Origin: Granulicella paludicola
GTDB lineage: Bacteria; Acidobacteriota; Terriglobia; Terriglobales; Acidobacteriaceae
Reading direction: 5' to 3'
Assembly (NCBI RefSeq): GCF_025685545.1
Contig: NZ_JAGSYC010000025.1
Coordinates: forward strand, 682,001 to 746,000
DNA length: 64,000 bases
The notes under the pieces are model-generated. The model had not been told where the DNA came from and did no database searches. It saw only the letters and a program-made list of their open reading frames with translations. The translations under genes were made by a program, and so were the position numbers. Shown piece by piece: positions 1 through 64,000 of the stretch; position 1 is the stretch's first letter, and every line of letters begins with the position of its first letter.

Positions 1-1
1 C

Positions 2-496
2 CGCTCGAGCGGTGGCACGGCGTTATATGACGCGGTGATTGCTTCGGCGGATTATCTGTCAAAGAACGCGCATCGACCGAAGCAGGTGCTGCTGATCGTG
101 ACGGACGGCGACGATAATGCGTCGAGCGCCACGCTGGAGCAGGCAATTCGGCGTGTGCAGGAGCTGGACGGTCCTGCTATCTATTGCATCGGCCTGCTCT
201 TCGGCGATGACACGAGCCGTAGCGAGGCGAAGCACTCCAGAGAGGTTCTCAGCGAGCTGGCTGCGCAGACGGGTGGAGTTGCCTATTTCCCGAAGGCGCT
301 GAAGGATGTGGACGAGATTGCGCAGGAGGTCGCTGCTGATGTTCGCACGCAGTACACCATTGAGTACCGCTCAACGAAGCCGATCTCGCAAGGCGGCTAC
401 CGCCAGATTCATGTAGAGGCCAAGGAAAAGGGCTTCCATGCGCTGACGGTACGTACACGTGCCGGGTACTTCCCGAAGGTAGCTAAGCCCCAATAA
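2..496 (+). CDS. VWFA-related acidobacterial protein, C-terminal part (5' end outside window)
   Basis: The reading frame is open from the first bases of the window, so the gene begins upstream. The visible residues start with SSGGTALYDAV, which matches the loop of a von Willebrand factor A domain, followed by the strand VLLIVTDGDDNAS, a typical VWA beta-strand with its following loop, and the helix-strand unit ending in AIYCIGLLFG. The last 50 residues (TQYTIEYRSTKP, then a YRQIHVEAKEKG segment and RTRAGYFPK) are the tail usually seen in the VWFA-related proteins abundant in Acidobacteria. These are normally exported and probably mediate protein or metal-dependent adhesion; that role is inferred from the family. 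The gene stops with TAA at 494-496, and about 200 bases without a gene follow. The missing N-terminus hides any signal peptide. Confidence 0.85.
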   Translation, partial: RSSGGTALYDAVIASADYLSKNAHRPKQVLLIVTDGDDNASSATLEQAIRRVQELDGPAIYCIGLLFGDDTSRSEAKHSREVLSELAAQTGGVAYFPKALKDVDEIAQEVAADVRTQYTIEYRSTKPISQGGYRQIHVEAKEKGFHALTVRTRAGYFPKVAKPQ

Positions 497-700
497 CCTG
501 ATCTGCCGGCACGATATGTCGAAGGAGCCATCAGTCTCGGGCCTTCAATTTGTTTGGACCGTGGTTATTGCTTTCGCGCGAAGAGGAAATCGCATTCGTC
601 TGAATCTGCATCCAAGCCAAGAGCCTGACCGGACTTAGCCTCATCGGGATAAGATGGTTCGGGTTTGCAGTGGCTGGGCCACTGCGGGAGAACAGACCGG

Positions 701-2457
701 ATGCTGGAATTTTCGACGATCAACGAGTTGTTCCTTACGATGAGCCACAAGGGCTCGAAAACGGTTGCTCAGTGGAAGGACGGCAGCGAGTGGAAGCCCA
801 TCACGTCGCAGCAAATGTATGGACGGGTGCGGGCTGCGGTGGCACTGTTGCAGTCGTGGGGAATTCAACGCGGCGATCGTGTTGCGATGGTATGTGAGAA
901 CCGCTGGAATGGCCTGTGCTGGATTTCGCAATTCTCGGCATGGGCGCGGTGAGCGTGCCGCTGTATCAGACGCTGACGCCGGAGCAGATGGGTTATATCC
1001 TTCGCGACTCAGGCGCGCGAGCCTTCTTTCTTTCAACCAAGCAGCAGTTCAAGAAGCTGGTGGACGCAGGCGAGGTTCCTGCGCTGGAGCATGTGTGCGT
1101 GCTCGACGATGGGCAGTTCGACAATGCTTTGAACTTCAGCGAACCGATGAAGGGCGCGCCGGCGTTGGAATCCCCGGATGAGGGATTCGATTCACTCTTG
1201 ACGCAGGTAAAGCCAGAGGAGCTGGCGACGATTGTGTACACGTCGGGGACCACAGGCGATCCCAAGGGCGTGATGCTGACGCACCAAAATCTGGCGGATA
1301 ACCTGAAGCATTCGACAGACGGGCTCTACATTGACGAGAAGGATTCGTCGATCTCGTTCCTGCCGCTGAGCCACTGTCTCGCACGACATCTGGACTATGC
1401 GATCTATGGCAATGGTGGGCAGATCGCTTACCTGCCGAAGTTCGATGATCTCGTAGGCGCCACAAAGGCTGTGAAGCCGACGATCTTTCTGGCAGTGCCG
1501 CGTGTGTTTGAGAAGGTGCGGCAGGGGACGGAGTCGAAGCCGCAGGGCTTCCGCAAGAAGATCTTCAACTGGGCGCTGGGCGTGGGTAAGAGCAATCGCG
1601 CGACAGTCGCCAAGGGTGAGGAGCCGGGATCGCCGCTGTGGAAGCTTGCGAACAAGCTGGTGTATTCGAAGCTGCGCGAGGCTCTGGGCGGCAACGTGCG
1701 GCTGTTCGTCTCGGGTGGAGCCCCGCTGGGTATGGATTCCGCGAACTGGTTCCTCGATATGAACGTGCGCATCTTTGAAGGCTATGGCCTGACGGAGACA
1801 TCGCCGGTGCTGTCGCGCAACACTTTTGATTCCTATCGGTTGGGTACAGTCGGTGAAGTGATACCGAATATTGAGATTCGTACCGCAGCCGACGGTGAGA
1901 TCGAGGTGAAGGGCACTTCGGTGTTCGCGGGCTACTGGCGGCGTGAAGAGGCAACGAAGGCTGAGTTCACCGAAGATGGGTGGTTCAAGACCGGTGACAT
2001 TGGCAAGCTGGAAGATAATTTCCTCTCAATCACGGATCGCAAAAAGGAGTTGCTTAAGACCAGTGGCGGCAAGTACATCGCGCCGCAACCGATTGAAGGC
2101 AAGCTGAAGGCCGATGGCCTCATCAGCAATGCTGCGCTGATCGGCGACAACCGTAAGTACGCGAGCGTCTTGATCTCTCCGAACATTCCGGCACTGGAGA
2201 AGTGGGCGGGACAGAATGGTGTCGCGGCAGGCGACCATGCCGCGATGGTGAAGGATCCGAAGGTGCAGAAGCTGTACGAAGAGATCGTGAAGAAGGTGAA
2301 CAGCGGTCTGGAGCATCACGAGACCATCAAGAAGGTGACAGTGGTGTCGGAAGAGTGGAATGTGGACTCCGGCGAACTGACGCCCAGCATGAAGCTGAAG
2401 CGCCGTGTGATCCTCGAGAAGTACAAGGATGAAATTGCAGGGATGTATCACGAATAG
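701..2457 (+). pseudogene. Long-chain acyl-CoA synthetase (AMP-forming), broken by a 1-base deletion near 907
   Basis: ATP-dependent activation of fatty acids to acyl-CoA. The first frame runs from ATG 701 (GGGAG at 686-690 is a fitting ribosome site) through MLEFSTINELF to ENRW at 899-907; the second frame takes over at 907 with EWPVLDFAILGMG and continues to TAG at 2455-2457. Joining the frames by restoring one G in the GG at 906-907 gives an uninterrupted protein of about 586 residues, normal for the family. The second part holds the ATP-binding loop YTSGTTGDPKGVM (near 1236-1275), the GYGLTETSP motif (near 1780), FKTGDIG and DRKKELLKTSGGKYIAP. Without correction the first frame ends at 952. 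Everything else is intact, so this is either a very recent mutation or a sequencing error. A hairpin terminator follows. Identity as a synthetase is sure; chain-length preference is inferred. Confidence 0.9.
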
Positions 2458-2473
2458 AAGGGGCATCGAAATG

Positions 2474-2524
2474 AAAAGCTCCGAGTCTCAGCCGAGGAAT
2501 CGACTGGGAATCGGAGCTTTTTTT
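2474..2524 (+). terminator. Rho-independent terminator after the acyl-CoA synthetase
   Basis: An 11-bp perfect stem (AAAAGCTCCGA at 2474-2484 with TCGGAGCTTTT at 2511-2521) encloses a 26-base loop and is followed by a run of seven T (2518-2524). It begins 16 bases after the synthetase stop codon. Confidence 0.8.
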
Positions 2525-2568
2525 CGTAGGACGAAACGTTCGGTGGGATGGTGCATCCTATTAGATAG

Positions 2569-3588
2569 ATGACCCTGTTACGACGATCGACCAAAGTAGG
2601 GAAAACCTATCAGAATCCCGTTCCAACGCAGGTTGGCGGGTTCAGCACGATGTGGAAGGTGCTGCCCGAGTTCCTGTTTAACCGCCAGGAGGCAGAGCCG
2701 AAGACGCCGCTGGGACCTTTCACGACGGATGCGTCAGTGTATGCGAAGAACCCAGCAAGCGGGCTGCGGGTGACATGGTTCGGGCACTCCTCGTCCCTGG
2801 TGGAGATCGACGGCGTGCGGGTGCTGATCGATCCCGTGTGGGAGCAGCGGGCCAGCCCCTTCTCTTTTATGGGGCCGAAGCGCTTTTATGCGCCGACGCT
2901 GGCGCTGGAGGCCATGCCAAAGCTGGATGTGGTGCTTATTTCCCACGATCATTACGACCACCTCGGCGCTAAGACAGTGAAGCGTTTGGCAAAGTTGCAG
3001 CCGCAGGCGAAGTGGGTGACGGCGCTGGGTGTTGGTGCGTGGCTACGCAAGTTTGGTGTCGCTGCTGCACAGATCACAGAGCTGGACTGGACGGAGAGCG
3101 TCGAGGTTGGAGCCTTGAAGCTAACGATGTGGCCTTCGCGTCACTTTTCCGGGCGCGGTCTCGGTGACCGGTTTACGACGCTATGAGGCTCCTACGTGCT
3201 GGAGACGCCGCAGCACCGTTTGTATTACGGGGCGGATTCGGGCCCCTGGGAAGGTTACGCGGAGATCGGTGCTCAGTACGACGGTTTCGACGTAGTCATG
3301 CTGGAGATTGGGGCGTCTTCGCCCTATTGGCCGACCATTCACCTGGGACCAGATGCTGCCGTCGCAGCGTATGAGGCGATGGGTGGGCTGACGGGTGGTG
3401 GCGTGCTGATGCCGATTCACTGGGGACTCTTCAATCTGGCACTGCATGGGTGGCGCCAGCCAATGGAGCGAATGATCGAGCTGGCGGCGGAGCGCGGCGT
3501 CAAACTATGGTCTCCGCGACCAGGGGAGCCGACGGAGGTCGTACGCGGCGATGGTTTGTGGTCGTCCTGGTGGCAGCAACGAGGCTAA
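2569..3588 (+). pseudogene. Metallo-beta-lactamase-fold hydrolase with an in-frame TGA at 3184-3186
   Basis: The frame from ATG 2569 shows the metal-binding motif SHDHYDHLG (His126, His128, Asp130, His131) and a further His192 in WPSRHFSGRGL, as in the UlaG/NAPE-PLD-like branch of the fold. Codon 206 is TGA, and the same frame continues without a gap as GSYVLETPQHRLYYGADSG with the expected second-half metal Asp, then MPIHWGLFNLAL. Members of this branch usually read LWGS at this point, so TGA most likely replaces TGG (Trp). With Trp restored the protein is 339 residues. Substrate unknown; relatives hydrolyse phosphodiester, phospholipid or lactone bonds. As written the product would stop at 205 residues and lack the second half of the active site. 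Either a recent nonsense mutation or a base-calling error. Confidence 0.85.
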
Positions 3589-3818
3589 GTGTTCTTGCTT
3601 CAGGCAGTTGCAAGATAAACCTAACTTGTAGCTTGAGAATGTGTTGACTTGCGAGATTCCTAACTCCTTCGTTAGTAATGACTTAGTTACTCTTGCCGGA
3701 TGCAGTTCCTAAAGCAGGAACGTGCCTGAGAAAACTCTTGTATGCCTGTGGAAAATCCGGTACAACAGCAACTACCGGAAAGAACGCGGAAGATTCCGGA
3801 GGTCTGGAGACGAAAGCC

Positions 3819-4073
3819 ATGGCAGCAGTAGCGCAGGGGCAGCAGGTAGCGGTTCGCGAGGTGATGGATATCCGTCAGGCGGCGGAGTACCTGGGCATCA
3901 GCGGCGACACGCTGTATCGGTACGCGTCCGAAGGCTTTGTGCCGGCGTTCAAACTGGGGAACCGGTGGCGGTTTCGCAAGAGCCTGCTCGATAACTGGAT
4001 GGATGAGAAGAGCGGTGTGGTTTCGGCGTCGGTGGACCCGGCGGTGAAGAAGCCGGTGGCGCGGGCACGGTAG
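3819..4073 (+). CDS. Small excisionase-type helix-turn-helix DNA-binding protein
   Basis: 84 residues if translation begins at ATG 3819, which has GGAG at 3806-3809 nine bases upstream. Residues 16-62 (MDIRQAAEYLGISGDTLYRY onward, then VPAFKLGNRWRFRKSLLDNW) form a MerR-like winged HTH of the helix_turn_helix type 17/excisionase family, which binds DNA. The C-terminal 20 residues are basic and low in complexity. The frame stays open upstream to 3693, so a form with 42 extra residues cannot be excluded, but that extension lacks a good ribosome site and looks unlike the family. No integrase or phage gene lies nearby, so it is more likely a stand-alone regulator than a true excisionase. Its target is unknown. 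Short inverted repeats upstream at 3660-3692 are possible binding sites. Confidence 0.8.
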   Translation: MAAVAQGQQVAVREVMDIRQAAEYLGISGDTLYRYASEGFVPAFKLGNRWRFRKSLLDNWMDEKSGVVSASVDPAVKKPVARAR

Positions 4074-4155
4074 CTGGCCTTCATCTGTCCTACCGTGAGC
4101 AGACTCGCTGCTCCGAATAAAAATCTCCAAAGAGTACGGCGCTCTTACATATTTT

Positions 4156-4210
4156 CGAAGGCGGCGCTTCGCGTGATGCCCACCTTAGCTGCGGCGAAGA
4201 TGGGGCACCC
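4156..4210. repeat. Dispersed palindromic repeat, family A, short copy
   Basis: Contains GATGCCCACCTTAGC and GAAGATGGGGCACCC, the two arms shared with copies at 25174-25281, 26816-26887 and 30492-30562. The central loop is shorter here than in the other copies. It lies between the HTH gene and the convergent metallophosphoesterase gene. Confidence 0.75.
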
Positions 4211-4225
4211 GATCTCTGGGCATGA

Positions 4226-5122
4226 CTAAGTGTCGTCGCGCATCAGGGTGAAGTGCGAGATCTCCGAGGGGCAATGAAAGCGGAAGGGCAGGCCGACGGT
4301 GCCGATGCCACGGTTCACATACAGTTTGGTATCGCCTACCTGGTAGAGACCCTGCACATACTTGCGGCCAAGCGGAGGCAGGATCAGTGGACCTGCGATG
4401 GGCAGGCGTACCTGTCCGCCATGGCTGTGGCCTGAGAGCATCAGGTCGACTTTGGCAAAGCGCGGATCGAGCGCAAGAGTGTCGATGTAATCGGGTTCGT
4501 GGCACATCAGGATGATGGGTACTTTTGGGTCGTGAGGGAGTGTGGTGGCCAGGTCCGGCTTGTTGAACGAGGCGTCGTCAGTCCCGCCGAGCCAGATGCG
4601 CTCATAGCCGCGCTCGATGGGGACGTAGCTGTCGATAAGGAAGGGCGTTCCGTGGGTGCGGAGGACGTCCACGATTCGCCGGGGGCCGACGGCGGCTTCA
4701 TGGTTGCCGAGAATGGCGTAACGCTGGGGTGCCTGGAGGCCAGAGAGGATTTCGGCGGCGACCCCTGCATATTTGAAGGCATAGGAGGCCGGCAGAGGGC
4801 CGCGGCTGATGAAGTCGCCAGTAAGGAGTACAAGGTCAGGGTTAAGGGCGTTGACCTCGGCAACCACCTTTTCGAGGAACCAGGCCTCGGTGTACTCCTT
4901 CAGGTGGATGTCACTGATCTGGACGATGCGGAAGCCGACGAAGGTGTCAGGCAGGTTCTTCAGGGCGAAGACGTGGTGTGAGGTTTCAAGCTGATGCCGA
5001 CCGATGGTTCCAGAGTAGGCGGCGAGTCCCGCTGCGAAGGCGGCGCCTCCACCGATGAAAGCCCGGCGGGTGATTGGGGACACCGTCTTTGGATAACGGC
5101 GGAGGCCGGAATCATAACGCAT
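4226..5122 (-). CDS. Tat-exported metallophosphoesterase (YaeI/calcineurin-like)
   Basis: 298 residues. Residues 19-37 carry twin arginines (TRRAFIGGG) followed by a hydrophobic stretch, so export by the Tat pathway is likely. The dinuclear metal site of the calcineurin-like fold is complete: DIH at 71-73, GD at 102-103, GNHE at 139-142, H208 in MCHEPD, and GHSHGG at 231-236. Length and motif order fit the YaeI/YkuE group, whose characterised members act on phosphodiesters or lipid pyrophosphates; the substrate here is unknown. The first ATG at 5122 leaves 18 residues before the RR pair; a GTG 13 codons further in (VSPITRR) is an alternative start. The gene is transcribed divergently from the peptidase gene at 5219 and ends beside a family A repeat. 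Confidence 0.88.
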   Translation of the reverse strand: MRYDSGLRRYPKTVSPITRRAFIGGGAAFAAGLAAYSGTIGRHQLETSHHVFALKNLPDTFVGFRIVQISDIHLKEYTEAWFLEKVVAEVNALNPDLVLLTGDFISRGPLPASYAFKYAGVAAEILSGLQAPQRYAILGNHEAAVGPRRIVDVLRTHGTPFLIDSYVPIERGYERIWLGGTDDASFNKPDLATTLPHDPKVPIILMCHEPDYIDTLALDPRFAKVDLMLSGHSHGGQVRLPIAGPLILPPLGRKYVQGLYQVGDTKLYVNRGIGTVGLPFRFHCPSEISHFTLMRDDT

Positions 5123-5218
5123 ACATCATGATAGCTGGTCTGGTCGTCTGTTAGGTACTGGGAACCTTGATCGTCGGCTATCGTCCATTTCAAGACCCTC
5201 TACAGGTAAAATCAACGG

Positions 5219-6337
5219 ATGCAACAGGCAGGAACGAAGAAGCCCGGGTCCCAGCATTCTGAACGACGTAAGCAAGCCGCGAAAGCTGCGGCAAAGGCTG
5301 GGGCAGCGGCGTTGCTGGTGACACATCTGCCAGACGTGCGGTATCTCACTGGATTTACTGGCTCGAACGGAGCGGTAGGGATCGCGGGTGGGCGCGCTGC
5401 CTTATTTACAGATGGACGGTACACGACGCAGGCAAGGGACGAAGCTCCCGGGCTCAGGGTAAACGTAGAAAAAGGCTCCGCTGCGGTGCGTGCGGTGGAG
5501 TGGCTGGCGGGTCTGGGTGTGGCGACCTGCGCTTTCGACGCAGGACAGACCTCAGTAGCTGATTTCGAGGCGCTGAAGAAGGCTGTACCGGGGAGGGTGC
5601 GGCGAAGCTTCTTTGTAGCGGCAGATGGACTGGTTGCGAAGATCCGCGAGATCAAGGATGCCGGCGAGATCAAGCTAATGAAGAAGGCTGCTGCCTTGGG
5701 GTGCCATCTCTTTGAGGGTGTATTGGAGCACATGGTGGTCGGCGCCACGGAGATGGAGGTAGCTGCTCAGTTGGAGTTGCTGGCTCGTCGGGGCGGCGCG
5801 GAAGCGATGAGCTTCGAGACGATTGTGGCGAGCGGTGTGCGCAGCGCGCTGCCGCACGGACGCGCGACGCGGGCTAAGCTGCCGAGGCGTGGCTTCGTGA
5901 CCCTGGATTTTGGAGTTGTATTGGATGGATACTGCTCGGACATGACGCGCACGGTACACATGGGCAAGGCGAGTGAAGAAGAGTGGGACGTGTATCATTC
6001 GGTGCTGGAAGCACAGAAGGCAGCAGTGGCTGCGGTGCGTCCAGGTGTGAGCTGTGGCGATGTGGATGAGGCAGCGCGATCGGTGCTGCGAGCGGCTGGG
6101 CTGGAGAAGGCTTTCAGTCACTCCACCGGGCACGGCGTAGGGCTGGAGATTCATGAAGGACCCCGGGTGGCGGCGAAGCAGGAGCAGGTGCTGGAGCCGG
6201 GGATGATGATTACGATTGAACCTGGGGCGTATCTCCCCGGCAAGTTCGGCGTGCGCATCGAAGATATGGTGCTGGTAACGCCGAAGGGTGGCGAGGTCTT
6301 GACCGCCGCAAGCCCGAAGGCGTGGATTGAGTTGTAA
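5219..6337 (+). CDS. M24 family Xaa-Pro peptidase
   Basis: A cytosolic metallopeptidase that removes N-terminal residues preceding proline. Of 372 residues, about 1-145 form the creatinase-like N-terminal domain and 146-372 the pita-bread catalytic domain. All five metal ligands are visible: D230 (LDFGVVLDG), D241 (CSDMTRT), H305 (STGHGVGLEIH), E334 (ITIEPGAY) and E348 (GVRIEDM). The length is closer to PepQ/YqhT-type prolidases than to the 440-residue E. coli PepP, so aminopeptidase versus dipeptidase activity is left open. ATG 5219 has no Shine-Dalgarno site, and TAAAAT at 5207-5212 is placed so that transcription would begin near the ATG, which suggests a leaderless mRNA. It precedes accB-accC by 54 bases, a common order in acidobacteria as far as I recall. 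Confidence 0.92.
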   Translation: MQQAGTKKPGSQHSERRKQAAKAAAKAGAAALLVTHLPDVRYLTGFTGSNGAVGIAGGRAALFTDGRYTTQARDEAPGLRVNVEKGSAAVRAVEWLAGLGVATCAFDAGQTSVADFEALKKAVPGRVRRSFFVAADGLVAKIREIKDAGEIKLMKKAAALGCHLFEGVLEHMVVGATEMEVAAQLELLARRGGAEAMSFETIVASGVRSALPHGRATRAKLPRRGFVTLDFGVVLDGYCSDMTRTVHMGKASEEEWDVYHSVLEAQKAAVAAVRPGVSCGDVDEAARSVLRAAGLEKAFSHSTGHGVGLEIHEGPRVAAKQEQVLEPGMMITIEPGAYLPGKFGVRIEDMVLVTPKGGEVLTAASPKAWIEL

Positions 6338-6343
6338 GGGCAG

Positions 6344-6371
6344 GGATTAGGAAACAAGGATTAGGGATTAG
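6344..6371 (+). repeat. Three GGATTAG units between the peptidase gene and accB
   Basis: GGATTAG occurs at 6344-6350, 6358-6364 and 6365-6371, all in the same direction, separated by GAAACAA once and then directly joined. They fill most of the 54-base gap before accB. Confidence 0.6.
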
Positions 6372-6391
6372 AAATACAAATAGGAGATGAG

Positions 6392-6895
6392 ATGGATCAG
6401 AAGGATTTGAAGGAGTTGCAGGAGCTGGTTGAGTTTTTGAAGGCCAGCGGGATTGCCGAGTTTGAGATGGAGCGCCCGGACCTGAAGGTGGGCCTGAAGT
6501 TTGTGGGCACAGCGGCTCCGTCGAGTGGCATTGATGCGGCGCAGCTGGCGGCGTTGATGTCTGCGTCACGTGGCTCGGCTCCAGCGGTTACTCCCATGGC
6601 AGCTGCTCCTGTCGCTGCGGCGGCAGCTCCGGCGGCGCCTGCGGCTGATCCGCATGAGGGCGCGCACATTGTGAAGTCGCCGATCGTGGGCACTTTTTAT
6701 GCTTCGCCTTCTCCCGATGCGCCTGCTTTCGTGCAGGAGGGTGACACGGTGAGCGTGGGCAAGGTGCTCTGTATCGTCGAGGCCATGAAGCTGATGAATG
6801 AGATTGAGAGCGATGCCGCTGGCAAGATCGTGAAGGTATTCGTCACGCCTGGTCAACCGGTGGAGTATGGGCAGCCGCTGTTCGCGATCAAGTAG
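6392..6895 (+). CDS. accB: Biotin carboxyl carrier protein of acetyl-CoA carboxylase
   Basis: 167 residues, a usual size for AccB. Residues 1-40 are the N-terminal segment that joins the biotin carboxylase complex, 60-87 an Ala/Pro-rich flexible linker, and 90-167 the biotinyl domain with EAMKLMNEI, where K133 is the biotinylated lysine. The domain carries the carboxyl group between biotin carboxylase and carboxyltransferase in malonyl-CoA formation. AGGAG at 6382-6386 sets the start at ATG 6392. accC follows after 89 bases, which hold a family B repeat; the two genes are probably co-transcribed. The carboxyltransferase genes accA and accD are not in this window. Confidence 0.97.
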   Translation: MDQKDLKELQELVEFLKASGIAEFEMERPDLKVGLKFVGTAAPSSGIDAAQLAALMSASRGSAPAVTPMAAAPVAAAAAPAAPAADPHEGAHIVKSPIVGTFYASPSPDAPAFVQEGDTVSVGKVLCIVEAMKLMNEIESDAAGKIVKVFVTPGQPVEYGQPLFAIK

Positions 6896-6916
6896 GGTCT
6901 CGTGGCGCAATGGTGA

Positions 6917-6950
6917 AGCAGATTCTTCCGTTGCGCTGCGGAATGACAAA
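6917..6950. repeat. Dispersed repeat, family B, divergent copy
   Basis: GCAGATTCTTCCGTTGCGCT followed by GCGGAATGACAAA resembles the copies at 25112-25143 and 26896-26926 (GCAGATTCCCTTCGGGAATG then ACAAA), with a longer loop. It sits between accB and accC. Confidence 0.65.
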
Positions 6951-6984
6951 CTAAGAAGCAAGAATGTTCGAGTAAGGGTGCTGG

Positions 6985-8367
6985 ATGTTTCGTAAAGTTT
7001 TGATTGCAAACCGTGGTGAGATTGCGCTGCGCGTCATCAATGCGTGCAAGGAAATGGGTGTCCGCACGGTTGCGGTGTACTCGGAGGCGGACCGCAACAG
7101 CCTGCATGTGAAGTTTGCGGATGAGGCGATCTGCATCGGGCCACCGCCTTCGAAGGACAGCTACCTCAACGTTCCGGCTGTGATCTCCGCAGCGGAGATC
7201 ACGGGCGCGGATGCGATTCATCCGGGCTACGGGCTGCTCAGCGAGAACGCTAGCTTTGCTGAGGTGTGCCGCGCAAGCAACATCAAGTTTATCGGACCCC
7301 CGCCTGAAGTGATTCAGATGATGGGTGAGAAGTCGACGGCGCGCCAAACGATGAAGGACGCGAAGGTGCCGATTCTGCCGGGTTCCGACGGCATTCTGTC
7401 CAGCGAGCAAGAGGCGCTGAAGATCGCGGAGAAAATCAAGTATCCGGTGATCCTGAAGGCAGTCGCCGGTGGTGGCGGTCGCGGTATGCGCATCGTGCGC
7501 ACCAAAGAAGAGCTGCCTGCGCTTTACCAGAGCGCGTCTACCGAAGCGTTAAATGCGTTCTCGAACGGCGACCTGTACATGGAGAAGTTCATCGAGCGTC
7601 CACGCCACATCGAGTTTCAGGTGCTGGCCGATGAGCATGGCAATGTGATGTCTCTTGGCGAGCGTGAGTGCTCGATTCAGCGGCGGCATCAGAAGCTGAT
7701 TGAAGAGGCTCCGAGCCTGCAGATCACGCAGAAGCAGCGTGAGGACATCGCGGCGGTCATCAAGAAGTCGCTGAAGGCGATTGGTTATTGGAATGCTGGA
7801 ACGATTGAGTTTCTGATGGATGAAGATGGCGAGATCTACTTCATCGAGATGAACACGCGTATCCAGGTGGAGCACTGTGTCACCGAGATGGTGACTGGCG
7901 TCGATCTCGTGAAGGCGCAGCTGCGCATTGCGGCGGGCGAGAAGCTCTCGGACATCGTGCCGGAGGTGCCGATCATCACCGGCCATGCGATCGAATGCCG
8001 TATCAATGCAGAGCATCCGGAGAAGTTCACGCCGAGCCCCGGCAAGATCAAAGTCTTCAACCTGCCCGGCGGCAATGGTGTGCGCGTGGATACAGCACAG
8101 TATGCCGAAGGTGTGGTGCCGCAGTATTACGATTCGCTGATTGCGAAGCTGATCTGCCATGGCAAAGATCGCGAAGAGGCGATGGACAAGATGCAGCGCG
8201 CGTTGAGCCAGTTCGTGGTGCAGGGAATCTTCACGTCGATCCCGTTACATCAGCGGATCTTTGCCGATGAGGGCTTCCGGTCCGGCGACTTCGATACGAA
8301 GTTCATGGAGAGGTTCCTGGAGCGCGAAAAGGAAGCTCGCGCGAAGGAAGCGGAGAAGACCGCGTAG
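6985..8367 (+). CDS. accC: Biotin carboxylase subunit of acetyl-CoA carboxylase
   Basis: 460 residues, close to the 449 of the E. coli enzyme. It carboxylates the biotin on AccB with ATP and bicarbonate. Domains in order: N-terminal Rossmann-like domain beginning [13 protein letters not shown], the ATP-grasp domain with the glycine loop AGGGGRGM (161-168), [12 protein letters not shown] (227-238) and the catalytic block [14 protein letters not shown] (288-301), then the C-terminal domain from about 335. All expected motifs are present. The last 15 residues are Lys/Glu/Ala-rich and slightly longer than usual. Start at ATG 6985; the upstream gap contains a repeat. A 10-bp hairpin lies 36 bases after the stop. 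Confidence 0.97.
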
Positions 8368-8403
8368 ACCCGATTTGGAAAGTGCGCGGGTGTCATAAGA
8401 GCG

Positions 8404-8430
8404 ATGGCGGAGCGAAAGCTCCGCCATTTC
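8404..8430 (+). terminator. Perfect GNRA-capped hairpin between accC and thiE
   Basis: ATGGCGGAGC (8404-8413) pairs fully with GCTCCGCCAT (8418-8427) across a GAAA tetraloop. Only TTTC follows, so termination may be partial. The next gene begins 26 bases later on the same strand; the hairpin could instead protect the accC mRNA end. Confidence 0.6.
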
Positions 8431-8455
8431 AACGCAGGACGTGGGATGTAGGTTG

Positions 8456-9115
8456 ATGGATATACCAAAACTGTATGTGATCGCCGACCGCGCAACGCTA
8501 AACGCACGCAGGGTGAGCGTTGCTGCATTCGCTACGGAGCTGGCGCAGGCAGGTGTGCGGCTGGTGCAGTATCGCGATAAAGAAAATGGCCCGCAGGAGG
8601 TCTTGCGGGCTGCTGCGGAGATTTCGGCGGCGTTTGCAGGGCGAGAGGCCATGCTGGTGATGAATGACCGCGCTGATCTGGCGAAGCTGGCTGGCTGGAA
8701 CGCGGTGCATGTCGGGCAGGGAGACCTGCCGGTGCGCTCGGCTAAGCTGCTCGTGGGGGCTGTCGGCGTCTCCACGCACAATGGGACGCAGGTGCTGGAG
8801 GCGGATGCTGCGTTCGAGGCCTGCGAGGCGGACGGTGCGGCGGCTTTGGCTGGGTCGTGGGACTACATCGCCACGGGGCCGGTCTTTGCGACGGGAACGA
8901 AGAAGGATGCCGAGCCTGTTGTGGGGCTTGAGGGCGTGCGTCGGGCGAGGTCGCTGACCCAAAAGCCCCTGGTGGCCATTGGCGGCATTACGCGGGAGAA
9001 TGCGCAGAGTGTGATCCATGCCGGTGCGGACTCGGTGGCCGTGATCAGCGGGCTTTTTGTGCCGGGGATGACCGTAGCGGCGGTGGTGGAAGACTTTCTG
9101 CAGCGTTTACGGTAG
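8456..9115 (+). CDS. thiE: Thiamine-phosphate synthase
   Basis: Joins the pyrimidine (HMP-PP) and thiazole phosphates into thiamine monophosphate. 219 residues from ATG 8456; an in-frame GTG at 8441 would add five residues. The TIM-barrel signatures are in order: LYVIADRATL near the start, VQYRDKE, LVMNDRADLAKLAG, AVHVGQGDLP, then ATGPVFATGTKKDAEP binding pyrophosphate and IGGITRENAQSVIHAGADSV at the phosphate site. No other thiamine gene is nearby and no TPP riboswitch was recognised in the 88 bases upstream. It is followed by two permease genes, the first beginning 11 bases after the stop. Confidence 0.95.
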   Translation: MDIPKLYVIADRATLNARRVSVAAFATELAQAGVRLVQYRDKENGPQEVLRAAAEISAAFAGREAMLVMNDRADLAKLAGWNAVHVGQGDLPVRSAKLLVGAVGVSTHNGTQVLEADAAFEACEADGAAALAGSWDYIATGPVFATGTKKDAEPVVGLEGVRRARSLTQKPLVAIGGITRENAQSVIHAGADSVAVISGLFVPGMTVAAVVEDFLQRLR

Positions 9116-9126
9116 GTTGAAGGAAC

Positions 9127-10731
9127 GTGAATCCTCTCAAACCCATGGCTGGTCAAGAAGCAGGTCCTTCGCCTACGGCTCAGGATGACAAGGTCTCCGG
9201 CGCTGCAACCCAGCCGCACTTTGTGCAGGGCATGGGGCTGTTTTCGGCGACGGCCATCGTGATGGGCTCGATGATTGGGTCAGGCATCTTCATCGTGCCT
9301 GCGGATATGAGCCGCACCCTGGGTTCGCCCGCATTGCTGATTGCCGCATGGCTGGTGACGGCGGCGCTCACGATCATCGGAGCGCTGAGCTATGGCGAAC
9401 TCGCGGCGATGATGCCCAAGGCGGGCGGGCAATATGTGTACCTCCGCGAAGGTCTGGGGTCGATCTGGGGCTTTCTGTATGGGTGGACGCTGTTTCTCGT
9501 CATCCAGACAGGAACGATCGCCGCGGTGGGTGTGGCGTTTGGGAAGTTTCTCGGAGTTTTCTTCCCCAGCGTGAGCCAGACGAACTGGATCGTTCACATC
9601 GGCAGCGGCAACGTCGGACTGAGCACGGCGAACTTTGCGGCGATTGTGATTATTGTGCTGCTGACGTTTACGAACACGCGCGGGGTGAAGACCGGGGCGG
9701 CGATTCAGAATGTGTTTACCAGCGCGAAGGTGCTGGCGCTGCTGGCGGTGATTGGTGTCGGGCTGCTTTTATTTTTTGAGCACAAAGACGCAGAGGGACT
9801 CGCTGCAAACTTTGGCCATAACTTCTGGTCACTCGCGTTTACAAAGTACCAAGGCTTTTCCAGTAGTCAAGGGCACTCAGGACCAATGCTTCGTGCTGGG
9901 ATCTCGGAAATTGTTTTGAACGTCGCTATTGCCCTCGCCATCGTGCAAGTGGGGTCGCTTTTCTCTTCGGATGCTTGGAATAACGTGACCTTTACTGCAG
10001 GTGAGATTTCCAATCCAAAACGAAACCTTCCACTCTCGCTCGCCATCGGCACTGGAGTTGTACTTCTTCTCTACATTGCCTGCAATCTTGTGTATTTGAG
10101 TGTGCTACCGATGAATAGCATGTTCAACACTTCCACGTTTCATCCTCAAAGTCTGATGGAACTTGGGATAGCCGGTGCGAAACAGGACCGCGTTGCTACT
10201 GCCGTCTTGCAGGCTGCCTTCGGCGCCATCGGTGCGAAGCTGATGGCGGCGGCTATCCTTGTCAGTACCTTCGGCTGCGTGAATGGGATGCTGCTCGCGG
10301 GTGCTCGCGTCTATTACGCGATGAGCCGCGATGGGCTGTTCTTCAAGACGGTAGGCAAACTCGATCGGAAGTCGAACGCGCCGGTAAACTCTTTATGGAT
10401 GCAGTGCGCTTGGGCGTGCCTGCTGTGCCTGAGCGGCCAGTATGGCAACCTGCTGGACTACGTGATCTTCGCTGTGCTGGTGTTTTACGTGCTGACGATC
10501 GTGGCGTTGTTCCGCCTGCGACGCACGCAGCCGGATGCACCGCGACCCTATAAAGCGTTCGGCTATCCGGTGCTTCCGGCGCTGTATATCGTGATGGCGA
10601 CCTGGATTTGTGGTGTACTGTTGCGATACAAGCCTCAGTACACGTGGCCTGGGTTGATCCTCGTGCTGTTGGGATTGCCGGTGTACGCGATCTGGCAGCG
10701 ACAAGCGAAGAAGGCACTGATTGGCGAGTAG
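9127..10731 (+). CDS. APC-superfamily amino acid permease (LAT/SteT-like)
   Basis: 534 residues with about 12 predicted membrane segments, inner membrane. The first helix contains the family signature GSMIGSGIFIVPADM, and helices 2-3 read LSYGELAAMMPKAGGQYVY, as in SteT/LAT-type exchangers; the substrate is not determinable. The GTG at 9127 has AAGGA too close upstream, and ATG 9145 is an alternative start. Residues 10-22 are encoded by a copy of the family C intergenic repeat, so the N-terminus may not be native. The stretch 9785-10215 is noticeably less GC-rich and uses other codons than its flanks (24 G+C in 60 bases at 10081-10140 by hand count, 36 in 60 at 9421-9480). The next gene is a second permease. 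Confidence 0.9.
   Translation: MNPLKPMAGQEAGPSPTAQDDKVSGAATQPHFVQGMGLFSATAIVMGSMIGSGIFIVPADMSRTLGSPALLIAAWLVTAALTIIGALSYGELAAMMPKAGGQYVYLREGLGSIWGFLYGWTLFLVIQTGTIAAVGVAFGKFLGVFFPSVSQTNWIVHIGSGNVGLSTANFAAIVIIVLLTFTNTRGVKTGAAIQNVFTSAKVLALLAVIGVGLLLFFEHKDAEGLAANFGHNFWSLAFTKYQGFSSSQGHSGPMLRAGISEIVLNVAIALAIVQVGSLFSSDAWNNVTFTAGEISNPKRNLPLSLAIGTGVVLLLYIACNLVYLSVLPMNSMFNTSTFHPQSLMELGIAGAKQDRVATAVLQAAFGAIGAKLMAAAILVSTFGCVNGMLLAGARVYYAMSRDGLFFKTVGKLDRKSNAPVNSLWMQCAWACLLCLSGQYGNLLDYVIFAVLVFYVLTIVALFRLRRTQPDAPRPYKAFGYPVLPALYIVMATWICGVLLRYKPQYTWPGLILVLLGLPVYAIWQRQAKKALIGE
9155..9190 (+). repeat. Dispersed repeat, family C, inside the start of the permease gene
   Basis: AAGAAGCAGGTCCTTCGC then CTCAGGATGACAA, nearly the same as the intergenic copy at 30587-30621, with three extra bases in the middle. 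It encodes residues 10-21 of the permease as annotated. Confidence 0.75.
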
Positions 10732-10776
10732 TGGTTTGTGATTCGTAAGATAGGAAACAGGAGAAGACTCTAGGCA

Positions 10777-12402
10777 ATGGCGAAACTTTTTGCAACGAAG
10801 TCGATGGCAGTTCTGATGGCCGAATCGGAGGCCACAGGCGAAGGCACGTTGAAGCGATCGCTTGGACCATTCCAGCTGACCGCGCTGGGTGTAGGAGCTG
10901 TGATCGGAGCGGGCATCTTTGTGCTGGCTGGTCTGGGCGCTCATTACGCTGGCCCCGGCCTGATGCTCTCGTTCGTGCTGAGTGGACTGGGTTGCGCGTT
11001 TGCCGGGCTCTGCTATGCCGAGTTCGCCGCAATGATTCCGCTGGCTGGATCGGCTTACACCTATGCCTACGCTACGCTGGGCGAGCTGGTGGCATGGATC
11101 ATCGGTTGGGACCTGACGCTCGAGTATGCGATGGGCGCCAGCACCGTTAGCTCGGGCTGGTCGAACCATTTTATTGAGCTGATGCAGATCTTCCATATCA
11201 ATTTTCCGCTGTGGCTGGCGTATGACCACTGGACGGCGCTGGGCGTTGCTGTCGAAAATGTTTGCCGTCAGGTGATGGCGACGAACTATCCGTCGCTGAT
11301 CGCCGGTTCGCAGGAGTACATTACGCAGCTGGGTGCGCTGAAAGCAGCTCCGACTGCGGACGTGATTGCGCGCGCGCATGTGCTGCTGGGCGCTCCTGTT
11401 CTCTTCGGCCACGAGATCGGTCTTAACCTCCCCGCGTTCATCATCGCCATGCTGGTCACGTCGATTCTCGCGATCGGTATTCAGGAGTCGGCGAAGTTCA
11501 ACTCCGGCATCGTGGTGTTGAAGGTGGCGGTCGTGCTGTTCGTGTTGGGCCTCGGTTCACACTATGTGCATCCGGCTAACTGGGGCGCGAACTGGCACCA
11601 GTTTGCTCCGTTCGGATTTGCGGGCATCGGCGCTGGAGCGGCGTATATCTTCTTCGCGTACATCGGCTTCGATGCTGTTTCGACGACGGCGCAGGAGGCG
11701 AAGAACCCGCAGCGCGATCTGCCGATCGGCATCATCGTCTCGCTGGCTGTCTGTACGCTGCTGTATATCGGCGTAGCTGCTGTACTGACGGGCATGGTGC
11801 CGTGGCAGCAGGTGAGCATTGAAGCTCCGATTGCGCGCGCATTCCTCGATCGCGGCCTGCCCTGGGCGAGTGACATTATCACTGCGGGTGCCCTGGCTGG
11901 ATTGACGAGTGTGATGTTGGTCATGCTTCTTGGTCAGACCCGCGTGCTGTACGCGATGGCAAACGATGGCTTGCTGCCGAAGAAGTTCTTCGCTGAGGTG
12001 CATCCGAAGTTCCGGACACCGTTCAAGAACACCTATCTGGTCGGGCTTATCGCTGCGATCGTGGGCGCTCTGACGCCGATCGACGATATCGGCAAGATGG
12101 TGAACATCGGAACGCTGCTGGCGTTCGTGATCGTGTGCATCTCGATCATCGTGTTGCGCCGCACTGACCCTGACAAGGCTCGTCCGTTCCGCACGCCGTG
12201 GGTACCGCTGGTGCCGATTCTCGGAGTGCTTTTCAACGGCTACATGATGATCAAGCTGGGTTGGTTGAACTGGGCCCGTCTCATTATCTGGCTCATCATT
12301 GGTCTGGTGGTGTACTTCACCTATGGGCAGAAGCACAGCCGGGTGCAGCAGAACCTGCTGCCGGGCGAACTTGATCCTGGTGCGGATAGCCCCGGAGCGT
12401 AA
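10777..12402 (+). CDS. APC-superfamily cationic amino acid transporter (YfnA/CAT-like)
   Basis: 541 residues, inner membrane. After a hydrophilic 30-residue N-terminus, the first helix reads ALGVGAVIGAGIFVLAGLGA and the second region FAGLCYAEFAAMIPLAGSAY, typical of the CAT/YfnA branch. A long periplasmic loop near residues 150-205 separates early helices. Predicted substrate: basic or broad-range amino acids, from family only. Start ATG 10777 follows CAGGAGAAG. It is only distantly like the preceding permease (about 45 bases away, same strand), so the pair is not a recent duplication. The stop lies 3 bases from that of the convergent 926-residue gene, and a hairpin at 12428-12451 inside that gene could end transcription. 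Confidence 0.93.
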   Translation: MAKLFATKSMAVLMAESEATGEGTLKRSLGPFQLTALGVGAVIGAGIFVLAGLGAHYAGPGLMLSFVLSGLGCAFAGLCYAEFAAMIPLAGSAYTYAYATLGELVAWIIGWDLTLEYAMGASTVSSGWSNHFIELMQIFHINFPLWLAYDHWTALGVAVENVCRQVMATNYPSLIAGSQEYITQLGALKAAPTADVIARAHVLLGAPVLFGHEIGLNLPAFIIAMLVTSILAIGIQESAKFNSGIVVLKVAVVLFVLGLGSHYVHPANWGANWHQFAPFGFAGIGAGAAYIFFAYIGFDAVSTTAQEAKNPQRDLPIGIIVSLAVCTLLYIGVAAVLTGMVPWQQVSIEAPIARAFLDRGLPWASDIITAGALAGLTSVMLVMLLGQTRVLYAMANDGLLPKKFFAEVHPKFRTPFKNTYLVGLIAAIVGALTPIDDIGKMVNIGTLLAFVIVCISIIVLRRTDPDKARPFRTPWVPLVPILGVLFNGYMMIKLGWLNWARLIIWLIIGLVVYFTYGQKHSRVQQNLLPGELDPGADSPGA

Positions 12403-12405
12403 GCC

Positions 12406-15186
12406 TCACGAAGGTTGGTTCGTAGGGGAGCCCGGCGATGCTGCCGGGCTCTTCTGCGTTTGTGTGGGCGTAGCAGGAGCAGATTTCTTCGAGGAGCCCT
12501 CGCTCGCAGGTTGTTTCTCCGACTGCTGTCCTTCTCCGGAAGACTTTTCCTTCTCGGAGGTCGACCTGCCCGCGCGATGCGTGCGATTCGAGGGCGGGGC
12601 CGGGAAGATGACTGAATCGACCGTCGCAGGATCGTCGCGCAACTTCAGGAAGACTGTGTACGCCGCGGGGTGAGGCACCGTGAGAGCGTTGCCGGTATAG
12701 CCATCAGGTACCGGCGTCGAGACCGTAAAAGTCGGGTCCGTCGATATGGCCTGCACGAGGAAGAGGTTGCTGCCAGTCAGGGTGCAGGGCTGGGATTCCG
12801 CTTCTGGGCATTGCAGTTGCGTTAGCGTCGGCAGTCGCACCAAGGTGACAAAGGGAAGCCAGTCGCTCGTGGCAGCTTTGTCTCCCGGGAAGACAGCGCG
12901 CAGGTGCAACGCTCCAAAGGCACTGGGTCCGAAGGAGCGCAGCGGGTCAAGCGTGGCCACCACGGTGTGAGGATCCTGCAGGAGTAGACCGCCCGAGGGC
13001 GCAAGCGTCAATACCGTGCGCAGGGTACCGTCGAGAGTCTCGATCTCGATCTGTCCGTTGCGTGGAAAGTTGCTCTGGCTCTTTACGGTGAAGGTGAGGC
13101 TTGTGCTGAGTGGCAGGTCGTCTGGATTGGGCAGAGCAATGAGAGAGTTGGTCGGCGCAGCGGTCTTGCTGAGTAGTGAAAGCGAAGGTCGGGGGGAGCC
13201 GACCGTCACAGGTACGGTGATCGATCGTCCGTCGTGCAGGTTTAATTTCGCAGAGAGGTGGTCGCCATCGTGGATCGAGGGCGGCGGCAGCGTTGCAGGC
13301 AGAGCGAGGCGAAGCGTGTCTTTTCCATCGGAAGAGGTAAGGCCGTCCGGTGTCGGCGAAAAGACGAGGTCTCCGAGCATCAGCTGCGAAACTTCGTTCA
13401 GGTGCGACCCCATCAGCTGGAGTGAGCGATCTCCGGCATGAAGTTCGACGCCGGTGATATTTGCAGGCTCCGCGAAGGTACGCGCGGCGAGTTTATCGGG
13501 CTTCGGCTGATCGAACTGCTGGATGTCGAGGTTTAGGTCACCTGGCGTGATGTTGTGATCGAGCGGCAGAGTGAGCGCCAGCACCTGGTCAAGAGGTTGA
13601 GCTTCAGGGGCAGGCGTTGCCTCTGGCGTATCCGAGGGTGGGGTCAGAGGCTCGGGTTTGAAGGCGATGTTGATGTTGGCCCGCACGCCGTTGGGCCTAG
13701 CCGTGATCGTATGCACGCACGAGGTACCTGAAGAGGCGAGCAGCAACTGTACGTTACGGCCAGCGATCAGGTCGGGATTGGCATCTCCGCGGGCGACAAT
13801 GTGCCAACCGGAGCCGGGGAGTTGCTGCAGGGGCATGGTCGGTCCAGTAAAGCTGTCGAAGCCCCATCGGCCCATGACGGTGCCTGTCAGCAGGACCGGC
13901 TTGGGCTGAGTCGCCACAGGCGCCGGAGTTCGGGTGACTGGCGCTGCGGGTCCAGTATCGGCGGACGCCAGGGGTTGCGGCTGCGGCAGGAGAACGTGGT
14001 GCTCGGGCGTCTGCTGCAGTACAAGGCCGCCGAAGTAGGCATCAGGCACCAGAGGGATGTCCGGTTGAGTGGGAGCTCCGGGGGGTGTGTTCAGGTGCAA
14101 CACGAGATTATGCGCGAAGTCGGCGGAGAAGACCAGCGGAGCGCCCTCGGTAGGGAGTACGACCGAGGGTTGAATGAGGCAGCTAACGTGGTTGGGGTCG
14201 GCGGCGCGCAAAGGTGGAGGAGTTGCCGCCTGCACGGCGGGCAGAGCTATGACCAGCACAGACTTCGGATTATGGAAGGAGGGTGGTGTGTTCAGGCGCA
14301 GGTTCATCTGCTCGGCCTGTGGGAAGCTGATGGCGGGGATGTATTGGAACTGCGCCGTGTGCAGGCTGCCCATAATGCGAATCACGTCGACAATGGCGCC
14401 CACGTAGGCGGAGTAGACGCCAGCGCCCAAAGCCTGCGTGTAGCTGGCCTGCTGGATGAGATCGGAACCTGGTCCATTCGAAAGTGCATTGATGACGGTC
14501 TGCCCATGGCCATCGTCCAGCACGACCTGGGTGCCGGTCTGCGTCAGACAGCTGAATTGTGTATCGACTGGGCGCTTGAAGCAGTCTGCATTGGGCTTCA
14601 AGGCGAGAGTGCGCGCCAGCAGATCGGAGTGCTTTTGCAGGTCGGCCGGATCGGCTGGAGGTACGCGGCGAATGTCGGCGATGTACTTTTCGATGCGTGC
14701 CTCTTCGAAGCCAGCCTCGATCAGATCCTGGGAGGCGCGGACAAAGGAGCCTGGACGACCTTGGACTGCGGAACGTAGCGTAGAGAAATCACCGCCGGTT
14801 TCGGGCGCCATGAAGATCAGCGCCTGCTGGGCTTCGGCGGGCACGGTGATAAAGACGCCTTCGGCGCGGACGTGATGGTCCCAGGTCTCAACACGGGTAA
14901 ACCATTCCGGGGGCGGAGGGTTGGTGGTGCCTCGCAAGAACGTAACGATCAGCAGATACTTGACCGACTGGGTGGGTGGCAGGTCGGGGTGAATCCAAAG
15001 CTTGTCGCCGGGCTTCAGTGTGGGAACCTGGGCGATTGGCAACGTGACGCCGTTGCGGGTAACGCGCACATCGATCTTGGGACCGACGAGGTCAAAGCGC
15101 GCGGTGGCCTGCGCCTGCGCATGCGGCAGGCCAAAGGTGAGGAGCAGCGAGAGGAGCGTAACCGTCTTGCGGGTGAAATACCCCAT
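12406..15186 (-). CDS. Large secreted protein of unknown function (926 residues)
   Basis: I do not recognise the family. From ATG 15186 the protein begins with a clear Sec signal peptide (FTRKTVTLLSLLLTFGL, ending PHAQAQA). The mature part is rich in Pro, Thr and Leu with many short beta-like segments. Residues near 420-450 form a Pro/Ala linker (PAAPVTRTPAPVATQPKP). The last 60 residues are Ser/Lys/Glu/Pro-rich (RSTSEKEKSSGEGQQSEKQ) and look disordered. Cysteines are few and partly paired, which suits an extracytoplasmic place. The frame is open 44 codons further up, but that extension has no signal peptide at its start. Codon use and GC fit the neighbours. It diverges from the membrane-protein/DNase II genes across 175 bases, so a shared control region is plausible; a joint function is inference only. 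Confidence 0.8.
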   Translation of the reverse strand: MGYFTRKTVTLLSLLLTFGLPHAQAQATARFDLVGPKIDVRVTRNGVTLPIAQVPTLKPGDKLWIHPDLPPTQSVKYLLIVTFLRGTTNPPPPEWFTRVETWDHHVRAEGVFITVPAEAQQALIFMAPETGGDFSTLRSAVQGRPGSFVRASQDLIEAGFEEARIEKYIADIRRVPPADPADLQKHSDLLARTLALKPNADCFKRPVDTQFSCLTQTGTQVVLDDGHGQTVINALSNGPGSDLIQQASYTQALGAGVYSAYVGAIVDVIRIMGSLHTAQFQYIPAISFPQAEQMNLRLNTPPSFHNPKSVLVIALPAVQAATPPPLRAADPNHVSCLIQPSVVLPTEGAPLVFSADFAHNLVLHLNTPPGAPTQPDIPLVPDAYFGGLVLQQTPEHHVLLPQPQPLASADTGPAAPVTRTPAPVATQPKPVLLTGTVMGRWGFDSFTGPTMPLQQLPGSGWHIVARGDANPDLIAGRNVQLLLASSGTSCVHTITARPNGVRANINIAFKPEPLTPPSDTPEATPAPEAQPLDQVLALTLPLDHNITPGDLNLDIQQFDQPKPDKLAARTFAEPANITGVELHAGDRSLQLMGSHLNEVSQLMLGDLVFSPTPDGLTSSDGKDTLRLALPATLPPPSIHDGDHLSAKLNLHDGRSITVPVTVGSPRPSLSLLSKTAAPTNSLIALPNPDDLPLSTSLTFTVKSQSNFPRNGQIEIETLDGTLRTVLTLAPSGGLLLQDPHTVVATLDPLRSFGPSAFGALHLRAVFPGDKAATSDWLPFVTLVRLPTLTQLQCPEAESQPCTLTGSNLFLVQAISTDPTFTVSTPVPDGYTGNALTVPHPAAYTVFLKLRDDPATVDSVIFPAPPSNRTHRAGRSTSEKEKSSGEGQQSEKQPASEGSSKKSAPATPTQTQKSPAASPGSPTNQPS
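12428..12453 (+). terminator. Hairpin overlapping the 3' end of the opposing gene
   Basis: GAGCCCGGC (12428-12436) pairs with GCCGGGCTC (12443-12451), 9 bp with a 6-base loop, then TTCTGCGTTT. It lies 26 bases after the permease stop codon and inside the last codons of the minus-strand gene. Confidence 0.45.
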
Positions 15187-15361
15187 AGGTCTTAGTTTAG
15201 ATGCGACCTCGCCGAGATTGTTGCTGTGGAGGATCTCATGCAGACCAAATCGAAGGGGGGCCATCCGAATGCAACAGAGAAAAGTGGTTGGAGAGAAAGA
15301 TATTGTTGCTACTGACAAAGACTGGTGCTAGCATCGGCGCGTTCCTACAAACCAAATCTAT

Positions 15362-15685
15362 ATGTCACCTGCTGTGATCCTGGGCCTGGAGTTTCGAGGT
15401 TTTCTCGCGCTGCTTGCAGCGACGTTCGCCTATCGCATGTTGACCGGGCGACTGTCGCTGGCCGGACTGTTTGCGGACAAGACGCGCAACCAGCCCGTGA
15501 GCCCGGAGCGGGTGCAGCTTTTGATTTCAACGATCGCGGTGAGTGCTCGGATTGTCGGCCAGGCAGCGCACGGCAGCACGGTGTTTCCAACGGTATCAAC
15601 GCAGGAGCTTGTGGTGTTTGGGGCCAGTAGCGGCGTGTACATGTCTGTGAAGGCCGCCAAGATGTGGTTGCTAAAGACGATCTAA
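15362..15685 (+). CDS. Small membrane protein, paralogue of the next gene
   Basis: 107 residues, about three hydrophobic segments (roughly 4-22, 50-66 and 82-98). Its layout copies that of the next protein: an N-terminal helix, a polar stretch with LSLAGLF, then S-x-E-R-V-Q-L-L leading into a hydrophobic segment, VFP, and a last segment ending GVYMSVKAAK. The neighbour has S-x-S-R-L-Q-L-L, VFP and STYAVGKG at the same places. This supports an old tandem duplication. Family unknown to me. ATG 15362 lacks a clear ribosome site. Stop TAA at 15683-15685 lies within the ribosome site of the next gene, so the two are translated from one mRNA. Confidence 0.75.
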   Translation: MSPAVILGLEFRGFLALLAATFAYRMLTGRLSLAGLFADKTRNQPVSPERVQLLISTIAVSARIVGQAAHGSTVFPTVSTQELVVFGASSGVYMSVKAAKMWLLKTI

Positions 15686-15697
15686 GGAGAGATGACG

Positions 15698-16147
15698 ATG
15701 GGTTTGATGCAGACGATCTGCGGTTACGGTGTGTGCCTGTTCATGGGGCTGCTTTGCGCGACCTTGCTGTGGTTTATCTGGACCGACAAGATCGACCTTT
15801 CGAAGGTGTTGTCGGAGGCGAACGGCTCCGCAAGCATCTCGCGCCTGCAGTTGCTGATCTTTACCCTCGTGGTCGCGATCAGCCTCTTCATGATGGTGGA
15901 GACCAATCATGTGTTTCCGGCGATTCCTGACGGCATACTGACGCTGCTGGGGATCAGTGCGAGCACCTATGCGGTCGGCAAAGGAATCTCCTACAGCCGC
16001 GATGAAGGTGTGACCACGCCGGAGGAGCGCGCTGCCGTGCGAAATAGCGCTCAGCAGATGTCGAATACGGGTGCAGCGGTCGCCGCCGACGCCTCAAACG
16101 TGGTGTCATCGGGTGCTGATCCTTCTCCTGCAAACACCAACAACTAG
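15698..16147 (+). CDS. Small membrane protein, paralogue of the preceding gene
   Basis: 149 residues from ATG 15698, which is spaced correctly from AAGGAGA at 15684-15690; ATG 15692 is too close. Three hydrophobic segments: about 5-27, 48-64 and 78-92. Between the first two lies WTDKIDLSKVLSEANGSASI, then SRLQLLIFTLVVAISL. The C-terminal 45 residues are hydrophilic, Ala/Ser/Asn-rich and probably disordered, a part that its paralogue lacks. The gene is followed after 35 bases by the DNase II-like gene on the same strand, so the three form one operon. The S-x-x-R-x-Q-L-L element preceding a helix is shared by both paralogues and may be a functional or packing motif; no function is known to me. 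Confidence 0.78.
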   Translation: MGLMQTICGYGVCLFMGLLCATLLWFIWTDKIDLSKVLSEANGSASISRLQLLIFTLVVAISLFMMVETNHVFPAIPDGILTLLGISASTYAVGKGISYSRDEGVTTPEERAAVRNSAQQMSNTGAAVAADASNVVSSGADPSPANTNN

Positions 16148-16182
16148 AACGTTGTCGGGCGCGATTGCTGAGGAGAAAGACG

Positions 16183-17598
16183 ATGCCGGCTAAGAAAACG
16201 ACCACGACGGTAACCACCACGACTACGACGCCCGCAGCGCCAAAGAAGGGCAGTCTTGTGCGCACGATCGGTCCGGCGATTCCGTTAGCCATTGCGCTGG
16301 CTTGCGGATCGCTGAGCGGTACCGGCAAGGCACCGCAGGCTGTGCCCGAGGCTTCCACCACCCAGATGGTGATGGGCGCCGCGACGCCTAGTGCACCACC
16401 GATGCCTCTGTTGGCGAAGGGGCATCCGGTGGACTGGTGGTTCGTCTTCAAGCTCGATGCGAAGGCATACCCGAACTGTGGCGGAGGCGATATCACCTGT
16501 CCGTTCGGTGGCAGCAAGCAGACCTATGCTGGCGGCCAGCAGTTTGTGTATGCGAGCAGTGAGGCGCCGGCGCTGGCAAAGAGCGCGCAGGAGTGTCTGG
16601 GTACCACAACGAGCGATCCTGTAGGAGCTACTTTTGACGAGGTCTTCAACGGCGGGTATCACTACCTGATCTGGAACGATCAGTTTCATGATGTGAGTCC
16701 GGCGGTTCTTGGCTGCTCGAAGGGCGACTGCGGATCGCCCTGGGGTCATTCCAAGGGCATGGTGGCGTGGAACGATGCGGGTGAAGGCTTCGTGATGCAG
16801 GTCAGTACGCCCTCGTGGCCGAACGCGGGCAACCTGAAGTCGGTGCAGGCGACAGGGAACACGCTCGGCTGTATCAACGGTGACGACGACGTTGAGGTGA
16901 GTCAGCACTTCTTCGCGCTGAAGCTGAACGAGACGGACTTGAAGGTGGTGCTGACCTCGTTGAGTCAGGCCAGTGTGGCGACCGATCCGAACAATCCGCA
17001 GGTGGCGAACATCGGCGGGCCCGCCGATGTGATCGACCTCCTGAAGCAATTGAAGCTTGGAGTAAAGTCGACGCAGACGGTGCTCGACCCGGCGATGCCC
17101 GTGACGCTTTCAACGGGAGTGCGCCTGATTGCAAAACCCTCAGGGCTGCATGTTCCGCCGTGGCAGATGGTGTCCTCTGTGCTGGGCGGCGTGCCGCTGC
17201 GTGCCGCGACGTGGTGGGCCACGCCGTATATTCCTTCAACGACGGGCGGAGCTCCTCCGGCTTGCTGGGACAGCTCTTTGCCAACCGCTCCAGGTGCGGT
17301 GGAGATTGCGACCTCTGGCAGCTGGAACGGAGGTCCGGTGTTCAACCTGAAGGGGGAATCCGGCACGGATGGCAATCATGCGAAGATCGGTGTTTCGACC
17401 AGACCGGGTGATGGGTTGGCGATCTTCGGGGACGAGAACCAGCAGGGAACGCTGGACGGCCCGGACGGAACCTGCGACAGCAGCCAGAATGGCCGCGGTG
17501 GCATGTTCTTCGTGATGAAGAACGCGACGCTCTCCGCCGACATGGCCAAGCTGATAGCCGGAGGAACGGCGGCTACGACGCCTCCGGTGACTCCATAA
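16183..17598 (+). CDS. DNase II-like protein (HxK nuclease of the PLD superfamily), membrane- or surface-directed
   Basis: 471 residues from ATG 16183 (AGGAGA at 16171-16176). Residues 1-20 are Lys/Thr-rich (a run TTTTVTTTTTT), 28-45 hydrophobic (GPAIPLAIALACG), which suggests a signal anchor. From about 82 it matches the DNase II pattern: VDWWFVFKLD, then YHYLIWNDQ, the first HxK motif in GHSKGMVAWND (H189, K191), a SWPNAG stretch, PWQMVSSVL, and the second HxK motif in GNHAKIGVS (H399, K401), followed by GDEN (417-420) and GRGGMFFVM (437-445), which correspond to GDxN and RGGG in animal DNase II. Such enzymes cut double-stranded DNA without metal ions. Bacterial members exist but are little studied. 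Several cysteines fit an extracytoplasmic place. Family call by motif recognition, not by search. Activity, target and link to the two membrane proteins are inference. Confidence 0.72.
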   Translation: MPAKKTTTTVTTTTTTPAAPKKGSLVRTIGPAIPLAIALACGSLSGTGKAPQAVPEASTTQMVMGAATPSAPPMPLLAKGHPVDWWFVFKLDAKAYPNCGGGDITCPFGGSKQTYAGGQQFVYASSEAPALAKSAQECLGTTTSDPVGATFDEVFNGGYHYLIWNDQFHDVSPAVLGCSKGDCGSPWGHSKGMVAWNDAGEGFVMQVSTPSWPNAGNLKSVQATGNTLGCINGDDDVEVSQHFFALKLNETDLKVVLTSLSQASVATDPNNPQVANIGGPADVIDLLKQLKLGVKSTQTVLDPAMPVTLSTGVRLIAKPSGLHVPPWQMVSSVLGGVPLRAATWWATPYIPSTTGGAPPACWDSSLPTAPGAVEIATSGSWNGGPVFNLKGESGTDGNHAKIGVSTRPGDGLAIFGDENQQGTLDGPDGTCDSSQNGRGGMFFVMKNATLSADMAKLIAGGTAATTPPVTP

Positions 17599-17603
17599 TG
17601 AAT

Positions 17604-18362
17604 CTAGCGGACGCGGCGGCTGGGCCCGTCGGACTCAACCGAACCGTCGCGGATGCTGATGACGCGATGAGCGAAGTCAGCGATGTCCGGTTCATGCGTC
17701 ACGAGAATGATGGTGTTGCCCTGCGCCTGTAGTTCATCGAAGAGGGCCATGATCTCGACCGAGGTCTTCGAGTCGAGGTTGCCGGTGGGTTCGTCGGCGA
17801 GGATGATAGAAGGCTTATTCACCAGGGCCCGAGCAATGGCCACGCGTTGACGCTGACCGCCCGAAAGCTCGTTCGGCTTGTGGTGCATACGGCTACCGAG
17901 ATTTACCGATTCCAGCACGAACTTAGCGCGCTCGATGCGCTCGGCTGCAGGCGTGCCGTTGTAGATCAGCGGCAGCTCCACGTTGTGCAGAGCTGTGGCA
18001 CGGGCCAGCAGATTGAAGGTCTGGAAGACGAAGCCGATTTCCTTATTGCGGATGCGGGCGAGTTCATCGTCGTTCAGCTTTGAAACGTCATGCCCGTTCA
18101 ACCAATACTGTCCCTTGCTCGGCGAATCGAGGCATCCGAGTAGATTCATCAACGTTGACTTGCCCGAGCCTGATGGGCCCATGATGGCGACGTACTCGTT
18201 GTGGCGGATGCGGATATCGATACCGCTCAGGGCATTTACGATCTGATCACCCATCTCGTAGGTCTTCCACAGATTGTCGGTGACGATGACGTCGCCTTCG
18301 CGGGGGCCGGATGCGTTGGCGCCGATGCGGTCTTGTTCAGGCGGGTCGATGGTGTAGGCCAT
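17604..18362 (-). CDS. ABC transporter ATPase, MacB/LolD type
   Basis: 252 residues with all nucleotide-binding motifs: Walker [10 protein letters not shown] (62-70), Q-loop [20 protein letters not shown], signature [15 protein letters not shown] (166-180), Walker [13 protein letters not shown] (186-197) and H-loop VTHEPD (H223). The FQTFNLL and DEPTGNLD wording is typical of the MacB/LolD/FtsE group. It lies 66 bases behind the adaptor gene on the same strand. A permease partner is expected as a fusion or next gene, but this protein ends at residue 252 and the next gene downstream is the opposing DNase II-like gene. The permease must therefore be encoded elsewhere or be lost. Confidence 0.93.
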
Positions 18363-18428
18363 GAAGATCTCCGATAAAGCTTCAAAGAGGGATAACGTTT
18401 ATGCGACGAGCGACCGCCGCATAGCGGG

Positions 18429-19847
18429 TTAGCTGGAGCTGTCGTCCGAGGGCGCTGCTGCGGCGACTGAATTATCGCGTTTGACGGCAGTGCCACTCTT
18501 GAGGATGCGCAGTGTCTTATAGCGGCCGGTAACAATCTCGTCGCCTGCCTTCAGGCCGGCGATCACCTCGATGTCTGTAGTGCCCGTGACGCCGGTCGAA
18601 ACCGGAACGAACTTCACGCGAGTACGGTTGTCATCCATCACAAGGATGTAGACGCCCTGCGTGAGCGGCTTCGCCTTGGTCGGAGCGACATCGCCGGTGG
18701 GAGGCGTCTTACCCTTGTTCTTGAAGAACTTCGCTTCCGTGTCTGCATCGCGTTCTACCAGCGCCTGAATGGGGATGGTGAGCGCATCGTTTTTGTGCGC
18801 GGTGGTCAGTTTTGCCGTGCAGGAGAGGCCAGGCCGCAGCGAGTCGGGCATCTGAGAACCACCGCCAGGCAGTTGATCCAGTGTCACGACAACCTTGAAG
18901 TCTTTCGCCTCTTCCGTGCCGGTGGTCGACTGCGTGGTGGATAGGCCGGTCGTGCGCAGCAGAGCCTGATCTCCAACCTCGGTCACGTGGCCCTTAAAGA
19001 TTTTGCCGGGCAGGGCATCTACGGTGACGTCTGCGGACTGGCCCATCTGCACGTTCACAATGTCCGTTTCGTCGACCTTCACCTCAGCGGTGATAACGGA
19101 CATATCTGCGAGCGTCATGATGGTCGAGCCGCCGGCGTTCTGGATGCCGACAACGACGGTCTCGCCCTCGCGGACAGGAACGTTGGTGACCAGAGCGTCA
19201 TAAGGCGCGCGGCTGATCGTCTTATCCAGGGCGTCGAAGTTGGATGTCTGCGTTGCAACGGCCTGGCTCATATGACCGCGAGCGGAAGCAGTCTGGGCCT
19301 TCGCCTGTGCCACGGAGGCATCACGCTGCTCCAGCGTGGCTTTGGACATGTCGAAGGCGGCCACCTTGGCGTCGTAGTCCTGCTTGGAGATCAGCTGGTC
19401 GTTGTAGAGCTGCTTGGCGCGGCTGTAATCGAGCTGCTTCTGTTCGAGGTCGGCCTTAGCCTGCGAGACGTTCGCAACGGCGGTGCGTTCGGCAGCGATG
19501 TAGGAGTTGATGTCGGTTTTGGAAGCGGCGATCGCGGCGCTCTGGGCCGAGACGGTCGCCTCGGGCTGCACGCTTTCGACGCGGGCGAGCAGGTCGCCCT
19601 TCTTTACGTGGTCGCCTTCCTTCACATAAAGGTGCGTGATGCGACCGAAGGCGGTCGCACCTACGTTGACGTAGGTCTTGGGCTTGATCTGCCCTGTGCC
19701 GCTGACATTGGCGTCCAGATCCTGGCGTACCGCCTTGGCCGTCGTGACGGCCAGCACGTCTGTGCGGCTATAGAGGATGCTGCCATAGACGATGCCAACA
19801 AGGGCGATCAGGGCCAGGATGACGAAGAATACCTTTTTTCCGCTCAT
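18429..19847 (-). CDS. MacA/HlyD-like periplasmic adaptor of an efflux pump
   Basis: 472 residues from ATG 19847. An N-terminal membrane anchor (VFFVILALIALVGIVYGSIL) is followed by the lipoyl half VNVGATAFGRITHLYVKEGD, a coiled-coil hairpin from about 80 to 190 rich in Ala/Lys/Gln, the second lipoyl half APYDALVTNVPVREGETVV, and beta-barrel/membrane-proximal domains up to VITGRYKTLRIL-like end sequences. This architecture links an inner-membrane ABC transporter to an outer-membrane channel. It is the first gene of a two-gene unit with the ATPase. No TolC-like gene is visible. A small insertion around residues 370-390 (DTEAKFFKNKGKTPPTGD) is Lys-rich. Substrate unknown; peptides, lipids and macrolides are known for relatives. 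Confidence 0.92.
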   Translation of the reverse strand: MSGKKVFFVILALIALVGIVYGSILYSRTDVLAVTTAKAVRQDLDANVSGTGQIKPKTYVNVGATAFGRITHLYVKEGDHVKKGDLLARVESVQPEATVSAQSAAIAASKTDINSYIAAERTAVANVSQAKADLEQKQLDYSRAKQLYNDQLISKQDYDAKVAAFDMSKATLEQRDASVAQAKAQTASARGHMSQAVATQTSNFDALDKTISRAPYDALVTNVPVREGETVVVGIQNAGGSTIMTLADMSVITAEVKVDETDIVNVQMGQSADVTVDALPGKIFKGHVTEVGDQALLRTTGLSTTQSTTGTEEAKDFKVVVTLDQLPGGGSQMPDSLRPGLSCTAKLTTAHKNDALTIPIQALVERDADTEAKFFKNKGKTPPTGDVAPTKAKPLTQGVYILVMDDNRTRVKFVPVSTGVTGTTDIEVIAGLKAGDEIVTGRYKTLRILKSGTAVKRDNSVAAAAPSDDSSS

Positions 19848-20097
19848 CAAATGCTTACTTTCCAGGGATGTTGCTCAGGTTGGACACGCGAGGGACTCAG
19901 AGGCTGAAGGGGATACGAAGAAGATACAGAGTTTGTTCCAACTGTACTTAGCATGAATCGGAGATAGCTTACATTGACCCTAAAGACGGAAGGCTTCGGT
20001 CGGTGACCTTTTCGCTGCGGATGAGTCGAAACACTCAGAAGCAGCTAACCAGTCAAACGATCCACACCGAATGATAGCAGCGGGCCCGCGGATCGTC

Positions 20098-20126
20098 TTG
20101 TATGCAGAGGCTGCGAAGACTAGAAT
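20098..20126 (+). promoter_or_regulatory. Candidate sigma-70-type promoter for the GWxTD gene
   Basis: TTGTAT at 20098-20103 and TAGAAT at 20121-20126, exactly 17 bases apart. AGGAG at 20144-20148 and ATG 20161 follow. The rest of the 313-base gap from 19848, between the divergent adaptor and GWxTD genes, shows nothing else I can support. Confidence 0.5.
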
Positions 20127-20160
20127 GAATCACGTCTAGTAACAGGAGTGGCAGCTACCC

Positions 20161-21924
20161 ATGAACTCACCGAAGATCTCGTCTTTTTTCACCAGCCTGG
20201 CGCTGGTCACTGTATCCTTTGCCGGCCTGGCGGCGCATGCCCAGACCGCGCCCGAGCAGCAGCCGGGGCAGGAGCAGACGGTGCAGGACAATGGTGGCGT
20301 AGTCAAGGCACCCGCAACCACTGAAAAGCCCGATCCGCTGAAGCGTCGCCTGAGCGATCGCGAAGAACGCGCCCGTCGTAAGGCCACCGTCGCCGAGTTG
20401 AAGGGCGAGTACAAGAAGTGGCTGGATGAGGACGTTCGCTGGATCATCACCGACGAAGAGCAGAAGGCGTTCAAGAGCCTCGCCAACGATGAGGAGCGCG
20501 ATCAGTTCATCGAGCAGTTTTGGCTGCGCCGCAACCCGAACCCGGACTCCAACGATAACGAGTTCAAGGACGAGCACTACGCCCGCATCGCCTACGCGAA
20601 TGAGCACTTTGCTGCAGGTAAGCCTGGCTGGATGACAGACCGCGGTCACATCTATATCGCTTACGGCAAGCCTGATTCGATCGACTCGCACCCTTCGGGC
20701 GGCAGCTATGACCGTCCGATGGAAGAGGGCGGTGGCAACACCTCGACCTTCCCGTTCGAGACGTGGCACTACCGCTATCTCGCCGGTGTTGGCGACAACA
20801 TCGACATCGAGTTCGTGGACACCTGCATGTGCGGCGATTACCATGCGACGATCGACCGTTCCGAGAAAGATGCCCTGAAGCACGTTCCGGGCGCCGGCTT
20901 GACGCAGTATGAGCAGAACGGTCAGGCCGATAAGAAGGACCGTTTCGCGGGTGGAGGTCTCGAGCAGCTCGGTAATGGCCCGATGTCTTCTATGCAGCAG
21001 AGCAAGCAGTTCGATCGTCTCGATCAGTTTGCGAAGCTGTTCGCTCCGCCGCCGGTAAAGTTCGCCGACCTGGACCAGTTCCTGGCGACCGAGAAGATCC
21101 TGACCGGACCTCCTTTCCTGTTCGATGTGCGCACGGACTATGTGAAGCTGACGAACGACACCGTTATGGTGCCGGTGACTCTGCAGATTCGTAATGGTGA
21201 CATCACGTACAACACGAAGGACGGCGATTCGGTCGGTACGGTCAATATCCTTGGCCGCGTCAGCAATATCAACCACCGCGTGGTCCAGACGTTCGAGGAC
21301 ACCGTGAAGGTGGAGACGCCGAGCGACCTGCTGCAGCGCACCAAGAACAACCAGTCGGTGTACTGGAAGGCAATTCCACTACCTCCGGGCCGGTACAAGG
21401 TTGAGATCGCGATCAAGGACGTCAATAACAAGGACCACTTTGGCGTGTGGCGTCGCAGTGTGGACGTGCCGAAATTTGACGACGACCGCCTGGCGGCTTC
21501 GTCGCTGATCCTCGCTGATCAGATGGAGAGGGTGCCCTCGAAGGATGTAGGCGCGGGTAACTTCGTCATCGGCAACACCAAGATCCGTCCTCGCGTTCCG
21601 GCGACGTTCTCGACTCCGGTGGTCTTCCACCGCGCGCAGAACCTGAACTTCTGGATGCAGGTCTATAACCTGGGCATCGGCGACAACAAGAAGAATGATG
21701 CGACGATCGAGTACCAGGTATTGGATCTGGCGACGAACAAGCAGATTCTTTCATCTTCGGAGTCGGCTGCGAAGCTGAACCCGAACGCCGATCAGCTCAC
21801 GCTGGAGAAGACGATGCCGCTGGCGAGCCTGCAGCCGGGTCGTTACCAGGTGACCATCAAGATCAACGACGGTGTGACGAAGCAGGCAATTGCTTCGAGC
21901 GCTCCTTTCATCGTCGAGCAGTAA
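20161..21924 (+). CDS. Exported GWxTD-domain protein
   Basis: 587 residues. Residues 1-28 are a Sec signal peptide ending AAHAQ. After a Gln/Pro/Thr-rich linker, residues 60-180 carry the GWxTD domain: helices with YKKWLDEDVRWIITDEEQ, an EQFWLRRNPNPD segment, then GWMTDRGHIYIAYGKPD (156-172), the motif that names the family. The C-terminal half, from about 300, is beta-rich with repeated Ig-like strands (LPPGRYKVEIAIKDVNNKD and LQPGRYQVTIKINDGV). The domain is common in Acidobacteria and Bacteroidetes, with no established biochemical role. The gene stands alone behind a good promoter candidate; the next gene starts 237 bases downstream on the same strand. Confidence 0.9.
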   Translation: MNSPKISSFFTSLALVTVSFAGLAAHAQTAPEQQPGQEQTVQDNGGVVKAPATTEKPDPLKRRLSDREERARRKATVAELKGEYKKWLDEDVRWIITDEEQKAFKSLANDEERDQFIEQFWLRRNPNPDSNDNEFKDEHYARIAYANEHFAAGKPGWMTDRGHIYIAYGKPDSIDSHPSGGSYDRPMEEGGGNTSTFPFETWHYRYLAGVGDNIDIEFVDTCMCGDYHATIDRSEKDALKHVPGAGLTQYEQNGQADKKDRFAGGGLEQLGNGPMSSMQQSKQFDRLDQFAKLFAPPPVKFADLDQFLATEKILTGPPFLFDVRTDYVKLTNDTVMVPVTLQIRNGDITYNTKDGDSVGTVNILGRVSNINHRVVQTFEDTVKVETPSDLLQRTKNNQSVYWKAIPLPPGRYKVEIAIKDVNNKDHFGVWRRSVDVPKFDDDRLAASSLILADQMERVPSKDVGAGNFVIGNTKIRPRVPATFSTPVVFHRAQNLNFWMQVYNLGIGDNKKNDATIEYQVLDLATNKQILSSSESAAKLNPNADQLTLEKTMPLASLQPGRYQVTIKINDGVTKQAIASSAPFIVEQ

Positions 21925-22161
21925 GACTGAGTTGAGAGAACGAGGACAGCGAAGCCGCGAGTTGAGCCTTCAGGCGGTTTCGCGATAGTCTTTAGGACAG
22001 ATGTCGTACTTTGGAGTGCCGCCGCAAGCTGGCAGCAGGGAAAGACGTCAGGCAGACACGTAGGTCCTGATCGAATCCTTCCGAGGGCGACAACCGGCTG
22101 GTTGCACGAGCCGCGGACGTTTTGGAGAGCCGTAGGCGCGCACACGAGGTATTGGAGCGCG

Positions 22162-23892
22162 GTGAGACGATTCGTACCGGGTCTGATGATGTTGGCATCG
22201 CTGCTGGGAATCTCCCAGATCTGCGCAGCGGCCACACATAACGGCTCTGCCACTTCGGCGGCGGTGTCCGGTGTCGTGCGCGATGCGCAGGGCACTCCTC
22301 AGATGGGCGCTCTAGTGGAGTTGGTCGGAGCCAATCTCACCATAGTAGCGACAGCCTTCAGCGACGATCATGGTCGCTTCCTGATTCCTGCGGTCGATGC
22401 GGGCAAATACCAGATTCGAGCCTCCGCCGCGTTTTTCATGCCGACTTTGAAGAACAACCTGCGGCTGGTGTCTGGTTCGCAGACCATCGTCAACCTCACC
22501 ATGAGCACTATCTTTGAAGCGGCGAACTGGCTGCCGACGCAGCGGCGTCGCGCGGACGAGCCTGCCGATGACTGGAAGTGGGCGCTGAGGTCGACAGCAA
22601 ATCGGCCATTGCTGCGGCTGGTCGATCCCGAGGATGGCATCTCTGTTTCGTCGAGCTCCGAGTCTAGCCAGAGATCTGTGAATGAAGGCCGCGTGACCAT
22701 GACCAACGGTGATGGCACGTTCGGCGAGGGCGGTATGCACCAGTCGCTGGTGCTGAGCCGCACGATGGGCGACGGAGATGCTGCGGTGTTGCGGGCGGAT
22801 GTCGGCAACTCGTCGAGCATCGATTCGCCAGGACCTTCGGTTGCTGTGACTGCTGGTTATCAGCGGCAGACACTGCTGGGCGGAAGCACGCGGCTGGTGA
22901 CGGGTTTCCAGTCGCATCCAGAGCTGGCGAATGGGTCGCTGCCGGGTTATGGACCTGGTTTTGAGGTGATGCAGGTCGCCAGCGCGCAACGGTTGGCGCT
23001 AGGTGATCTGGTGGTGATCGACGCAGGTACGCTGCTGGAAGCGGAAAAGCTCGAAGAGACGCGGCTGCGGACGCAGCCTTATGTGCGGGTGATGGTTCAT
23101 CCGGATGAAGACTTCGTCGTCGAGTATCGCTTTGCCAGCGGACACGAGGCGCAAAGCTCAGAGGATCTTGATCGGCTGAAGCCTTCGATTACGGCTGTGG
23201 CCGATGCGAATGGACGACCGCTGGGAAATCAGGGAAGCCACAACGAGCTTTCCGTGAGCCATAAGCTCGGCGACAAGGATGTGTTGACTGTTGCTGGGTT
23301 TATTGACCGGGTTTCGTATACGGCGATTGGCGGCAGCGGGATTCTGGTGCGGAGCGATCTGCAGCAGACCGGGATCGTGCAGGACCCGACGACGGGAACT
23401 TTCCAGGTCGCGGCTCAGGGTTATGAGAGCCACGGTTTGAGTGCGTCGGTGATGCATTCGATTACGCCTGCGCTTTCAGCGTGGGGCGAATACGATCTGG
23501 GAACCGCGCTCGTGAGTCAGCAGGGATTGGTTTCGATTGCGGCGTTGCAGCAGAGCCTGTCGAAGCAAGTTACGTCAGCAGCGAGTGTGTCGCTACGCGG
23601 GAAGATTCTGCACACGGGCACTTCGCTGAAGGCTGAATATCGCTGGCAGCCGAACCGGACGTTGACGCAGGTGAACAGCTACAACACGACGCCGGAAGAG
23701 GCTTATCTGAGCTTCTTCGTCCGGCAGCGTTTGTGGGGCGGGCGGATGTTGCCGAAGGGCGTCGATGCTGTGGTAGAAGCTACGAATCTGCTGGAACAGG
23801 GCTACCAGCCTGTGCTGGCTCCGGATGGACACACGCTGTTTCTGGCGCAGGTTCCGCGCGGGATTCAGGCTGGGCTAGCTTTCAACTTCTAG
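22162..23892 (+). CDS. Outer-surface protein with N-terminal carboxypeptidase-regulatory-like domain
   Basis: 576 residues if translation begins at GTG 22162, with GGAG at 22154-22157; this start gives a compact signal peptide (RRFVPGLMMLASLLGISQI). An in-frame TTG at 22102 would add 20 residues. Residues 30-105 form a CarboxypepD_reg-like beta-sandwich (SGVVRDAQGTPQMGALVELV, then GKYQIRASAAFF). The remainder is beta-rich with alternating polar/hydrophobic strands and ends in LAQVPRGIQAGLAFNF, whose terminal Phe fits an outer-membrane barrel. I see no TonB plug domain, and the length is about 60 percent of the five other proteins of this type in the window. It could be a plugless barrel or a surface adhesin. 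Function unknown. Confidence 0.75.
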   Translation: MRRFVPGLMMLASLLGISQICAAATHNGSATSAAVSGVVRDAQGTPQMGALVELVGANLTIVATAFSDDHGRFLIPAVDAGKYQIRASAAFFMPTLKNNLRLVSGSQTIVNLTMSTIFEAANWLPTQRRRADEPADDWKWALRSTANRPLLRLVDPEDGISVSSSSESSQRSVNEGRVTMTNGDGTFGEGGMHQSLVLSRTMGDGDAAVLRADVGNSSSIDSPGPSVAVTAGYQRQTLLGGSTRLVTGFQSHPELANGSLPGYGPGFEVMQVASAQRLALGDLVVIDAGTLLEAEKLEETRLRTQPYVRVMVHPDEDFVVEYRFASGHEAQSSEDLDRLKPSITAVADANGRPLGNQGSHNELSVSHKLGDKDVLTVAGFIDRVSYTAIGGSGILVRSDLQQTGIVQDPTTGTFQVAAQGYESHGLSASVMHSITPALSAWGEYDLGTALVSQQGLVSIAALQQSLSKQVTSAASVSLRGKILHTGTSLKAEYRWQPNRTLTQVNSYNTTPEEAYLSFFVRQRLWGGRMLPKGVDAVVEATNLLEQGYQPVLAPDGHTLFLAQVPRGIQAGLAFNF

Positions 23893-24265
23893 AGTAACCC
23901 CCCTCCCCCCTGACTTCAGTGTCCAAAGTCTTGATTCGGAATGGGATACTTTTGGACTTTTGATGACATCCAGCCACATTGGGTAGACAGCGGTGAGTCG
24001 GCCGCTTTGTTTTGCCCCTTTACTTAATTATAGCGAATGGCACACAGCGAACATGCAACTCTATTTGTTTTGGAATGTGTGGGTTAGAGCTATCAGGGCT
24101 TGACAGGATTTTGGCGAAGCGGGTGGGCCTACTGCAAGGGGTTTTGGGCAAGAAGGTGTCGAAAGTACGGGTGGGTGGGGCTTCTTCGGAGTCCTTCGGC
24201 TGCGCCTCGCGATGAGGCTGCGAGACTTCGCTCAGGATGACAGTTTTGTTTGTGGGGTGAAGGGT
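23893..24265. other. Gene-free gap with a C-rich tract and a family C repeat
   Basis: Begins with CCCCCCTCCCCCC (23898-23910) directly after the stop codon. The part 24184-24242 is a repeat; nothing else is supported here. Confidence 0.6.
24184..24242 (-). repeat. Dispersed repeat, family C, expanded copy
   Basis: TCGGAGTCCTTCGGCTGCGC, then an inner palindrome CTCGCGATGAGGCTGCGAG, then ACTTCGCTCAGGATGACAG. The end CTCAGGATGACA and the start GTCCTTCG are shared with the copies at 9155-9190 and 30587-30621. Confidence 0.6.
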
Positions 24266-25015
24266 TCATTTGTGTTCGGGTGAGGCAGCGGATTGCTGCC
24301 TCAGGTCGTCGATTACGGGCAGGATTGCGAGGATGACGATCAGGAGAGCCAAGGGGAGTGTGAAGAGAAAGCCGAAGCTTTTGAAGCCGATCGCACCGAT
24401 GACTCCGCCGATGAAGAACAGGGCGATGAGGGATGTGAGCAGGCGGAGGCTGGACCAGTGATGGGTGGTTGCATCCCCGGTTCTGCTGGCGTACGCCCAG
24501 AGTATGCGACCGACGGCTATGCCCACGTCGGTGACCATGCCTGTGATGTGAGTGGTTCGAATGACAGACGTGGAGATCTTGGTGACGATGGCATTCTGCA
24601 GGCCCATGGTGAAGCACAGAAGCAGAATCGTTCCAATGACCGGTTCCACCACAAAGACCTTTCCGGTGACACCGAAGGCTACCAAGAGAGCAGCCTCTAC
24701 GAGCAGCGGAAGGGCGTATTCGCTGCTTAGATTGTGAGAACGGCCCCAGCGCACGATCAGGGTGGTGGTGAGGGCTCCAAGGAAGAACAGTGTGAGGGCA
24801 GCGAGACCGCGGACGGCGAGAGCGTAGGCGCCGATGGCGAAGTTGTCGGCCATGGCGGCGACGATTCCCGACATATGCGAGGTGTATTGACGAACGGCGA
24901 GGAAGCCTCCGGCGTTGACGGCGCCGGCAACAAAGGCGAGATAGCGGGCGAGGTGCCTGTCGGCGCGTTCGGAGCGATTTACGGAGGTGAGGCGGCGGAG
25001 GTAGTGCAGAGGCAT
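24266..25015 (-). CDS. DUF1275 (YoaK-like) membrane protein
   Basis: 249 residues from ATG 25015. Six hydrophobic segments are visible: LAFVAGAVNAGGFLAV, AALTLFFLGALTTTLIVRW, LPLLVEAALLVAFGVTG, VIGTILLLCFTMGLQNAI and two near the end. The first helix with GAVNAGGF and the later FTMGLQNAIVTKI / VIRTTHITGMVTDVGIAVG are the conserved DUF1275 segments. Inner membrane; molecular function not established for the family. The frame is open 42 codons further upstream, but that part is translated from a family B repeat and a CTTGCTCTTGCTGTTGC-like tract, so it is unlikely to be real. The gene is followed by repeats and is probably transcribed alone. Confidence 0.88.
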   Translation of the reverse strand: MPLHYLRRLTSVNRSERADRHLARYLAFVAGAVNAGGFLAVRQYTSHMSGIVAAMADNFAIGAYALAVRGLAALTLFFLGALTTTLIVRWGRSHNLSSEYALPLLVEAALLVAFGVTGKVFVVEPVIGTILLLCFTMGLQNAIVTKISTSVIRTTHITGMVTDVGIAVGRILWAYASRTGDATTHHWSSLRLLTSLIALFFIGGVIGAIGFKSFGFLFTLPLALLIVILAILPVIDDLRQQSAASPEHK

Positions 25016-25111
25016 CGGGGTGGCCTGAGGTCTGATTGATATTTTAGTTCTTATGGGATGGCGAAGTTCGGACCTATTCAGAAGGAAGAGCAACAGCAAG
25101 AGCAACGGCAA

Positions 25112-25143
25112 CAGCAGATTCCCTTCGGGAATGACAAACAAAA
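25112..25143. repeat. Dispersed repeat, family B
   Basis: CAGCAGATTCCCTTCGGGAA followed by TGACAAACAAAA. It contains the small palindrome TTCCCTTCGGGAA and matches the copy at 26896-26926 almost base for base. Confidence 0.8.
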
Positions 25144-25173
25144 GAGCGTGACAAGCAAGAGGAGTAAGGCCAG

Positions 25174-25281
25174 GCGGTCGCGCTTTGCGCGATGCCCACG
25201 TTTCACCGCAACGAGCAAAGAACGTTCGCTGGGTGCCCCATCTTAGCGACGATAAAGCCGTCGCGAAGATGGGGCACCCGG
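25174..25281. repeat. Dispersed palindromic repeat, family A, longest copy
   Basis: Begins GGCGGTCGCGCTTTGCGCGA then TGCCCAC, and ends with a large inverted repeat: GGGTGCCCCATCTTAGCGAC (25231-25250) pairs with its partner at 25260-25279 (ending GATGGGGCACCC) with one mismatch around a short loop. It separates the DUF1275 and PepSY genes. Confidence 0.82.
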
Positions 25282-25317
25282 CGGAAAGATTGACGCTGGT
25301 CTGTCGAGTGGCTGTTC

Positions 25318-26787
25318 TTATGTGCGGAGGCCCAGCCAGTGGCGGGTTGTGGGGAGGTGGCGGAGGATGAGGCGCTCGGTGAGGAGGACCAGGAGCATGG
25401 AGCCGCCCAGGAAGGGGAAGTAGAGGCCGAGCGCGACGAGCAGGGCGAGGAGGGCGGCGGAGAAACGGATGGGGTGGAGGGGAGTGGGAGCGCCGAGGAC
25501 GGACCCGGGTTTACGCTTCCACCACATGATGAGGCCGCTGATGCTGAGCAGGAAGAGTCCCGCGGTGGTGAAGAGGCTGAGGAGCTGGTTGAGCGGGCCG
25601 AAGAGTTGGCCTTCGTGGGCAGCGATGCCGGTGCCGATGACGCGATCGAGCCAGGGCTTGGAGCTGAAGTCGGTGCGCTTGAGGAGGGCGCCGGAGTGGC
25701 CGTCGAGGACGAGGTCGACGCGAAGAGGGCGGTCGCGGGTGTCGGATTTGGCTGTCCAGTTGCCGCCGGAGTGCATGGGCGGGGCGATGAGGACGGGGTT
25801 GGGGAGACCGAGCGGGGCGACGGTGGCGACCATCTTATCGAGATCGCGGAAGGCGTCGGGGCCGGAGAGGTTGGTTGCGTGGCGACCGAAGCCGAGGTGC
25901 TGGGCGTGTTCGGCGGCGGCAGGCTCCATAGAAGACATGTTCGGCATGCCTTCCATGTGATGAGCAGAGGGCGTGCCGGGCATGGTGTGCATGGTGGACA
26001 TGCCGCTCATGTCCATAGGTGGTGCGGGGTAAGCGGCGGAGAATCGTTTGCTGCGGGCGGCGAGGGTGTCGGCGCTGCTGGTGGTCCAGTCCTGCTGGAC
26101 GGCGTGGCCTGCGCTGAAGTGGCGGATGGCTTTGAGGTAACCTCCCCAGGCTTTGGCCCAGGGTAGGCCGGTGAAGAGCAGGAACAGAGCGAAGAACGAG
26201 ACGTAGATGCCTGTGACGGCGTGGATGTCTTTCCAGAAGGTGCGGCCCCCGGCGCGGAGGCGGGGATAGAGCACGCCGGCGAGGCCGCTGGCATGGCGCG
26301 GCCACCAGAGGAAGAGACCGGTAAGCACCATGACGACGGCCCATGAGGCGGCGAGCTCGGTGATCCAGGAGCCGTACTTGCCGAGGAGGAGTTCGCCGTG
26401 GAGGCGTGAGGTGAAGATGTCGATGCGGTGATCTTCGTTATCGATGTGGAGGACGGCGAGGGTCTGCGGGTGGATGTAGACGCGGAACTGCGCGGTGCCT
26501 TTATCGACGAGGACCTCGGAGGCGGAGGTGGGGGTATAGGGAAGCTGGTAGGAGTCGAGCGTGGTGCCGGAGACGACGGCGAGGGCGGCCTGGACCTGCG
26601 CGTTGGCGGAGGCGCGCTGGGAGATGTTGAGGTGGTCGAAGGGGCGGTCGAGCCAGTGCTGGATCTGCGGGTGGAAGAGGAAGACGGTGCCAGTGACGCA
26701 GAGCCAGAGGACGAAGGGGATGCAGAAGAGCCCGGCGTAGAAGTGCCAGCGCCAGACGGTGCGGTGGTCGAGGGCGGTGGTGGTCAT
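25318..26787 (-). CDS. PepSY-associated membrane protein with Met/His-rich loop (metal reductase type)
   Basis: 489 residues from ATG 26787; the open frame further upstream is only repeat sequence. Inner-membrane protein with helices near 14-36 (WHFYAGLFCIPFVLWLCVTG), 145-165, 192-210 and three more at the C-terminus, and PepSY-like soluble parts between them (VLVDKGTAQFRVYIHPQT, LVDLVLDGHSGALLKRTDF-type strands). Histidines in the helices (WHFY, DIHAVTGIY, AAHEGQLFG) fit haem or metal contact as in PiuB-type iron/copper reductases. Residues 258-297 hold nine Met and five His (MDMSGMSTMHTMPG, SAHHMEGMPNMSSM), an unusual density that suggests binding of soft metal such as Cu(I). Downstream of a TonB-dependent receptor gene on the same strand, 180 bases apart. 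Confidence 0.88.
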   Translation of the reverse strand: MTTTALDHRTVWRWHFYAGLFCIPFVLWLCVTGTVFLFHPQIQHWLDRPFDHLNISQRASANAQVQAALAVVSGTTLDSYQLPYTPTSASEVLVDKGTAQFRVYIHPQTLAVLHIDNEDHRIDIFTSRLHGELLLGKYGSWITELAASWAVVMVLTGLFLWWPRHASGLAGVLYPRLRAGGRTFWKDIHAVTGIYVSFFALFLLFTGLPWAKAWGGYLKAIRHFSAGHAVQQDWTTSSADTLAARSKRFSAAYPAPPMDMSGMSTMHTMPGTPSAHHMEGMPNMSSMEPAAAEHAQHLGFGRHATNLSGPDAFRDLDKMVATVAPLGLPNPVLIAPPMHSGGNWTAKSDTRDRPLRVDLVLDGHSGALLKRTDFSSKPWLDRVIGTGIAAHEGQLFGPLNQLLSLFTTAGLFLLSISGLIMWWKRKPGSVLGAPTPLHPIRFSAALLALLVALGLYFPFLGGSMLLVLLTERLILRHLPTTRHWLGLRT

Positions 26788-26815
26788 GGCGGTGTCCTTT
26801 ATGGTGCGCTGGTGG

Positions 26816-26887
26816 TGGGGCGGTCGCGCTTTGCGCGATGCCCACCTTCGCCGCGATGAAGCTGCGGCGAAGATGGGGCACCCGGCG
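26816..26887. repeat. Dispersed palindromic repeat, family A
   Basis: GGGGCGGTCGCGCTTTGCGC, then GATGCCCACCTTCGCCGCGA and GCGGCGAAGATGGGGCACCC. The inner arms CTTCGCCGC and GCGGCGAAG pair perfectly around a 9-base loop. Confidence 0.8.
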
Positions 26888-26895
26888 GAAAGCAA

Positions 26896-26926
26896 CAGCA
26901 GATTCCCTTCGGGAATGACAAACGAA
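26896..26926. repeat. Dispersed repeat, family B
   Basis: CAGCAGATTCCCTTCGGGAA followed by TGACAAACGAA, joined directly to a family A copy, as families A and B also occur near each other at 25112-25281. Confidence 0.78.
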
Positions 26927-26967
26927 AAAAGTCAAATCAGAAGGGACAGGCCAAATGGCGAAGGATT

Positions 26968-29889
26968 TCAGAAGATCAGTTTGGCTGCGAACTCGATGCT
27001 GCGCGGGTCTGCAGAGTTGGTGGGTTTGCCGAAGGTGGAGGGCACGACGCAGGTGGTGTTGCCCGGGGTGGGGGTAAGTGATGGGTAGCTGCAGCTGCTG
27101 CCGAGGCTGCCGGAGGGGAAGAGGTCGTTGCGCGTGTTGACGAGGTTGAAGGCCTGGGCGAGGCCCTGGAGCTTGAAGCGGTCGCCGAGGTTGAAGGTGC
27201 GGGAGAGGCGGGTGTTGATGGTGAAGCTCGGGAAGCCGAGGCCAGCGTTGCGGCTGATCATGGTGCCGGGCGCTGCGGTGGCACAGAGGGAGGCGACGAC
27301 GAGGCAGGGACGCTCGGTGGTGGTCTGGATGTCGGTGACGCCGTTGGTGATGTTGAAGGGGAAGCCGGAGTAGTAGGTGAGGGTGCCGCCGAGCTCGAAG
27401 CCGTGGGTGAGTTTAGCGGAGAGGTTTTCGCCGTGGTCGAGCGAGGTGTGGAGGGTGCCGTCGACGACGACGCGGTGCTTCTGGTTGTCGTCGGAGATGC
27501 TGCGGTCCATGCCGGGGTCGTAGTTGTTGACGGGGCCGGAGAAGAAGGCGTAGCTGACGTCGTCGATGGCTTTGGACCAGGTGTAGGAGAGGCGGAAGCT
27601 GCCGCCGGTTCCGAAGGGCAGGGCGACGGGGCGGAGATTGTAGGAAACGGTGAGGGCGTCGAAGTAGGAGTCGGCGCCGGGGTAGTACTGCTTGTTATTG
27701 GCGATGGCCTGGTTGGGACGGCAGAGGTCGGTGGGGTCGACCGTCGAGCTGCAGGTGGGGGTGTTGAGGTTGACGTCGATGAGGATGTCTTCGCCGCGGA
27801 TGTGCTGATAGGCGATAGCGAGGTTGCTGGTGGGGCTGATCTGCTGATCGACCTCGAGGCTGTTCTGGATGGCCCGGGCGTTCTTCATGTCGGGGTCCAT
27901 GGTGCTGAGGCTGAGGCGCAGCGTGGGTGGAAGGGTTAGTGCGGTGTAGCCGGTGACTATGTTAGGGAAGACGGGCGCGTTCGTCTGGCCGTAGGAGAGG
28001 GAGAGCGAGGCGAGGGTGCTGGCGTTGATGGAGGTGCCGTTGCCATCGGACTCAAGTGCGTTGGAGAGGGCGCGGAGGGGAACGCGATCGTAGAAGAGGC
28101 CGAAGCTGCCGCGGATGATGGTGCCGCGTCCGCGGAAGGGCTGGTAAGCGAAGCCTACGCGCGGCGAGACGTTTTTGGTGTCAAGGTTGATTGCCTTGAG
28201 CCACTGGAGGTCGTAGCGTACCCCGGCGTTGAGGGTGAGCGAGGGGCTGACCTTCCACTCGTCCTGCGCGTACATGCCGAAGTTGGGGTTGGTTTGGGGG
28301 ACGACGAAGTTGCCGAAGGTCTGAGCGTAGGTGGAGTAGATGCCCTTTTGGAAGTTGGCGAGGGAGGAGAAGGAGTAGCTGCCTCGGTTGGACATGGGGA
28401 AGGTGATGGTGAGGTCGTTGAAGAGGAAGTCGGCACCGACGCGGACGGAGTGGGCTCCGATCTGGCGGGAGAGGTTATCGACTACCTCGTAGAGGCGATC
28501 GTAGCGACCTGTGGGGGAGCCGGAGGCGGTGCCGAAGGTGGCTGCGTTGGTGATGCTGACGGCGGGGCCGACCTGATCGACGACGGGAGCCTTGAGGTTG
28601 GAGTTGGTGAACTGGCCGCGGGTTTCGTTTACGGTGCGGGAGTTGATGGTGTAGATGTTCGAGACGGCGACGGTCTGGTCGAGGTCGTTGAGGTTGGCTC
28701 CGCCTGAGGTGTAGGTGAGGCCGCCGGCGTTGCGGGAGTTGATGCTGGAGACGTGGTAGAGGCTGTAGCGGGCGGTGAGCTGGTCCTTGTCGCTGAGCTT
28801 GTGGTCGATCTTGAAGAAGAGGTTATTGAAGCGGACGGGGTTGGCGTAGACGGTGATGCCGGAGGGGTCGATGTTGAGCAGCTGACCGGGGTATTTGCTG
28901 GCGGTGAGCACGGAGTTGATGGCGGCGGCGTTGGCCGGGGTGATGGTGAGGAAGTTGGTCTGGTTGAGCTGGCGGTACTCGTAGTTGCCGAAGAAGAAGG
29001 TGCGGGCTTTGATGATGGGGCCGCCGAGGGAGGCGCCGGACTGGGTCTGGGTGTAGGGCAGCAGGAGACCGCTGTAGGCGTTCTTGGCGTTGAGGTGTTT
29101 GTCGCGGAGGTAGGAGTAGATGTCTCCGTGGAAGTGGTTGCCGCCGGATTTGGAGACGTAGTTGAAGTAACCGGCGAGGGCGCGGCCGTACTCGGCCTGA
29201 CCGCCGTTGGTGACGACCTGCATCTCCTGGACGACGTCGAGGCCGAAGTCGGTCTGGACGAGACCGGCGGCGTCGTCGTTGGCGGAGAGGCCGTCGACGA
29301 TGAAGGAGTTGGAGAAGTTGTGCTGGCTGCCGACGGAGAGACCCTGGCCGGGGACGGCGGAGGTTTCGGCGAAGAGCTGGTTGGCGGCGGTGTTGGTGGG
29401 GCTGACGCCGGGGACGAGCAGAGCGAGATCGAGGAAGTTGCGACCGTTGAACGGGAGGTTGGCGACTTCATTCTGAGAGACGGTGGAGGTGATCTGGGAG
29501 CGGCTGGCTTCGAGGACGGGGGCGGCGGATTCGACGGTGACGCCGGTCTGGACGCTGCCGATGGTGAGGGTTATCGGGAGATCGAAGGCGGCGCCGATGG
29601 TGAGAGTGAGGGAGCGTCGGACGTCGGAGAAGCCGGGTTGGTGGATGGTGACTTCGTAGGGGCCGACGGCGAGGTAAGGGAAGCGGAAGCGGCCGGCGGC
29701 GTCGGTGGTGGTGCTGGCGTTGAGGCCGGTGTTGAGGGCCCGGGCGGAGATGGCGGCGTCGCGGATGACGGCTCCGGAGGTGTCGGTGACGCGACCGGCG
29801 AGGGAGGCGTTGTTGATGGTCTCCTGGGCGCGGATTGCAGGCAGGGATGCTGAAAGCGCAAGGAGCGCTAGGGAGAGGCTTCGGTACAA
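26968..29889 (-). CDS. TonB-dependent receptor with carboxypeptidase-regulatory-like N-terminus
   Basis: 973 residues. The start is TTG at 29889, supported by a full AGGAGGA five bases upstream. Signal peptide 1-21 (SLALLALSASLPAIRAQ), then a CarboxypepD_reg-like domain (about 25-110: LAGRVTDTSGAVIRDAAISA), a plug domain (about 120-230: NEVANLPFNGRNFLDLALLV, then NSFIVDGLSANDDAAG) and a 22-strand-type barrel ending in RSIEFAAKLIF with terminal Phe. The family takes up metal complexes, sugars or other large ligands using TonB energy. Its neighbours, a Cys/His-rich small protein and a PepSY reductase with Met/His-rich loop, point to a metal, most likely copper; that is inference. The opposite strand holds long open frames caused only by the codon pattern. 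Confidence 0.93.
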   Translation of the reverse strand: MYRSLSLALLALSASLPAIRAQETINNASLAGRVTDTSGAVIRDAAISARALNTGLNASTTTDAAGRFRFPYLAVGPYEVTIHQPGFSDVRRSLTLTIGAAFDLPITLTIGSVQTGVTVESAAPVLEASRSQITSTVSQNEVANLPFNGRNFLDLALLVPGVSPTNTAANQLFAETSAVPGQGLSVGSQHNFSNSFIVDGLSANDDAAGLVQTDFGLDVVQEMQVVTNGGQAEYGRALAGYFNYVSKSGGNHFHGDIYSYLRDKHLNAKNAYSGLLLPYTQTQSGASLGGPIIKARTFFFGNYEYRQLNQTNFLTITPANAAAINSVLTASKYPGQLLNIDPSGITVYANPVRFNNLFFKIDHKLSDKDQLTARYSLYHVSSINSRNAGGLTYTSGGANLNDLDQTVAVSNIYTINSRTVNETRGQFTNSNLKAPVVDQVGPAVSITNAATFGTASGSPTGRYDRLYEVVDNLSRQIGAHSVRVGADFLFNDLTITFPMSNRGSYSFSSLANFQKGIYSTYAQTFGNFVVPQTNPNFGMYAQDEWKVSPSLTLNAGVRYDLQWLKAINLDTKNVSPRVGFAYQPFRGRGTIIRGSFGLFYDRVPLRALSNALESDGNGTSINASTLASLSLSYGQTNAPVFPNIVTGYTALTLPPTLRLSLSTMDPDMKNARAIQNSLEVDQQISPTSNLAIAYQHIRGEDILIDVNLNTPTCSSTVDPTDLCRPNQAIANNKQYYPGADSYFDALTVSYNLRPVALPFGTGGSFRLSYTWSKAIDDVSYAFFSGPVNNYDPGMDRSISDDNQKHRVVVDGTLHTSLDHGENLSAKLTHGFELGGTLTYYSGFPFNITNGVTDIQTTTERPCLVVASLCATAAPGTMISRNAGLGFPSFTINTRLSRTFNLGDRFKLQGLAQAFNLVNTRNDLFPSGSLGSSCSYPSLTPTPGNTTCVVPSTFGKPTNSADPRSIEFAAKLIF

Positions 29890-29991
29890 GTTGTCCTCCT
29901 ACGGACGGCTGCACGCGGCAGGTCGCGTGCTGTTGCGGCTCAAGGATGTGAGGGAGCTAGCCAGGAGATGGTATTGCAGCTTGAAAGAAGA

Positions 29992-30060
29992 CGTGCCTCA
30001 GAGGCTAAAGCCCCTTGCCTAGGAGGTCACATGCGGCACGGCTGAAGCCGTGCCCCTTCG
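29992..30060. repeat. Two hairpin-forming elements between receptor gene and small-protein gene
   Basis: GCCTCAGAGGCTAAAGCCCC (from 29995) is followed by the perfect hairpin GGCACGGCTGAAGCCGTGCC (30035-30054, 8-bp stem, TGAA loop). The upstream part AGGCTAAAG..CCC recurs loosely at 52697-52710 (GAGGCTAAAGGGGC). No T-run follows, so a repeat element is more likely than a terminator. Confidence 0.55.
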
Positions 30061-30077
30061 AGACTGAACATCACCAT

Positions 30078-30461
30078 TTAGGAGAGACGAACGGCAGGGG
30101 GGCCGCGTTTGTGACGGGCACCGGCTTCGGCAGCGCGAGCCCAGGCGGCGATCTGGCTGGCCGGGGTGGGCGCAGCGATGAGGTTGAAGAGGCTGGGGGT
30201 GTTAAGAGCGAAGGCTACGTCGAGGTGCTGGAGTTGCGAGGCGGGCGCCGGGCAGCAGGGGCACTTAGCGGTGAGCAGGCTGACCTTGGTGCCGTGGGTG
30301 AGGGCTTCGCGCTCGGCCGGGGACATCGCGCAGTGGTGCATGCCGTTGCGACGACAGCATGCCGGCAGCGACGTGTCTGCATCGGCGGTGAGGCCGAAGG
30401 CGGGCGCAGCGGTCGGAAGACCGAAGGCCAGCAGCAGAACGAGGGTGATGAGACGGCGCAC
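30078..30461 (-). CDS. Small secreted Cys/His-rich protein, possible copper-binding partner of the receptor
   Basis: 127 residues with a Sec signal peptide (RRLITLVLLLAFGLPTAAPA). The mature part has CC at 35-36 and the segment GMHHCAMSPAE (40-50), then AKCPCCPAP (66-73): six Cys, two adjacent His and two Met in 36 residues. This resembles short proteins (DUF2946-like) often encoded beside TonB-dependent copper receptors; the family assignment is tentative. The C-terminal third is Ala/Pro-rich with a hydrophobic stretch. It is the first of three minus-strand genes (this, receptor, PepSY protein), and its stop is 188 bases from the receptor start with hairpin repeats between them, so co-transcription is possible but not assured. 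Confidence 0.68.
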   Translation of the reverse strand: MRRLITLVLLLAFGLPTAAPAFGLTADADTSLPACCRRNGMHHCAMSPAEREALTHGTKVSLLTAKCPCCPAPASQLQHLDVAFALNTPSLFNLIAAPTPASQIAAWARAAEAGARHKRGPPAVRLS

Positions 30462-30491
30462 TTGGAGGTAGTGTACATGGGTAGAGTGGGC

Positions 30492-30562
30492 GGGGCGGTC
30501 GCGCTTTGCGCGATGCTCGTCTTAGCCACGATAAGACCGTCGCTAAGATGGGGCACCCGGCA
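30492..30562. repeat. Dispersed palindromic repeat, family A
   Basis: GGGCGGTCGCGCTTTGCGCG, then ATGCTCGTCTTAGCCACG and GCTAAGATGGGGCACCCGG. The arms differ by a few bases from the copy at 25174-25281. Confidence 0.78.
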
Positions 30563-30586
30563 GTTGCGGCGAAGTTGCTGACGGAT

Positions 30587-30621
30587 AAGAAGCAGGTCCT
30601 TCGCTGCGCTCAGGATGACAA
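30587..30621 (+). repeat. Dispersed repeat, family C
   Basis: AAGAAGCAGGTCCTTCGCTG followed by CGCTCAGGATGACAA. It lies 112 bases upstream of purF and closely matches the sequence inside the permease gene at 9155-9190. A GATAAT hexamer at 30664-30669 is a possible -10 box for the purine operon. Confidence 0.75.
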
Positions 30622-30732
30622 TAGAGGTAGGGAGTTGTAGGGATTTTCCACCCGGGAATGAGGGATAATGGGAGGGTGGCGATTTTCGCCCCAGTAACCA
30701 CTTCCCAGTGACCCGAACGGCAGTGAGGACAT

Positions 30733-32262
30733 ATGTGCGGTATCGTTGGCGTCTTCGGACATAGTCCGGTAAGCCAGGTAATCTACGACTCACTCTCCAT
30801 GCTGCAGCATCGTGGGCAGGACGCAGCGGGCATTGTTACGAACTACCAGGGACGGTTCTACCTCGAGAAGGGGGAAGGCCTGATCACGGATGTGTTCAAC
30901 AAGAGCAACATGGCTCGGCTGCTGGGGAACGTTGGTGTGGGGCATGTGCGGTACCCGACGGCGGGATGTTCATCGGTGGCAGAGGCCCAGCCGTTTTATG
31001 TGAACTCTCCGTATGGCGTGGTGTTTGCGCATAACGGTAACCTGACGAATGTGGCTGAGATTGTGGGCGGCCTGTTCGAGACGGACATGCGACATCTGAA
31101 TACGCGTTCGGACAGCGAGGTGATGCTGAACGTGTTCGCGCATGCGTTGAGCCGTCGCGGTGCGGTGAAGCCGAATGAGTTCGATGTGTTTGCTGCGGTC
31201 GAGGAAGTGCATCGTCGCTGCAAGGGCGGCTATGCGGTGATCACGATGATCGCTGGTGTAGGCATGGTGGCATTCCGCGATCTGCATGGGATTCGGCCGC
31301 TGGTGTTCGGCACGCGCGATACGGGCAAGTTCAAGGACATGCCGAGCGCGACGGAGTACATGATTGCGAGTGAGAGCGTTGCGCTGCAGGTGGGCGGCTT
31401 TGAGCTGCATCACGATCTCGAGCCGGGCGAAGTGATCTTTATCGACATGGAGGGCGAGGTGCATCGGCATGTAAGTCTGCTGGCGCATGAGAAGGCCCCG
31501 TGTCTGTTTGAGTATGTGTATCTGGCGCGGCCGGATTCGGTGCTGGATGGTGTGTCGGTGTATGAGGCGCGCATCAACATGGGTACGAAGCTGGCAGCGA
31601 AGATCAAGCGCGAGTGGGCGCATGTGCCGATCGATGTTGTGGTGCCGATTCCTTCGACGAGCCGGATAGCGGCGCAGGAGATTGCTACGCGACTGAACCT
31701 GCCGTATCGCGATGCGCTGGTGAGAAATCGCTATGTGGGACGCACGTTCATCATGCCGGGACAGGCGCTGCGCAAGCAGTCGATTCGGCGGAAGCTAAAC
31801 CCGATTCCGAATGCGTTCCGCGGCAAGAACGTGATGCTGGTGGACGATTCGATCGTGCGCGGAACGACGATCAAAGAGATTATCGCGATGGTGCGCGAGC
31901 AGGGAGCTGCGAAGGTGTATGTGTGCTCGGCTGCGCCACCGGTGCGGTTTCCGAATGTGTACGGCATCGATATGCCAGCGCGATCAGAGCTGATTGCGAC
32001 GGGCAAGGATGTGCAGCAGCTGGCGAAGGAGATTGGCGCGGACGAGCTGATCTTTCAGGACCTGGATGACTTGAAGGCTGCGATCACCGAGGCGGCGCCT
32101 GGGCTGACGCACTTCGATACGTCTGTCTTCGATGGCATTTATGTGACCGGAGACATCACCGAAGAGTATCTCAACCTGCTGGAGCGCCAGCGAAACGACA
32201 CGGCCAAACAAACAGAAGATGTCGCAAGCCATATTTCGAGAAACCTCGCAGCCCATATCTAA
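30733..32262 (+). CDS. purF: Amidophosphoribosyltransferase
   Basis: First committed step of purine synthesis: PRPP and glutamine give phosphoribosylamine. 509 residues. The protein begins [10 protein letters not shown], so Cys2 is the N-terminal nucleophile and there is no propeptide. The PRPP loop [13 protein letters not shown] lies near 370-382. The later sequence [18 protein letters not shown] follows the E. coli type, and the Cys that holds the 4Fe-4S cluster in Bacillus-type enzymes is absent. GAGGA at 30725-30729 precedes the ATG. It is the first gene of an eight-gene operon; its last 44 bases overlap the start of purL in another frame. Feedback by AMP/GMP is expected from the family. 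Confidence 0.97.
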
Positions 32263-35200
32263 ACTGCCGGTCGTGCGCATCCTGCGCGGACCTGCGGCGC
32301 TGACACCGTTCGAGCGGGAACGGTTGACGACGCGACTCCAGACAATCGATGCAGGCGCACAGGTGGTCGCGAGCGACTACCTGTTTGTGCTGCAGGTTGT
32401 GAACGAGGATGCGGTGCTGGATGAGGCACGGCTGTTCGAGCTGCTGGGTGTGGTGGACAGCGAGGCGGTGGAGGCAAGCGGGGCGCGGATGTGGGTGGGG
32501 CCGCGCGCAGGTACGCAGTCGCCGTGGTCGAGCAAGGCGACGGAGATTCTGCACAACACTGGCTTTACGAGTGTGCTGCGCGTAGAGCGGGCTCGCGAGA
32601 TTACGGTGAGTGGGGCGAGCGATCTTCATGCAGTGGCGGCGGCACTGCACGATCGCATGACGGAGAGTGTGTTCTTCGCGAGCGCCGATGAGTTGAAGAT
32701 GTTGTTTGCACCGCGGGAGCAGAAGCCGCTGGCGTACATCGATGTGCTGGGTGAAGGTGGCGCGGCGATTGAGAGAGCTGACCGCGAGCTTGGCTTGTCG
32801 CTGGCGGCGGATGAGATTGAGTACCTGGTGCAGGAGTTTACGCGGCTGAAGCGAAACCCGACCGATGTGGAGCTGTACATGTTTGCGCAGGCGAACAGTG
32901 AGCACTGCCGGCATAAGATCTTCAACGCGACGTGGACGGTGGATGGCGAGAAGCAGCCGAAGTCGCTGTTCGGGATGATTCGGAATACGCATGAGATGTC
33001 GAGCGAGAATGTACTCTCGGCGTATCGCGATAACGCTGCGGTGATTCGTGGCTGGCGCGGGGGTCGATACTTTCCGGATGCGAAGGATGGGGTGTATCGC
33101 GCGCATGAAGAGGCGATCGACATTCTGCTGAAGGTGGAGACGCACAATCATCCAACGGCGATCTCGCCGTGGCCGGGAGCGGCGACGGGTTCGGGTGGTG
33201 AGATTCGCGATGAAGGTGCGACGGGGCGCGGCGGTAAGCCGAAGGCGGGGCTGAGCGGATTTACGGTTTCGAATCTGCAGCTGCCGCAGGCGCCGCAGCC
33301 GTGGGAGCAGACGATTGGTCGGCCTGCGCATATCGCTTCGCCACTGGACATCATGATCGAAGGGCCGTTGGGCGCGGCGGCGTTCAACAACGAGTTTGGG
33401 CGGCCGAATCTTTGCGGCTACTTCAGGACTTTTGAACAGACGAGCGAAGGAGTGGCGTTCGGATATCACAAGCCGATCATGCTGGCTGGCGGACTCGGCA
33501 ACATTCGCACGGAGCATGTGGAGAAGGGCGAGATCAAGCCGGGTTACAAGCTGGTGGCGCTGGGTGGGCCGGCGATGCTGATTGGGCTGGGTGGTGGTGC
33601 GGCTTCGAGTAGTGCAGGCGCTGCGAATGCGGAGTTGGACTTTGCTTCGGTGCAGCGCGATAACGCGGAGATGGAGCGTCGCGCGCAGGAGGTGATCGAC
33701 CGCTGCTGGCAACGTGGCGAGGAGAATCCGATTGCGTTTATCCATGACGTGGGTGCAGGTGGATTGTCGAATGCGTTTCCTGAGCTGGTGAAGGATGGCG
33801 GCACGGGTGGCACGTTTCAGCTGAGTGCGATCCCTCGTGGCGAAGAAGGGTTGAGTCCGCTGGAGGCGTGGTGTAACGAGTCGCAGGAGCGGTATGTGAT
33901 TGCGATTGCTCCGGAGCAGATGGCGGAGTTCGAGGCGATCTGTGCGCGGGAGCGGTGTCCGTTTGCGGTGGTGGGTGTTGCTGAGAAGCAGCAGCACCTG
34001 ACGTTGGAGGATGGCGCGGAGAAGTCGATCGATCTGCCGATGAGCGTGTTGTTTGGGAAGGCTCCGAAGATGGAGCGGAGTTTTAGCCGCGCTGCTGCGC
34101 AGAGTGCGACGCTCGATCTGAGTGGCATTACGATTGATGAGGCGGTGGAGCGGTTGCTGCGGCTGCCCGCGATCGCATCGAAGAGCTTTCTGATTACGAT
34201 TGGTGACCGCAGCATCACGGGCATGGTGGTGCAGGACCAGATGGTGGGCCCGTGGCAGGTGCCGGTCGCTGATTGCGCGGTGACGCTGAGTGCGTATGAC
34301 ACCGAGCATGGCGAGGCGATGGCGATTGGCGAGCGCACGCCGCTGGCGGTGATGAATGCTGCGGCCTCGGCTCGAATGGCTGTGGGCGAGGTGATCACGA
34401 ACCTTGCGGGCACGGCGATTGAGAAGCTTGGCGATGTGAAGCTTTCGGCGAACTGGATGGCTGCGGCTGGTGAGACGGGCGAGGATGAGAAGCTCTTCGA
34501 CGCGGTGAAGGCTGTGGGGATGGAGTTCTGTCCGGCGCTGGGCATGACGATTCCGGTGGGCAAAGATTCGATGTCGATGCGGATGCGCTGGCAGGAGGAT
34601 GGAGCGACGAAGAGTCTGGTGTCGCCGCTGTCGTTGATTGTGAGCGGCTTTGCGCCGGTGAGCGATGTGACGCGCACGCTGACGCCTGAGATGAGCGCGA
34701 TCGATGCGGCGCTGATCCTGATCGATCTGGGTGAAGGGAAGAATCGGCTGGGCGGATCTTGCCTGGCGCAGGTGTATGGTCGCAGCGGCGGCGAGGCTGT
34801 CGATGCGCCTACGGCTGAGGTGATGAAGGGTTTCTTTGCCGCGATGCAGGAGTTGAATCGCGAGAAGAAACTGCTGGCGTATCACGATCGCAGCGATGGT
34901 GGGTTGTTTGTGACGCTGGTGGAGATGGCGTTCGCGGGGCAGAGCGGGTTTGAAGCTCAGCTGCGGGTGTGTGATCTGGCTACGCTGTTCAGCGAAGAGC
35001 TTGGCGGCGTGGTGCAGGTTGCTTGGGAGAACGTGGATGCAGTGCTGACGACGTTTGCCAAGGTCGGCGTTGCGGCGAGCGTGATCGGGTTCAGTAAGGC
35101 ATCGAACGAGGTGATCTTCCGCACGACCGAGAAGATTGTGTACGAGGACTCGCGGAGTGCGCTGCAGAAGATCTGGGCGGAGACGAGTTTCTACATCCAG

Positions 35201-36076
35201 AGTCTGCGGGATAATCCGGAGACGGCGGCGCAGGAGTATGCGCTGCTGGATGATGCGCGTCGGCCTGGGCTTTCGGTGAGTGTGCCGTTCGATCTTGGCG
35301 AGCGGGTGAATGCCCCGTTTGTGCATGTGAAGACGCCGCGGGTTGCGGTGCTGCGTGAGCAAGGCGTGAATGGACAGGTGGAGATGGCGACAGCGTTCGA
35401 TCGCGCTGGATTCACGCCTGTCGATGTGCATATGAGTGATTTGCTGGCGGGTCGTCATACTTTGGATGAGTTTGTGGGACTGGCGGCGTGCGGTGGGTTC
35501 TCGTATGGGGATGTGCTGGGCGCAGGCAGTGGCTGGGCGAAGACGATCCTGTTCAATGAGCGGCTGAAGGCAATGTTTACGGAGTTCTTCGAGCGCAAGA
35601 ATACGTTCTCGCTGGGCGTGTGCAATGGCTGCCAGATGATGTCTCAGCTGCGTGGGATCATTCCGGGAGCGGCGGCGTGGCCGAGGTTCGAGCGCAATGT
35701 GTCGTCGCGGTTTGAAGCGCGGCTGTGCATGGTGGAGATTGAGGATTCGCCCTCGCTGATGCTGCAGGGCATGGCGGGAGCGCGGGCTCCGATTGCGGTT
35801 GCGCATGGAGAAGGGTTTGTGCCGGAGATTGCGGGCGATGCTGTGGTTGGGTTGCGGTATATCGACAATGGTGGCTCGGTGACGCAGCACTATCCGCTGA
35901 ATCCGAACGGGTCGGTGCAGGGTGTTGCCGGTGTGACGAGTGAGGATGGGCGGGCGCTGATTCTGATGCCGCATCCGGAGCGGATTTCGCTGGGCGTGCA
36001 GCATACGTGGACGCGGGCGCTGAAGCAGAGTCCGTGGCAGAGGATGTTTGACAACGCACGCAAGTGGGTTGGGTAG
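32219..36076 (+). CDS. purL: Phosphoribosylformylglycinamidine synthase, single-chain type
   Basis: Converts FGAR to FGAM with glutamine and ATP. 1285 residues, the long form in which PurS-like, PurL and PurQ-like parts are fused, as in E. coli and eukaryotes. In order: N-terminal domain (about 1-170), linker and [14 protein letters not shown] near 225-240, the AIRS-type catalytic domain with [20 protein letters not shown] near 305-325, the second half-domain, and the glutaminase domain with [12 protein letters not shown] (nucleophile Cys1135) and a later HGEGF. The start at ATG 32219 lies inside purF by 44 bases; the N-terminal sequence from there ([17 protein letters not shown]) fits the family, so the overlap looks real. 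purM begins 58 bases after the stop. Confidence 0.97.
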
Positions 36077-36134
36077 AAACAGACAGTATTGAGAAGACAA
36101 GAGTGATGAAGACGATCACGGATTGGGTGAGCGC

Positions 36135-37187
36135 GTGAGTTCGAAGGTTGATTACAAAGCGGCGGGTGTAGATATCGAGGCGGGCAACGAGGCCGTGCGA
36201 CGGATGAAGTCGCATGTAGCGAAGACGCATTCGAAGGCGGTGCTAACGGGACTGGGATCGTTTGGCACGCTGTTCAGCCTGAAGGATGCGCTTGCCGGAA
36301 TGAGCGATCCGGTGATGGTGCAGAGCACCGATGGCGTGGGCACGAAGACGAAGGTGACGGTGATGGCGGGGCGTTATGAGGCGCTGGGTCATGACCTGGT
36401 GTCGGCGGTGGCTGGTGATATCGCGGTGATGGGCGCGACGCCACTGACGTTTCTCGACTACCTTGGCCTGCACAAGACAGAGCCTGCGATTGTGGAGCAG
36501 CTGGTGAAGGGCATGAGCGATGCCTGTGCCGAGGCTGGCATTGCGTTGGTGGGCGGCGAGACGGCGGAGATGCCTGCTGTGTACGCGCCGGGTGAGCTGG
36601 ATGTTGTGGGCTTTGTGACGGGCGTGGTCGAGCGCGAGAAGCTGATCGACGGCTCCAGCATTGTTGCGGGGGATGTGCTGTACGCAGTGAACTCAAGCGG
36701 CCTGCATACGAATGGCTTTTCGCTCGCGCGCAAGTTGATTTTTGAGATGGCAGGGCATTCGATCGATGACAAGCCTGCAGAGCTGCAGGGAGAGTCGCTG
36801 GCCGATGTGCTGCTGGAGCCGCATGCGAACTACGTGGCGCCGATTCGGAACATACTGAACGCGGGCGTTGCGGTGAAGGGCATGGTGCATGTGACGGGCG
36901 GCGGGCTGGTGGAAAATACTCCGCGGGTGTTGCCTGAGGGCTTGGGTTGCGTGATCGACCGCGCAACGTGGAAGCCGCAGCCGGTGTTCGAGTGGATGCG
37001 CAAGCTGGGACAGATCGAAGAGATCGAGATGTACCGCACGTTCAACATGGGTGTGGGCCTGGTGATTGTGGCACCGGCTGGTTTGCAGCAGGAGATTGCG
37101 GCTGCGATTGTGGCGTATCCGAAGCTGCGCGTGTGGGAGATGGGCCGCGTTGAACCGGGCACGGGCGTGCGATTTGGTGGAGTGTAA
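36135..37187 (+). CDS. purM: Phosphoribosylformylglycinamidine cyclo-ligase (AIR synthetase)
   Basis: Closes the imidazole ring to form AIR. About 350 residues from GTG 36135 (SSKVDYKAAGVDI); an upstream in-frame TTG at 36123 would add four residues. Motifs: YKAAGVDIEAGNEAV near the start, GSFGTLFSL, the ATP/Mg loop STDGVGTKTKV, a GHDLVSAVAGDIAVMGATPL segment, GGETAEMPAVYAPGELDVVG and HVTGGGLVENTPRVLP. Complete. purC starts 5 bases after the stop. The preceding 58-base gap after purL has only a weak ribosome site (GGGTGAG at 36125-36131). Confidence 0.96.
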   Translation: MSSKVDYKAAGVDIEAGNEAVRRMKSHVAKTHSKAVLTGLGSFGTLFSLKDALAGMSDPVMVQSTDGVGTKTKVTVMAGRYEALGHDLVSAVAGDIAVMGATPLTFLDYLGLHKTEPAIVEQLVKGMSDACAEAGIALVGGETAEMPAVYAPGELDVVGFVTGVVEREKLIDGSSIVAGDVLYAVNSSGLHTNGFSLARKLIFEMAGHSIDDKPAELQGESLADVLLEPHANYVAPIRNILNAGVAVKGMVHVTGGGLVENTPRVLPEGLGCVIDRATWKPQPVFEWMRKLGQIEEIEMYRTFNMGVGLVIVAPAGLQQEIAAAIVAYPKLRVWEMGRVEPGTGVRFGGV

Positions 37188-37192
37188 GCGCG

Positions 37193-38170
37193 ATGAGCAC
37201 TGTGACAAGAGAGCAGCTGATTGCGGCGATTCCTGATTGCGTGACGAAGACGGAGCTCGCGCTGGGTGAAGGTGTGAAGCACTATGTTGGCAAGGTGCGT
37301 GACACGTTCGAGCTCAGTGACGGCCGCATGTTGTTAGTGACGACGGACCGGCAGAGCGGGTTTGATCGGATGCTGGGCGCGATTCCGTACAAGGGGCAAG
37401 TGTTGAACCGCACATCGCTGTACTGGTTTGAGCAGACGAAGCATATCGTTGCGAACCATGTGATCGCGAGCCCGCATGCGAATGCGTTGCTGGCGAAGAA
37501 GTGCCGCGTGCTGCCGATTGAGTTTGTGGTGCGCGGGTACATGACGGGGTCGACGGACACTTCGATCTGGACGCAGTATGCAAAGGGCGTGAGGAGCTTC
37601 TGCGGACATACGCTGCCTGAGGGCATGACGAAGAATGTGCCGCTGCATGAGAACCTGGTGACGCCGACGACGAAGGAGGCCACGCATGATCGGCCGATCA
37701 CGGCGGAAGAGATTGTCGCGGAGAAGTGGCTGACGCAGGACGAGTGGGATTTCGTTTCGGCGAAGGCGCTGGAGCTTTTTGCGTTTGGACAAAAGCTGGC
37801 GGCAGAGCGTGGGCTGATTCTTGTCGATACGAAGTATGAGTTTGGTGTGGATGATGCCGGAGCGATCGTGCTGATCGACGAGGTACACACGCCGGATTCG
37901 AGCCGCTACTGGCTTGCGGACAGCTATGCGGAGCGCGTGGCTGCGGGCAAGGAGCCGGACATGATCGACAAGGAATTTTTCCGGCTGTGGTTCCGGGAGC
38001 GCTGCGATCCGTACAAGGATGCGGTGCTGCCGACGCCGCCGGAGGATCTGATTGCGGAGCTGGCGTCGCGATACATCCTGCTGTTCGAAAAGATTACCGG
38101 TGAGGAGTTTGTACCGGATGCACGACCGCTTGAGGCTACGGTGCTTGCGGCGATAGGAAACGCAAGATGA
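37193..38170 (+). CDS. purC: SAICAR synthetase, long form
   Basis: Joins CAIR and aspartate with ATP. 325 residues, longer than the roughly 237 of the E. coli or Bacillus enzyme and near the 306 of the yeast form. Motifs: VGKVRDTFELSDGRMLLVTT binding ATP, SGFDRMLGAIPYKGQVLN, the conserved PIEFVVRGYMTGST, and LILVDTKYEFG followed by LIDEVHTPDSSRYW. The stretch 105-150 (WTQYAKGVRSFCGHTLPEGM) contains the insertion seen in the long form. It starts 5 bases after purM, and its TGA overlaps the ATG of purD by four bases (ATGA), which suggests translational coupling. Confidence 0.96.
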   Translation: MSTVTREQLIAAIPDCVTKTELALGEGVKHYVGKVRDTFELSDGRMLLVTTDRQSGFDRMLGAIPYKGQVLNRTSLYWFEQTKHIVANHVIASPHANALLAKKCRVLPIEFVVRGYMTGSTDTSIWTQYAKGVRSFCGHTLPEGMTKNVPLHENLVTPTTKEATHDRPITAEEIVAEKWLTQDEWDFVSAKALELFAFGQKLAAERGLILVDTKYEFGVDDAGAIVLIDEVHTPDSSRYWLADSYAERVAAGKEPDMIDKEFFRLWFRERCDPYKDAVLPTPPEDLIAELASRYILLFEKITGEEFVPDARPLEATVLAAIGNAR

Positions 38171-39489
38171 CTGAACGGATTCTGATTGTAGGGTCGGGCG
38201 CTCGCGAACATGCGATCGCTGTGGCACTGGCGCGTTCGCCGCAGAAGCCTGCGCTGCTTTGCTTCAGTGGAGCGAAGAACCCTGGAATCGATGGGTTGTG
38301 TGAAGTGTATGGGCTGGGCAGCATCACTGCGCCTGCAGAGGTTGTGGCGTTTGCTGCGGAGCATGGTGCGACGCTGGCTGTGCTCGGGCCGGAGGCTCCG
38401 CTGGCTGCTGGTGTTGCGGATGCGTTATGGGCGGCGAAGGTGCGTGTGGTGGGACCGACGCAGAGCCTGGCGCGTGTGGAGTCGAGCAAGGCGTTCACGC
38501 GGGAGTTGCTGGCAAAGTATGCGATTCCGGGCAATCCTTTCTTTCAGCGCTTCGAGTCGATGGATGGCGTGGACGAGGTGCTGGCGCGGTTTCCGATGCA
38601 GCATGTGATCAAGGACGATGGACTGGCCGGTGGCAAGGGTGTAAAGGTGTGTGGCGATCATCTGCTGTCGCAGGCTGAGAGCGTGGCCTTCTGCAAGGAG
38701 CTTGTAGAGCAGGGACATCCGTTTGTGGTGGAAGAGAAGCTGGAGGGCGAGGAGTTTTCGCTGATGAGCTTCTGTGATGGGAAGACGCTGCGACACATGC
38801 CTGCGGTGCAGGACCATAAGCGCGCCTACGATGGCGACAAGGGACCGAATACGGGTGGTATGGGAACGTACAGCGATGCGGACCACAAGCTGCCGTTCCT
38901 GCTTGAGAGCGATGTGGCCGAGGCGCAGGCGATCAATGAGCGCGTGGCTGCGGCGCTGGCGGAGGAATGCGGCGCGCTGTATCAAGGGATACTGTATGGC
39001 GGGTTCATGGCGACTCGCGATGGTGTGCGTTTGATTGAGTACAACGCGCGGTTCGGCGATCCGGAGTCGTTGAATCTGCTGACGCTGCTGGAGAGCGATT
39101 TCGTTGCGGTGTGTGTGGCGATTGCGGATGGAACTCTCGATGCGGTGGATGTCACGTTTGCGAAGAAGGCGAGCGTGTGCCGGTACATCGTGCCGGAGGG
39201 ATATCCTGACACTCCGCGCAAGGGCGATGCGGTGGTGATGCCGGAGCAGTTGCCTGCGGGTGTGAGCGCGTATTTGAGCGCTGTCGATATGGTGGATGGA
39301 ACGCTGGTGGCTATGGGGTCGCGCACGGTGGCGTTTGTGGGTGTGGGTGAGACGCTGGCCGAGGCAGAGGCGATTTGTGGCGAGGCTGCGAAGCAGGTGC
39401 CGGGGCCGTTCTTCTATCGCACGGACATTGGAACGGCGGCTGCGATCGAGCGGCGTATGGAGCATATGCAGAAGCTGAGGTCGGTATGA
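38167..39489 (+). CDS. purD: Phosphoribosylamine-glycine ligase (GAR synthetase)
   Basis: Adds glycine to phosphoribosylamine with ATP. 440 residues, close to the 429 of E. coli. Starts ILIVGSGAREHAIAVALARS, the usual N-terminal Rossmann signature; ATP-grasp domain with IKDDGLAGGKGVKVC near 150 and QDHKRAYDGDKGPNTGGMGT near 220, then YNARFGDPESLNLLTLLESD near 290-310. Complete and without oddities. ATGA overlaps with purC before it (38167-38170) and purN after it (39486-39489). Confidence 0.97.
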   Translation: MTERILIVGSGAREHAIAVALARSPQKPALLCFSGAKNPGIDGLCEVYGLGSITAPAEVVAFAAEHGATLAVLGPEAPLAAGVADALWAAKVRVVGPTQSLARVESSKAFTRELLAKYAIPGNPFFQRFESMDGVDEVLARFPMQHVIKDDGLAGGKGVKVCGDHLLSQAESVAFCKELVEQGHPFVVEEKLEGEEFSLMSFCDGKTLRHMPAVQDHKRAYDGDKGPNTGGMGTYSDADHKLPFLLESDVAEAQAINERVAAALAEECGALYQGILYGGFMATRDGVRLIEYNARFGDPESLNLLTLLESDFVAVCVAIADGTLDAVDVTFAKKASVCRYIVPEGYPDTPRKGDAVVMPEQLPAGVSAYLSAVDMVDGTLVAMGSRTVAFVGVGETLAEAEAICGEAAKQVPGPFFYRTDIGTAAAIERRMEHMQKLRSV

Positions 39490-40061
39490 GTCTGCGGGTA
39501 GGGGTACTTGGATCGACGCGCGGGACGGCGCTGCAGGGCGTGCTGGATGCGATTGCGGATGGTTCGCTCGATGTTGAGATTGCGGTGGTGATCTCGAACA
39601 AGGCGGAGGCGCAGATCCTGGAGCGCGCTGCGAAGTATGGCGTGAAGACGCTGCACATCGACGCGACGGGACTGAAGCGCGCGGAGTACGATGAGCGCGT
39701 GTCGGCTGCGCTGCAGGAGGCTGGCGTCGAGCTGGTGTTGCTGATCGGATACATGCGGATCGTCACGACAGCGTTTGTAGATGCGTGGCGAGGGCGGTTA
39801 CTGAATGTGCATCCTTCGCTGCTGCCTGCGTTTGGCGGCATGATGAATATGAGTGTGCACGAGGCGGTGATCGCGGCAGGTGTGAAGCAGACGGGATGCA
39901 CGATCCACCAGGTGACGGAAGAGGTGGACGCAGGGCCGATCGTGTTGCAGAAGCGCTGCGAGGTGCTGCCGGGCGATACGGCGGAGATGCTGAAGGAGCG
40001 CGTGCAGGCGCTGGAACAGCAGGCGTTCGTCGAGGTGCTGAAGGATTGGAGACGCGGATGA
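39486..40061 (+). CDS. purN: Phosphoribosylglycinamide formyltransferase
   Basis: Transfers a formyl group from 10-formyl-tetrahydrofolate to GAR. 191 residues from ATG 39486, placed by the ATGA overlap with purD; the frame is open further up inside purD but that part is not PurN. Catalytic His lies in [12 protein letters not shown] and catalytic Asp in VDAGPIVLQ, with [12 protein letters not shown] and GYMRIVT also conserved. The N-terminal substrate loop reads [11 protein letters not shown], where E. coli has a SGxGSNLQ-type loop; this variant occurs in a subset of PurN proteins as far as I recall. The C-terminus is short. Overlaps purE by ATGA at 40058-40061. Confidence 0.95.
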
Positions 40062-40561
40062 AGAAGGCTGCGAAGAAGGTGGTGGTGGGCATCATCATGG
40101 GGTCGAAGTCGGACTGGCCCACGATGGAGAACGCTGCGAAGATGCTGGATGAGTTCGGCATTGGGTACGAGGTTGAGGTGGTTAGCGCGCATCGCACGCC
40201 GGACAAGATGATGCGGTATGCGGAGAGCGCTAAGGATCGCGGGCTGCGGCTGATCATCGCGGGCGCTGGTGGCGCGGCGCATCTGCCGGGCATGGTGGCG
40301 GCGAAGACGAGTGTGCCGGTGCTGGGAGTTCCGGTGAAGAGCCGCGCGCTGAATGGGCTGGATTCGCTGCTATCGATTGCACAGATGCCTGCGGGAATTC
40401 CGGTGGCGACGTTTGCGATTGGCGAGGCTGGAGCGAAGAACGCTGGGCTGTTTGCGGCGGCGGTGCTGGCGCATGAGGATGCGAAGATTGCGAAGGCGCT
40501 CGATGCGTTCCGAGCGAAGCAGACAAAGACGGTATTGAAGGGACCTGATCCGCGCGTATGA
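40058..40561 (+). CDS. purE: N5-CAIR mutase, class I
   Basis: Moves the carboxyl group of N5-CAIR to C4, giving CAIR. 167 residues. The active-site sequence [17 protein letters not shown], the [11 protein letters not shown] loop and [15 protein letters not shown] are those of class I (bacterial, PurK-dependent) enzymes; the partner PurK is encoded next, which agrees. PVLGVPVKS and the [15 protein letters not shown] segment complete the fold; it normally forms octamers. The Lys/Ala-rich first residues (KKAAKKV) are an extension. ATGA overlaps join it with purN upstream and purK downstream (40558-40561). Confidence 0.97.
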
Positions 40562-41643
40562 GTGACGTAAAGACCTCACGAGTGGGAGTGCTGGGCGCCG
40601 GGCAGCTGGCGCTGATGCTGGCCGAGGCTGGCAAGCGGCTGGGCGTGGAGGTGATCTGCGCCGGGCAGCCGGGTGACTGCGCAGAGCAGGTGGCCACTCT
40701 GGTGGTAGTGGACCTGAACGATGCGGAGCAGGTGGCCGCGTTTGCGAAGCAGGTGGACGTGGTGACGATCGAGAGCGAGAACACCGAGATGTTCGTGTTG
40801 GAGGGATTGAACGTGCATCCGAATGCGCGGGCGATCGGAATTGCTCAGGATCGGTTATTGGAGAAGCGGTTCTTCAACGAGAATGGCATTGGATGCGCTC
40901 CGTTTGCGCAGGTGGACAGCACGGAGGATTTGCAGCGCGCGGTGGCGGAGCTGGGGCTGCCTTCGATTCTGAAGACGCGGCGTATGGGGTACGACGGCAA
41001 GGGGCAGGTGCGGCTGGAGAGCAGTGGCGACATCGCCACGGCGCTGGCGGAGGTCGGCAATGTGCCGTGCATTCTTGAGGGCATGGTGCGGTTCAGGGCG
41101 GAGGTTTCGCTGATCGCGGCGCGTGGGACGACCGGCGAGATTGTGTTCTATCCGCTGATTGAGAATGTGCATCGCGAGGGGATTCTGCGTCGATCGACGG
41201 TACCGTTTGCTGGTGCGACGGCGGAGTTGCAGGAGCTGGCGGAGACGTATCTGCGGAAGATCCTGGAAGCGCTGGAATATGTGGGCGTGCTGGCGGTGGA
41301 GTTCTTCGTGGTGAACCGCGGGCTGCTGGCGAACGAGATGGCACCGCGGGTGCATAACTCGGGGCATTGGACGATTGAGGGCTCGGCCACGTCGCAGTTC
41401 GAGAACCATCTGCGAGCGATTGCAGGCATGGAGCTGGGAGCGACGACGAGCGAGCCGACGGTGATGTTGAACTGCATTGGCGAGATGCCGAGCGAGGTCG
41501 AGACGGCCAGCACGGCTGCGCTGCATCGGCATGACTATGGCAAGGAAGCGCGTGCGGGGCGCAAGGTGGGGCACATCACGTTTGCGGCGAGTGAGCGCGA
41601 GGCGATTGGCCGGTGGTATACGCGGCTGAATCCTGAGGATTAG
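40558..41643 (+). CDS. purK: N5-carboxyaminoimidazole ribonucleotide synthetase
   Basis: Uses ATP and bicarbonate to make N5-CAIR from AIR. 361 residues. Rossmann-like start [23 protein letters not shown]-grasp domain with [16 protein letters not shown] near 140-155, [16 protein letters not shown] near 180, and [20 protein letters not shown] near 245-262 with [10 protein letters not shown] after it. Complete. It is the last gene of the operon; the stop codon at 41641-41643 overlaps by four bases the stop codon of the opposing esterase gene, and no terminator hairpin is visible between them. Confidence 0.97.
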
Positions 41644-42740
41644 TGTTGGTAGTCCTGCCAGAGGTACTCGAGTGCTTCGGGGAGCGTCTGGAGTTTGACG
41701 GCGTGGTCGGTGTGGCCTGCGTTCTTGGCGAAGACAAATTGGTAGTGGTAGCCCTTCGCGGCGAGGACGTTGGCCATGTTCTCGTTGGCGAGGACCCAGT
41801 CGTGCAGGTTGTCGCGCATGATGTTGGGGTTAAGGAGATCGCGGTCACCGACTTCCATCCAGATGCGCAAGGGCTTGGTGGGCGATGAGGGAATGAGGTG
41901 CTCGTGGAACTCCCATGCACCGTGCGGGGTTTGCGGGTTGGGTGGCCACTGCTGGTTGACGTAGGTGCCGGAGTAGGTGAGCACGCGGTGATAGAGGTTG
42001 GGGCGATACCAGGCCATGATGAGAGCGCAGGAGCCGCCAGAGCTGCCGCCCATGGTGGCGCGGGCGTTGGGGTCTTTGCTGAGACGAAGGTGGTACTGGC
42101 TTTCGATGCGGGGGAGGACTTCGGTCTCGACGAAGTCGGCATAGCGCGGGGACATGGTGTCGTATTCGAGGCCGCGCTCGCTGCCTTGCGCATCGCCGCT
42201 GCCATTGGCGAGGGAGATGGCGATCATGACGGGGACGCGGTGGGCGGCGATGAGGTTATCGAGCGTGGTGAAGAGGGTGCGGTCGGGGCCATCGGTTCCG
42301 ATGATGAAGGGAGCGACGGTGCCGGGAACGTATTGCGCGGGGACGTAGACGGCGACCTTGCGGGTGTAGGGCGCGTGGTGGCTGGTGGTGACGATGAGCT
42401 TGGCCGGGTCGGTGGGGTCAGGTGTGCCGAAGGTGCCAGCGTCGCGCGCGATGCCGGGGTAGAGCTTGCTGTCGGAGGAGTTCATGGTGAACTCGTAGAC
42501 GGTGCCTTGTGGGACGCTGGGATTGGTTGAGGTTTCGGGTGCGGCGGTGTGCGTGGGGCCAAGGATGAAGTTGCCGTCGGTGGCAGCGGGGGCGTTGGTG
42601 TCGTCGGCGAGGCTTGTGGCTTTGACGTAGCCTGCGGTGGCGGGATCGCGTGTGGGCGGTGTGGGCGGTGTGGGGCGCGGGGTCTGCGCGGTGGCGATAG
42701 TGCTGAGAAGAGCGATGGCGAGGGGCAGGCGACGAGTCAT
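41640..42740 (-). CDS. Secreted esterase of the enterochelin esterase/Fes-like alpha/beta-hydrolase type
   Basis: 366 residues with a signal peptide (LPLAIALLSTIATAQ) and a Pro/Thr-rich linker at 20-32. The alpha/beta-hydrolase core starts near 125 (RKVAVYVPAQY). The nucleophile is Ser234 in MGGSSGGSC, the acid probably Asp299 or Asp301 in EVGDRDLLN and the base His343 or His346 in NAGHTDHA. This esterase D/Fes-like group cleaves siderophore, feruloyl or acetyl esters; substrate unknown. An N-terminal segment near 75-120 (YEFTMNSSDSKLYPG) is the Ig-like domain seen in Fes-type proteins. The 4-base overlap of stop codons with purK means the two convergent genes may affect each other. The 56 bases before the next upstream gene end make co-transcription with the amidohydrolase possible. 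Confidence 0.88.
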   Translation of the reverse strand: MTRRLPLAIALLSTIATAQTPRPTPPTPPTRDPATAGYVKATSLADDTNAPAATDGNFILGPTHTAAPETSTNPSVPQGTVYEFTMNSSDSKLYPGIARDAGTFGTPDPTDPAKLIVTTSHHAPYTRKVAVYVPAQYVPGTVAPFIIGTDGPDRTLFTTLDNLIAAHRVPVMIAISLANGSGDAQGSERGLEYDTMSPRYADFVETEVLPRIESQYHLRLSKDPNARATMGGSSGGSCALIMAWYRPNLYHRVLTYSGTYVNQQWPPNPQTPHGAWEFHEHLIPSSPTKPLRIWMEVGDRDLLNPNIMRDNLHDWVLANENMANVLAAKGYHYQFVFAKNAGHTDHAVKLQTLPEALEYLWQDYQH

Positions 42741-42796
42741 GGAGTCCTCTTAGGTGCGCTCCATTGTCGCTCGTGAGTAAGGATGTTGGCGAGAGG

Positions 42797-44824
42797 TTAT
42801 CGGTGGAAGCCAACGGTGGCGGCTAAGCGCTTGCTGTCATAGAGGCGGCCATCGGTGACGACGCTGACGACGTTCCGGAGGGCGCTGATGTTGGTGAGGG
42901 GATCGCCGCTGACGAGGACGAGGTCGGCGCGCTTGCCGACTTCGATGGTGCCGGAGTCGGCGTCATGGTGCATGGCGCGGGCGGGAACGATGGTGGCGGA
43001 CTGGATAGCTTGCAGGGGCGTCATGCCGGCCTGTACGTAGAGTTCGAGTTCGCGGTCGAGGCCGTAGCCGACGAGGTTGGTATCGCTGCCTGCGACGATG
43101 GGGACGCCTGCCTTGAACAGTGCGGCAACGGCCTGGAGGTTGGCGTTCATCGTGGCGTGAAACTTCGTTTCGTCCATGTTGGGCTTGCCGATGTTGTTGA
43201 AGCGAAGCGCGAGGGGATAGGGTGCGGCGTTGACGCCGGGTTCGAGGCTTGAGGTGGGGATGCTGGCAGGATGGTTCGCCATCTCTCCCCAGCCGAGCGT
43301 GGGGTCTACGACGATGTGTTTTTCAACGAGAAGCGCGATGAGTTTCTTTGCTCTATCGGACTGGAGGTCGGCGGGAGTGAATGGGGCGGTTGAGCCGAGG
43401 GGCTTCATCGCGTTGGTGATGTATTGCAGATGATTGATCTGGTCCATGCCATCGGCGATGCCTTCGAAGGCGTCCATAGCGCTGGGCACATGGCCGGTGA
43501 CGGTGAGACCGCGCTTGTGGGCTTCTTCTGCGATGGAGCGCAGGACGAAGGGTTTGAGCTGCGAGTAGACCTTGATCTGGTCGAAGTGCTGATCGGCGTA
43601 GAGGTCGACGGCGACGACGCCTTCGCCGGGTGTGTCGGCGGTGAAGGCGCCGAAGTTGAGTGGACCTCCGCCGTCGATGAGGCCAGCGAGCAGGAGACGC
43701 GGGCCGAGTTGATGCTGGGCTTCGAGGGCGTGCCGGAGGGTGATGAGGAACTCGAATTCACCGCCGCAGTCGCGCGCGGTGGTGATGCCAGCGGCGAGGA
43801 GTGCGGGGCCGAACTCGATGCCGGAGTAGTGCGAGTGCATCTCCCACAGGCCGGGCAGGATGGACTGGCCGTCGGCGTGGACGATGCGGGTGCCGGGGGG
43901 AATGTGGACAGAGGCTGCGGAACCAACGGCGGCGATGCGATTGTTGCGGATGAGGACGGTGGAGTTTTCGACGGCGGGCGCGCCGGTGGCGTCGATGAGA
44001 CGAGCGCCGACGATGGCGAAGTTGATGGAGGCTGTGGGGCGCGTGGCGCGGGTGAGGTCGGCTAGGTCGAGCATCTCCTGACGGATGCCGCTCTGGATGA
44101 GGGCGTCGAAGGCGGAGCTGTACTCGTCGAGGACTTCTTCCTGTGGCAGGCCGCCAGCGAAGGTCATGAGCGCGGCGACGCGTTCGCTGTCGTTCATCCA
44201 GAGGACTTCACGACCGAAGATGAGATTGGAGATGGTGTAGCGGGTGAGGCGAACGATCTGGCCTTTGACGGTAAAGACGTCGTGGCCGACGGGACGGATA
44301 ACGACGGGCAGCGCCTGTGCGGAGGCGCGGAGCAGGGGGAGTTGCGCGGGGTGCTGGTGGTGCAGCCAGTAACGCATCATCATCATCTGCGCAGCAGCGG
44401 GCATGTTGGCGAAGCCGGTAAAGGCGACGGGCGGCTTGAGGAGTGTGCGGTTGAGATCGCCTTCGCGCACGGAGACTTTATTGCCGGTGATCTCGGTGAG
44501 CGAGGAGGTGTCGACGCCGGGTGCGGTGTCGGTTGCTGGCGTGAGGGTGTGAAGTTCGAAGCGCGTGGGGATGAAGCCGGGGAGCAGGTCGAGGGTCGCG
44601 GTGGTGGTGCGCTTCATGCCGCGGTCGGCGGTGTTGGTGGTGATGGAGAGTTGCTGCTGTTTGCCTGTGTCGGTGACGCGGTATTCCTCTGTGCCGATGG
44701 TGTGGAGGATGAGATGAACGGCGTAGATGCCGTGCTCGGTCTCGAGTGGCGCGTGCTGTGCCTGGATGGTCTGAGGAACAAAAGCGGAACAGTAAAAGCA
44801 GAGAGAGAGCAGGGCGCGACGCAT
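42797..44824 (-). CDS. Exported amidohydrolase-family protein with extra N-terminal domain
   Basis: 675 residues. Signal peptide 1-22 (LSLCFYCSAFVPQTIQAQ). Residues 25-260 form a beta-rich N-terminal domain of unknown role (EYRVTDTGKQQQLSITTN); the metal-dependent amidohydrolase starts near 268 (FAIVGARLIDATGAPAV). The metal motif is WEMHSHYSG (H330, H332); a metal His is likely in TVTGHVPSA and NHLQY, and the catalytic Asp in AGSDTNLVG near 590. The end GTIEVGKRADLVLVSGDPLT is the usual small beta-domain signature. Related proteins hydrolyse cyclic amides or prolyl peptides; the substrate is unknown. Divergent from the rhamnosidase gene across 188 bases. Confidence 0.9.
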   Translation of the reverse strand: MRRALLSLCFYCSAFVPQTIQAQHAPLETEHGIYAVHLILHTIGTEEYRVTDTGKQQQLSITTNTADRGMKRTTTATLDLLPGFIPTRFELHTLTPATDTAPGVDTSSLTEITGNKVSVREGDLNRTLLKPPVAFTGFANMPAAAQMMMMRYWLHHQHPAQLPLLRASAQALPVVIRPVGHDVFTVKGQIVRLTRYTISNLIFGREVLWMNDSERVAALMTFAGGLPQEEVLDEYSSAFDALIQSGIRQEMLDLADLTRATRPTASINFAIVGARLIDATGAPAVENSTVLIRNNRIAAVGSAASVHIPPGTRIVHADGQSILPGLWEMHSHYSGIEFGPALLAAGITTARDCGGEFEFLITLRHALEAQHQLGPRLLLAGLIDGGGPLNFGAFTADTPGEGVVAVDLYADQHFDQIKVYSQLKPFVLRSIAEEAHKRGLTVTGHVPSAMDAFEGIADGMDQINHLQYITNAMKPLGSTAPFTPADLQSDRAKKLIALLVEKHIVVDPTLGWGEMANHPASIPTSSLEPGVNAAPYPLALRFNNIGKPNMDETKFHATMNANLQAVAALFKAGVPIVAGSDTNLVGYGLDRELELYVQAGMTPLQAIQSATIVPARAMHHDADSGTIEVGKRADLVLVSGDPLTNISALRNVVSVVTDGRLYDSKRLAATVGFHR

Positions 44825-45012
44825 AAAGAGAGGATGGCCTTGGGCTCGAATGCGAGCTAGGAAGATGCTACCTGATCGCGACAGCTGGTCTGTTTAGGAG
44901 TATTGTCCTTTGGTCGATTTCCGGGATGGAATGGTTTCCACCTGCGAGTGGGGGCTATGATGGCTGGGATTGGCGAACGGCAAGTATCGATGTTGAGGGA
45001 GAGATGGTCCAA

Positions 45013-48000
45013 ATGCGAAAGCTGATTCTTGTGCTCTTTACGGTGGTGATTACGGCCCAGGCAAGCCCGGTGCGGCTTCGTTCGAATGGATTGACGACAC
45101 CGCTGGGGATCGATACGCCGCATCCGACGTTTAGCTGGCAGAGTGATGCGAAGACCCCAAACTGGATGCAGGCGGCGTATGAGGTGCTGGTGGCGACGCG
45201 AGCGAGCGACCTACTGCCGGGCAAGGCGGATGCGTGGGATTCGGGCAAGGTGGATTCGTCCTCATCGGTGGATGTGGCGTATGCGGGAGCGACGTTGAAG
45301 CCGCAGCACAGGTATGTGTGGAAGGTGATCAGCTGGGATACGAAGGGCGTGCGCAGCTCGTCGCTGCCGACGTGGTTCGAGACCGGGATACTGCAGGAGA
45401 ATGACTGGAAGGCGCAGTGGATCCGGCATAAGGATGTTGCGGACGAGAAGGAGCTCGATGCGATCCGGCTGGTGTGGATTCCGAAGATGGATGCCGAGCA
45501 TGTGCCGTCTGCGACGAAGGTGCAGTTTGCGTATCATCTGCCGCTGCACGAGAAGCTCGAGGCGGCGAGCCTGCATGTGTATGTGCGCGGTGAATTTACC
45601 GCGAGTGTGAATGGGCATGTGACGGGGCATCACGATGGCTGGGGAGCGTTTGATCGCGAGGAGATTGCGGGGTATCTGCATGAGGGCGACAACGAGATTC
45701 TGCTGGATGTGACCTCGCACCGCGCACGGAAGGATGCGCCGACGGCGATCGCTGCGTCGATTCGGCTGACGCACGCGGATGGACATGAGGAGCGGATCGT
45801 TACGGGTGGCGAGTCGACGGATGGTGGATGGCAGGAGCGGTTGAAGCCGACGGACAATTGGCAGCCGGTAGCGGTGGTGGGACCGCTGTCGATGGACTTC
45901 GGTATTGGACTCGATCGCGATAAGCCGATTCATGGGCCGACGTCGATTGCGGTTGGAGCTTCGCTGCTGCGCAAAGAGTTCAAGGTGGCGACGCCGGTGA
46001 AGACGGCACGGTTGAGCATTACCGCGCTAGGTGCGTACAAGGTGTTTCTGAATGGGGAGCCGGTTGCGCCGAAGACGTTGCTGTCGCCGGGATGGACGGA
46101 CTTCCATAAGCGTGCGGAGTATCAGACGTACGATGTGTCGTCGCTGGTGAAGGCCGGGCAGAATGCGATGGGCGTGATGCTGGGCGCGGGCTGGTACAGT
46201 TCGCCGATGACGTGGTCGGGCTTTCGCTTTACGCCGGGGCCGACGCTGCTGCGCGCGCAGCTCGACATTACGTTTGCTGACGGACGGCATGAGAGCGTCG
46301 TGACCGATCCGACGTGGAGCACCTCGTCCTCGCCGATTACGTTTGCGGAGATCTATGGTGGCGAGTCCTACGATGCGCAGCTGACGCAGGCAGGATGGGA
46401 CAAGGTTGGCTTCAAGGCTTCGAACTGGACTGCGGCCGTGGCGGGCACGCCGCCAGACGCGGACATGAAGTTGATGGCCCAGCCGGATCTGCCGATCACG
46501 ACGACGCAGAGTGTGAAGCCTGTGAAGCTGGATGCGGCGAGTGCCGTTCATCCGTACATCTACGACATGGGTCAGAACATGGTGGGCAACGTGCGCATCC
46601 ATGTGCATGGCGAGCGCGGGACGGTCATCAAGCTGCGGTATGCGGAGCGGCTGAATCCGGATGGCAGCATCTATACGGAGAACCTGCGCAACGCGGATGC
46701 TACGGATACGTATGTGCTCTCCGGGCAGGGCGAAGAGGTGTGGACGCCGGCGTTTACGTTCCATGGCTTCCGCTATGTGGAGCTCGATGTGATGAATGCG
46801 AAGCATACGATGATGGCGACGCTTGGAACGATTGAGGGGCTGGTGTACAACAGTCTTCCAGAGAAGCCGACGATTCGCCTCACGAGTTCTAACGAGACGC
46901 TGAACAAGATGAATGAGCTCGGCGAATGGGGCCAGCGCGGCAACTTCGTTTCGATTCCGACGGACTGCCCGCAGCGCGATGAGCGACTGGGCTGGATGGG
47001 CGATGCCGGAGTGTTCTGGCGCACGGGAAGCTACAACTTCGATATCGATGCGTTCACGCATAAGTTCATGCTGGATGTGATCGACGCGCAGAAGCCGGAT
47101 GGTGCGTTCACAAATGTTTCGCCGGATGTGCTGTCGGAGCCGGGCGCGCCGGGATGGGGCGATGCAGGAATTTTCATACCGTATGCTGCGTGGCTGCAGT
47201 ACGGCGACAAGGTAACGGTGGAGAACTCATGGCCTGCGATGGAGCGTTGGATGGACTTCATCCTGCGGAACAACCCTGACTATCTGCGAACGAAGGCGAC
47301 TTCGGAAAACTATGGCGACTGGCTTGCGCCGGATCAGCACACGCCGCCGAACCTGATTGGCACGGCCTATTGGGCGTTGGTGGCGCGTGAGATGACGGAG
47401 ATGGCAAGAGCGCTTGGGAAGACGGAGGATGCGGCGAAGTATCAGCAACAGTATGAGAGTATTGCTGCGGCTTATCGCAAAGCGTATGTGAAGGCGGACG
47501 GTTCTGTTGAGGGCAATACGCAGACGGGCTATCTTGCGACGCTGTTCACGGGGATCGCTCCTGAGAGCCAGCGCGAGGAGATGGTGTCGCGACTGGTGAA
47601 AGATATACAGGCGCATGGCAATCATCTATCGACGGGCTTCCTGGGAACGCCGTTCCTGATGTTTGTGCTGGATGAGAACAAGCAGACGGACCTTGCGTTC
47701 AAGCTGCTGCTCTCGGACACGTATCCATCGTGGGGCTACATGGTGAAGAAGGGTGCGACGACTTGGTGGGAGCGCTGGAACGGCGATACTGGCGATCCGG
47801 GCATGAACTCGTACAACCACTATGCGTTCGGTTCGGTGATGGCCTGGGTGTATCGCAGGGCTGCGGGCATCGATACGGATGCGACTGGGCCTGGGTATCA
47901 CGAGATCGTGGTGCAGCCGCACTTCGATCCGAGCCTGCCTAAGCTACATGTGGAGTATGACTCTGCCTATGGCACAATCGTGTCGGATTGGTCGGAGGCG

Positions 48001-48114
48001 AGGCACCAGTTCACGCTGAAGATTCCTGCGAATACGACGGCGAAGGTGTCGCTGCCGGATGGGCGGACTGAGAGTGTTGGCAGCGGAGTGCACACGTACT
48101 CTGTCACGAAGTAG
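45013..48114 (+). CDS. Secreted GH78 alpha-L-rhamnosidase
   Basis: Removes terminal L-rhamnose from plant or microbial glycans and glycosides. 1033 residues from ATG 45013, spaced correctly from GAGGGAGAG; the frame is open 29 codons upstream but only this start gives a signal peptide (KLILVLFTVVITAQAS). Order: N-terminal beta-sandwich starting SPVRLRSNGLTTPLGID, a carbohydrate-binding-like domain (about 190-300), a second sandwich with AYKVFLNGEPV and LSPGWTDFHKRAEYQTYDVS, and the six-hairpin catalytic domain holding TDCPQRDERLGWMGDAG near residues 650-667 with the catalytic acids, then YPSWGYMVKKGATTWWERWN near 900. TATGAT at 44956-44961 may be the -10 box. A bidirectional terminator follows. 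Confidence 0.95.
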   Translation: MRKLILVLFTVVITAQASPVRLRSNGLTTPLGIDTPHPTFSWQSDAKTPNWMQAAYEVLVATRASDLLPGKADAWDSGKVDSSSSVDVAYAGATLKPQHRYVWKVISWDTKGVRSSSLPTWFETGILQENDWKAQWIRHKDVADEKELDAIRLVWIPKMDAEHVPSATKVQFAYHLPLHEKLEAASLHVYVRGEFTASVNGHVTGHHDGWGAFDREEIAGYLHEGDNEILLDVTSHRARKDAPTAIAASIRLTHADGHEERIVTGGESTDGGWQERLKPTDNWQPVAVVGPLSMDFGIGLDRDKPIHGPTSIAVGASLLRKEFKVATPVKTARLSITALGAYKVFLNGEPVAPKTLLSPGWTDFHKRAEYQTYDVSSLVKAGQNAMGVMLGAGWYSSPMTWSGFRFTPGPTLLRAQLDITFADGRHESVVTDPTWSTSSSPITFAEIYGGESYDAQLTQAGWDKVGFKASNWTAAVAGTPPDADMKLMAQPDLPITTTQSVKPVKLDAASAVHPYIYDMGQNMVGNVRIHVHGERGTVIKLRYAERLNPDGSIYTENLRNADATDTYVLSGQGEEVWTPAFTFHGFRYVELDVMNAKHTMMATLGTIEGLVYNSLPEKPTIRLTSSNETLNKMNELGEWGQRGNFVSIPTDCPQRDERLGWMGDAGVFWRTGSYNFDIDAFTHKFMLDVIDAQKPDGAFTNVSPDVLSEPGAPGWGDAGIFIPYAAWLQYGDKVTVENSWPAMERWMDFILRNNPDYLRTKATSENYGDWLAPDQHTPPNLIGTAYWALVAREMTEMARALGKTEDAAKYQQQYESIAAAYRKAYVKADGSVEGNTQTGYLATLFTGIAPESQREEMVSRLVKDIQAHGNHLSTGFLGTPFLMFVLDENKQTDLAFKLLLSDTYPSWGYMVKKGATTWWERWNGDTGDPGMNSYNHYAFGSVMAWVYRRAAGIDTDATGPGYHEIVVQPHFDPSLPKLHVEYDSAYGTIVSDWSEARHQFTLKIPANTTAKVSLPDGRTESVGSGVHTYSVTK

Positions 48115-48131
48115 GAAGCTAAAGAAGAAGG

Positions 48132-48166
48132 AAAAGCGCGAGGAGCGGAGGCTCTTCGCGCTTTTC
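48132..48166. terminator. Bidirectional terminator between convergent genes
   Basis: AAAAGCGCGAGGAGC (48132-48146) pairs with GCTCTTCGCGCTTTT (48151-48165), 15 bp with one G-T wobble and a GGAG loop. T-runs on both strands fit ending of both the rhamnosidase and the phosphoesterase transcripts. Confidence 0.8.
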
Positions 48167-48189
48167 TGTGTGACCAAGGCTACTGTGTT

Positions 48190-51078
48190 CTAGTCGTCAT
48201 CGTCGTCTTTGTACTTCATCGCGGCTTTGACGAGGGGCTCAGGCGAAAGGATTTTGTCCTCACCGGGGTAAGGGCGACTCCAGCCGGTGGTGACGTACCA
48301 GGTGACGTGATTCAGGAAGTTCGGATCGACGGAGTCGGCCTTATCGTACTTGCCCTTCATGACTTTTTCCGTGGCTTTGAGCCAGGCTTTTTCCATGGCG
48401 TTGGTAGCGGCGGAGGCGTCTCCAGTAAGGCCGGGACCTTTGTCTAGAGGAATGACGGCGGCGAGGTGGTTGTAAGGGGTGAGGTCCGGCGTGTCCTGAA
48501 AGGCATCGAACATGGGCGAAGCGACCAGGTCGAACTGCGTGAGGGGTTGCGTGCCGAGGATGTTCTCGATGGTGCGATTGATGTTTTCAGCGGTGTATGT
48601 GGTGTGAATGACCTTGCCCTGGCCGGGTGCCTGCGGGGCGGCGGTGTAGGGGCTGATGATGTAGATGGGCTGACGATGGCCGTCGACGTGATCTGTGCCT
48701 GCCTGGGAGTCGTCCTCTTCCACAAAGATGGCCGACTGCGCCCAGACCTTGCTGTGGCTGATGACGTCGACGATGCGTCCGAGGGCGAGGTCGTTATCGG
48801 CCTGATAGTTGATGGGTAGAGGATGGCCGGTAGAGGTACCTGCGGTGTGGTCGTCGGGTAGCCAGAGGATGGTCAGGTTCGGCACCTGATTGGCGGCATC
48901 GATGCGTTGGAAGTCTTTGATCCAGTAATCCGCGCGGTACTGGTCTGGAATATCGAGATTGAAGGGAGGGAAGTGTGGGTCCATGATCTTCGCGGCCGAA
49001 GGGATCGCGGAGGTTACGTGTATGGCGTCATCGGGGACGACGCAGCTTGCGGCGGGCGCACGGCCTTCTTTGCAGAGTGAGGTGTTGTAGAAGTCGGTCC
49101 AGGTGTAGGCTGCGCCGTTAGGCTTCTTCGCGACGGTGGTGCCGCTGCTCCACTCACCATAGAGACTCGCGTTGAGGCCGCGGGCTTCGACGGCTGTCCA
49201 GAGAAAACCTTGGGGAGTGTTGGTGAGGGCGTCCTCTGCTTCGCCGCCGGGGTAAGAGCGAATCCAGTCGGGCGAGAGGATGTCGTTGGAGTAGAAGGAG
49301 CCGGACATGCCGATCCACGGATGGCCATCGGCAGACTGTCGGCTGGGTGCGTAGACGTTGTCGAGCAGAGGGAAGCGCTTTACGAAGGCATGCTGATTGG
49401 GCAGAGCGGAGGCGAAGACGGCGAGCTCGGGAGCTCCGTTGCCCCAGGCTACGTCGCCGAGCATCTGGTCGTAGGTGCGGTTCTCTTTGATGATGAGAAA
49501 GACGTGTTTGATGAGCGAGGGTTCGCCGATGTGGAGAGGCACGGCAACAGGCTTGGCAGCGGGGTCGATGTACTCTTTGCCGACTTCGATGTTTGTGGTG
49601 AGATCCCAGTGATTGTTGTTGAAGACCTGCTTGCTCAATCGACCAAGCTCAACCGCGTTGGGTTCGGAGATAAGATTTACGACGCCCATGTCGGCATGGG
49701 TGTTGTAGCCGACGACACCTTTGGTTGTGGTGGAGTTGCCGCGAGAGCCGAGGCCTTTGTCGTCTGCGATGACGAGCTGTTTTTGCGCTTTGTCGTAAGT
49801 GATGGATGTGGGGAAGTACGCGGTTGGAATGTAACCGATGACTGGGTTGGGCTCGCGGCCCTGGAGATTGACGACCGCGACGGCGTTCGCCTGGCCGAGG
49901 GTCACGTAGGCCTTGCCATCGCCTGTGACGGCGACATCGTTGGGGCCTGAGCCGAAGACACCGCCAGCGATGGGAACGCTGAGCGAGATGGTGCGGGTAA
50001 CGGTGTCTGTGCTGAGGTCGATGATGGAGAGGCTGTCGCTGTAGGCGTTCGCGACATAGAGACTGGAGCCGGAGAGGGTCATGCCTGCCGGATGGAGGCC
50101 GACGGGGATCGACTTGATCACTTTGCCCGCGGCGAGGTCGACGACGGAGACGGTGCCGGTGAGGGTGAAGGCATCGGTGCGATCGACCACGATGGGGGTG
50201 CCATCGGAGAGGTTGGTGAAGTCCGCGCTGGTCGCGGGGCGGCCGCCTTCGTTGCTGATGTAGGCGTAGTTGCCGCGAAGCAACACGCTGTTGGGGGCGT
50301 TGCCGACGGGGATCTGGGCGATGAGCCTGGCAGGGGATGCGGCGAGGTCGATGACACCGAGCGTGTTTGCTGCGTTCAAGGCAACATAGGCTCGCTTGCC
50401 GTCCGCGGAGAGCGCGATACCACCGGGGTTGATGGCCTTCGCGTTGTGATAGAGGCGACCGTCTGCGGGCGGTTCTGGAAGGGCCACTCGCTGCTCGTGG
50501 CTGAGCAGGCCGGTGCGCTTGTTCACGGTGGCGATGACTACGTAGTTGTTGTCCTGGCTGAAGAGCAGCTTCGATCCTTTAGACGAGTAGGTGATGCCCG
50601 TGAACGAGCCAGCGCTGCGATCTTTGACGGAGGCGGCGCCTGGGTCTTCGGGGATGAAGCGTTGGAGGACCTGACCCGTCTCCGTATTGATGACGATGAC
50701 TGGCTGCGGGGAGCCCATCAGAAGCACGGCCGCTGTGTGGCTGGACTGATCGGGATTGAGTGCGATGGCTTTGGCTCGTACGGGAGAGCCGAGTTCGATG
50801 ATCTTTCCGGCGGGTGTGAGTGTCTGGTTGTCGGATGCGACGATCGAGCCATCCTGCTGCGGGCCGACGGTGCGGTTCGGGCTGTCGACCCTGGACTTCG
50901 TTGACTGCTTTTGGGCCGCCTCCTTGCCCATGATTTCGTCTTTGGGAGCGGCCACGCTGAAGCCGGAGTTGCTTGGCTGTGATTGGGGCGTCTGACTGAG
51001 AGCCAATGCCGAAGTCATGGACACGCATACGGCGGTGAAGCCTGTTGCGCAATGAGAGAAGAGACGAGTCCGGCGCAT
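48190..51078 (-). CDS. Beta-propeller plus alkaline-phosphatase-type phosphoesterase, exported
   Basis: 962 residues from ATG 51078, with AGAGG upstream; the 36 further codons of open frame have no signal peptide. Signal peptide about 1-30 (FTAVCVSMTSALALSQ). Residues 100-500 form a YVTN-type beta-propeller with repeated blades (GGIALSADGKRAYVALNAAN, LGVIDLAASP, LSIIDLSTDTVTRTI). From about 535 the PF04185-like phosphoesterase domain begins with KHVFLIIKENRTYDQMLGD, the usual metal/nucleophile region, then SADGHPWIGMSGSFYSND and EEDDSQAGTDHVDGHRQPI near the second metal site. Predicted cleavage of phosphate mono- or diesters such as phospholipid head groups. The C-terminus reads MKYKDDDDD, acidic. 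Follows a metallophosphoesterase gene by 92 bases on the same strand. Confidence 0.9.
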   Translation of the reverse strand: MRRTRLFSHCATGFTAVCVSMTSALALSQTPQSQPSNSGFSVAAPKDEIMGKEAAQKQSTKSRVDSPNRTVGPQQDGSIVASDNQTLTPAGKIIELGSPVRAKAIALNPDQSSHTAAVLLMGSPQPVIVINTETGQVLQRFIPEDPGAASVKDRSAGSFTGITYSSKGSKLLFSQDNNYVVIATVNKRTGLLSHEQRVALPEPPADGRLYHNAKAINPGGIALSADGKRAYVALNAANTLGVIDLAASPARLIAQIPVGNAPNSVLLRGNYAYISNEGGRPATSADFTNLSDGTPIVVDRTDAFTLTGTVSVVDLAAGKVIKSIPVGLHPAGMTLSGSSLYVANAYSDSLSIIDLSTDTVTRTISLSVPIAGGVFGSGPNDVAVTGDGKAYVTLGQANAVAVVNLQGREPNPVIGYIPTAYFPTSITYDKAQKQLVIADDKGLGSRGNSTTTKGVVGYNTHADMGVVNLISEPNAVELGRLSKQVFNNNHWDLTTNIEVGKEYIDPAAKPVAVPLHIGEPSLIKHVFLIIKENRTYDQMLGDVAWGNGAPELAVFASALPNQHAFVKRFPLLDNVYAPSRQSADGHPWIGMSGSFYSNDILSPDWIRSYPGGEAEDALTNTPQGFLWTAVEARGLNASLYGEWSSGTTVAKKPNGAAYTWTDFYNTSLCKEGRAPAASCVVPDDAIHVTSAIPSAAKIMDPHFPPFNLDIPDQYRADYWIKDFQRIDAANQVPNLTILWLPDDHTAGTSTGHPLPINYQADNDLALGRIVDVISHSKVWAQSAIFVEEDDSQAGTDHVDGHRQPIYIISPYTAAPQAPGQGKVIHTTYTAENINRTIENILGTQPLTQFDLVASPMFDAFQDTPDLTPYNHLAAVIPLDKGPGLTGDASAATNAMEKAWLKATEKVMKGKYDKADSVDPNFLNHVTWYVTTGWSRPYPGEDKILSPEPLVKAAMKYKDDDDD

Positions 51079-51170
51079 GAGCAACCTCTTTTTGACCGCT
51101 GAAGCATGGCGCTGAGCGGAGTTAATTGTTTGATGTAACGATACAACTTTGTTTGTGGCGGTAGCGTGGA

Positions 51171-52643
51171 CTATCGCGAGGCGCATGCGCAGGCCGTGAA
51201 GGCCTCTGCGGTTGGATGATTCAGGCTGCAGGCATAGCCGGGCCAGCTGGGGGACAGCTTCTTGCCGCCTGCACCTTTGAGGAAGTGTTCCTGATAGGCG
51301 CGGCTCTCCTTGCCTGTTCCAGAGGTGTCTGCCTGAAGGGTAGCGATCACGTCTGCCAAAGATTTTGGCGTGAACGCCGTCGCGTTATAGGTGGAGCCGA
51401 AGGCGTACTCTTTCGACCAGACGGTGGCTTCGCCCGTGGCGTTTGAGGCTTTGTAGACGGCGTAGTCGGCGAGCTGGGCGGAGGCAGGATTCACGGTAGC
51501 AACGGTGAACGAGGGCAGGTTGCCGCTGACCGGCGAGACGGAGCTAATGACCTTGACGGGCACGCCACCGGTCGTTGAGGGGAGCAGGAAGAACTCGTCC
51601 ATGTGGGTATGGCCGAAGATGCCGAGCGTGATGGTGCTGGCGTTGGCGGCCACTACATTGGCTAGATCCTCATTGTCCTGGTAGCGCACGACCTTCAGCG
51701 TGGGGCAGGAGGAGTTCTTTCCGGAAAGCGAAGCGTCGGCGTTGACGATGGGCGGCAGATGGCCGAGCAGCCAGACGCGCTGATGAGCGGTTCGAGCCTC
51801 GGTGAGTTGTTGCTGGAGCCAGGTGACTTGTTCCTGCTCGCCTTTCTTGTCTCCGGCGTTTGCTTCGCAGTTGGCGAACTTGGGCATCATGTAGATGTCG
51901 TCGATGACGATCAGGCGGGTGTTCATCATCGGCGCGGGCATGGTGAGGGCGTAATAGCCTGCGGACGCATAGGTGCGGGCTGCCAAGGCTTTGTCTGCCA
52001 CGCTGATGCCGCGCAGGCCTGCGATGACGGTCGAGGTCGAAGCCTTCAGGTATTCGTCTTGCGTGTCGAGACGGTTGTGATTGCAGCGCGAATCGTTGTT
52101 GCCGAGCGCGAGATAGACGGGGATGTCCGGAAATGTCGACTCCACCCTGCTCATGACGAAGACCGTCGTTTTTTCAGCGAAGGCAGCGGAGGCGGATTGG
52201 TCGTCCGCCTGGCTCGAGGGCATGCCGATGGCGGCGCGGTAGCGGCAATCGAGGTCATGCACGAGGAGATCGCCGCTTACCGTTACGAAGGCTGCGGAGT
52301 GGGAACTAGCTTTCGCTGCAGATAGGCTGCTTTGCAGAAGGGCATAGGGCGTGTCGATGCCGGCCTTCCCGCTGCATTCGTCCTGCAAGGCTGCGAAGCG
52401 CGCGGGCTGGTTAGGCGAGGCAGGGGACTCAAGGATAGAGGTCCACTCGGAGAGAGGTGCCTTCTGCAGGCGAGCGACCTTATCTGGATCGTGCAGGGGG
52501 TCGAAGTGCAGATCGCTCAGCATGACGACGGGGGCTTGTGCTGGTTGCTGCGCGGTCAACGCGCTAACCGGGACGACGAGCGCAAGAGTGTTCAGGACGC
52601 AAGAGATCACTGCGATGTGTGAGCTTAGGCGAAGTAGATTCAC
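51171..52643 (-). CDS. Secreted metallophosphoesterase (sphingomyelinase-like)
   Basis: 490 residues. Signal peptide 1-31 (IAVISCVLNTLALVVPVSAL). Calcineurin-like fold with metal ligands in MLSDLHFDPLHD (D44, H46), TVSGDLLVHD, ALGNNDSRC, WLLGHLPPI and GIFGHTHMDEF. The helical insert after the first motif and the GNND motif match acid-sphingomyelinase-like phosphodiesterases, which cut phosphodiester bonds in lipids or nucleotides. The C-terminus has several Cys (GYACSLNHPTAEAFTACACA) that may form a disulfide cap. Together with the phosphoesterase behind it and the receptor before it, this suggests extracellular release and uptake of a phosphorylated compound. It lies 164 bases after the receptor gene, with a strong terminator between. 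Confidence 0.88.
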   Translation of the reverse strand: MNLLRLSSHIAVISCVLNTLALVVPVSALTAQQPAQAPVVMLSDLHFDPLHDPDKVARLQKAPLSEWTSILESPASPNQPARFAALQDECSGKAGIDTPYALLQSSLSAAKASSHSAAFVTVSGDLLVHDLDCRYRAAIGMPSSQADDQSASAAFAEKTTVFVMSRVESTFPDIPVYLALGNNDSRCNHNRLDTQDEYLKASTSTVIAGLRGISVADKALAARTYASAGYYALTMPAPMMNTRLIVIDDIYMMPKFANCEANAGDKKGEQEQVTWLQQQLTEARTAHQRVWLLGHLPPIVNADASLSGKNSSCPTLKVVRYQDNEDLANVVAANASTITLGIFGHTHMDEFFLLPSTTGGVPVKVISSVSPVSGNLPSFTVATVNPASAQLADYAVYKASNATGEATVWSKEYAFGSTYNATAFTPKSLADVIATLQADTSGTGKESRAYQEHFLKGAGGKKLSPSWPGYACSLNHPTAEAFTACACASR

Positions 52644-52732
52644 GAGCGAGATTCTCCTTCATACAGAGTACGCAGGTGTGCGTAGACGTTTTACCTGAGG
52701 CTAAAGGGGCGTTGCAGGGCTAGGAGGTAGTG

Positions 52733-52750
52733 GCCTGACTGGAGTCAGGC
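52733..52750. repeat. Short hairpin upstream of the metallophosphoesterase gene
   Basis: GCCTGAC (52733-52739) and GTCAGGC (52744-52750) pair over a TGGA loop. It lies 15 bases from the terminator stem; role unknown. Confidence 0.4.
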
Positions 52751-52755
52751 GTTAT

Positions 52756-52795
52756 GCAAAGACAAATGCCTCCACTTCTTGAGAAGTGGAGGCAT
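52756..52795 (-). terminator. Rho-independent terminator of the receptor gene
   Basis: ATGCCTCCACTTC (52766-52778) pairs perfectly with GAAGTGGAGGCAT (52783-52795), 13 bp with a 4-base loop. Read on the minus strand the stem is followed by TTTGTCTTT. It starts 12 bases beyond the receptor stop codon, so most transcripts should not continue into the metallophosphoesterase gene. Confidence 0.8.
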
Positions 52796-52807
52796 ATCGG
52801 TTGCAAC

Positions 52808-55630
52808 TTACCGGCCCTTAGGTGTGAGTCCGAAGGTGACGGAGAGCATGATGCTACGCGCTGGCAGGATACTGATGGCGTCCTGTCCATTAATGGGCGT
52901 CTGCCCCACTGTGTTGAACGGGTCGACGTAGGTGATGCCGTTCACTATGACGCTCTGCGTGATCGGTTTACCTGCCAGTGAAGCACTGGTGATGTTGTGG
53001 TTGTCGAAGATATTGTTTAGGGACAGAGCTAACGTCGTGTTTGTGAAACGGCCTGAGCGGACGGTGTAGTTGACGTTTGCGTTGGTTAGGGTGAAGGGGT
53101 TCACTGTGTACTGATTGTGATAGGAGCTAACATCCTGATACTGCGTTCCGACGCGCTTGTTGAAGATGCCGACATCCCAGGACTTCTTCTGGTAAGTCAG
53201 ACCCTCGGTTTCGATGTCTGAGGGAGTGTTCGCAACATGTTGACCTGACGGTGCGGTGAAGGTGTACTGCGCTGTCGTGGTGGTGCAGCCGGTGGTACCC
53301 GTGGTGCAGCTTCCCGCCAGCGTTCCATTGTAGGTGGCACTATCGTAGCTGCCGTTGAGGTAGAGGCTGAGGCCTGCTACGAGATAGATGTTGCCTTCCG
53401 CCTCAAAGCCAACCGTGTTCGTGCTGGGCGTAAGGAAGTAGACGGGCTCGCCGGTGGAGAGCGGTGTGAACGAAGAGTATGTGTTGTCGAAGTGAATGTG
53501 AAAGAGATCGGCATCGAAGGTGACGCGCTTGAGCTTCAGCACAGTGCCGCCCTGGTACGTCAGGTTCTTTTGCTGCTTAGGAAGTGTCGCAACAGGCACA
53601 CCGCTTGCACCCTGGCTGAAGTCAAAGACTGCGGAAGGAGGCACGACGCTGCCCGTTGCTCCCTGGAAGTAGGCCGACCAGTTATTACGAATGCGGTAGT
53701 TGACAGAGCCCGAGGGCAAGGTCGACAGGTAGCTGCCACCGTTGGTGATGAAGGTGGACGGGTTGCCATTGAGCGGGCCAATCTTGCCACCGTTGTCGGC
53801 ATACTGCTTGGTGCCGATGGTGTAGTAGGCCCATTTGACTCCGGGTGTCATGGTCAGCTTCGAGCCGAAGTGAAACTCATACTCTGCGAAAGGCTGATAA
53901 GAGTTAGTGACGTAGGTCTCCGAGAAGTTGGGCAGCGTCGAATCTGCGTGCGATGAGCTGGTTGGATCGGAAGGATACTGGTGGCGGTTGGTGTTCGCCC
54001 ACTCATACCAGAGACCGGCGCGCAGGATGCCATGCTTCGATACCTGCGAGAGCTCCGAGGTCTCACCGTACTTGCGGTAGCTGTTGTACTTGTCGACCGC
54101 ACAGGGATAAGCCGAGACAGAGATTCCATTGACGGTGCTGACCGTGCCGACATTGCACGGAGCGATCTTTAATCCGAGGTACGTCTTCGATCCATTGATG
54201 CTGGTAGCGTCGGTGATGGTAGTGGCCTTCGAGTAGTACTCCGAGTTGTCGTAGTTGTAGGTGTAAGGCTTGATATCGAAGATGAAGCCCTTACCGAGGT
54301 CCGAGTGCACGCCGACGTATTCGAAGTCGGTGGGCACATGGTAGTAGTTGTATTTATCGTCGAGATACAAAAGCGGATCGGAGTTGTTGGTCAGCAGGAA
54401 GTTGAGACCGGCGCCAGTGAACGGATAAAGACCGCCAGGTCCGCCGGTGAGAGCACAGCTATAAGCGCTGGTCGAGCTGACGCCGTACATCTGGCAGCGG
54501 GTCGCGCTGAAGTTCGGCGTGTTGGCATCGAGCCAGATGACGGCGGAGAAGCCGGTGAGAGTTGTCTTGTTGCTGAGGCGGTATTGGAACTGGATATCGC
54601 CGCCGTTGCGCTGCTGGTTGTTCAGGCTCTGATAGCCATGCGACTGCAGGTGGTGGATGTCGAGGTTGAGGTTGAACTTCTGTCCCGGGCCAAAGTTGCC
54701 GGAGTCATACTGCGCGTCGTAGAGAAAGGTATTGAACGATCCGCCGGAGAAAGTGGCACGCAGATTGTCGATGGGGGAGAAACGCTTGGAGAGCAGGTGG
54801 ATGGAGCCGCCGAAAGGGGCAGGTCCGATGGTCGATGCCGAGCCGGGGGAACGATCAAAGTCGATACCGCCGAGAAATTGAGCAGGGAAGAACGCCCATG
54901 AGTGATGGGTAGGGGTGTTGGTGTCGTAGAAGGGGATGCCATCGAAGTCGATGTCGTAGTCGCCGTCGGGGAAGCCGCGGAAGTAGGTGCTGGACTGACC
55001 GAGGCCGACGCCGTTGCTGTTGGTGGTAAAGGTGCCGGGCGCCATCTCGACGGCCTCACCGTAATCGGCCACGGGCGACATGAAGTCCTTAATCATGGTC
55101 GAGGTGATCTCGGTGCGAGCGGAGGTCTCCGAGAGCACAGCGTCCATGGGAGCAAGAGAGGCCGCAACGGAGTGCGTCTGGTCGGCGTCGACGGTGATGT
55201 CCGTGGTTGCGCTGCCGATGGGGAGTGAGAAGGTGATTTCTGTGCCGCTCTCGCTGAGCACGATGCCGTTCTTCATAACGGCGCTGAAACCGGGCGCCAC
55301 AGCAACGAGATCGTAGGTGCCGGTGGGCAGATTGCTGATGGAGTAGTGCCCCTTGGCGTCGGTGGTCACGGTCTTGTTGCGTTTGGTGGAGGTCTCGTGC
55401 AGGGTGACGGTCGCGTTAGCGATGAGTCCACCCTTGGCGTCTTGTACGGTGCCCTGGAGAGTGGCTGTCGCCTGGCCGCTGTGCGTGTGGATGCCGGTGG
55501 CATAGGGACGCATCGCCGGGGCGGCAAGCATCAGTTTGGTCGAGAGCGTGCAGAGGCTTGCGACCACGAAGAGCCGCAGACTGCGCGAGGCGCTGAACCG
55601 CAGCTGCACACGAGAGATTTCAATCAACAT
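52808..55630 (-). CDS. TonB-dependent receptor next to phosphoesterase genes
   Basis: 940 residues. After a signal peptide near 18-37 (LRLFVVASLCTLSTKLMLAA) comes a CarboxypepD_reg-like domain at 55-140 (TLQGTVQDAKGGLIANATVT), a plug domain at about 160-270 with SSTYFRGFPDGDYDIDFDGI, and a barrel of long aromatic-rich strands ending in SIMLSVTFGLTPKGR. The terminus lacks the usual final Phe because LTPKGR follows the last strand. The Asp-rich plug segment is distinctive. Ligand unknown; its downstream neighbours encode two exported phosphoesterases, so an organophosphate or phospholipid-derived ligand is a reasonable guess. ATG 55630 is preceded by an AGGGA-rich leader. Confidence 0.92.
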   Translation of the reverse strand: MLIEISRVQLRFSASRSLRLFVVASLCTLSTKLMLAAPAMRPYATGIHTHSGQATATLQGTVQDAKGGLIANATVTLHETSTKRNKTVTTDAKGHYSISNLPTGTYDLVAVAPGFSAVMKNGIVLSESGTEITFSLPIGSATTDITVDADQTHSVAASLAPMDAVLSETSARTEITSTMIKDFMSPVADYGEAVEMAPGTFTTNSNGVGLGQSSTYFRGFPDGDYDIDFDGIPFYDTNTPTHHSWAFFPAQFLGGIDFDRSPGSASTIGPAPFGGSIHLLSKRFSPIDNLRATFSGGSFNTFLYDAQYDSGNFGPGQKFNLNLDIHHLQSHGYQSLNNQQRNGGDIQFQYRLSNKTTLTGFSAVIWLDANTPNFSATRCQMYGVSSTSAYSCALTGGPGGLYPFTGAGLNFLLTNNSDPLLYLDDKYNYYHVPTDFEYVGVHSDLGKGFIFDIKPYTYNYDNSEYYSKATTITDATSINGSKTYLGLKIAPCNVGTVSTVNGISVSAYPCAVDKYNSYRKYGETSELSQVSKHGILRAGLWYEWANTNRHQYPSDPTSSSHADSTLPNFSETYVTNSYQPFAEYEFHFGSKLTMTPGVKWAYYTIGTKQYADNGGKIGPLNGNPSTFITNGGSYLSTLPSGSVNYRIRNNWSAYFQGATGSVVPPSAVFDFSQGASGVPVATLPKQQKNLTYQGGTVLKLKRVTFDADLFHIHFDNTYSSFTPLSTGEPVYFLTPSTNTVGFEAEGNIYLVAGLSLYLNGSYDSATYNGTLAGSCTTGTTGCTTTTAQYTFTAPSGQHVANTPSDIETEGLTYQKKSWDVGIFNKRVGTQYQDVSSYHNQYTVNPFTLTNANVNYTVRSGRFTNTTLALSLNNIFDNHNITSASLAGKPITQSVIVNGITYVDPFNTVGQTPINGQDAISILPARSIMLSVTFGLTPKGR

Positions 55631-56385
55631 TGTTTGTCCTTCCCTGAGGGAGAGTTCTTAGCCTGGCGCAACACTGTCTGCGTTTCCGTGAGGTACTCCA
55701 TGAGAGGTCATGGCGAAGCTGGATTTCGAGGTGAAATCCGCGACTGGCCGCAGAGCAAATGGCTTACTGGCTTGGTATCACTTTGTCAGGGAAGGACGCC
55801 GTTCTCGTAACGGACTCGTGAAAGCTTGGTGACAGGAGTGTTAATGGCGGAGGGGTCTGTGGAATATGAAGCTAACCTTAAGGTTCTGGCGGAAACGTAT
55901 ATGTTTATTGATCGAAATGTAGCACCAGGGTATCTCCTGAGCCGCCAGCGAGGCGTGGCAGGGAGGCTGCCAACCTGTTCGTGGAGTCTTTGAGCGCCAT
56001 CCCAAGAGTGGCATCTGTTGCGTCCACTAATACGCTGACGGGCAACGTCACGCGCGAAAGTTGGAACGCAAAGGGCTTCCGATCTTTGCAGTAAGCGCAA
56101 AACTACGCGTGAATGGGCGTGAAGCCTTCAAACGCGCTGAAGGCGAAGAAACCGATCTTATTTGAGGAACCTGCAGACGGAAGGGTATAGCAAGGCCACG
56201 AGAAGAGCCATCGTTGGCGATATCTTGAATTTGTGATGGTGTTGAAGGGAGTGCGGCAACATCTTCGTTCGGATAACGGGTCGGTTTTCGTGGCTTGTGA
56301 CCGCGCATATGATGGCCGTTACAGGAGCCAAGACTTGTACTGCAACGATCCAAAACAAGAGATTCAGCTTTGCTTTGGACAGCGA
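55631..56385. other. Long gene-free gap (755 bases) upstream of the receptor gene
   Basis: All frames here are short, unlike any family I know, and lack good starts. The GC content drops locally near 55840-55930 (TATGAAGC, ATATGTTTATTGATCGAAAT), which is a fitting place for the promoter of the minus-strand receptor gene. I could not identify a binding site, RNA or gene remnant. Confidence 0.5.
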
Positions 56386-59241
56386 TCAAAACCCTACCAG
56401 GCGGGCTGTGAATTGGAATCCACGCGGACCGCCGATGCGTGTGGTGCCTGGTGCGTAGAGCGCCTGCCCTGCGGAGAAGAGCGGGCTTCCTGGCGAGCCG
56501 AAAAGGCTCACCTGCTGCGGGCCGAAGCTACGATTGCTGGCGCCTGTCACGTTGAAGATATCCATAAAGAGATCGAGGTGATGACCTTCGCCTTTGAGGG
56601 TGAAATCCTTCACTACGCGAACGTCCCCATCACCGAAGACAGGGCCGCGATAGATATTGCGAGGCGTTACAACTCCGTTCACGACGGCACGATCATTGAA
56701 GTCGTTTGCGTCGTTTTGTGTATCGAAGCCAACGAGAGCAGAGTACGGAGAACCTGACTGCGCCACTATCAACGGATTGAGTTTGAAGCCTAGCGGAAGA
56801 TTGAAGATTCCCGCTATGTTCAGCACATGCCGCACGTCGAGGTTCGAGTATGCATTTTCTGCTCGGAGATCGAAAGGGTTCAGGGCAGAGCTGATGCTGT
56901 ACGGGCCATCGCTGGAGTCGCCGTCTTTCGTCTGCGATAGGGTGTAGTTCAGGCTGATCTGCGAGCGCGTGGATAGCTTCGCGAGGGCGGACAGAGTGAG
57001 ACCGTCATAATGGGCATGCGCGCTTGACTGGTTCACCATCTCTCTGCCGATTGCGAGGATTGGTCGCAGAGCAGGGAAGATCGGCACCCCTTGCGCGTTG
57101 ATCGTTGGTGCGTTCAGATTTTCGTCAACGGTGCGCTGTAGCTTCCACGTGGAGGCGTGCAGATACTCTGCGCGCATGATGAGCTTCGAGTCCACGGTCT
57201 CATCCACACTTGCCGCGCTCTGGAACGAGCGGGGATTGCGGAAGAGGGGATCGATGGCTTCAACGAGAGACTGGGGAGTGGTCAGCCCACTGGGCACTGT
57301 GCCCAACGCGATAGGCGTCGTGGTTCTTGCGTTGGTGAGGGTAAGCAGGGCGGGATCGAAGTAGCTATCCGCAGTGACCGTCTGTGTGCCATTATCTGCG
57401 AAGACACGATGGAAGATCGTTGCCGGAGTGGGCGCGTCGTATAGCCCGCTAGATACGCGTACCACGGTGCGGTCATTTGCGCGCCAGGCCAGTCCGACGC
57501 GGGGTTGCCACTGCGCTAAATCATTGGGGACGCGTTGTGACTGGGCGATGAGCGTGTTGGCGTTGAAGGGCTGTGGGTTCCACTGGCCTGCCCAGCGAAG
57601 GCCTGCCGTAAGGGTCAAGCCGCGATGCAGTTCGACACGCTCGTTCGCATACAAGCCGAGACTCTTTACCGCCTCGTTGTAACGCACATTGCCGGTCACG
57701 AAGGTCTGCTGGAAGCGCCGAGGAGCATTGTCTAGATAGTCAGCCAGAGAGCTGTAGTCGAAGCGCCCGTTGAGGTTTTCTTCGCGCTGCTCGTAGGACG
57801 GATCGTAGAAAAACGCTCCTCCAAAACTCAGCAGCGAACGACCTCGCGAGAGCGTAACGTCGTCCGTGATCTGCCATTGCTGGGCGGTGTAGAGATGAGT
57901 GCCGAGGGTGCTGCCACCGAGCGTGCCGAATCCGTTGATGACGAACGCAGGAGCCGTCGAGAGCGGCGTGATCGCACGGTGATCGCTGGACCACGCAACC
58001 AGAGCGCGGTTGACGCTTGTTGCACTTAGAACAGTCGAGAGACCCACCTTCGCGAAGAGACTCTGTCCGCTCTCGTTCGCTGCGGTGGATGCGGCTCCAA
58101 GTGTGCGCTCTTCGCCATCGCCGCTGAGATCTTCCATACGCGCGGAGCGAACGCGCGTCCCAGCGATCTCCAGGTTCAACGTGTTTCTCGTGCCGAGAAT
58201 GGCATCGAGGCGGCCCGAAATGGCAAGAGGTTTGTCGCGTTCTTTGATCTGCCCCTGCAGCGCGAGCAGGTTTGTGGGAGTTGCGAACGTTGGTGCTTGG
58301 GGCGCGAACTCGGTGAATCGAGGCGCGTGTAGAAGGTTCTGCTCGATGCCGGCGTAGAAGAAAAGTTTGTTCTTCACGATGGGGCCGCCGTCGGAGAGAC
58401 CGAAGTTGTTCATCGTATTGCTCGGGCTATTGCCGAAGGCGTCCGAGGATGTAAGTGTGGCTGGCCTTGCCGTGTAGAAGGCTTCGCCGTGAAGACGATT
58501 CGAGCCTTCTTTTGTCGCGACGTTGACGAAGCCTGCGCTTGTGAAGCCGACCTCGGCAGAGGCGCCGGCAGTCACGAGCTGAAACTCGCGTACGACTGTC
58601 TGCGGCAAGAAAAAAGGATGATCCTCGGCGGTGCGCGCGGAACCGAAAAGCGGGCTAGAGAAGGCGACATCGTCGACCTGAGTGATGAGCGCATTGGTTC
58701 TCTGTCCATCGACGCTCGTGCCGTCGTCGTTGTCATGGGAGTCCGCGGTGAATTGATCGAACTGTGTCACATCTCGATCGCGATTCGGTAAGTACGTCTC
58801 GGTAAGGCCTGCGAAGAAGGTGCTGACGGAGGCTTCGCTCTGGTTGATCGGCGGGGCCGTCGTGTTTCCTTCGGAGGTGCCAGCGCGTGCCGACACGGTC
58901 GTTTTCTGTTTCACGTCGGTGATGTCCAGCTTGATCGCAATGTCTATGCTGCTGCCCAGACCGACCGTGAGCTTCGTGGGTTTGCGCAGCTTGAGCGACT
59001 TCGTTTGCGCATCGAGGGTGTATGCACCCGGAACGAGACCATTGATACGAAATTCGCCAACTGCATCCGACCGAACGACACGAATGGTTGCCAGATCCGT
59101 ACTACGAATCGTGATCGTCGCTTGCGGAATGGCGAGTCCTTGTGGATCGGTAACCTTGCCGAAGATGGAGCCGGTGCTGTTCTGCGCGAGCAAAGTGCCC
59201 GCGCAGAACAGGAGTACGAATAAGGCAGATAGCCGACGCAT
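56386..59241 (-). CDS. TonB-dependent receptor, second of a coupled pair
   Basis: 951 residues. Signal peptide 1-19 (LSALFVLLFCAGTLLAQ), CarboxypepD_reg-like domain 24-110 (GSIFGKVTDPQGLAIPQATI), plug about 130-240 (ALITQVDDVAFSSPLFGSA, then VVREFQLVTAGASAEVGFTS) and a barrel ending GFQFTARLVGF with terminal Phe. The AEVGFTSAGFVNVATKEGSN segment is the usual end of the plug. Its ATG at 59241 shares one base with the TGA of the upstream receptor gene (TGATG), so translation is probably coupled by termination-reinitiation. The two neighbours are only distantly alike in sequence, so they may bind different ligands or work as a heteromer; both ideas are inference. Confidence 0.92.
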   Translation of the reverse strand: MRRLSALFVLLFCAGTLLAQNSTGSIFGKVTDPQGLAIPQATITIRSTDLATIRVVRSDAVGEFRINGLVPGAYTLDAQTKSLKLRKPTKLTVGLGSSIDIAIKLDITDVKQKTTVSARAGTSEGNTTAPPINQSEASVSTFFAGLTETYLPNRDRDVTQFDQFTADSHDNDDGTSVDGQRTNALITQVDDVAFSSPLFGSARTAEDHPFFLPQTVVREFQLVTAGASAEVGFTSAGFVNVATKEGSNRLHGEAFYTARPATLTSSDAFGNSPSNTMNNFGLSDGGPIVKNKLFFYAGIEQNLLHAPRFTEFAPQAPTFATPTNLLALQGQIKERDKPLAISGRLDAILGTRNTLNLEIAGTRVRSARMEDLSGDGEERTLGAASTAANESGQSLFAKVGLSTVLSATSVNRALVAWSSDHRAITPLSTAPAFVINGFGTLGGSTLGTHLYTAQQWQITDDVTLSRGRSLLSFGGAFFYDPSYEQREENLNGRFDYSSLADYLDNAPRRFQQTFVTGNVRYNEAVKSLGLYANERVELHRGLTLTAGLRWAGQWNPQPFNANTLIAQSQRVPNDLAQWQPRVGLAWRANDRTVVRVSSGLYDAPTPATIFHRVFADNGTQTVTADSYFDPALLTLTNARTTTPIALGTVPSGLTTPQSLVEAIDPLFRNPRSFQSAASVDETVDSKLIMRAEYLHASTWKLQRTVDENLNAPTINAQGVPIFPALRPILAIGREMVNQSSAHAHYDGLTLSALAKLSTRSQISLNYTLSQTKDGDSSDGPYSISSALNPFDLRAENAYSNLDVRHVLNIAGIFNLPLGFKLNPLIVAQSGSPYSALVGFDTQNDANDFNDRAVVNGVVTPRNIYRGPVFGDGDVRVVKDFTLKGEGHHLDLFMDIFNVTGASNRSFGPQQVSLFGSPGSPLFSAGQALYAPGTTRIGGPRGFQFTARLVGF

Positions 59242-62213
59242 CAGAAACTTACCTTTGCCGAGAACTGCAATTCACGCGCGGGTAGCTGTGCTGTAGCACC
59301 TGCGCTCGGAACGCCCAGTGTCGGCGACGGCGAGGTGCCGGTTCCGTACACGCCGTTGAACGTGACGAAGTTGGGATGGTTGTTGACGTTGAAGGCCTCG
59401 GCGCGCAGGTCGAGATGCACTCGTTGATAGATGGGGAACGAGCGTTCGACGAAGGGGTCGACGTAGTACATAGCTCGACCGCGACCGGTGTTGCGCCCTA
59501 CAAGCACGCCATTGATGATGGGCCGGTCGGTCGTCGCACCCGTATCTCCGCTGTTGGTCAATCCAGTGGTCAGGTTATAGGGCAAGCCGCCGGCCATTGT
59601 CGCGATCCCACCGATTTTGATCTTCAGCGGAGCGGTATAAAAGCCGCTCAGGACGAATCGGTTGCGCTGGTCGTAAAGTGCGTTGCCGTACTCAGCTGGG
59701 CCAGTCTTGAGTGGATCGTTGGGGTTCTGGCTTGTCGCGTCGGGATCGACGTTATCCAAGGTGTGAGACCAGGTGTAGCTCGCAAGCAGAACGCCCCTAT
59801 CGCCGAAACTCTTGCGCAGGTTTACATCGAGAGCGTCATAGTGCAGAAAGCCATTGTTCACGTCGCTCTGGATGACGCTGTACGGAGGCTGCGTGGCCGC
59901 TGTCGACGCGGTGCAACTCGTACCCTTCTGCGCGAAGTAGTAGACCCAGTAAGGTCGACTGCAGTTCGTTGCGATCGCCGAGCGAACGGTGATGTTGTCG
60001 GTGCGTACGAAGGAGGCGGGCGCGTCCACGTCGAGCGGTCGCAGAATGCGCAGTCCGTGGGTGCCAACGTAATCCACGCTCAGCACGGTCTCGCGCGCCA
60101 GGCGCTGTTCGACGCTCAAGGTGTCTTGCTCGGAGTACGGGTTCAGCAGCTTGCTTGGGTAGCCAACCAGCGTGGAAGTGGGAAAGAACTGGTTCAGGTA
60201 CGCACTCTCGCCGGGGCGGATATAGAGGCTGCGGAGGGGGGCGACTGCACCCGTAGGGAACGATGGCAGAGGGGCTGCAGCAATGCTGGTGGGGAATCCG
60301 ACCTGTCCGGGCGTCGCGGTGTAACTGAAGACGCCGGTGGGCCCGGTAAGCGCATAGCTCGCTTCTTCGTTGTCTACGATCTGCGAGTAGTAGATGCCGA
60401 AGCCACCACGGATGATGGTCTTGCCTCTGCCGAAGACATCGAGATCGAAGCCTACGCGTGGGGCGAAGTTCTTGTGCGCGTCGGTAAAGGTCTGCCCCTC
60501 GTAGCGCAGGCCGAGGTTTAGGGTGAGTCTGTTGCTGAGGCGATAGTCGTCCTGCGCGAAGACTGCATAGAGTGCATCGTTCACGGTATAGTTCGCGTTG
60601 CCATAACTCTGCGAGTAGTTTGCGACATTGGCGATGTTGTTCAAGTATGCGGAGCTCTCGCAGTAGGCATCGACCTGGGCTGCAGTCGCACCTGCAAGAG
60701 TGCAGGTGTTGTAGGTGAACTTGCCGAGATAGACGGGGCCACCGAACTCTTTACTGTTGCCGCCAGTGTGCGCGAAGATCAGTTCTGTGCCGAACGAGAG
60801 CTGATGCCGGTGCAGAGAAGCGGACACGACATCGTTGACCTCGTACTGATGGTTCATCAGCAGGGCACTCTGGCTAGTGCCGCTGGTGAATGTGGAGGAC
60901 GATCCGCCGCCGGAGATAGGCACGCTGAACTGAGTGGAGAATACGACCGGATCGAACTCGGTAATGGGCGAGCCAAGCTGAAACTCTGCACGCAGGTTGT
61001 TCACCAGGTGCGAGCTCAGCTGCGTTGTGTCACCGATCTCCGTAGTGTAGGTGCGACGACGGAAAGTGCGTGCCACGTTTGCCAGCGTCGATCCGCCAAC
61101 GGTGCCATTAGGATTGGTGTCGTAGAATCCGTCGCCAGCAAAGCGGAAAAAAGTATTGTTCTTCTCGCCCAACTGGTGGTCGAGGCGAAGGGTGCCCATG
61201 AGGTCGTGATAGTGGCCGATGAAGTTGCCTGGCGCAAGCGGCGAGGTGATAGGACTCGCACGGTTCTGCTGCGTCTCTTCTACGGCCCCGAAGAAGTGTG
61301 TGGCATCGCCTTTGCCCACCCGGCCGCCGAGCGAGGCCGCAAACTGGTCCATGCTGTCGTTCACGATGTCATTTCCGCTGGCTGCATTCGCGGTCGTAAA
61401 GCCGGAAAGCCTGGCTTCCGTGCCGGATGGACGATAGAGCGCGAGCAAATCGCCGTGCAGCCTATTACCGCCGCTCTTCGTCACGATATTCACCACGCTG
61501 CCTGTGCCATATCCGTACTGCGCACTGAAGGCGTTGGTCAGAACGGAGACCTCTTCGACAGCATCTTCAGGAATATTGGTAAAGATCGTCTGCCGCCCCC
61601 AGCCATCGTTGCCGTTCGCTCCGTCGATCTCGAACCACGTCTGTCGGCGTCCCGAGCCGTTGGTTGTGAAGAGGTCCTGATTCATAAAAACGTCGCCCTG
61701 ATTGATGGCTGGGCGGTTCGCCGCGTTAAGCAGCGGCAGATAGGTGATGCGGCGGTTCAACAGCGGCGTCTCCTGGATTTGCGTTGCGCTCAAGAAGTCG
61801 CCCAGTTGCGGCTGGTCAAGATGAACGTCTGTTGCGAATCCTGCTACATCCACCCGCGTTGTAGCTGGCTCGACGCTCAGCGTTACCGTCACCTTCGCCG
61901 TGCTGCCGCCTGCGACCGAGATGTGCTGCACCGTCGCGGGCGCAAAGCCATTCTTCTCACTGCGGACGTTGTAACTACCTGCGGCGGGTAAACCGTTGAG
62001 GGTGAAGTCGCCGTGGCTATCTGAGATCACGGAGAGTGACAGGCCGGTGAGAGCGTTGGTCACCGTGATGGTCGCGCCGGGAATCTGCGCATGCGTGGTG
62101 TCCTGCACCACGCCGGTCAAGGTTACGGTATCGGGCGTCTGGGCGTGCAGCGAACCGCTTATCGTCATGGCTGCAAACAGCGCGAGAAAACGTCTCCTGA
62201 AATTGCTTGTCAC
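59241..62213 (-). CDS. TonB-dependent receptor, first of a coupled pair
   Basis: 990 residues from GTG 62213, which has AGAGGA six bases upstream and gives a proper signal peptide (FRRRFLALFAAMTISGSLHAQ); the open frame above it has no such features. CarboxypepD_reg-like domain about 30-115 (TLTGVVQDTTHAQIPGATI), plug about 125-250 with DLFTTNGSGRRQTWFEIDGA and VEEVSVLTNAFSAQYGYGTG, then the barrel, which ends in QLPARELQFSAKVSF with terminal Phe. It contains several Cys pairs in loops (CTLAGATAAQVDAYCE, CSRPYW, GTSC), more than usual for the family. Its stop overlaps the start of the next receptor gene. The gap of 157 bases upstream ends at the VPS10-type gene. Confidence 0.92.
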   Translation of the reverse strand: MTSNFRRRFLALFAAMTISGSLHAQTPDTVTLTGVVQDTTHAQIPGATITVTNALTGLSLSVISDSHGDFTLNGLPAAGSYNVRSEKNGFAPATVQHISVAGGSTAKVTVTLSVEPATTRVDVAGFATDVHLDQPQLGDFLSATQIQETPLLNRRITYLPLLNAANRPAINQGDVFMNQDLFTTNGSGRRQTWFEIDGANGNDGWGRQTIFTNIPEDAVEEVSVLTNAFSAQYGYGTGSVVNIVTKSGGNRLHGDLLALYRPSGTEARLSGFTTANAASGNDIVNDSMDQFAASLGGRVGKGDATHFFGAVEETQQNRASPITSPLAPGNFIGHYHDLMGTLRLDHQLGEKNNTFFRFAGDGFYDTNPNGTVGGSTLANVARTFRRRTYTTEIGDTTQLSSHLVNNLRAEFQLGSPITEFDPVVFSTQFSVPISGGGSSSTFTSGTSQSALLMNHQYEVNDVVSASLHRHQLSFGTELIFAHTGGNSKEFGGPVYLGKFTYNTCTLAGATAAQVDAYCESSAYLNNIANVANYSQSYGNANYTVNDALYAVFAQDDYRLSNRLTLNLGLRYEGQTFTDAHKNFAPRVGFDLDVFGRGKTIIRGGFGIYYSQIVDNEEASYALTGPTGVFSYTATPGQVGFPTSIAAAPLPSFPTGAVAPLRSLYIRPGESAYLNQFFPTSTLVGYPSKLLNPYSEQDTLSVEQRLARETVLSVDYVGTHGLRILRPLDVDAPASFVRTDNITVRSAIATNCSRPYWVYYFAQKGTSCTASTAATQPPYSVIQSDVNNGFLHYDALDVNLRKSFGDRGVLLASYTWSHTLDNVDPDATSQNPNDPLKTGPAEYGNALYDQRNRFVLSGFYTAPLKIKIGGIATMAGGLPYNLTTGLTNSGDTGATTDRPIINGVLVGRNTGRGRAMYYVDPFVERSFPIYQRVHLDLRAEAFNVNNHPNFVTFNGVYGTGTSPSPTLGVPSAGATAQLPARELQFSAKVSF

Positions 62214-62338
62214 TTGATGTCCTCTTGTAATCGTCTTGCAGATGAATGCGCTGTCATCTATGAAGGTGCAACGCTCCCTTGTCGCGGAACAATGCACCAC
62301 GCTCTTGTTTGTAAGTTTGTACTGTGAAACTGACGGGC

Positions 62339-62359
62339 AGGGAAGGCTGTGCCCTCCCT
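62339..62359 (-). terminator. Weak hairpin after the VPS10-type gene
   Basis: AGGGAAGGC (62339-62347) and GCCCTCCCT (62351-62359) pair with one mismatch over TGT, 12 bases beyond the stop codon. No clear T-run follows on the minus strand, so termination is uncertain. Confidence 0.35.
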
Positions 62360-62370
62360 ACCTCGTTGCG

Positions 62371-64000
62371 CTATGGCTCGTCTTCGTCGCCCAACTCAAT
62401 TTGATCTTCGACATCGTGATCGATGATGTGTGTATCGAGTGAGAGCAGCGGCAGGCTCTTCTGGCGGAGTGACTCGTTCAGAGACTTCAGGTCCGTCTTC
62501 TTTAGATCGTCCCACTTCTGCAGAAGGTCCTCAAGCGGTTTGCCTGTTTCTTCCGCGGCCTGTACTTGTGTCGTCGTAGGAGCAGCGTCTGCGTTCTGTA
62601 TCTCGTGCTCCAGACGGGCGAGTGCGGTGCGGGCAGAGCCCAGCGTCGGTGGAGGTGCAGGGCCACCACCGCGACGGCCACCGCCACCACGCTCTTCTCC
62701 GCGCTCCACGCCGACGATCGTCTCCAGCTTGCTCTCCAGATTAGAGGAGGCGCCACTCGGACCCTTGTAGCCGTCGGCCTCCATCTGGTGCCGCAGCACG
62801 GTTGCTTCGTGAATCGCTGCTGTCGCGCGCATCATCTGGTCGTACATCTTCTTTGAAACTTCGAACTGCTTCTCTAGATCAGCAAATGTAGTTTTTACTC
62901 GCGGATCCATCACGACTGTCATCTTTGTGCTGAACGTTTTGCCGCCCGCGACCATCTTGAGCGTGTACTCACCCGGCATCACAAAGGGAGACGAAGGAAC
63001 CGGAGGGGTATTGTGGGGCACAGCCTGTGAAGCATCAGGGCCGGTGGCCATGCCCGGAACTTCTGCGTAGCGCAGGTCCCACAGGAAGCGATGATGTCCG
63101 GCCGAAGTCTGCACGATGCGCGGCATCTGTGCCCAGACGGTAGGGTCGGGATAACGCGGGTCGAGCGGCGTCACGGGATCGGTGCTGCTGAACTTGTTGA
63201 CGACCTCACCCTTGCTGTCCGTAATTTCGAGTGAGACGGTACCGTTGAACTTGGAGCCCAGGTAATAATCGAGGATCGCCCCGTCGGGCGGATTTTCTCC
63301 CGTTGCCATGTCTGGCGGCCACGGCGTCGGCGGGTTCATATCTCCGCGGATACGGATGGCTACCTGCGGTGTGTACAGGTGAGCGCTCTCGGCTTCGAGC
63401 TTTTCGCTGAACTGCCGCAATGGTGTCACGTCGTCCAGGATCAGATAGCCACGGCCATGCGTCGCTGCGATGAGATCGTCCTCCTTCACCTCGAGATCGC
63501 GGATCGAAACCGCAGCCATATTCAGCCGCAGTGACTGCCAGTGATCGCCGTCGTCGAAGGAGACATATACCTGCGTCTCAGAACCTGCATAGAGCAGACC
63601 TTTACGCTTCGGATCTTCGCGGATTGCGCTCGTGGCTGCACCGTCAGGAATGCCGTTATTGATCTCCTTCCACGTCTTGCCGCCGTCGTGCGTGCGGAAG
63701 AGGTGAGGTCGCATATCGTCGAGCCGAAGCGTATTCACGGCGGCGTACGCCGTCAGCTTGTCGAAGTGGCCGGCGTCCATGTTGAACACCTTCCAGAACG
63801 GCTTCATGGCAGGCGGCGTTACGTTGGACCAGTTGGCTCCGCCATCCGCCGTCGTCCAGATCAGACCGTCGTCCGTGCCGGCCCAGAGGCGGTTCACATC
63901 GAGCGGCGAAAGGCCGAGAGAGTATATGACTCCGCGTCGGGTTGGCTTGGCCGCCGGGTTGTCCTTATACGTTCCAATGACGTCGGGAATGTCGTAAGTC
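62371..64000 (-). CDS. VPS10/BNR-type beta-propeller protein, C-terminal part (5' end outside window)
   Basis: The minus-strand frame is open to the window edge (TYDIPDVIGTYKDNPAAKP, then SPLDVNRLWAGT), so the gene begins beyond 64000. About 543 residues are visible. They start in a ten-bladed propeller of the sortilin/VPS10 type with Asp-box signatures (TTADGGANWSNVTP, RTHDGGKTWKEIN, SFDDGDHWQSL). After ATHGRGYLILDD, which normally closes the propeller, a beta-sandwich at about 245-380 (GEYTLKMVAGGKTFSTKMTV) precedes a helical tail with an Arg/Gly-rich linker (RGEERGGGGRRGGG). These proteins are commonly exported in Acidobacteria and are listed as glycosyl hydrolases, but hydrolase activity is unproven. 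The downstream genes are the two coupled receptors. Confidence 0.9.
   Translation of the reverse strand, partial: TYDIPDVIGTYKDNPAAKPTRRGVIYSLGLSPLDVNRLWAGTDDGLIWTTADGGANWSNVTPPAMKPFWKVFNMDAGHFDKLTAYAAVNTLRLDDMRPHLFRTHDGGKTWKEINNGIPDGAATSAIREDPKRKGLLYAGSETQVYVSFDDGDHWQSLRLNMAAVSIRDLEVKEDDLIAATHGRGYLILDDVTPLRQFSEKLEAESAHLYTPQVAIRIRGDMNPPTPWPPDMATGENPPDGAILDYYLGSKFNGTVSLEITDSKGEVVNKFSSTDPVTPLDPRYPDPTVWAQMPRIVQTSAGHHRFLWDLRYAEVPGMATGPDASQAVPHNTPPVPSSPFVMPGEYTLKMVAGGKTFSTKMTVVMDPRVKTTFADLEKQFEVSKKMYDQMMRATAAIHEATVLRHQMEADGYKGPSGASSNLESKLETIVGVERGEERGGGGRRGGGPAPPPTLGSARTALARLEHEIQNADAAPTTTQVQAAEETGKPLEDLLQKWDDLKKTDLKSLNESLRQKSLPLLSLDTHIIDHDVEDQIELGDEDEP

Follow-up and report, generated by a model that had tools for sequence, protein, structure and literature searches.

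A candidate unit of two small membrane proteins and a DNase II family nuclease in Granulicella paludicola

DNase II is characterized by metal-independent acid endonuclease activity. The animal enzyme is lysosomal or secreted, and the phospholipase D superfamily is characterized by paired His-Lys catalysis. Two HKD-variant HxK motifs are described for animal DNase II in PMC4148230, and bacterial DNase II is already known, with Burkholderia named in passages of PMC4148230 and PMC4349608. The bacterial enzymes seem little studied, the literature found being mainly animal work, and no unit of a DNase II with a membrane protein appears in the titles and abstract openings of the open literature searched. 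The locus described here lies in the window, a 64,000-nucleotide stretch of the genome of the soil bacterium Granulicella paludicola, and places a DNase II family nuclease directly after two genes for small membrane proteins, memA and memB. Its features are as follows.

12406..15186, minus strand: divergent neighbor encoding a 926-aa exported protein, judged to lie outside the unit from its spread (118 of 200 family genomes) and a gene-block comparison
15362..15685, plus strand: memA, a 107-aa small membrane protein, first repeat of the membrane module
15698..16147, plus strand: memB, a 149-aa small membrane protein, second repeat of the membrane module
16183..17598, plus strand: DNase II family nuclease, 471 aa, with an N-terminal leader and 8 cysteines in the catalytic domain
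16261..16299, plus strand: leader motif of the DNase II, RTIGPAIPLAIAL, residues 27-39, common to two unrelated proteins encoded after a memA-memB pair
16747..16755, plus strand: first HxK pair, H189/K191 (GHSKG), invariant in 39 of 39 sequences and aligned with the HxK of PDB entry 5i3e
17377..17385, plus strand: second HxK pair, H399/K401 (NHAKI), invariant in 39 of 39 sequences and aligned with the HAK of PDB entry 5i3e

The three plus-strand genes are separated by gaps of 12 bases (memA-memB) and 35 bases (memB-DNase II). An alternative ATG of memB at 15692 leads to a protein of 151 aa and narrows the first gap to 6 bases, but the ATG at 15698 is better spaced to the AGGAG. The DNase II gene starts with the ATG at 16183, again with an AGGAG upstream, and a convergent ABC-transporter gene ends five bases from its stop. 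On the other side, 175 bases lie between the start of the divergent 926-aa gene (15186) and memA; a promoter scan of positions 15000-18500 shows no sigma-70-like site in this shared upstream region. The GC contents of memA, memB, and the DNase II gene (57.9-62.0%) are close to that of the window (60.1%), and a recent foreign island was rejected as an explanation, there being no sign of one. The first-pass annotation is accurate in its coordinates, in the motifs GHSKG, NHAKI, GDEN, and RGGM and their order, and in its description of a poly-Thr leader and a hydrophobic anchor; the protein has a poly-Thr N-terminus and one hydrophobic stretch at about residues 29-42.

Profile, motifs, and predicted fold indicate that the window protein is a bacterial DNase II of the phospholipase D type. 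The Pfam profile PF03265 matches it with 54.1 bits against a cut-off of 23 (E 1.8e-14), a match limited to residues 79-231; support for the C-terminal half comes from the alignment, a weak PDB profile match, and the AF2 model. H189, K191, H399, and K401 are invariant in all 39 aligned sequences, the window protein and 38 relatives from a set of 50 loci. Each of these 39 sequences matches PF03265 at E values up to 0.001. The alignment (A5) leaves out 11 of the 50 DNase IIs (L017, L022, L029, L044, L050, L051, L054, L056, L058, L061, and L065), and the H-K-H-K residues can be read in all 46 sequences of the cysteine comparison discussed below. Searched against the PDB, a profile of the 39 sequences finds the DNase II of Burkholderia thailandensis as the only match under E 1, at a weak whole-sequence E of 0.004 with weak single stretches; the HxK, HAK, GD-N, and RGG motifs align with those of 5i3e in this comparison. 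The AF2 model of the window protein (pLDDT 81, pTM 0.82, with residues 1-32 under pLDDT 50) has the same structure as its best Foldseek match (E 2.1e-13, probability 1.00), with TM scores of 0.62-0.69 by target length and 0.47-0.53 by query. PLD4 (8v08) follows at 7.8e-6 and then, more weakly, tyrosyl-DNA phosphodiesterase (1q32). The earlier suggestion of a DNase II, made from the motifs with a Pfam profile and a structure prediction named as checks, is thus borne out by both, together with the invariant HxK pairs.

The enzyme is rare. PF03265 is found at a single place in the G. paludicola genome and in 4 of 396 genomes of the phylum, and a protein search finds the DNase II in 8 of 200 genomes of the family, the organism's own genome being counted in both cases. 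A scan of genome contigs yields 44 relatives with 44-60% identity, spread over the Acidobacteriota, Pseudomonadota, Thermodesulfobacteriota, Myxococcota, Planctomycetota, Bacteroidota, Ignavibacteriota, and Actinomycetota; many of them come from metagenome bins. Phage records contain no match to the DNase II, and the plasmids searched contain no relative of the DNase II of locus L024.

MemA and memB represent variants of a single repeat, consisting of a helix, a helix with S-x-x-R-x-Q, and a helix with P...LLGISxxTYxxxK. The first-pass annotation had called the two proteins related, and iterated profile searches agree in both directions: the memB-seeded search reaches memA at E 6e-28, and the memA-seeded search reaches memB at E 1.9e-31. 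A 16-row alignment shows fully conserved R, L, T, P, G, S, and Y columns and a nearly invariant Q. The pair is the only one in its own genome. MemA has no Pfam match and no NCBIfam match over a cut-off, and memB has no Pfam match over the cut-off and no NCBIfam match. Among the relatives of both, Pfam and NCBIfam give the repeat no name; the matches are TIG domains outside the repeat in two larger family members (L161 and L162) and stray low-scoring ones. In some bacteria the two repeats are fused in one gene, and the model of the fused protein of locus L040, from which the helix count of memA is deduced, shows six long helices at pLDDT 78. This model, which stands in for memA and memB themselves, gives no Foldseek match under E 0.001 and a best VIA-align Z of 5.1, without a convincing match to a solved fold. 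In PHROGs, memB has a weak best match to a holin family (E 0.1) and memA has none. Viral contigs contain no relative of the fused family, and plasmids yield one remote match (27% identity) to the fused L040 protein. A phage or plasmid origin was rejected on the basis of these results and of those for the DNase II in phage records and plasmids.

Iterated memA and memB searches place the membrane family next to a DNase II in 13 of the 50 loci, in two arrangements. A split memA-memB pair lies upstream of the DNase II gene in eight loci (the window, L013, L014, L033, L037, L057, L062, and L063). In the other five (L024, L039, L040, L043, and L055), the gene immediately downstream of DNase II is a fused one with two repeats, 249-265 aa long. 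The remaining 37 loci show no nearby membrane-family partner, several being cut by contig ends so that a few partners may be missed; this indicates that DNase II does not need such a partner. In a quick catalytic-domain tree of 46 rows, which leaves out L061 in addition to the incomplete or split L054, L056, and L058 left out of all trees, the split-pair DNase IIs fail to group as a single clade (AU p 0.0004, at least 4 changes). This implies either repeated joining of the pair and the leader to DNase II or several joint losses. The five fused-linked DNase IIs belong to one small group of related betaproteobacteria (2 changes), and these five loci may represent one event. Conservation of the gene neighborhood in other genomes, named as a check in the first-pass annotation, is seen in part: the tie of memA and memB to DNase II holds, and that of the 926-aa gene does not.

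The leader also ties the pair to the enzyme. All eight split-pair DNase IIs begin with a short tail followed by [R/K]-x(1,3)-[AG]-P-x2-P-[LI], a pattern that none of the others has among the 51 sequences or pieces of DNase II. A stricter form, R-x(1,2)-[AG]-P-x2-P-[LI]-[AL]-x-A, occurs in the first 100 residues of 10 out of 3972 ORFs, comprising the ORFs of the 50 DNase II loci and the called genes of 32 membrane-family loci; with starts assigned mechanically, a match could be hidden in an ORF that is over-extended. All 10 lie directly after a memA-memB pair: the eight DNase IIs and the products of L166 and L168, which are of an unrelated, unnamed protein type. An HMM of the eight DNase II leaders picks out L168 (6e-11) and L166 (8.5e-4), with the next best match at 0.063. 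The association has exceptions, as L167 carries the unnamed passenger after a pair without the leader motif and L164 has a memA-memB pair without a partner. In L175, the unnamed passenger lies upstream of a fused module and is without the leader pattern, the same exchange of split and fused forms as seen for DNase II. These observations are taken as the strongest evidence that what the pair handles is the leader rather than the nuclease.

A hydrophobic N-terminal stretch, at a threshold set by the authors, is present in all eight split-pair, all five fused-linked, and 27 of the 34 remaining DNase IIs, L054, L058, and L061 being left out; the seven without it are all unpaired. Cysteines average 7.7 in the 39 proteins with the stretch versus 5.6 in the 7 without it (p 1.6e-4, kinship ignored; L054, L056, L058, and L061 left out). 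Of the eight cysteine columns, two are missing jointly from at least seven proteins; the window protein keeps all eight. The cysteine pattern and the hydrophobic N-termini favor an oxidizing, extracytoplasmic place for the enzyme. The tail before the leader is basic, and according to the positive-inside rule a basic N-terminal tail stays in the cytoplasm, which again places the enzyme outside. The membrane-linked nuclease of the first-pass annotation stands in this extracytoplasmic form. Hydrophobic N-termini of some kind in 40 of 47 DNase IIs, together with the 37 loci without a partner, would also suit a plain secreted or anchored nuclease, in which an ordinary signal peptide or anchor serves a DNase II acting alone on outside DNA and memA and memB are neighbors with an unrelated membrane task. 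This explanation is unlikely, as the membrane family adjoins DNase II in two gene arrangements and the leader pattern is tied to the split pair across two unrelated passengers.

The 926-aa gene had been counted as a fourth member of a system whose genes work together. A four-gene system was rejected. Relatives of the 926-aa gene occur in 118 of 200 family genomes, and seven of eight regions around such relatives (L074-L080, four from the same genus and three from the same family) keep a block of transporters, 926-aa gene, ABC ATPase, and membrane fusion protein without the unit. The 73-821 bases between the 926-aa and ABC matches in these seven regions are too little room for the three genes. 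The eighth region, L081, contains the transporters and the 926-aa gene, with no ABC or membrane fusion protein gene in the stretch. Conversely, the unit occurs without the 926-aa gene: L013 has it at the same ABC position with no 926-aa gene nearby, and L062 and L063 have it elsewhere with none nearby, a 926-aa relative being located elsewhere in both genomes. In the window, L014, and L057, the unit sits between the 926-aa gene and the ABC position, with the 926-aa gene adjacent. In L020 (= L064) and L025 (= L065), a DNase II that lacks the pair has a 926-aa relative at a distance of about 7.5 kb; this proximity and the adjacency in L014 and L057 count in favor of a 926-aa link. From the gene-block comparison and the 926-aa distribution, the unit is taken to be memA-memB-DNase II.

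A three-gene unit for a membrane-held, extracytoplasmic DNase is the main reading, with a probability of roughly one-half. Here, memA and memB together would form a helix module, which betaproteobacteria would make from one fused gene. The leader, with its N-terminus in the cytoplasm, would dock to this module and then be kept as an anchor or used for a handover; it could also simply be cleaved. The catalytic domain with its eight cysteines would fold on the outer side of the inner membrane and would cut DNA through two histidines, in the manner of DNase II and phospholipase-D-type enzymes. Breakdown of outside DNA would be the most likely purpose, either for salvage of phosphate, nitrogen, or carbon or for the clearing of released DNA. 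Since leader residues 1-32 are modeled at pLDDT under 50 and the L040 module matches no known fold, the docking step is without structural support.

The membrane family extends beyond DNase II. Its profile A4 matches 19 of 396 phylum genomes and 15 of the 37 genomes that hold the DNase II loci. Among 32 regions without a DNase II, 28 have a called membrane gene (L165, L179, L181, and L183 have none and lie outside the 28). A same-strand neighbor within 100 bases is present in 16 of the 28, a raw count without a random-gene baseline, and absent in 12. Nine of the 16 loci have a neighbor with a Pfam enzyme domain: an alpha/beta hydrolase (L156), a GH26 enzyme of the mannanase type (L158), a metallophosphoesterase (L159), a patatin (L160), a papain-type peptidase present as a piece at a contig end (L162), a GH46 enzyme of the chitosanase type with a PG-binding domain (L163), a subtilase (L180), a PF04185 phosphoesterase (L185), and an M36 peptidase of the fungalysin type together with a vanadium chloroperoxidase (L186). 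Four have the unnamed passenger (L166, L167, L168, and L175). The neighbors in the other three are an unnamed protein of 467 aa (L176) and proteins of 133 aa (L161) and 141 aa (L178). The lipoprotein and small genes that accompany L157, L184, and L160 show no recurrence by sequence. This variety raises the tentative possibility of an undescribed modular membrane system built on a constant helix module, split or fused and sometimes with TIG or other domains. By recognizing a leader helix or in some other way, the module would handle interchangeable hydrolases (DNase II, lipases, peptidases, glycosidases, the chloroperoxidase, and the unnamed passenger) and position them at the envelope of many bacteria from soil and water.

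The partners in these loci bear on the route of export as well. The subtilase, the chitosanase, the M36 peptidase, the PF04185 enzyme, and the chloroperoxidase are without a signal-peptide-like start, which is a poor fit with simple docking on the outside and fits an export helper better. Such a helper would use a non-Sec route to carry or insert the partner enzyme across the inner membrane, with the leader as a recognition tag. Several exo-enzyme types without such a start beside the fused form, and a leader common to unrelated passengers, agree with this proposal; the hydrophobic N-termini of all five fused-linked betaproteobacterial DNase IIs, the lack of an ATPase in the three-gene unit, and a module model without a convincing solved-fold match make it decidedly unlikely.

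Another proposal concerns conflict. A toxin or barrier nuclease could be directed at invading DNA or at rival cells, and the membrane pair would serve as its delivery or protective part. The lipases, nucleases, peptidases, and wall hydrolases found as partners or neighbors are also used as weapons. The neighbors of the DNase II genes were tallied by Pfam for 116 of 160 selected neighbors; the 44 left out are membrane-family genes, some very long ones, and probable spurious ORFs, and six loci had been left out earlier. Tle1-like proteins occur 3 times among the 116, S1/P1 nucleases 2, patatins 2, and caspases 2, versus MR_MLE 3, TPR 3, and HipA 2. The tally therefore shows no degradative theme around the lone DNase IIs, the degradative types being no more frequent than MR_MLE, TPR, and HipA. 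One plasmid copy lies near a CHAT protein, which fits the conflict proposal, as do the Tle1-like neighbors. PADLOC finds 0 families for the four window proteins at E values up to 1, and the anti-DNA defense offered among the roles in the first-pass annotation finds no support in this result; for the fused family, two PADLOC models are each matched by 1 of 14 members (best E 0.00096). The lack of the DNase II in phage records and of fused-family relatives in viral contigs also speaks against conflict, and one membrane family beside so many chemically different enzymes makes immunity unlikely. A conflict system is thus highly improbable.

If the pair recognizes the leader, one unnamed membrane family would help to explain the placement of very different degradative enzymes in diverse bacteria, and a function could be assigned to genes that are now nameless. 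Should the generic module be confirmed, it would be a new kind of system. The recurrent membrane partner and the leader common to an unrelated passenger turn a loose idea of a surface nuclease into a sharp question: does the pair recognize the leader?

Compared with known systems, the closest relative by structure is the B. thailandensis DNase II (5i3e and 5unb), which shares the fold and the HxK, HAK, GD-N, and RGG motifs with the window protein at about 16% identity. Its PDB sequence has 358 residues, in contrast to 471 in the window protein, and, with the B. thailandensis side compared as the PDB protein alone, the leader and the pair of membrane genes belong to the window protein. Animal DNase II shares the Pfam family and the paired HxK active site but has a different N-terminus and no membrane-protein operon. 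Other members of the phospholipase D superfamily, PLD4 (8v08) and tyrosyl-DNA phosphodiesterase (1q32), show the fold and come next after DNase II, with weaker fold scores and other substrates. The fused proteins beside DNase II in Roseateles, Pelomonas, Variovorax, and an uncultured betaproteobacterium (L039, L040, L043, L055, and L024) belong to the same repeat family as memA and memB; these loci differ in having one gene instead of two, located downstream instead of upstream, and a DNase II without the leader pattern.

Besides DNase II, the pair of small related membrane proteins memA and memB, and the fused membrane module (their one-gene, two-repeat relative), adjoin an unnamed passenger protein, found beside the pair in the compared loci L166, L167 and L168 and beside the fused module in L175:

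L166, 5854-6753, unnamed passenger
L167, 5885-6802, unnamed passenger
L168, 6040-6894, unnamed passenger
L175, 4805-5644, unnamed passenger

PHPNTGES-like and LWEIHP-like motifs were recognized by eye in this family, and a Pfam scan of it returned nothing over a cut-off. The exo-enzyme types adjoining the fused module in L163, L180, L185 and L186 show no signal-peptide-like start. A remote relative of the module lies near a CHAT-domain protein on a predicted conjugative plasmid of Sinorhizobium terangae:

L188 (NZ_CP121661.1), 5845-6702, remote fused-module relative

The 926-residue exported protein encoded divergently from memA (window 12406-15186) is a family-wide gene for which no Pfam name was found; its own genome carries a second relative with one internal stop (G000:C17:667707-670337).

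Near some lone or fused-module-linked DNase IIs lies a Tle1-like phospholipase, patatin, S1/P1 nuclease (these loci were picked by eye), RNase T2 or peptidoglycan-binding protein (L018, L019, L034, L024, L029, L039 and L051), a proximity that may be due to chance. In L027, a different membrane protein (11199-11948) with a TIG-like tail, judged by eye, immediately follows the 3' end of DNase II; it was not picked up by the memA/memB profile searches, and its Pfam scan gave nothing over a cut-off. In L056 (9992-11208), two overlapping open reading frames share one split DNase II, reflecting either a broken gene or a sequencing error.

Seven DNase IIs, four of them from Bacteroidota, lack a hydrophobic N-terminus and contain fewer cysteines (L028, L036, L044, L045, L046, L048 and L049). 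These are possibly cytoplasmic or non-Sec bacterial DNase IIs.
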